Virus record (IMG/VR): IMGVR_UViG_3300042691_033602
Location: 1-23,114 of that record
Reading direction: 5' to 3' (one strand)
DNA from: a virus
DNA length: 23,114 nucleotides
The notes under the pieces are model-generated. The model searched no databases, had not been told where the DNA came from, and saw nothing but the letters and a program-made list of their open reading frames with translations. The translations under genes and the position numbers were made by a program. The first letter of the stretch is position 1. Every line of letters begins with the position of its first letter. Shown piece after piece: positions 1 to 23,114 of the stretch.

Positions 1-2
1 GC

Positions 3-617
3 AAAGCCGGCTACATCCCAGGCGGCCTAGAACCCCCAATCATCTCAATTGCATCCGTAGACCCCAGCCCAACAAACTTTTGGGCAGTCCAATGGTGGCT
101 ATTCCAACCCAACACCAACCTGCGCTACCTGATAGACGTTGAACGAACCAAGTTGACTGCTGAGGAGCTACTTGGTTTTGATACGTCCAGCCGACAGTAC
201 GGCGGCATAATGGAGGTTTGGCAGAACAGGTCGTTCGAGATGGGCTACCCGATCTCCCATTGGATTGTGGAAGTCAACGCTGCCCAACGCTTCCTGTTGG
301 CTCACGACTTCGTTCGCAAGTGGCAAGCCCTCCACGGTGTCATGGTTGTTCCTCATACGACCTCCCGCAACAAACTAGACGAAAACCTAGGTGTCGAAGC
401 ACTACTGCCACCCCTGTGGAGAGCAGGGCAGGTACGGTTGCCGACGATGAGAGAAAACTGGAAGACGCTCGCGTTCATTGAGGAAATGTCCAGTTGGACT
501 CGCAACAAAAAGAACGGAACCGACCTCGTAATGGCACACTGGTTCGCAGAACTCCACATGCCTCAACTCGGTCCGGTGAAGCGTCCACCACGCATGTGGC
601 GCCCAACCTGGATATGA
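3..617 (+). CDS. terL: Terminase large subunit, C-terminal nuclease part (partial at 5' end)
   Basis: The reading frame is open from position 3, so the gene starts upstream of the window and the ATPase half is missing; a TTG at 153 is only an internal codon. What remains fits the RNase H-like nuclease domain of TerL, which cuts concatemeric DNA at the portal during packaging. The three expected acidic residues are visible: Asp in SVDPSP (codon at 60-62), Glu in IVEVNAAQ (270-272) and Asp in GTDLVMAHWF (522-524). Between them, HTTSRNKLDENLGVEALLPP matches the loop usual in this family. It ends with TGA 22 nt before the next gene, and the portal follows soon after, as in many tailed phages. Identification rests on these motifs and on gene order. 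Confidence 0.9.
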   Translation, partial: KAGYIPGGLEPPIISIASVDPSPTNFWAVQWWLFQPNTNLRYLIDVERTKLTAEELLGFDTSSRQYGGIMEVWQNRSFEMGYPISHWIVEVNAAQRFLLAHDFVRKWQALHGVMVVPHTTSRNKLDENLGVEALLPPLWRAGQVRLPTMRENWKTLAFIEEMSSWTRNKKNGTDLVMAHWFAELHMPQLGPVKRPPRMWRPTWI

Positions 618-638
618 TGTGTTATCCTGAGAACCACC

Positions 639-1049
639 ATGCGTAAAAAAAGCACAACTGGGAAACCCAAGGGTTTGGACGATTATGGTCAGCCAGTTGA
701 TTTGAAAAAAAACGCTGCGTATTCATACATGCGAGCAAAATCGACGGCCTCATCTGTCCGTTCAGAGTTTGAAATGATTCGCAAACCAACAACGGCCGAC
801 CGTTACGAATACATGTCGACCATCAAAAGCAATGAGCGCAACGCGAGAGACATTCTACGCAATCAGACCACCGTGCGAAGTGGGGCAGGTTTTGGAAGTC
901 GCACCAACAAAATTACTCAACCAATCGCTCTCCCTGCTGCAAAAAATAATCCCCTTGCTGGTCGCACCGTTGAAGGAGGAACCCGCTCCATGCTTGAAGG
1001 CATGAAGTCCTTTATGCGCGGAGGCGGTCTTCGTCGCGGGAGCATGTAA
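639..1049 (+). CDS. Small basic protein between terminase and portal, function unknown
   Basis: A 136-residue protein rich in Lys, Arg, Ser and Thr with no motif I recognise. It begins MRKKSTTGKPKG and ends with a Gly/Arg-rich tail (MRGGGLRRGSM). Nothing suggests a signal peptide or membrane segment. The ATG at 639 has only a weak Shine-Dalgarno-like stretch upstream (GAGAA). The stop TAA is followed after one codon by the TTG start of the portal gene in the same reading frame, so translation of the two is probably coupled. Its place between terminase and portal suggests a head or packaging role, but that is inference from position only. Runs of seven and eight A residues at 645-651 and 705-712 are possible slippage or sequencing-error sites, though the frame stays open. 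Confidence 0.75.
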   Translation: MRKKSTTGKPKGLDDYGQPVDLKKNAAYSYMRAKSTASSVRSEFEMIRKPTTADRYEYMSTIKSNERNARDILRNQTTVRSGAGFGSRTNKITQPIALPAAKNNPLAGRTVEGGTRSMLEGMKSFMRGGGLRRGSM

Positions 1050-1052
1050 CCC

Positions 1053-2807
1053 TTGCGCTCGCTAGACGAAATCGTTGAACTGTACCACCAGCGCCGACTG
1101 GCGGCTGGACCTGTACATGAGCAGATGCGTCGCGTACGCGACCTCGCCAACGGTGACGTCGTAGTACCACTCAACGAGTTGGACCGCAACGCCAAAACTA
1201 ACGTCGCCAACCTGCTCGTGCAGGGCTTGGATCAGATGTCGATGCGTGTATCGTCAACGATGCCATCACCATTCTTCCCTCCAGTGAAGGAAGGTTCAGA
1301 GAACGCCAAGAAGTATGCGCGTATGCGCAAGAAAGCATTGCTGTCGTTCTGGGATGAGAACAAGATGCAGATGAAACTGCGTCGCCGCGCACGACACCTC
1401 CTCGCATACTCATCCTCCCCAGTCTTCATCAAACCAGACTTCGCCACCCTCACCCCAAAATGGGTCGTACGCAACCCGCTGGACACATTCGCTGCCCCAA
1501 TGGAAGACGATGACGTCGTACCAGAAAACTGCATCTTCACTTCACGCGTCACCGCATCATGGCTTCTCAAAAACTATGGGCCACTCGTCTCAGACCAGTT
1601 ACGTTTCGGTCGCGTTGACTCCGACTCCCGCTACACACTTCTCGAATACGTATGCGGAGACTCCATGCAACTCATCGTCTTGGGTGCTGAAGACAACCCT
1701 GAGCTGTCACAGTCTGAGCGTGCAGGTTTGGAAGCAATCCTTCTCGAAGCAATCCCGAATCGCACCGGTATGCCACTCGCAGTCGTACCACAACGCATCA
1801 CTCTCGATAAACCACGCGGCCAATTCGACGGCGTACTCGGCATGTACTACACGCGTGCCCGTCTCCAAGCGTTGACTGAGATTGCTATTGAGCGTGGCAT
1901 CTTCCCTGAAGAATATTTGGTTGCACGCCCAGGAGAAAACCCTGAGATTATGCAACTTGCCGACGGCAAAGCCGGCATCTTGGGTGTTGTCAAAGGTGGC
2001 GACATCCAGCAGTTGCAACTAAATCCTGGTTACAAAACCGACACAGCCCTCGACCGTTTGGAACGCCAAGAACGTCTTGAAGGCGCGATACCCGCAGAGT
2101 TCGGCGGCGAGTCCGCAACCAATATCCGAACTGGTCGCCGCGGCGAAGCCGTTCTTTCTGCGACCGTGGATTACCGTGTACAAGAAGCACAAGAAACCTT
2201 CGCCAACTCGTTACTCCACGAAGATAAAATCGCCATCGCACTCGAAAAAGCGTATTGGGGTGAACAACCAAAAACATTCTTCTTGAGTGGTCGTACGACA
2301 CAAGGCCAAGAGTCCTACACGCCGAACAAAGTGTGGCAAACCGACTTCCACTACGTCGCGTATTCGGCAGCAGGCTCGGACGTGAACTCGCTCATCATCG
2401 GACTCGGACAACGTTTGGGTGTCGGTTTGATGTCAAAAGAATCTGCTCGTGAAGCAGACCCGCTCATCTCCGATCCAGACCTGGAGCATGATCGCATCAT
2501 CGCAGAAGGCGTCGAAGCCGCACTCCTGCAATCCATCCAACAGCAGGCAGCCAACCCTGAAGGCCCATACCAGCCAGACGACCTCGCCTACCTCACCCGC
2601 CTCGTCGTAGAACAAGACGTCCCACTATTCGACGCAGTTCGTCGCACCGATGAACGGGCACGTGAACGACAAGCACAAGCGATGCCGGCAGGCTCACCAG
2701 AAACCATGCCAGGACTAGCAATGCCAGGTATGGGCGCTGAAGCACCCGTAGCCGCACCCGCTGGCCCGCCACCGATCGAGGCACTACTCGCACAACTGGG
2801 GGCATAA
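1053..2807 (+). CDS. Portal protein
   Basis: This 584-residue protein has the length, place and sequence character of a tailed-phage portal: the dodecameric ring at one capsid vertex through which DNA enters and leaves, and to which terminase and the tail adaptor bind. The N-terminal part (MRRVRDLANGDVVVPLNELD, then a stretch ending STMPSPFFPP) and the following charged helical region with many Arg/Lys resemble portals of environmental and actinobacterial phages. The C-terminal 60 or so residues are Met/Pro/Ala-rich and probably flexible. The start is TTG at 1053: the in-frame stop of the preceding gene lies at 1047-1049, so no earlier start is possible, and GGGAG at 1038-1042 gives a plausible ribosome site. 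It abuts the next gene exactly (TAA then ATG). Confidence 0.85.
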   Translation: MRSLDEIVELYHQRRLAAGPVHEQMRRVRDLANGDVVVPLNELDRNAKTNVANLLVQGLDQMSMRVSSTMPSPFFPPVKEGSENAKKYARMRKKALLSFWDENKMQMKLRRRARHLLAYSSSPVFIKPDFATLTPKWVVRNPLDTFAAPMEDDDVVPENCIFTSRVTASWLLKNYGPLVSDQLRFGRVDSDSRYTLLEYVCGDSMQLIVLGAEDNPELSQSERAGLEAILLEAIPNRTGMPLAVVPQRITLDKPRGQFDGVLGMYYTRARLQALTEIAIERGIFPEEYLVARPGENPEIMQLADGKAGILGVVKGGDIQQLQLNPGYKTDTALDRLERQERLEGAIPAEFGGESATNIRTGRRGEAVLSATVDYRVQEAQETFANSLLHEDKIAIALEKAYWGEQPKTFFLSGRTTQGQESYTPNKVWQTDFHYVAYSAAGSDVNSLIIGLGQRLGVGLMSKESAREADPLISDPDLEHDRIIAEGVEAALLQSIQQQAANPEGPYQPDDLAYLTRLVVEQDVPLFDAVRRTDERARERQAQAMPAGSPETMPGLAMPGMGAEAPVAAPAGPPPIEALLAQLGA

Positions 2808-3164
2808 ATGAGCGACACTGCATACAACGAAGGTCCAGCAATGATGGCTGCCCGAGGCCAAACCTACGGCAAACGCCAAGAACAGATGCAAGCACAACAA
2901 GCAGTGCCGATGCGTCGTTCGCCAACAGAAACACAACAGTTTGCTCGTCCAATGCCGGCAGGTTCCCTGTTTGCACCAACTGGACGCCCACAAGAACCGA
3001 TCACTGCTGGCGCACCATTCGGCCCTGGTCCAGGTCCAGCCGCAGCCGGCATCCCGATGATTACCCCACAACAACAAGCCGTCGACGAACTACGTCAGAT
3101 TGCTGTCGCATACCAGTTGGATGATTTGTTGGATGCTGTTGATGCGTATGGAGACGAACTGTGA
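2808..3164 (+). CDS. Pro/Gln/Met-rich protein downstream of portal, function unknown
   Basis: A 118-residue protein whose first 85 residues are low in complexity and rich in Gln, Pro, Ala and Met (for example GAPFGPGPGPAAAGIP), followed by a short helical, acidic C-terminus (VDELRQIAVAYQLDDLLDAVDAYGDEL in part). The ATG directly follows the portal stop with no spacer, and its TGA overlaps the GTG of the next gene by 4 nt, so it is translated as part of the same operon. Its composition resembles the portal's own C-terminal tail, which hints that the two may have been one protein or act together. I recognise no family. An adaptor or scaffold-like role near the portal is only a guess from position. 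Confidence 0.8.
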   Translation: MSDTAYNEGPAMMAARGQTYGKRQEQMQAQQAVPMRRSPTETQQFARPMPAGSLFAPTGRPQEPITAGAPFGPGPGPAAAGIPMITPQQQAVDELRQIAVAYQLDDLLDAVDAYGDEL

Positions 3165-6100
3165 GATGGGAAGCGAACCTCGATCCGCTTTCTAATGACG
3201 TCTACCTGAAAAAAAATCAGGGGGCGCAACCACAACCAGCGTTGAGTCCTGATGTTGCAACGAATCTGACGCGAGTAAAACAGCGTGCAGGCTGGTTGAC
3301 ACCACAAACCCAGTTGGCGTTAGCGAAAGCAAACGCAACAGATGAAGTGATTGACGCTGCTGGTCGTTTGCAGGCGAAACAGATTGCTGAGGCGCAGGTT
3401 TCGCAGCCGCCTCGTGCTTTGCCGACACAGATTTATGACAACATCAAAGCTGTTTCACGTTGGGGTACCGCTGCACTCAACTTTCTGCCCGAATCCGTGC
3501 AAGGTGCTGCGGCTCAACTGTTTGACAAAAACGATGACATTGACGGCTGGTTTATTCAAACGTCGTTAGGAACGATGATTGAGAACCCCGAGTTGCGCGG
3601 CGAAGGATTCTTCCTCTCCGAAGAAGGGATGAAGAAGCAGGCTGAACGTGCCCGCCGTTATCGAGGCACCATCAACGGATCGGCATGGACAGTTGGACGT
3701 GGAGCCGCCAACCTTGTCAACCTACAACCGAACACGAAACCGTACAACATTTTGTCTGGCGTCCTTGATGCGATGGTCATGTTGAAAGCCGACCCGACAG
3801 GACCATTGACCAAGGCATACAAAGCTTTTACCGCGCCAAAATACATGGTGCCATTGTTGACAAAAGGCGCGTTGGCACAAGAAGCCGCAGCGTTGGCAGA
3901 TGAAGCAGGTGTCGCTACCAACCTTGCCGGTGTCACCGTTGAAGGCAAAAAGTTCATTCGTTTCTGGAACGAGAACCCTCGCGCCAAACAACTCGTGGAC
4001 TATCTCACCACCGAAACATCACCAGTCAAAATCTTGGAACGATTTGAAGGTCGTCTCGATAACGAAGTGGTCGCAGCGTTGGCTGATGCCCAAACCGGTG
4101 ACGAAGTTATTGACGCATTGGCTGGCGGCTGGACAATGGAAGACGGCTCACTATTCCGTGACGTGCGCCGATACCAAAAGTCGGTCATTTCACCGTCACG
4201 CAGAATCGGTGAGATCGTGCAACGAATCCCGTTTGCTGACGGCATCCGCAAATCACGCTGGTTCCAAACGATGCCAGAGAACACCATCGTTATCAACGGC
4301 ACCGACGAAGACAACCGCAAAGGCGCATTGAACATCATCCGTTTCCTGCGAGCTGCTGGAGTTGATGACGCCAAAGTTGAGGCAATCGGCGGCGAAGCAA
4401 TCCGCAACCTTGCCCAAGGCACCACTGCCGCAGGCAAGAAACGCGTACTAGACACGTTCAACGGTGCTGTCCGAGCAGCTTTGACCGCGAACGGTATGGA
4501 TGTTGAACTCGCTGATGACATGATAAAGAAAGCCAACGGCGGCATTGACAATCTGCGCCAATACATGCTGAACCGTCAAGGCATGAACACCGACAACAAG
4601 ATGTATTCATTCGTTGCAAACAAGAACCTTGACTATTTGCCCACAGAAGAAATTGAATCGTTGATTGAGGCTTTGGGCAACCCGAAGAACTTGCAGATTA
4701 GCGGCCCAATGCAACTATCAGAGTTGCTAAATCGCGTCCATTTCCTGCCAGATGTACGACAAATCCGTAGAGCAACCAGCAACCCTTGGCTGTCCAGGTT
4801 GACGAAAGTACGTGGTGCGTCCAAGACAGCACTTCGAGAGTTCACTGTCATCAAACCCGAAATGAAAGACCAGTATGACCAAGCGGTAAGTCGTCTGTCT
4901 GCTATTGCTGACCAATATCCGAAGAAGTCCACGATGCCGCAAACGGTTGCGGAAGAAGTCGCATCACTACAAAAAACGGTGCAAGATGCTCGCACCGTAG
5001 TCCAGCGACGCGTCAACACCGGTGAACAACGTTTTGCTATTGAAGCGATAGATCGCATACAGAACGAAATATGGAAACCTTTGGCGCTCGCTACTGGTGG
5101 CTATGTGGTGCGAAACGGTTTTGATGCACAAGTACGTATGGCGTTCGCTGGATTGAACTCTGCGCTGACCCACCCATTCCAATATTTGATGCTCGTTTTG
5201 GGTCAGGCTGAGCGTCGCACCATTCAAGGCGCTGTCACCATCAGCTATGCGCAAACTGGTCGCAAAGCCCCTGTGGTCTGGAACCGTATCGTAAACGGCA
5301 CGTCACGCCTCTTGGGTGGGGACAAACTGGAGATGATTGCGGAAGCCAACCTGTCAGAAATTGAACAGGCGATGCGCCAAAATCTGCGTTTCGGTATGCG
5401 CGAGCAAGGTTTGGATGCTGTCGGTGCAGCCGACCATTTGCAAAAAACTAATGCTTGGGCGCGAGCCAGCCGAGGTGACGTGAACGGGATGCAGTTCCAC
5501 ACCGATGGAGTGTTGAACAATGTTGCGTTGATACATGGCGATGAGTTGCAGCGTTTGGCTGCCGAACATCTTGCCGGTGGCGGAACCGAAGACGGCTTGG
5601 TTGCCCGACTGGTTGCCTACGCCAAATCAAAGAAAGAGATTCTTGACGACATTGAAGACATGTACTACGGCGGTGGTGAAGGTTTCACCGTTGTCAACCC
5701 CGATAATGCACAAACAGCCAAGGCGAAAGGTTTCGTTCCTTTCAACCAGATGCGCACAGACGACCTTGACATTTTCCTTGGTCAACACATGCGCCGCGTC
5801 GTACTGGGCAACGTTCAGGTTCAAACAGGCAATCTGCCAGACGTGCAGTTCATGGCCGCGTTCAACCAAATACCCCTTACCACCATCAAAAAAGGTGTTC
5901 ACGTGCGTGTCCCCACGGTTGAACGTGCAGTTGGTGAACTGACAATTGTTGGTGGCGCAGGCAAAGACGATGGCATCCACCGCATAGGCAGCCTGGTACA
6001 GATTGGTGAAGACCGTGTAGGTGTCGTGACATCGTTCCGTGACGAAGAAGGTCGCGTCATCGTTGATGCGTTCGGTGACGGCGTTATTGAGTTTGAGGGC

Positions 6101-8089
6101 AAGAAGTTTGCGACTGTTGTGCCGGTAACTGGCGAAGTTGCTGCTGGCGCACAAGGTCAAGGCGTTGATGAGTCACGTCGAATCGTCCAAAGTTTGCCAT
6201 TGTGGGACGAAACCACCAAGACTGGTTTGCCTGCGATTGTCAAGCGCGAAATCATGGAACGCAAAGAAGAAAAAAACGGCTTGACTGCAGCGTTTGACAG
6301 AAGCATCAACTGGTTCTTCAACGAGATTGCTGGCAAAGCATCCAACATTCTTGATCGTTCACCAACATTCCGCCAGTATTACGCCCAAATCATCGCTGAA
6401 CAAGCCGACATGCTCAGCCCCGAAGAAGCAGAAAAACTCCTGAAGCAAATCAGCGACAACGCCAAAGCGTTAGGTATTGGTGAAGCCCAATATCTTGGTA
6501 GCAAAAAAACGTTGGAAGTATTGAAGGCATCCACGATGACTCGCGGTACTGCAACCGCAGAAGAACTTGACGAATATGCCCGTTTCATGGCGGTCCAACA
6601 AACCAAAGAACTTCTTTATGACGCATCCAACAAGTCGAACCTTGAAGACGCATTGCGAATCATCATGCCGTTCGCACCTGCTTGGCGTGAAGTATTGGGC
6701 ACATATCTCGGCTTCCTGAAAGGTAACCCAGTCAACACTGTTCGTTCGTTCCAGCGCGTGTATTCGGGTGCGTTGGGTGCCGATTACGACAACGATGGTC
6801 GCGGATTCTTCTATCGTGACCCGACTACGAATCAGATGATGTTTGCGTTCCCTGGTTCTGGCACACTTGCCAAACTGTTGACTGGTATCAACGCGCCGTT
6901 GGAAGCTCCGGTGAAGCGTTTGTCGCAAGGTATCAACGCGTATCCGTCTCTTGGACCGATGATGCAGGTGGCCGCATCACAGTTGCCTGACGCCCCACAA
7001 CTTGATGCCGTGAAAGACTTCCTGCTCCCCTACGGAGAAAAAGGCGTTGGGAGCGCGTTCAACCCAGTCCCCCAGTGGACCGACAAGTTCATTCAAGCCA
7101 TACGTGCCGACACCGGCAAACTTGACAACGTATTCGGCAACACCTACATCGAAACCTTGCGAGCATTATCGGCATCAGGTGACTATGACTTGGATGACCC
7201 GAACTCAACGAACCAGTTGTACAAGGATGCGAAAGCCAAAGCCCGCATTTTGACGTTGATGCGCGCATCATCACAGTTCTTGGGACCAACCGCAGGAGCC
7301 ACCGAGTTCGTCATCCCCACCAAAGAAGGTGACCAGTTCGTATCGGCACTCGTCAAAGAGTTCTACGATCTGCAAGCCAAAGACTATGACACCGCTGTAC
7401 CGAAGTTCTTGGAACTGTACGGCGACGAAGTAACCCTCTACGTGGCATCCAAGACCCGTTCTTTGCAGGAAGGTTTAGAGGCGACCGCGGAGTTCTCCGA
7501 TTGGGAACGCCAAAACGGTGACCTGTTAGCCCAATACGAGAACACTGCCGCCTATCTTGCGCCAGCAGGTTCAGAGTTCAACTTCACGGTTTGGCAACGC
7601 CAGTTGCAGCAAGGCAAACGTGAACGTCTCACCGACCGAGAAGTGGTCGCTATCGCCCAACAGCGCATCGGCTCAGCCAAATACCGTGCCGCACGCCGCC
7701 TCGTCGGACCATACCCGAACGAAGAACAGCAGAACATTCTGCGCACCTACCGCGAATACCTGCACAAACAGTACCCAGGTTTCCCACTAAAAGCCGAGTT
7801 CACTGTCGGCAAGTTTGAAAACGACGTTGAGGAACTACGCAACCTGGTGGCCGATCCTCGTGTTGCGGAGAATCCGACCGCCAAAGCTGTCAGCGAATAC
7901 TTGGAGTATCTCGATCAGGCTGTGGGAACGTATGTGTCGCGTGGCGGTCAGCCGTCAGGTTTTGCTACTGCGAAGTCTGCGGCGCCTCTGAGGAGCGCTA
8001 TGGCTAGTATTGGTGAAGCGTTGGCGCAACGGGAGCCTGGGTTCTCCCGCGTGTGGCAACGTTTATTGGCACAACAGGTCGAGGACTAA
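3161..8089 (+). CDS. Very large structural protein, candidate internal/ejected virion protein
   Basis: A 1642-residue protein, by far the largest here, starting at GTG 3161 (GTGA overlap with the preceding stop). Most of it looks alpha-helical and Ala/Gln-rich. A stretch near residues 905-985 (GVHVRVPTVERAVGEL, then HRIGSLVQIGEDRVGVVTSF) reads as a small beta-rich, perhaps SH3-like, insert. Around residues 1170-1290 there is a conserved-looking block starting IMPFAPAWREVLGTYLGFL with several Gly/Pro turns. I see no peptidase, lysozyme or RNA polymerase motif. Very large proteins in the structural region of short-tailed phages are often packaged in the head and ejected into the host (T7 gp14-16 and the N4 virion RNA polymerase are known examples). 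Placement between portal and capsid genes fits such a role, but the assignment is inference. Confidence 0.8.
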   Translation: MRWEANLDPLSNDVYLKKNQGAQPQPALSPDVATNLTRVKQRAGWLTPQTQLALAKANATDEVIDAAGRLQAKQIAEAQVSQPPRALPTQIYDNIKAVSRWGTAALNFLPESVQGAAAQLFDKNDDIDGWFIQTSLGTMIENPELRGEGFFLSEEGMKKQAERARRYRGTINGSAWTVGRGAANLVNLQPNTKPYNILSGVLDAMVMLKADPTGPLTKAYKAFTAPKYMVPLLTKGALAQEAAALADEAGVATNLAGVTVEGKKFIRFWNENPRAKQLVDYLTTETSPVKILERFEGRLDNEVVAALADAQTGDEVIDALAGGWTMEDGSLFRDVRRYQKSVISPSRRIGEIVQRIPFADGIRKSRWFQTMPENTIVINGTDEDNRKGALNIIRFLRAAGVDDAKVEAIGGEAIRNLAQGTTAAGKKRVLDTFNGAVRAALTANGMDVELADDMIKKANGGIDNLRQYMLNRQGMNTDNKMYSFVANKNLDYLPTEEIESLIEALGNPKNLQISGPMQLSELLNRVHFLPDVRQIRRATSNPWLSRLTKVRGASKTALREFTVIKPEMKDQYDQAVSRLSAIADQYPKKSTMPQTVAEEVASLQKTVQDARTVVQRRVNTGEQRFAIEAIDRIQNEIWKPLALATGGYVVRNGFDAQVRMAFAGLNSALTHPFQYLMLVLGQAERRTIQGAVTISYAQTGRKAPVVWNRIVNGTSRLLGGDKLEMIAEANLSEIEQAMRQNLRFGMREQGLDAVGAADHLQKTNAWARASRGDVNGMQFHTDGVLNNVALIHGDELQRLAAEHLAGGGTEDGLVARLVAYAKSKKEILDDIEDMYYGGGEGFTVVNPDNAQTAKAKGFVPFNQMRTDDLDIFLGQHMRRVVLGNVQVQTGNLPDVQFMAAFNQIPLTTIKKGVHVRVPTVERAVGELTIVGGAGKDDGIHRIGSLVQIGEDRVGVVTSFRDEEGRVIVDAFGDGVIEFEGKKFATVVPVTGEVAAGAQGQGVDESRRIVQSLPLWDETTKTGLPAIVKREIMERKEEKNGLTAAFDRSINWFFNEIAGKASNILDRSPTFRQYYAQIIAEQADMLSPEEAEKLLKQISDNAKALGIGEAQYLGSKKTLEVLKASTMTRGTATAEELDEYARFMAVQQTKELLYDASNKSNLEDALRIIMPFAPAWREVLGTYLGFLKGNPVNTVRSFQRVYSGALGADYDNDGRGFFYRDPTTNQMMFAFPGSGTLAKLLTGINAPLEAPVKRLSQGINAYPSLGPMMQVAASQLPDAPQLDAVKDFLLPYGEKGVGSAFNPVPQWTDKFIQAIRADTGKLDNVFGNTYIETLRALSASGDYDLDDPNSTNQLYKDAKAKARILTLMRASSQFLGPTAGATEFVIPTKEGDQFVSALVKEFYDLQAKDYDTAVPKFLELYGDEVTLYVASKTRSLQEGLEATAEFSDWERQNGDLLAQYENTAAYLAPAGSEFNFTVWQRQLQQGKRERLTDREVVAIAQQRIGSAKYRAARRLVGPYPNEEQQNILRTYREYLHKQYPGFPLKAEFTVGKFENDVEELRNLVADPRVAENPTAKAVSEYLEYLDQAVGTYVSRGGQPSGFATAKSAAPLRSAMASIGEALAQREPGFSRVWQRLLAQQVED

Positions 8090-8889
8090 TGGCAAACGGA
8101 GATAATCAGGACACTCAGCCGATAGATCAGGACTTTGCAGCCATGTTGCAGCAGGCTGCTGGTGCCAGCCAAACCAACAAACTACCTCTCGGCGCCAACT
8201 ATCCTTACGCAACCCGCAAGGTTACTGGTATCGCACCAGGGTTGGAACAGATTGCGTTCCCTGACATTCGCCGTAGCGGATCAGTTGACCGCCCGATGCG
8301 TTACGGAGGCCATCTTCTCGTTGACCAAAACGGCAATATCGCCCGCACCCCATACGACCCAACCAAAGATGCTCGTGTTGAGTTGAGCAAAATTGCTGGT
8401 ACTGCTGTTGGCGGTGCCGTGTTGAATCTGTTGGCGTCACGCGGTTTCTATGGCACCAACGGCAAACCTTCCGCAACAGCACTTGCCGGTACCCGTTTTG
8501 AGTCGAAAGATTTGCAAGCGATGGAAGACTTGTTGTATTACGCGAACTCGCGTGGTGTGACGTGGGAGCCGTTGTATGCGGAACTTACGGTGATGCCAGC
8601 AACGCAGGGTGTTGGTGGTGGTGCTGGTGTGCGTGTTACGTCTGCTGAGGATTTGGGTGTGTATTTGCGTGAGGAGTCGTTCCGTCAGTTGGGTCGCAAT
8701 TTGACGAAGGCAGAGTTGCAGCAGGCTATTGCTGGTATTCAGAATCAGCAGCGTCAGCGTGCTGCTTCGTCGCAGGATTCTCCTTCGGTGCAGACTGCTG
8801 CACAGATGCAGGTTGCTGGTATTGACCCGAATCGTAGGGCTGCGATGCGTATTGGTCGGGCGCTTGAACTTCTTGTGGGTGGTGGCTGA
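8089..8889 (+). CDS. Putative virion protein, unknown function
   Basis: A 266-residue protein. I place the start at ATG 8089, which overlaps the preceding stop (TAATG) and has GAGG at 8081-8084; an in-frame GTG at 8053 would add 12 residues inside the previous gene and is less likely. The first half is mixed and the second half helical and Gln-rich. The segment VTSAEDLGVYLREESFRQLG and the following RNLTKAELQQAIAGI resemble short modules I associate with structural proteins of actinophage-like genomes, but I cannot name a family. The second half (from about 8520) uses mostly G- and T-ending codons, while the first half uses more C-ending ones. It lies in the run of candidate internal virion proteins. 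Confidence 0.8.
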   Translation: MANGDNQDTQPIDQDFAAMLQQAAGASQTNKLPLGANYPYATRKVTGIAPGLEQIAFPDIRRSGSVDRPMRYGGHLLVDQNGNIARTPYDPTKDARVELSKIAGTAVGGAVLNLLASRGFYGTNGKPSATALAGTRFESKDLQAMEDLLYYANSRGVTWEPLYAELTVMPATQGVGGGAGVRVTSAEDLGVYLREESFRQLGRNLTKAELQQAIAGIQNQQRQRAASSQDSPSVQTAAQMQVAGIDPNRRAAMRIGRALELLVGGG

Positions 8890-10385
8890 TGGCTGCACAG
8901 GACGAACTGAAGAAGGCGCAAGATGCGCTCAATGATCCAACCGTCAAGTCGTACACGTACAAAGGGAAAACTTATACGTTGACTCAGTTGCGTGACCAAC
9001 TGATTCCTAGCCTGAAGAAAGAAATCGCGGCAGAGAAAAAAGCCGAACAGCAAGCTGGCACGATTCTTGCCAATACCCAAAACCAAATCAACCAAGCCAA
9101 ATCACGGGTTGCAGACCTCAAAGAAATCAGGGACCGAAACCGGAACGCTTTCGCAAAAGGCAACATCAGTGAAAAAGAACTTGCCGCCTCAGAACAAAAC
9201 TTGGCGCAAGCACAAGCAACATTGGATTCGTTGACCGGAACCACCACCCAGCCAACAGTGCTTCCTCCTAGCGGAACTCCTGGTCAGGTTGCTGCGGCTC
9301 GTACCCAGTTGCGTGCTGGGGAACGCGCCACCGTAGTTTCGGCACCAACGGGTGAAGTGACCACTGAACCTGTAACTGAACCAACTCCTGAACAGACGGG
9401 TGACACTGGCGGTGGCGGTGCAACTCCGCCAACGACCACAAAGAAAAAGAAGAAAGCGGTAGCTGGCACTGGTCCGATGGGTTTGACCGATGCGGTTCGA
9501 GCAGAACTGCGCACCCTATTCCCACAGTTTGCGGCCAGTTTCGATGGCGGCGAAGGCGAACAACAGTTCGTGGACTTCTTCGGTAGCGATGTCGTTTCTA
9601 TCGTTGTCAAAGCAGCAACAGAGGATGCGTACGGTCAACTAGAAACCGAAGCAGAAGTTGGCGCTTTCCGTGCCGACGTGGAACGCACCGCGTACGGTCA
9701 GCGGACCAGCGAAGCCGAACAAGCATTTGATTTCAGCCCAGCAAAACAAGCCGAACTGATTCGCGTCAAAAAGAACGAGATAACCAAACAGTACGCCGAT
9801 CTTCAGTTGGACACCGCACAACTTGATGCTGTTGCCCGTGACGCAGCCCGCAAAAACTGGTCTGGCGACGACCTCAAGTTCGGGGTCTACAACTACGCGT
9901 ATGGTGCGAAACCGACTACTGCGATGCAGTCAGAGATTGCTGACCGTATCCGCAACGCTGGTCGAGCATACGGGTATGTCGTATCTGATGCCGAACTGAA
10001 AGCCGCATTGACGAACACCCCATACAACGGGATGATGGTTACCGAAGAATCTATTTTGCAGAAAGCGCAACGCACAGCAAAAGGCCAATACAGTCACCTC
10101 GCAGACCAGATAGATGCTGGTGTTTCTTTGGAAGACATCTTCTACAACTACAAGGCTTACGCTGCTCGCACTCTCGGGGTCGACCCGTCTGAGATTGACT
10201 GGGTGAATGATCCGAAGTGGGCTGAAGCGTTCGGCAGCAAGGACCAAGGCCAGTTGTCGTTGAATGACTGGTTGTTCAAAATCAAGTCAGATAAACGGTA
10301 CGGCTATCAGTTCACGCCGCAGGCTGAGCAAGAGGTATCTAGCATTGTGTCTACTTTGGAGAAGGCTTTCGGGTTCCGTAAATGA
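8889..10385 (+). CDS. Coiled-coil putative virion protein, unknown function
   Basis: A 498-residue protein starting at ATG 8889 in a TGATG overlap with the preceding gene. Three parts are visible. Residues about 1-115 are a Lys/Gln/Ala-rich heptad-like coiled coil. Residues about 115-190 are a Thr/Pro/Gly-rich linker ending in a run of five lysines (TTKKKKKAVAG). The rest is a helical domain with many Tyr residues, including a region reading FYNYKAYAARTLGVDPSEID and a C-terminus with DKRYGYQFTP. The coil-linker-domain layout fits a virion protein that spans or is tethered in a complex. It overlaps the next gene by ATGA. I assign no enzymatic role because no catalytic motif stands out. Confidence 0.8.
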   Translation: MAAQDELKKAQDALNDPTVKSYTYKGKTYTLTQLRDQLIPSLKKEIAAEKKAEQQAGTILANTQNQINQAKSRVADLKEIRDRNRNAFAKGNISEKELAASEQNLAQAQATLDSLTGTTTQPTVLPPSGTPGQVAAARTQLRAGERATVVSAPTGEVTTEPVTEPTPEQTGDTGGGGATPPTTTKKKKKAVAGTGPMGLTDAVRAELRTLFPQFAASFDGGEGEQQFVDFFGSDVVSIVVKAATEDAYGQLETEAEVGAFRADVERTAYGQRTSEAEQAFDFSPAKQAELIRVKKNEITKQYADLQLDTAQLDAVARDAARKNWSGDDLKFGVYNYAYGAKPTTAMQSEIADRIRNAGRAYGYVVSDAELKAALTNTPYNGMMVTEESILQKAQRTAKGQYSHLADQIDAGVSLEDIFYNYKAYAARTLGVDPSEIDWVNDPKWAEAFGSKDQGQLSLNDWLFKIKSDKRYGYQFTPQAEQEVSSIVSTLEKAFGFRK

Positions 10386-11470
10386 GCAACGTACCACTTG
10401 GTCCTATCGAGCAGCCCGAGTTGCGTCGTTATCTTGATGAGGCGTTGGCTAACCAAACCCCAGAGCAGGCTGCTGCACTACGAGCAGCGTTGGGTGTGGA
10501 AGCAGAACGACCTGTCGAGCCAACTGCGCCACGAGAAACAGAAACGGAACGCATCGCCCGTTTGGACCGTGAACAGCGTGCAGCCGAGTTCGCTGCAACC
10601 CAAGCCGCTGAAGCAGCAGCCGCCCAGCAACGCCGTACCGACGCTTTCGCCCAACTACAAAAACTGCTCAACAGCTACGGTTTGGGCGCATTGGAAGGCA
10701 ACGTCCGTGACGCCATTGCTCGCGGCATCACCGACGGAGACGCCATCTTGTTCCAGTTGCGTGACACCGAAACGTTCCGCACCCGTTTCAAAGCCAACGA
10801 AGCACGCGCCAAAAAGGGACTCCCCGAACTTGATCCAGCAACCTACATCGGCTTGGAAGAACAGTATCGAGAAACCCTACGCCGGAACCTCGGCCCTGAA
10901 ATGTTCAGTGCCTACGACGAACCAGACGACTTCCGCAAACTCATCGAAGGTGACGTCTCCAACGCCGAACTTCAAGAACGAATCAACCAGGGATACCGTC
11001 TCGTAGCCGAAGCCGACCCAGAGGTAAAACGCCAGATGCAAAGCCTCTACAACGTCGGAGAACGCGAACTCGTCGGCTACTTCTTGGACCCAGCCAAAGG
11101 CGCCCCAGTCCTCACCCGCCAAGCCCAAGCCGCCCAAATCGCTGCCCGCGCCCGCGAACAAGCAGGTTTCCAGCTCGGTGTCACCACCGCAGAAGACCTG
11201 ATTGCTCGCGGCTACACCCCATCCCAAGCCCAACAAGTGTTCCAACAGGTCGGTGAACTATCCGGCTTGTATAGCGAAATGACCGGCGAACAGATGCTCA
11301 CCCAAGAACAAAAGGTTGGGGCAGCGTTCGGCTTCGACATCGCATCCCAACAAGAAATTGAACGCCGTCGCGCTCAACGCGTCGGAGAGTTCGCTGGCGG
11401 CGGATCATTCGCACGCACCACAGGAGCCACCTCCGGCACCGTTGAAACCGGTGCAGGCATGGCCCAATAG
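10382..11470 (+). CDS. Ala/Gln/Glu-rich helical putative virion protein, unknown function
   Basis: A 362-residue protein with an ATGA overlap to the gene before. It is helical throughout: residues about 20-100 are Ala/Glu/Arg-rich and probably coiled, followed by a charged domain containing LPELDPATYIGLEEQYRETL and AYDEPDDFRKLIEGDVS, and a Ser/Thr/Gly-rich tail. No known motif is recognised. It is the last gene before a promoter, so it ends the first transcriptional run of this window. Together with the three genes upstream it makes a block of long, helical, Gln/Ala-rich proteins that I read as internal virion or ejection proteins; this is context-based. C-ending codons dominate its second half, unlike the genes around it. 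Confidence 0.8.
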   Translation: MSNVPLGPIEQPELRRYLDEALANQTPEQAAALRAALGVEAERPVEPTAPRETETERIARLDREQRAAEFAATQAAEAAAAQQRRTDAFAQLQKLLNSYGLGALEGNVRDAIARGITDGDAILFQLRDTETFRTRFKANEARAKKGLPELDPATYIGLEEQYRETLRRNLGPEMFSAYDEPDDFRKLIEGDVSNAELQERINQGYRLVAEADPEVKRQMQSLYNVGERELVGYFLDPAKGAPVLTRQAQAAQIAARAREQAGFQLGVTTAEDLIARGYTPSQAQQVFQQVGELSGLYSEMTGEQMLTQEQKVGAAFGFDIASQQEIERRRAQRVGEFAGGGSFARTTGATSGTVETGAGMAQ

Positions 11471-11477
11471 CACCCCC

Positions 11478-11505
11478 TTGACAAAAGTAGTCATACTGCT
11501 ACTCT
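11478..11505 (+). promoter_or_regulatory. Sigma70-like promoter for scaffold and capsid genes
   Basis: A perfect -35 hexamer TTGACA lies at 11478-11483, followed by 16 nt and the -10 TACTCT at 11500-11505, which carries an extended -10 TGC at 11497-11499. Transcription should start near 11512, giving a leader of about 60 nt before the scaffold ATG. It sits in one of only two sizeable intergenic gaps in the window, directly ahead of the genes needed in largest amounts. An imperfect direct repeat (GTAGTCATAC near 11487 and GTAGTTGTCATAT near 11507) overlaps it and might be an operator, but that is weak. Confidence 0.65.
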
Positions 11506-11529
11506 GGTAGTTGTCATATCAGACACAGC

Positions 11530-11552
11530 CACCAGGAACCTCCAACCTGGTG
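11530..11552 (+). promoter_or_regulatory. Leader RNA hairpin upstream of the scaffold gene
   Basis: A perfect 7-bp inverted repeat, CACCAGG and CCTGGTG, with a 9-nt loop sits in the predicted leader, 5 nt before the strong ribosome site AAAGGAG (11558-11564). There is no U-tract, so it is not a terminator. A 5' hairpin in this place could protect the messenger or tune translation of the scaffold gene; that function is inferred. Confidence 0.45.
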
Positions 11553-11571
11553 TGGGTAAAGGAGTGAGCCA

Positions 11572-12024
11572 ATGTCCAATGTCCACGAGTTCGAAGACGA
11601 CAATGTTGACGAGGCACCGAAAGACCCCGTGCGGGCACGGATGCGTCTACTGGAAAAGGAATCCGCAGAGCTGAAGAAACAGCTTGCGGAAGCCGAAGCA
11701 GTCAAACGCGAAATGGCTTTCATCAAAGCAGGAGTTCCAATGGATAATCCTGTTTCGAAGTATTTCGTAAAAGGCTACGACGGTGAAGTAACACCAGAGG
11801 CAATCCGGTTAGCAGCGGAGGAAGCAAATCTCATCGCGAAGGCAGCAGAGACGGCGCAAGCCAAATCTGAGGCTGATGCGTGGAGCCGTATTACGAAGGC
11901 TCAACGTGCCGGTGAGTCAAGTGATCCTGTGGTCGATTGGTCAACCAAAATCAACCAGGCTCGTAACGAGCAAGAGGTCATGCAGATTTTGGCTCAGGCA
12001 AGGCAAGAAGCAGAAAACATCTAG
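11572..12024 (+). CDS. Capsid scaffolding protein
   Basis: A 150-residue acidic, helical protein immediately before the major capsid gene, the usual place for a scaffold. Residues about 18-48 form a Leu/Glu/Lys coiled coil (RMRLLEKESAELKKQLAEAE), and the middle segment FIKAGVPMDNPVSKYFVKGY resembles the central motif shared by scaffold proteins of many phages with HK97-fold capsids. Such proteins fill the procapsid interior, guide shell assembly and then leave or are cleaved. The ATG at 11572 has a strong ribosome site, AAAGGAG, 7 nt upstream. It is transcribed from the promoter just ahead and is separated from the capsid gene by a 39-nt gap containing a hairpin. No protease gene is seen nearby. 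Confidence 0.8.
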   Translation: MSNVHEFEDDNVDEAPKDPVRARMRLLEKESAELKKQLAEAEAVKREMAFIKAGVPMDNPVSKYFVKGYDGEVTPEAIRLAAEEANLIAKAAETAQAKSEADAWSRITKAQRAGESSDPVVDWSTKINQARNEQEVMQILAQARQEAENI

Positions 12025-12046
12025 CCCACGGGCATAAACCTGTGGG
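12025..12046 (+). promoter_or_regulatory. Hairpin between scaffold and capsid genes
   Basis: An 8-bp stem, CCCACGGG and CCTGTGGG (one G-U pair), with a 6-nt loop CATAAA starts right after the scaffold stop codon. It lacks a U-tract, so it should not terminate strongly. Possible roles are an RNA processing or stability element that lets the capsid message accumulate above scaffold, or partial attenuation. The capsid ATG follows 17 nt later, with purine-rich sequence (GGGAGAAAG, CAGGAA) in between. Confidence 0.5.
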
Positions 12047-12063
12047 AGAAAGAACCACAGGAA

Positions 12064-13023
12064 ATGTCCAAGACACAACAGAGCAGCCTGCTCACAGACC
12101 AGGTTGCATTTGACAGGATTGCGTACTTCGCACTCCGCAGCGAACTTTTGTTCGACGCGGTTGCAGACGTGATGCCAGTCGCACAAGCAATGCCAGGATC
12201 ATCGGTGAAGTTCACCATTTTCAATGACCTGAGCGAGAAGACCAGCACCTTGACTGAGGACACCGACGTGACCCCAGTTGTCATGGGTGACAGCCAAGTT
12301 GAAGTGACGTTGGATGAGTACGGCAATGCCGTGAACACCACCGCCAAGTTGCGTGGCACGTCGTTCCTTGACGTGGATGCGGCAGCCGCAAACCTCGTTG
12401 GTTACAACGCCGGTATCAGCATCGACGGAGTTATCCGTGACGTGCTTTCGGCTGGCACCAACGTGATCTACGGCGGTGGCGGAACCACCACCCCAACTGC
12501 TCGCAACAACATTGCGGCAGCAGACATCATCGAGGCAAACGACGTTCGCAAGATTGTCGCCGCCCTCCGCAAGGCCAACGCCGTTTCGTTCAACGGCATG
12601 TACATGGGTTACATTCACCCAGACGTGTCCTACGACCTTCGCCGTGAAACCGGTGTCGCGTCGTGGCGTGACCCGCACGTGTACAGCGACCCAGCCGGTA
12701 TCTACAACGGCGAAATCGGAGCCTTCGAAGGTGTGCGTTTCATTGAGACGCCACGTGCGAAGATTTTCGAGAACGCCTCCAACGGCTCAGGCTCGACGGG
12801 CACCATTGACGCGTACTGCACCCACATCTGTGGACGTCAGGCACTCGCCAAGGCCCACTCGATCGTGGATGGCAACGGCGCGTTCCCACGCGTTGTGCGC
12901 GGTCCAGTGGTCGACGTGCTCCAGCGCTTCCAGCCAGTCGGCTGGTACTGGCTCGGCGGTTACGCACGATTCCGCGAGGCTTCACTGCGTCGCATTGAGT
13001 CGGCGTCCTCGCTCGGCGCGTAA
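12064..13023 (+). CDS. Major capsid protein, N4-gp56 family
   Basis: A 319-residue protein matching the N4-gp56 family of HK97-fold major capsid proteins, which form the icosahedral shell. Supporting segments are the N-terminal LLTDQVAFDRIAYFALRSEL, the helical EANDVRKIVAALRKAN, and the run YMGYIHPDVSYDLRRETGVA, followed by IYNGEIGAFEGVRFIETPRA, a combination typical of the family. It lies downstream of the scaffold and upstream of a strong terminator, so its transcript is a short, separately controlled unit. A ribosome site (AGGA) is close to the ATG with more purines further up. Codon use is C-rich and even, as expected for a highly expressed gene. The residues around 250-262 contain two Cys (DAYCTHICGR), which is unremarkable. 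Confidence 0.9.
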   Translation: MSKTQQSSLLTDQVAFDRIAYFALRSELLFDAVADVMPVAQAMPGSSVKFTIFNDLSEKTSTLTEDTDVTPVVMGDSQVEVTLDEYGNAVNTTAKLRGTSFLDVDAAAANLVGYNAGISIDGVIRDVLSAGTNVIYGGGGTTTPTARNNIAAADIIEANDVRKIVAALRKANAVSFNGMYMGYIHPDVSYDLRRETGVASWRDPHVYSDPAGIYNGEIGAFEGVRFIETPRAKIFENASNGSGSTGTIDAYCTHICGRQALAKAHSIVDGNGAFPRVVRGPVVDVLQRFQPVGWYWLGGYARFREASLRRIESASSLGA

Positions 13024-13042
13024 CTGAACTAACCAGTTCAGT
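13023..13042 (+). other. Hairpin at the end of the capsid gene
   Basis: A perfect 7-bp inverted repeat, ACTGAAC and GTTCAGT, with a 6-nt loop begins on the last base of the capsid stop codon. It lies 10 nt before the terminator stem and has no U-tract of its own. It may protect the capsid messenger's 3' end or add to termination. Confidence 0.45.
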
Positions 13043-13052
13043 CAACGATTGT

Positions 13053-13101
13053 GAGGGGTGGTTCGACGTTCCCCTGGTCGGCCACCCCTCCTTCGTTTTT
13101 T
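13053..13101 (+). terminator. Rho-independent terminator after the capsid gene
   Basis: A perfect 9-bp stem, GAGGGGTGG (13053-13061) and CCACCCCTC (13082-13090), is extended after a small internal loop by CGAC/GTCG (13064-13067 and 13077-13080). It is followed by CTTCG and six T residues (13096-13101). The stem is GC-rich and stable; the 5-nt gap before the T-run is slightly long. With the promoter at 11478 it brackets scaffold and capsid as one transcription unit. Genes downstream then need readthrough or their own promoter. Confidence 0.8.
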
Positions 13102-13128
13102 CTGCTATCATTTTGCGCGAGGTAACTG

Positions 13129-13491
13129 ATGTCGATTTCTAACTACGCAGAGAACAAACTGCTCGATACCCTTCGCGCTCAATCGTTCTCGGTGAGCAAC
13201 GTCTACGTGAAGCTGCACACCGGTGACCCTGGCGAAGCGGGCACGAGCAACGCAGCCACAGAGACAACCCGTGAGGAAGTCACGTTCTCTGCTGCATCGT
13301 CTGGTTCGATGGCGTCGTCTGCGACCGTTGAGTGGACGAATGTTTCCACCACGGAAACCTATTCGCATTTTTCGCTGTGGGATAACTCCACTGCTGGTAA
13401 CTGTTTGTGGACTGGCGCGTTGTCGTCGTCTGCTGCGGTGACTGCTGGTGACACTTTTCAGATCACTTCGCTGACGCTGACATTGGATTGA
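13129..13491 (+). CDS. Small virion surface/tail-type structural protein
   Basis: A 120-residue protein rich in Ser, Thr and Ala. The N-terminal helix (SNYAENKLLDTL) is followed by VYVKLHTGDPGEAGTSNAAT and then beta-strand-like segments including VEWTNVSTTETYSHFSLWD. This combination occurs in a family of small structural proteins in many tailed phages, annotated variously as tail-fibre or decoration proteins; I cannot decide which applies. Position just after the capsid gene would suit a capsid decoration or head-fibre protein. The ATG at 13129 has GAGG at 13119-13122. It follows the terminator, so expression depends on readthrough or a weak local promoter. Confidence 0.75.
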   Translation: MSISNYAENKLLDTLRAQSFSVSNVYVKLHTGDPGEAGTSNAATETTREEVTFSAASSGSMASSATVEWTNVSTTETYSHFSLWDNSTAGNCLWTGALSSSAAVTAGDTFQITSLTLTLD

Positions 13492-13505
13492 GGTGAGGTA
13501 GCCAG

Positions 13506-14588
13506 ATGGCTACTGGAGTCACCGATTTCAGTTTCGGGTTCACCGACTCTCCTGGGTTTCGAGAGTTTGAGGAAGTACCGAATTACACGTACCGCAAGGT
13601 CGTCTATTTCGCTTCTCCTTATAAGACGACGCAAGGTTTCTATCGCGGTCTAGTCGTCGTTGACCGTACTGCTTCAGCAGCAGGTACAGGGTCGTCAACT
13701 GCGCAACGTCTAGTTCTATCGCTGCGTACTGCGACAGGTTCAGGGTCAGGTGCATCATCGACTACTACGGTGCTGGTTGCCAAGCGCACGGCACTCGCCG
13801 CTGGTACGGGTACGCAGACTGCTGAGGGTGAGCGTGTCGTCCCACGCTCGGCTACTGCGAGTGGTCAAGGAACTACGGGTAGTGGTGCTGTCGGGTTGCA
13901 TATCGCGCCACGTACAGCCACAGCCGCAGGCACAGGGGCTTCTAGCGCGTCTGGCGTGGTCACCCGCGCCTTCACCGCATCTGGCTCAGGTACGGGCACC
14001 CAGACCGCCACAGGGCTTCGTATCGTGCCACGCACCGCCACAGCCGCAGGCACAGGCACCCAGACGGCTGCAGGTGCGGTTACCCGTGCACGCATGGCAA
14101 CCGCCTCGGGGACAGGTGCATCGAGCGTCAGCCAACTGCACATCGCACCACGCACCGCTACAGGCACCGGTGCAGGCGATTCGCTGGTCGCCAAACTCAT
14201 TACCCGTTTCCGTACCGCCACAGCATCAGGTACGGGTGGCAGGGAGATTGTGTCTGCTCGTGTCGCACAACGCACCGCCACAGCTTCAGGCACCAGCAGC
14301 CAATCCACCACCACAGTCAAACTGCTGCTGTTCCGCCCACCCGCAACCACCGAGATTGCGCCAGCGGATCGCCACGACATGTCGATTGCGGGCCGCCTGT
14401 TCCGTTACGCCGAACCCACCTATGCCGGTAGCAACGTCTACAAACTGACTGATGGCTCCTACACGACGGTGGAGCAGAGGGACTATTCGTTGATTGCCAA
14501 GATTTATTACGGCGGCTCCCAGAACTTTGTGACCGCCGAGGAGAAAGCCGACCTGATTGCGGCAGGCTATGGTGATTACGTCTCGTGA
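13506..14588 (+). CDS. Thr/Ala/Gly-rich protein with about eleven 20-residue repeats and a C-terminal module
   Basis: A 360-residue protein in three parts. Residues 1-53 are an aromatic-rich N-terminal region. Residues 54-276 hold about eleven tandem repeats with the core RTATASGTG; the leading Arg falls at residues 54, 74, 94, 114, 136, 154, 176, 196, 216, 236 and 256, a near-exact 20-residue period. Residues about 297-360 are a compact module reading LFRYAEPTYAGSNVYKLTDG, then IAKIYYGG and LIAAGYGDYVS, which is duplicated as the next gene. The regular period suggests a beta-solenoid or extended fibre on the particle surface. The ribosome site GAGGTGAGG lies just upstream. Function is unknown; a head fibre or tail fibre is the likeliest reading. 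The many Thr and Ser residues could be sugar acceptors for the glycosyltransferase two genes downstream (inference). Confidence 0.85.
   Translation: MATGVTDFSFGFTDSPGFREFEEVPNYTYRKVVYFASPYKTTQGFYRGLVVVDRTASAAGTGSSTAQRLVLSLRTATGSGSGASSTTTVLVAKRTALAAGTGTQTAEGERVVPRSATASGQGTTGSGAVGLHIAPRTATAAGTGASSASGVVTRAFTASGSGTGTQTATGLRIVPRTATAAGTGTQTAAGAVTRARMATASGTGASSVSQLHIAPRTATGTGAGDSLVAKLITRFRTATASGTGGREIVSARVAQRTATASGTSSQSTTTVKLLLFRPPATTEIAPADRHDMSIAGRLFRYAEPTYAGSNVYKLTDGSYTTVEQRDYSLIAKIYYGGSQNFVTAEEKADLIAAGYGDYVS
13665..14333 (+). repeat. About eleven tandem ~60-bp coding repeats
   Basis: The DNA repeats in steps of about 60 bp, encoding the RTATASGTG-type units. Some units share long near-identical stretches, such as CGCACCGCCACAGCCGCAGG near 14031, which nearly recurs near 13909. 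Others have drifted at synonymous sites (CGTACTGCG against CGCACCGCC), so copies are of mixed age. Unit length is kept a multiple of 3, so copy number can change without breaking the frame. Confidence 0.85.
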
Positions 14589-14869
14589 GCATCTTTAGAC
14601 CACCAACCGACGACTTCCTAGTGTTGGGTATCCCACCCAAGGAGTTCGATTCCCAGGAGGTACGACTGGCGTATTCGCTGTTCCGTCACTTTGATGCCGA
14701 ACCTCGCGGTAGGAATGTGTTCCTACTCACCAACGGCACCTACACGGAGAACGAACCGAATGAGATTGCGACGATTGCCAAGGTGTATTGGGGTGGGACG
14801 GATAACGAAGTGTCGGCTGATGAGGTTGCTAGTCTTACTGCGGCAGGTTACGGCGCATACATTTCGTAG
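14585..14869 (+). CDS. Stand-alone copy of the C-terminal module of the preceding repeat protein
   Basis: A 94-residue protein beginning at GTG 14585 (GTGA overlap with the preceding stop). Its residues about 31-94 align with the last 64 residues of the gene before: LFR, then G-NV--LT-G-YT, IAK-Y-GG, and a shared ending AAGYG-Y-S. The first 30 residues (SIFRPPTDDFLVLGIPPKEF) are unrelated to the repeats. This is a within-operon duplication of a small domain, one copy fused to repeats and one free. The free copy could cap, compete with or co-assemble with the fused one. The module recalls short C-terminal domains in actinophage structural proteins, but I cannot name the family. Confidence 0.8.
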   Translation: MSIFRPPTDDFLVLGIPPKEFDSQEVRLAYSLFRHFDAEPRGRNVFLLTNGTYTENEPNEIATIAKVYWGGTDNEVSADEVASLTAAGYGAYIS

Positions 14870-14875
14870 GGGAAA

Positions 14876-15109
14876 ATGAAACACGCAGAAACACACCCAA
14901 CACTTGACGTTGAAGGCTGTTTTGCTTGCCGTATCAGCCATGTGCGCATGTCCGGTGTTGCGATGCCGACACGCCACAACGTCCAACATTTGAACACCAA
15001 AGAGAAACAGCTTGACAAAGACTTGGATGCCTACAAACGCATCCGTAAAACGGGTGGGCAACCAACGAAGATTGACGGGTCAGCCAAACTAGAGAAGATC
15101 GCGGATTGA
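14876..15109 (+). CDS. Small CxxC protein, function unknown
   Basis: A 77-residue protein starting at ATG 14876 with GGGG just upstream. The N-terminal part, HPTLDVEGCFACRISHVRMS, has a single CxxC with nearby His residues, which could bind zinc or be half of a zinc site. The C-terminal part is Lys/Asp-rich and helical (KQLDKDLDAYKRIRKTGGQP), ending IDGSAKLEKIAD. Similar small GCF-C proteins with this helix occur in phages of Actinobacteria to my recollection, always without known function. It overlaps the glycosyltransferase by TTGA, so the two are translationally coupled. Confidence 0.75.
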   Translation: MKHAETHPTLDVEGCFACRISHVRMSGVAMPTRHNVQHLNTKEKQLDKDLDAYKRIRKTGGQPTKIDGSAKLEKIAD

Positions 15110-16209
15110 ATCACCAATCTTGGTTGGGGTATCCGCACCCGCGTTACGGGTACGGTGCGATGTTCAAAGGGTTCATGGACCATGTGCCCAAGGATGTGAC
15201 GTTGCACGAACATGCGAGCGTCATGGTGAACATGATGCAGCCATACCAAATCAAAACGTTCTACAAGAACCAGTGGCGAGCCTGTTTTACGATGTGGGAA
15301 TCCACCCAACTCAACCAACGGTTCATTGACTGGATGAACGTCTACGACCAAATCATCGTCCCTTGCGACCATAACGTTGAGTTGTTTTCTCGGCATCACA
15401 AGAATGTGCATAAGGTTCCGTTGGGTGTGGACACGAAGATTTGGAAACCTAAACAGCGACCAGCGAACCCGAGGTTCAGGTTTCATGCTGGCGGGTCACA
15501 GTGGTTGCGTAAAGGGTTGGACATCGTGTTGGAGGCGTTCAAGTTGGCGGACATTGACGCCGAACTCCACCTCAAACCCAACCCTGAAGCACACGGCGTA
15601 CCTGACCTCAAGTTGCCGAACAACGTCTTTATGCACCGAGGCTGGTTCACCGACCAAGAAACCATCGGCTACTTCCATCAAGCCGACTGCTACATCGCCG
15701 TCACAAGAGGCGAGGGTTTCGGGTTGATGCCGTTGCAGGCGATGGCGTGCGGTATCCCAACGATTCTCAATGACTCCTCGGGACAGAAAGGTTTCGCTCA
15801 TCTCGCCCCATTCGTTCTGGGCCACAAGCCGTCACCGTCGATCTATGGTGGCGACTGGGATGAAACCGACCCACGAGAGTTGGCGGAGGCGATGCGCGAA
15901 ATGTACGCCAACCACGACACCCATCTGGCGTGGGCGAAAGCCAAACTGCCCGAGGTTCGCAAATGGTCCTGGACATCGGCTGCCAGACAGCTCGCAGACA
16001 CCCTCCCCGCAGGCACCCTGCTCACCGACCCCACAACCGAAACGGCTACCCTCTGGCATAACGTCACCTTGAAACGCAGCCTCCAATGCGACATCGCCGG
16101 CAAGACCTACAGGTTTGTGAGAGGGGAGCCATTGCGGGTACCTGAAGGGGTGCTTGACGTGCTGCTCGCATCAGGTTATGTTGATGCATATACAGTGGAG
16201 GTACGATGA
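15106..16209 (+). CDS. Glycosyltransferase, GT-B fold (GT4-like), with extra C-terminal module
   Basis: A 367-residue GT4-like glycosyltransferase, expected to move a sugar from a nucleotide donor to an acceptor in the cytoplasm. The N-terminal WLGYPHPRYGYG resembles the opening loop of such enzymes, which supports the TTG start at 15106. HAGGSQWLRKGLDIVLEAF (R135, K136) and TRGEGFGLMPLQAMACGIPT (from residue 200) match the donor-binding site. The usual E-x7-E reads E203-x7-Q211 here, so the second Glu is replaced by Gln. Residues from about 302 form an extra domain, ending VPEGVLDVLLASGYVDAY, not part of the standard enzyme. It lies among virion genes, not among DNA-modification genes, so glycosylation of virion proteins is the likelier role; glycosylation of DNA or host targets is possible. 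It overlaps the next gene by ATGA. Confidence 0.85.
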   Translation: MNHQSWLGYPHPRYGYGAMFKGFMDHVPKDVTLHEHASVMVNMMQPYQIKTFYKNQWRACFTMWESTQLNQRFIDWMNVYDQIIVPCDHNVELFSRHHKNVHKVPLGVDTKIWKPKQRPANPRFRFHAGGSQWLRKGLDIVLEAFKLADIDAELHLKPNPEAHGVPDLKLPNNVFMHRGWFTDQETIGYFHQADCYIAVTRGEGFGLMPLQAMACGIPTILNDSSGQKGFAHLAPFVLGHKPSPSIYGGDWDETDPRELAEAMREMYANHDTHLAWAKAKLPEVRKWSWTSAARQLADTLPAGTLLTDPTTETATLWHNVTLKRSLQCDIAGKTYRFVRGEPLRVPEGVLDVLLASGYVDAYTVEVR

Positions 16210-16346
16210 AAAAGACCAAGGTACAAAAAGTTATGGGCGAATATAAGCGTGGAACGCTGAAGTCGTCATCAGGCAAAAAGGTAACCAAGCGCAAGCAGGC
16301 TGTTGCCATCGCATTGTCGGAGGCTCGCCGTGCAAAGAAAAAGTAA
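16206..16346 (+). CDS. Tiny basic protein, DUF6496-like
   Basis: A 46-residue protein (ATGA overlap with the glycosyltransferase). The sequence MGEYKRGTLKSSSGKKV, followed by KRKQAVAIALSEARRAKKK, is the signature of the DUF6496 family, short proteins seen in many phages and bacteria. Seventeen of 46 residues are Lys or Arg against two acidic ones. Function in this family is unknown. Its place at the head of a run of six basic mini-proteins suggests a nucleic-acid-binding or head-associated role (inference). Confidence 0.8.
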   Translation: MKKTKVQKVMGEYKRGTLKSSSGKKVTKRKQAVAIALSEARRAKKK

Positions 16347-16491
16347 AAAGGCGTTCTGGGACAAAAAGAACCCGAACAAGAAATCTAAGCCGTTGAGTCC
16401 GAAGCAGAAGTCTGCTGCGAAGCGACGTGCCGCTGATGCGGGTCGCCCGTATCCGAATCTTGTTGACAACGCGTGGGCAAAACGTCAATGA
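16330..16491 (+). CDS. Tiny basic protein with RPYPNLVDN motif
   Basis: A 53-residue protein. I choose GTG 16330, which overlaps the previous gene's end by 17 nt in another frame; a TTG at 16303 would add nine residues with no support. Seventeen of 53 residues are basic and three acidic. The segment LSPKQKSAAKRRAADAGRPY, then PNLVDNAWA, looks like a conserved core: a helix ending in a Pro-rich turn. This core is familiar from small phage proteins of unknown function. It overlaps the next gene by ATGA. Confidence 0.7.
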   Translation: MQRKSKKAFWDKKNPNKKSKPLSPKQKSAAKRRAADAGRPYPNLVDNAWAKRQ

Positions 16492-16616
16492 AACGTCTTT
16501 CTGCTGCACAGAAGTATGCGCAACTCAAAAAGCAAACCGAGGGCGCTGGCATGACAGTCCGTGAAAAGGCGGGCAAGATTGTGGTGTCGCGTCGAAAGAA
16601 GAAGAAGCGTGGCTAA
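16488..16616 (+). CDS. Tiny basic protein, function unknown
   Basis: A 42-residue protein from ATG 16488 (ATGA overlap with the preceding stop) to TAA 16614-16616. Fifteen residues are Lys or Arg and two acidic. It ends SRRKKKKRG, a polybasic tail like those of its neighbours. No family is recognised. It is inferred to be real because it starts and stops in exact overlap with both neighbours, within an unbroken chain of coupled genes. Confidence 0.65.
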   Translation: MKRLSAAQKYAQLKKQTEGAGMTVREKAGKIVVSRRKKKKRG

Positions 16617-16869
16617 GACTCCGGCGTGGCAACGCAAAGAAGGCAAAGACCCGAAGGGTGGTTTGAACGCTAAGGGTCGTGCGTCTGCTAAGCGTCAGGG
16701 TATGAATCTGAAGCCGCCTGTGTCGGCTGCTCAGGCGAAACGGTCACCGAAAGCTGCTGCTCGACGCCGATCCTTTTGTGCCCGCATGGGTGGGATGCCT
16801 GGTCCGATGAAGGACAGCAAAGGTCGTCCGACGCGTAAGGCTTTGGCTTTGCGTAAATGGGACTGCTAG
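16609..16869 (+). CDS. Small basic protein, DUF6321-like
   Basis: An 86-residue protein. I choose GTG 16609, which gives MAKTPAWQRKEGKDPKGGLN and overlaps the preceding gene by 8 nt; an earlier in-frame start at 16561 would add a stretch unlike the family. The motifs KDPKGGLNAKGRASAKRQG, NLKPPV, RRSFCARMGGMPGP and the ending ALRKWDC match the DUF6321 pattern as I recall it. The family's function is unknown; copies occur in phage genomes near structural genes. Two Cys residues (SFC and the C-terminal DC) might pair or bind metal. It is strongly basic. Confidence 0.75.
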   Translation: MAKTPAWQRKEGKDPKGGLNAKGRASAKRQGMNLKPPVSAAQAKRSPKAAARRRSFCARMGGMPGPMKDSKGRPTRKALALRKWDC

Positions 16870-16891
16870 GATTCCTCGGGAGGTAACACCC

Positions 16892-17008
16892 ATGAGCAAG
16901 TACAAGTCCAAGGCCGCCAAGATGCGTCACGAGAAGTCTGAGTCCAAGAAGGAACAGATGATGGAGTACGGCAAGATGAAGCGCGGCAAGAAGGGCAAGC
17001 GTAAGTAA
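16892..17008 (+). CDS. Tiny basic protein, function unknown
   Basis: A 38-residue protein with the best ribosome site in this cluster, GGGAGG at 16878-16883, 8 nt before the ATG. Sixteen of 38 residues are Lys or Arg, four are Glu. The sequence MSKYKSKAAKMRHEKSESKK leads to GKMKRGKKGKRK at the end, so it is probably an unstructured or helical polycation. Its stop overlaps the next start (TAATG). The clear ribosome site is the main evidence that it is translated. Confidence 0.7.
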   Translation: MSKYKSKAAKMRHEKSESKKEQMMEYGKMKRGKKGKRK

Positions 17009-17166
17009 TGCCTCTCCCAAAGAACAAGAAGTCTTCCGTGAAGGGCGCTCCCGCTAAGGAGTATCGTCCTGCACCGAAAGCGAAGAAGGGTAAGCGTACT
17101 CGTAAGTCGTCTGCTAAAGCACAAGCAGGTTCGTTCCCAGGGTACGGTACCTACGGAGTAAGATGA
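17008..17166 (+). CDS. Tiny basic protein, function unknown
   Basis: A 52-residue protein, 15 of its residues Lys or Arg and one Glu. The first 37 residues are Lys/Pro/Ser-rich (PKAKKGKRTRKSSAKAQA), and the C-terminus SFPGYGTYGVR is Gly/aromatic, unlike the other mini-proteins. It starts in a TAATG overlap with the previous gene and ends in an ATGA overlap with the candidate tail adaptor. The aromatic tail could be a short docking peptide, but nothing proves it. Confidence 0.7.
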   Translation: MPLPKNKKSSVKGAPAKEYRPAPKAKKGKRTRKSSAKAQAGSFPGYGTYGVR

Positions 17167-18047
17167 CGACAGTTGCGACGGTCCTGAACAGGGCTTCGCG
17201 GCAGATGTTGGCAGGGGTCGTTGAAGAACGCAACAAGTTGGCTGCAAGTCTCACGAGTGGTGACACGAGTGTTGTCACTTCTTACGATGTTGGCGGCCTT
17301 CGTACTGGTTCTGTATTCGAGGTCGGATCAGAACTTTTCTATGTTTGGGATTCGAACCCTGCGACGAAAACACTTACGGTCGAACGCGGTTATGCAGGCA
17401 CGACTGCGACATCCCACGCTTCGGGAGCGATAGTAACGCTCAGCCCACGGTTCCCTCGGGCACAGATGTTGGATGCGTTGAACGCAGACCTTGATGATTT
17501 GTCTTCTACGGCGAACGGTTTGTTTCGTGTGGTGAGCGTCGATTTGACGTACAACGGTTCGGATCGCCAAATCAACATTACTGGGTCGGGAACGATTTTG
17601 GAGTTGTTGGATGTCCGTCTGCGTTATTTGGCTGACGACCATCCCGTGTTGAGTTACGTGCGTTTGCAGACTGGTTTGCCGACCTCCGATTTTGCGTCAG
17701 GGAACACGCTCGTGTTTGATGAGCCGGTGATGGCTGGCACGGTACGTGTGCGCTACAAAGCTCCTTTCACTCGTGCCAGTTCAGAGTCGTCGGATTTGAC
17801 GACTGATTGTTTCTTGCCTGCGACGTGTGACGACATTGTGGAGATGGGTGTTGTGATGCGTTTGATGGCTGGCCGTGAAATCAAACGGAACTTTATTGAG
17901 TCGCAGGGGGATACTCGTCGCCCTGATGAGGTGCAGGCTGGTGCGGTTGCGAACTCGATTGCGAACATTCAACGGTTGCGTCGTGAGCGTGTTATCGCTG
18001 AGGCTGGGCGTTTGAAGGCGCAGTACCCAATCAAGTTTAGGAAGTAG
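17163..18047 (+). CDS. Candidate head-to-tail adaptor
   Basis: A 294-residue protein. The N-terminal third carries the segment LTVERGYAGTTATSHASGAI, a common motif of phage structural proteins. The middle (from about residue 100) has a helix-strand pattern starting RAQMLDALNADLDDLSS and then beta strands. The C-terminus is helical and basic, including the segment NSIANIQRLRRERVIAEAGRLKAQ. Position just ahead of the candidate nozzle, and the helical C-terminus, suit an adaptor of the kind that docks under the portal in short-tailed phages (T7 gp11 and P22 gp4 are the known examples). I see no direct homology to either, so this is by analogy. ATG 17163 overlaps the previous stop and GGAGTAAG lies just upstream. 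Confidence 0.7.
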   Translation: MTTVATVLNRASRQMLAGVVEERNKLAASLTSGDTSVVTSYDVGGLRTGSVFEVGSELFYVWDSNPATKTLTVERGYAGTTATSHASGAIVTLSPRFPRAQMLDALNADLDDLSSTANGLFRVVSVDLTYNGSDRQINITGSGTILELLDVRLRYLADDHPVLSYVRLQTGLPTSDFASGNTLVFDEPVMAGTVRVRYKAPFTRASSESSDLTTDCFLPATCDDIVEMGVVMRLMAGREIKRNFIESQGDTRRPDEVQAGAVANSIANIQRLRRERVIAEAGRLKAQYPIKFRK

Positions 18048-18050
18048 CCG

Positions 18051-19904
18051 ATGGCTACGCTGACGCGTTTCAAAGACGCTTTCAAACCTGCGTCAAGTTT
18101 CTACACCGGTACGGGTGCGACACAGCTCGTTCCTGATGTGTTCCCTATTGCGATCAACGGTCGCCCGTACATGTTGGATATGAAGGCGAATGAGTTTAGT
18201 CGCCAGTTTGATGCGCGTGTTCGTGATTCGGTTGACCAGTCAACGGAACCTGGCGAGTCGGCGTTGAACCCGCAGGGGTTGTGGCGTCGTTCGCAGTCAT
18301 CGTGGCATTACGGTGCAGGGCAACAGTATTCGGATACGGCTGACGCTGAGGCGTACAGGTTCTATACAAGCAAGGGTGTGGACCCGTGGACGAAGGGCAG
18401 GCTTAGCCTGTTGAAGGATACGACGAACGTGTACCCAACTTCGAATACGAATCTGTATGCGGTGACTGCTGATGGTCGCCTCTATGGAACTGACGGACAG
18501 ACCGTTAGATACACCAGTGATTTCGTGACGGTCACAACGGTGACAGGTACCCAGGCATCAAACTTGTATTCGATTACGTCTGACGGCTACAACGTGTTCT
18601 ACTCGTACGCCAACGGCGACATCGACCAGACGAACGCTGGCATCTCTACTTCGTCGGCGTACATCACTGGTATTGAGGCTGGCGTGTTGTCGTATGTGCG
18701 AGGCCGTCTCATGGTCGCTGGGCAGGGTACCGATAAGCGCAAGATTTGGAACATCACCACCGCGGCAGGTTCATCAGCGAACAACCCGACTGCGCTCTAC
18801 ACGCATCCGAACACGAACTGGACGTGGGTCGGTTTTGCTGCTGGACAAACCCACATCTATGCCGCAGGCTACGCAGGCAATACGAGCATTATCTACAAGA
18901 CGCAAATCCAAGCCGATGGCACAGCACTTGCCATCCCAACCGCAGCCGCCGAACTGCCCCTTGGAGAAATCGTCCAATCCATCTACGGCTACCTCGGCTA
19001 CGTCATCATTGGTACGACCACAGGATTCCGTTTCTGCTCCACAGACACCGACGGCAACCTCACCGTCGGACCACTCGTACAAACAGGTGCAGCAGTCGGA
19101 GCGATGGCAGGCATCGGTCAATACGTCTACTTCTCATGGTCCAACTTTGACTCAACCTCCACAGGCATCGGACGCATGGACATCTCCGTATTCATCTCCC
19201 CAAACCAGCCGGCATACGCAACCGATTTGATGGCTACCGCACAAGGTACGGTGCAGTCAATCCACGAGTTCCAAAACAAGCCACTCTTCACCGTCTCAGG
19301 TGTCGGCGTGTTCACACCCCACGCCACCAACCTGGTCGCCTCCGGCTATCTACGATCAGGTATCTACCGTTGGGGTGTACCGGACGCCAAGTTCATCCCC
19401 AAACTCGACTTGCGTTGCTTGCCGTTGAAAGGTTCGGTCACCATGTCGGTGGCATCAGACGGCGGAGACTTCTTTGACTTCGCCACCCTGACTACGGCGA
19501 ATGTGAAGGAAAAGACGTTTGACGGGTTGGAAGACAAGGTGTTCGAAGCCGAAATCAAAGTGACCCTCAACCGTGACGCCGTAACCAGCACCGGTCCAAC
19601 CCTTACCCGTTGGATGGCTCGCGCCTATGCCGCCCCGCTACGATCCCAAATCTTCTCCGTGCCCCTCATCATGCACCACAAGCTGTCTATCAACGGACGG
19701 GAATACTGGCAGGATGTGGACCGTGAACTCGGCTATTTGCGTGACTTGGTGGAGAACCCTCGGGTGGTGACCTATCAGGAGAACGAAGAGACGTTTGCGG
19801 TGGTGGTTGAGAATGTGCAGATGCGGATAGCCCAGTTGGTGAACGCCCATCGGACGAACGATTTTGAGGGGACGGCTATTGTGGTTATGCGTAGTGTAAG
19901 ATGA
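18051..19904 (+). CDS. Candidate tail nozzle protein, beta-propeller-like
   Basis: A 617-residue, strand-rich protein with recurrent blade-like motifs: NLYAVTADGRLYGTDGQTV, NLYSITSDGYNVFYSYANGD, HIYAAGYAGNTSIIYKTQI and GYLGYVIIGTTTGFRFCSTD. These WD/PQQ-like repetitions, the length, and the position after the adaptor suit the nozzle at the tip of short tails (T7 gp12 and P22 gp10 are propellers). The C-terminal region (residues about 420-617) is a separate beta domain that could form the platform. The ATG at 18051 follows the previous stop by 3 nt. Between about 18840 and 19420 codons shift towards C-ending, unlike the flanks. I am fairly sure it is a tail protein and less sure that it is the nozzle rather than a tail spike. 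Confidence 0.7.
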   Translation: MATLTRFKDAFKPASSFYTGTGATQLVPDVFPIAINGRPYMLDMKANEFSRQFDARVRDSVDQSTEPGESALNPQGLWRRSQSSWHYGAGQQYSDTADAEAYRFYTSKGVDPWTKGRLSLLKDTTNVYPTSNTNLYAVTADGRLYGTDGQTVRYTSDFVTVTTVTGTQASNLYSITSDGYNVFYSYANGDIDQTNAGISTSSAYITGIEAGVLSYVRGRLMVAGQGTDKRKIWNITTAAGSSANNPTALYTHPNTNWTWVGFAAGQTHIYAAGYAGNTSIIYKTQIQADGTALAIPTAAAELPLGEIVQSIYGYLGYVIIGTTTGFRFCSTDTDGNLTVGPLVQTGAAVGAMAGIGQYVYFSWSNFDSTSTGIGRMDISVFISPNQPAYATDLMATAQGTVQSIHEFQNKPLFTVSGVGVFTPHATNLVASGYLRSGIYRWGVPDAKFIPKLDLRCLPLKGSVTMSVASDGGDFFDFATLTTANVKEKTFDGLEDKVFEAEIKVTLNRDAVTSTGPTLTRWMARAYAAPLRSQIFSVPLIMHHKLSINGREYWQDVDRELGYLRDLVENPRVVTYQENEETFAVVVENVQMRIAQLVNAHRTNDFEGTAIVVMRSVR

Positions 19905-19911
19905 TGAGCCG

Positions 19912-20469
19912 ATGGCAGCAGTAACTCGTAGACAGTACAAGGGCGCAGCGGCGCAGACGACGATCACGAACGCTTTGGCGTCTGGTGACACGTCGGCTAC
20001 GTTGGCGGCGACGACTGGTTGGCCTTCAACGGCTGGTGTTCCGTTCTTTGTTGTTATTAGTCCTGGGACTGCTTCTGAGGAGAAGTGTCGAGCCACGATT
20101 TCTGGTTCTGTGTTGACGTTGACTCGCGCACAGGACGATACGACTGCTCAGACTCATGCGTCGGGTGCGACAATCTATCCGGTGTTCACGGCGGATGATG
20201 CGGATGAGGCGAATCAGTTCACCTCAACGATGACGGCTCGTGGTGATTTGTTGACGATGAACTCGTCGGTGGACCCGACGCGTTTGGCTCTTGGCGCCAA
20301 GGGTGGCGTGTTGGCGTCGAACGGTTCTGATCCTGCGTGGTTGGCTGTTGGTGCGAATAATACTGTGTTGACGGCTGATTCGGCTGAGGTGACTGGGTTG
20401 AAGTGGGCGACGGCTCTTTCTTCTGGTGAGGATGACCAGATTGTTTTAGCAGTTCAGGTGTATAGTTAG
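19912..20469 (+). CDS. Tail fibre or virion structural protein
   Basis: A 185-residue protein rich in Ala, Thr and Ser. The N-terminal 110 residues contain GWPSTAGVPFFVVISPGTAS, RAQDDTTAQTHASGATIYPV and FTADDADEANQF, a set that recurs in short fibre-type proteins of marine and freshwater phages. The remainder, LALGAKGGVLASNGSDPAWL, then VGANNTVLTADSA, is a common fibre linker motif. These proteins are thought to build the fibre shaft or its attachment point. The ATG at 19912 lies 7 nt after the preceding stop. Confidence 0.8.
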   Translation: MAAVTRRQYKGAAAQTTITNALASGDTSATLAATTGWPSTAGVPFFVVISPGTASEEKCRATISGSVLTLTRAQDDTTAQTHASGATIYPVFTADDADEANQFTSTMTARGDLLTMNSSVDPTRLALGAKGGVLASNGSDPAWLAVGANNTVLTADSAEVTGLKWATALSSGEDDQIVLAVQVYS

Positions 20470-20477
20470 GAGTCATT

Positions 20478-20846
20478 ATGGCAACGTATAGCAAATTGGC
20501 TTTGCAGCCTGCAGGTACTACTGGTACTGGATTGGGTATCAAGGTTGCTGCGACGAGCGGCACTGGTACTGCGATTCATACTGCGTCGTCTACTGCTGCA
20601 ACGATTGACGAAATCTGGTTGTATGCGGTGAACACTTCTGCTTCGTCGGTGAAGTTGACTGTTCAGTGGGGTGGTACGACTGCTGTTGACAACGAGATCG
20701 AGCTGACGGTGTTGCCGGAGGCTGGTCTTGTGACGGTTGTTCCTGGTTTGTTGTTGCAGGGTAATGCGACTGCTCGTGTTGTGCGTGCGTTTGCTGGTAC
20801 TGCTGATGTTGTTGTGCTGTACGGTTTTGTGAACCGTATCGCTTAG
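20478..20846 (+). CDS. Small beta-rich virion protein, tail-fibre-associated
   Basis: A 122-residue protein predicted to be almost all beta strand. The segment IDEIWLYAVNTSASSVKLTV, then QWGGTTAVDNEIELTVLPEA and VVPGLLLQG, matches a small virion protein family common in environmental phages, whose exact place in the particle is not known to me. Ribosome site GGAG lies upstream of ATG 20478. Codons here are strongly T- and G-ending, as in the gene before and unlike the capsid gene. Confidence 0.75.
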   Translation: MATYSKLALQPAGTTGTGLGIKVAATSGTGTAIHTASSTAATIDEIWLYAVNTSASSVKLTVQWGGTTAVDNEIELTVLPEAGLVTVVPGLLLQGNATARVVRAFAGTADVVVLYGFVNRIA

Positions 20847-20855
20847 GGGTAGCGG

Positions 20856-21686
20856 ATGGGCACGGCTCGCCGTCAACTTGGGTATGTGTCGTCGCAGTCG
20901 TCTCAGGTTGTGCCGACGATGGCTTTCCTGAGTGTTGAATATTTGCTTGTCGGCGGCGGTGCAGGCGCTGGCACTGGTGCAACGTCAGTTGACGGTGGCG
21001 GTGGCGGTGGCGCTGGCGGCTTTGTAACAGGCACAGGCATCATCGGCAAGACCACCTACACAGTCAAGGTTGGTGCTGGCGGAGCGTCATACCTTTCAGG
21101 CAGTGCTTCCGCCTTTCTAAATGGCGCCAACGGTGGTGGTGCTGGAGGCAGTCGTGATGGGGGCGGACAACCGGGTGCTTCTGGCGGCGGTCGTGGTGGA
21201 GACAACATCGGCGCAGCGGCTACAGGTATTTCTGGAGAAGGCAATAATGGCGGCCTTTCTACTGGTAACGCAGGCGGCGGCGGTGGCGGTGCTGGCTCTG
21301 TCGGCGGTGATGCCTCTGGTGGCACTGGTGGTGCTGGCGGTAGTGCTTCAAGCAATAGTTACACAGGCAGTGCTATTTCGTACTCTGGCGGTGGCGGCGG
21401 AGGAGGTTCCTCTGCTGGCGGTACAGGCGGAACCAATGCTGGTAACGGTGCTACTGGAGGTACTGCTGGCGGTAATGGAACAGCAAACCGTGGAGGCGGT
21501 GGTGGTGGTACAGCAACAGGTACACCCGGCAATGGCGGTTCTGGTCGCGTCGTCGTGCGTTGGCTCACCGCAACAGCAACAGGACTAGGTCTTACCTTCT
21601 CAACGACAGGCACGACAACGAACGGAACTGACGGTTCCTACACTTGGTATGCGTGGGATTCCACAGGAACTTTGGTGGTTTCGTAA
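20856..21686 (+). CDS. Gly-rich tail adhesin, copy 1
   Basis: A 276-residue protein with three regions. Residues 1-32 begin MGTARRQLGYVSSQSSQVVP, with an LGYVSSQ peptide shared with copy 2. Residues about 33-230 are more than one third Gly in short GG-rich runs separated by a few residues, with YTVKVGAGGA near the start. The end, GSGRVVVRWLTATATGLGLT, then SYTWYAWDSTGTLVVS, is a strand-rich cap. Poly-Gly tracts of this kind form a sandwich of polyglycine-II helices in the Salmonella phage S16 adhesin gp38; the analogy suggests receptor binding at the fibre tip. Exact specificity cannot be read. The stop overlaps the next start (TAATG). Confidence 0.8.
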   Translation: MGTARRQLGYVSSQSSQVVPTMAFLSVEYLLVGGGAGAGTGATSVDGGGGGGAGGFVTGTGIIGKTTYTVKVGAGGASYLSGSASAFLNGANGGGAGGSRDGGGQPGASGGGRGGDNIGAAATGISGEGNNGGLSTGNAGGGGGGAGSVGGDASGGTGGAGGSASSNSYTGSAISYSGGGGGGGSSAGGTGGTNAGNGATGGTAGGNGTANRGGGGGGTATGTPGNGGSGRVVVRWLTATATGLGLTFSTTGTTTNGTDGSYTWYAWDSTGTLVVS

Positions 21687-21922
21687 TGGCACATTTCGCA
21701 AAAGTAGAAAACGGTGTCGTTCGAGAAGTTATCGTCGTCGGCAACGGTGACGCCCCAACAGAAGCCGCAGGCAAAGCGTTCATCGCAAGCATCGGTCTTG
21801 CTGGCGAATGGGTGCAAACGTCGTACAACGGTAACCCTGTTGAGGGTGCGGACCGTGGGAAGTTTGCTGGTATTGGTGATGTGTGGGATGGGTCTAAGTT
21901 TGTTAGTGAGGTAGCAGAGTGA
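21686..21922 (+). CDS. Small tail-fibre partner protein, copy 1
   Basis: A 78-residue protein. I choose ATG 21686, which overlaps the adhesin stop by one base; an earlier in-frame start at 21644 lies inside the adhesin gene and is unlikely. It reads MAHFAKVENGVVREVIVVGN, then AFIASIGLAGEWVQTSYNGN and GKFAGIGDVWDGSKF. This is a widespread small phage protein, often beside tail fibres in cyanophages and other aquatic phages, with no settled function; a fibre cap, chaperone or minor structural part is possible. A divergent second copy follows the next adhesin. Confidence 0.8.
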   Translation: MAHFAKVENGVVREVIVVGNGDAPTEAAGKAFIASIGLAGEWVQTSYNGNPVEGADRGKFAGIGDVWDGSKFVSEVAE

Positions 21923-22851
21923 CGCGTTCTTATTTGGGTTATGTCTCATCGCAGACAACTAGCCTCGTTGCAGCGGCAAGTATTCCATCAACTGCCGAAT
22001 GGCTTGTTGTTGGTGGTGGTGGTGGCGGTGGTGGCTCGTCCAATTCAACTGGTGCTGGTGGCGGTGGTGGCGCAGGTGGATACAGAAACGGCGTATCGGG
22101 TGAGACTTCTGGTGGTGGTGCATCTGCTGAATCTGCAATAAGTATCACCAGTAGTGTTGTCTACACAATTACAGTTGGTGCTGGCGGTGCGGCTGGTTCT
22201 GCAACCAATAAAGGAACAGTCGGTTCTAGTAGTTCTATTTCTGGAACGGGTTTGACAACTATCACTTCAACTGGTGGCGGTGCTGGCGGCGGAACTGACT
22301 CGGGTGATGGTGATGCTGGCGGAAACGGTGGCTCTGGCGGTGGTGGTGGTACTCAGGGTGGTGCAGCGGGTACTGGCACAGCAAATCAGGGATACGGTGG
22401 TGGTGCAGGGTCGGGTACAAATAGTGGTGGTGGTGGCGGTGCTAGTGCTGTTGGTGTTGGTGGCGGTTCGACGCCAACTGGCGGAAACGGTGTTTCGTCA
22501 AGCATAACTGGTTCTGCGGTAACTCGTGCAGGTGGAGGTGGTGGTGCGTTGAATGCAACTTCAACCGCTGCTGCTGGGGGGTCGGGTGGCGGTGGCGCAG
22601 GCGGTTCAACATCAACAAGCAATATTGGAACAGCAGGAACCATCAACACAGGTGGTGGTGGTGGTGCTGGAAACAATAACGGTGTGACGTCTCCTGGATT
22701 TGCTGGTGGTGCAGGTGGTTCTGGTGTCGTAATTTTGCGTGTGCCCATTGCATCAAAATTTCCAACCACTCTGACTGGTGGTGGAGCAACGCAAACTTCG
22801 ACGCACTGGATTTTCACGTTTCTAACTTCTGGAACTATCGGATGGTCGTGA
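21919..22851 (+). CDS. Gly-rich tail adhesin, copy 2
   Basis: A 310-residue protein starting at GTG 21919 (GTGA overlap with the preceding stop). It begins MTRSYLGYVSSQTTSLVAAA, matching the N-terminal tag of copy 1. Residues about 32-280 are a Gly-rich domain with YTITVGAGGAAGSA near its start. The end GGSGVVILRVPIASKFPTTL, then HWIFTFLTSGTIGWS, is a cap typical of phage Gly-rich fibres. The Gly tracts differ in length and spacer content from copy 1, so the variable part has diverged while both ends are kept. Probable role is receptor recognition, by analogy with polyglycine-II adhesins. Confidence 0.8.
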   Translation: MTRSYLGYVSSQTTSLVAAASIPSTAEWLVVGGGGGGGGSSNSTGAGGGGGAGGYRNGVSGETSGGGASAESAISITSSVVYTITVGAGGAAGSATNKGTVGSSSSISGTGLTTITSTGGGAGGGTDSGDGDAGGNGGSGGGGGTQGGAAGTGTANQGYGGGAGSGTNSGGGGGASAVGVGGGSTPTGGNGVSSSITGSAVTRAGGGGGALNATSTAAAGGSGGGGAGGSTSTSNIGTAGTINTGGGGGAGNNNGVTSPGFAGGAGGSGVVILRVPIASKFPTTLTGGGATQTSTHWIFTFLTSGTIGWS

Positions 22852-22852
22852 C

Positions 22853-23114
22853 ATGGCTTACTTCGCAGAACTAGACAACACCAACACGGTGCTTCGTGTT
22901 ATCAGCATCAGCAACGATGTGTGCGGTGAACCGACACTTGGCTTCCCTGATACGGAGGCGGCTGGTCGTGCGTTCATTGCCAACACGTTGAAACTTGGCG
23001 GCACCTGGAAGCAAACGTCTTTCAACGCAAACTTCCGTGGCAAGTACGCTGGCATCGGTGACCTCTACGACCCAGCACTAGACATCTTCACATCACCACC
23101 TGTTGAGGATGCGC
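22853..23114 (+). CDS. Small tail-fibre partner protein, copy 2 (partial, runs off the window)
   Basis: The frame is open from ATG 22853 to the window's end, giving at least 87 residues, and the stop lies outside. It reads MAYFAELDNTNTVLRVISIS, then AFIANTLKLGGTWKQTSFNA and GKYAGIGDLYDPALDIF, clearly related to the 78-residue copy 1 (shared TEAAG, AFIA, G-W-QTS-N, GK-AGIGD). A 12-residue-longer segment lies between the first strand and TEAAG. It begins 1 nt after the stop of the second adhesin. The pair repeats the adhesin-partner order upstream. Confidence 0.8.
   Translation, partial: MAYFAELDNTNTVLRVISISNDVCGEPTLGFPDTEAAGRAFIANTLKLGGTWKQTSFNANFRGKYAGIGDLYDPALDIFTSPPVEDA

Follow-up and report, generated by a model that had tools for sequence, protein, structure and literature searches.

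The adhesin array at the end of the structural gene block

The window analysed here, 23,114 bases long, spans an entire IMG/VR record and is a genome fragment from an uncultured aquatic phage. It contains a structural gene block of a tailed phage with the terminase end, portal and capsid genes; a glycosyltransferase group 1 gene lies inside this block (15106-16209). The closest annotated relatives of P0007 include that of Dennebes, placed in Beephvirinae, and the window phage is presumably a short-tailed actinophage. A search of genome contigs for a relative, as a route to the host, found none. At the end of the block the genes follow in the order P0005, P0006, adhesin A, partner 1, adhesin B and partner 2. 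The relevant features are:

13129-13491, podophage GP4 fibre I protein (PF23140)
18051-19904, P0007; nearest annotated relatives in Streptomyces phages, 28-30% identical
19912-20469, + strand, P0005, short tail-fibre stub, 185 aa (phrog_23837, virion structural protein, E=3e-68)
20478-20846, + strand, P0006, proposed docking hub, 122 aa (phrog_30535)
20712-20735, + strand, P0006 residues 79-86 (LPEAGLVT), the patch co-varying with leader class, with the highest mutual information
20856-21686, + strand, adhesin A, 276 aa; leader, Gly-rich body and C-terminal cap
20877-20897, + strand, LGYVSSQ tag in the slot-1 leader (MGTARRQLGYVSSQSSQVVP), exact; adhesin A residues 8-14
21686-21922, + strand, partner 1, 78 aa, a small protein proposed to assist the assembly of adhesin A (phrog_7759, 5e-12; alignment A1)
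21919-22851, + strand, adhesin B, 310 aa, GTG start; leader, Gly-rich body and C-terminal cap
21934-21954, + strand, LGYVSSQ tag in the slot-2 leader (MTRSYLGYVSSQTT), exact; adhesin B residues 6-12
22853-23114, + strand, partner 2, cut by the contig end; full copy of 89 aa at L003:14828-15097

An earlier note on this DNA had described two Gly-rich adhesins that share an LGYVSSQ tag and a similar cap, each followed by a copy of a small partner. The tag is indeed exact in both proteins, the coordinates and partners were given correctly, and both caps are C-terminal, following a conserved GGSGxVxxR strand. When the leaders were shuffled, any common 6-mer appeared in just 40 of 200,000 trials. 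Glycine makes up 35% of adhesin A and 33% of adhesin B, and the sole Pfam domain in either is Gly_rich_2 (PF21722; E=2e-14 and 54.6 bits for A, E=5e-8 and 33.7 bits for B, above the curated cut-off of 24.3 bits). Stop and start codons overlap at the junctions of adhesin A, partner 1 and adhesin B (TAATG, GTGA). The description of the cassette as duplicated is misleading, because the two bodies are only ~46% identical and each is nearer to bodies of other phages; together with the synonymous differences between the tag codons, this rules out a recent tandem duplication. With tblastn, no annotated phage carrying adhesin B or a related body was found, and a search for RNA elements in the array region yielded none.

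The locus L003 comes from a 39.7-kb contig whose P0007 is 100% identical to that of the window. On the 3' side of its array (15078-16034), and in homologues, lies a conserved PA14-like, Thr-rich protein, with a weak PA14-like match below the Pfam cut-off and a long Thr/Pro/Glu-rich stretch. The L003 copy of adhesin A contains a 25-base tandem duplication (about 13012-13062) and is frame-shifted in comparison with the window copy; strand slippage, phase switching or an assembly error could each have produced the duplication.

Partners 1 and 2 are paralogous (55% identical over 70 residues). No credible Pfam match was obtained for members of the partner alignment. An AF2 model of the full L003 copy had a pLDDT of 91.8; its highest-probability PDB match was 7ypx_a (Pam3 gp25), which is not significant (E=3.6, prob 0.18), and the viral proteins related to it among predicted structures carried no functional name. 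Partner relatives with a readable upstream gene numbered 81 (best 80 loci), and at least 65 of them follow a Gly-rich body detected by profile, with three more by eye. Linkage to unrelated proteins just as often, which the earlier note had named as evidence against its reading, was thus not observed; among the exceptions some adjoin non-Gly genes, e.g. in phage DSL-LC04, where the neighbouring gene encodes a 2OG-Fe(II) oxygenase. The N-termini of the Gly-rich proteins upstream of partner relatives are mostly of other kinds, which indicates that body and partner form a module used with many anchors. The claim that each adhesin has its own partner holds in the window but not in several relatives, where two adhesins share one. 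In three contigs, a sulfotransferase gene (PF13469, 4e-15) is placed inside the exchangeable cassette, between the slot-2 adhesin and the partner (L052:10746-11411, also L032 and L274).

Leader classes and their relation to P0006

In related contigs 131 distinct genes carry the tag, 68 of slot-1 type (MATARRQLGYVSS) and 63 of slot-2 type (M(T/S)RSY(L/M)GYVSS). It is shared across the group and found on different body classes, whereas its absence from the other adhesins of the group would have spoken against the reading of the earlier note. Exact DNA patterns matched 62 stretches for the slot-1 leader and 48 for the slot-2 leader. Nearly all full-length tagged genes (115/118) are Gly-rich, and 90 are followed by partner-like sequence. 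Bodies that are not Gly-rich can have tag-like N-termini too, namely the MAYTSSQ proteins of L022, L023, L028 and L069, as can lower-Gly bodies of another kind (L010, L049, L073). Those four MAYTSSQ loci have an extra slot directly after P0006, with the constant N-terminus MAYTSSQIVQAVPTG on proteins of 149-194 aa with differing non-Gly bodies. The slot-2 adhesin at L005:6154-7083 has tandem leader motifs (MSRSYYGYVSA...NRSYLGYVSAQ), likely a recombination scar. When the GYVSS codons of slots 1 and 2 of the same genome were compared, 40 differences were synonymous and 4 nonsynonymous; the peptide is therefore under constraint and the slots are old.

The occurrence of P0006 is complementary to the length of P0005. 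P0006 was present behind 57/57 short P0005 genes and 0/5 long ones (Fisher p=1.5e-7; the five long sequences are partly related to each other). The long homologues, of which one matches the tail fibre family phrog_4492, mostly have C-terminal heads fused in cis. In L072 the P0005 homologue continues into a Gly-rich body, a partner comes next, and both leader and P0006 are missing; in L200 P0005 is fused to a non-Gly body which elsewhere forms a separate gene led by MAYTSSQ. Two body families are seen both fused to P0005 without a leader and split with one. In L074, which has no P0006, the Gly-rich gene stands separate and no leader is recognised in it. We gathered P0006 homologues with their own profile and pooled them with the earlier loci, which gave 140 distinct homologues with readable downstream DNA. 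All 140 precede a leader-bearing gene (GYVS 89, RTRS 36, GGKAIS 15), regardless of whether the upstream gene is P0005; in about half of these contexts it is another gene. Background ORFs matched the leader patterns in 0.7% (GYVS), 0 (GGKAIS) and 14% (RTRS, a loose pattern) of cases. The 104-kb contig L274, with no detectable P0007, has P0006 twice: one copy precedes an RTRS-type adhesin, the other a pair of GYVS adhesins. Among annotated phages, distant P0006 matches were found in Pseudanabaena phages only, and in Pam2 the protein after the match has no leader.

The class of the leader co-varies with a short patch of P0006. Residues 79, 80, 82 and 86 carry most of the leader-class information: hubs of the GYVS class have P80 in 88/89, A82 in 88/89 and T86 in 87/89 sequences, and the code can be summarized as [LQ]PEAGLVT with GYVS, [AT]AESGLVL with RTRS and KAENGLYL with GGKAIS. 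The association is strongest within P0006 (columns 75-90, z=16) and falls to z=6 toward the 3' end, nearer the leader gene, which is unlike plain linkage, although linkage accounts for part of it because the hub and the slot-1 leader adjoin. On a P0006 tree built without the patch columns, leader class changes 13 times (33-47 when shuffled), residue 80 changes 14 times, and the two jointly 14 times. Of the 13 independent hub/leader switches, just 3 fall on branches with support; all three are concordant, a number too small for a sign test to reach significance. The leader of the second slot, which is separated from the hub by about 1 kb including a hypervariable body, agrees with the hub in 67/67 arrays (61 P-type/GYVS, 6 A-type/RTRS); transfer of arrays as whole blocks could account for this agreement. 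The N-terminal 150 aa of P0005 show a poor association with leader class (63/1000 shuffles reached the observed value), and P0007 shows none.

Exchange of heads and partners

Median identities were calculated for GYVS-class pairs with P0007 at least 88% identical. P0005 and P0006 are 87% and 70% identical, respectively. In slot 1 the leader is 100%, the body 44% and the partner 47% identical; in slot 2 the corresponding values are 82%, 43% and 52%. DNA identity is maximal exactly at the tag (0.85-0.91) and drops to about 0.3-0.4 in the body. Sequence comparisons indicate that bodies and partners move between slots while leaders stay: the slot-2 genes of L018 and the slot-1 genes of L070 share 92% identity in both body and partner and 44% in the leader, and five cross-slot body pairs reach at least 75% identity. 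The slot-2 body is 100% identical in L032 and L052, although their P0007 proteins are 77% identical, and adhesin B is 62% identical to an L063 body with another leader class (partner 82%). Breakpoints at the tag, for which the earlier note had suggested a test, are borne out by the drop in identity and the exchange of bodies without their leaders. An ending in (S/V)EV(A/S/V/I)E marks most slot-1 partners and is missing from those of slot 2, and the window's partner 2 has its tail in common with L032 and its head with L063; the exchanged unit therefore ends inside the partner. A conserved connector, variable heads and head exchange, the marks of modular systems with multiple receptor-binding proteins (RBPs), are all found in the array.

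Two body layouts occur, with the beta cap either C-terminal, as in the window, or N-terminal (alignments A2 and A3), and L034:13651-15411 is a tandem double body. The cap profiles of both layouts pair (E=2e-6, prob 89, 16 columns). A relationship by circular permutation through tandem duplication is only suggested, since the permuted body profile scores just slightly above the unpermuted one.

Model of the array, alternatives and known systems

We propose that the array is a modular host-recognition device, and consider this reading probable. The hub P0006 would sit on the short fibre stub P0005, and the flexible N-terminal leader containing GYVSS would plug both adhesins into it; the earlier note had the tag dock to the fibre, but the best candidate for the dock is P0006, directly upstream. 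Docking may take place by strand addition, with the leader supplying an extra strand to the hub, and a weak match of P0006 to the pilin PapE (E=0.13) provides only a lead in this direction. The variable Gly-rich head would contact the host, presumably binding a receptor, and the partner, a putative chaperone, would be a small dedicated factor helping the head to fold or assemble. Heads and the main part of the partner would be exchanged between slots and phages, with breakpoints upstream at the conserved leader and downstream within the partner, at its RGKYAGIGD region or its tail. With P0006 as the apparent socket for these leaders, phages could seemingly exchange heads and keep the connector. 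That P0006 is a hitherto unrecognised socket protein, with a residue code and at least three mutually exclusive leader plugs, in a hub-plus-plug unit portable across unrelated backbones, we regard as about evenly balanced; such portability would let phages collect and swap whole heads through one short connector. The earlier idea that two bodies give one phage two host ranges is speculation.

It is rather unlikely that the tag docks directly to the stub P0005, with P0006 a passive or unrelated virion protein. The cis fusions in L072 and L200 favour this by suggesting that P0005 is where the heads end up, but leader class is tied to P0006, poorly to P0005 and not to P0007, other genes often precede P0006 and its leader-bearing gene, including in the 104-kb phage, and P0006 is gone where P0005 is long. 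The synonymous excess in the GYVSS codons between slots means that the peptide, not the DNA, is conserved, and the patch with which leader class varies lies in another protein; both findings make it very improbable that the tag is mainly a recombination anchor whose 5' DNA keeps allele exchange going and whose peptide has no docking role, even though the peak of DNA identity at the tag is what such an anchor would leave.

The Gly-rich proteins could also serve general virion decoration or adhesion instead of receptor binding, with the partners as virion subunits and not chaperones. Mycobacteriophage polyglycine domains have been suggested to contact lipids (PMC13252515), which is in line with this reading, as are the partners adjoining non-Gly genes. 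However, the adhesins stand at the end of the tail-gene block, form the most variable part of the region and have a phage tail tip and a fibre as structural neighbours, so we consider decoration unlikely. Under the preferred reading of a leader-plugged array, the connector and variable-head modularity of the earlier note are kept, while the fibre as dock and the recent duplication are given up.

Modular phage receptor-binding proteins are of a known kind, of which the array is a variant, and the practical question addressed is how several exchangeable binding proteins are attached to one tail. From sequence alone, a plug (the ~20-residue leader) and a socket (P0006 residues 79-86) in matched classes can be proposed for abundant uncultured phages; a literature search found no description of the receptor-binding system of these phages. 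If true, the model would provide a function for the P0006 family (phrog_30535) and a rule for finding adhesins by their leader.

The gp38 protein of the T2/S16 type is a Gly-rich, exchangeable tip adhesin on a separate fibre. Gp38 of S16 has been compared with the Pam3 fibre protein gp24 (PMC9608196); the adhesins gave no sequence match and no significant structural match to gp38. A PDB sequence search with the bodies, partners and hub likewise gave no significant match. The AF2 model of adhesin B (pLDDT 91.3; about 54 and no helix in leader residues 1-20) predicts a Gly-rich, jelly-roll-like head. Among PDB structures, the model lies nearest to the Bxb1 tail tip (E=1.8e-4) and Pam3 gp24 (7ypx_A; E=0.012, prob 0.96, with a Foldseek TM of only 0.32-0.38), and further, weakly, to ALK/LTK Gly-rich domains. 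The Gly-rich chains of the Bxb1 tail tip (PDB 9d93 Qa/Qb) are the best structural match of the adhesin body and belong, as is presumed for the array, to an actinophage; Bxb1 is a different phage type, and the comparison concerns the body alone (25% identity).

Pam3 gp24 is a TNF-like plus Gly-rich fibre assembled by a dedicated chaperone, gp25, which was not detected in virions (PMC9608196; PDB 7ypx). The array may resemble it in a Gly-rich beta head, with the partner as candidate for the chaperone. Gp24, however, docks via an N-terminal helical domain, whereas the adhesins have a ~20-residue leader with no helix predicted, and gp25 has a C-terminal helical trimerisation domain, whereas the partner, of ~78-89 aa, is predicted to be a single small domain. 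The branched tailspikes of Ackermannviridae provide several RBPs per virion (PMC11414711), as is proposed for the array. No gp10-like XD domain was found at the adhesin N-terminus, where the ~20-residue leader precedes PF21722. As in the array, conserved N-terminal connectors carry variable heads exchanged by recombination (PMC11414711), but the Ackermannviridae connectors are folded XD/TD domains of the spikes themselves, whereas here a short leader is paired with a separate hub bearing a class-specific patch.
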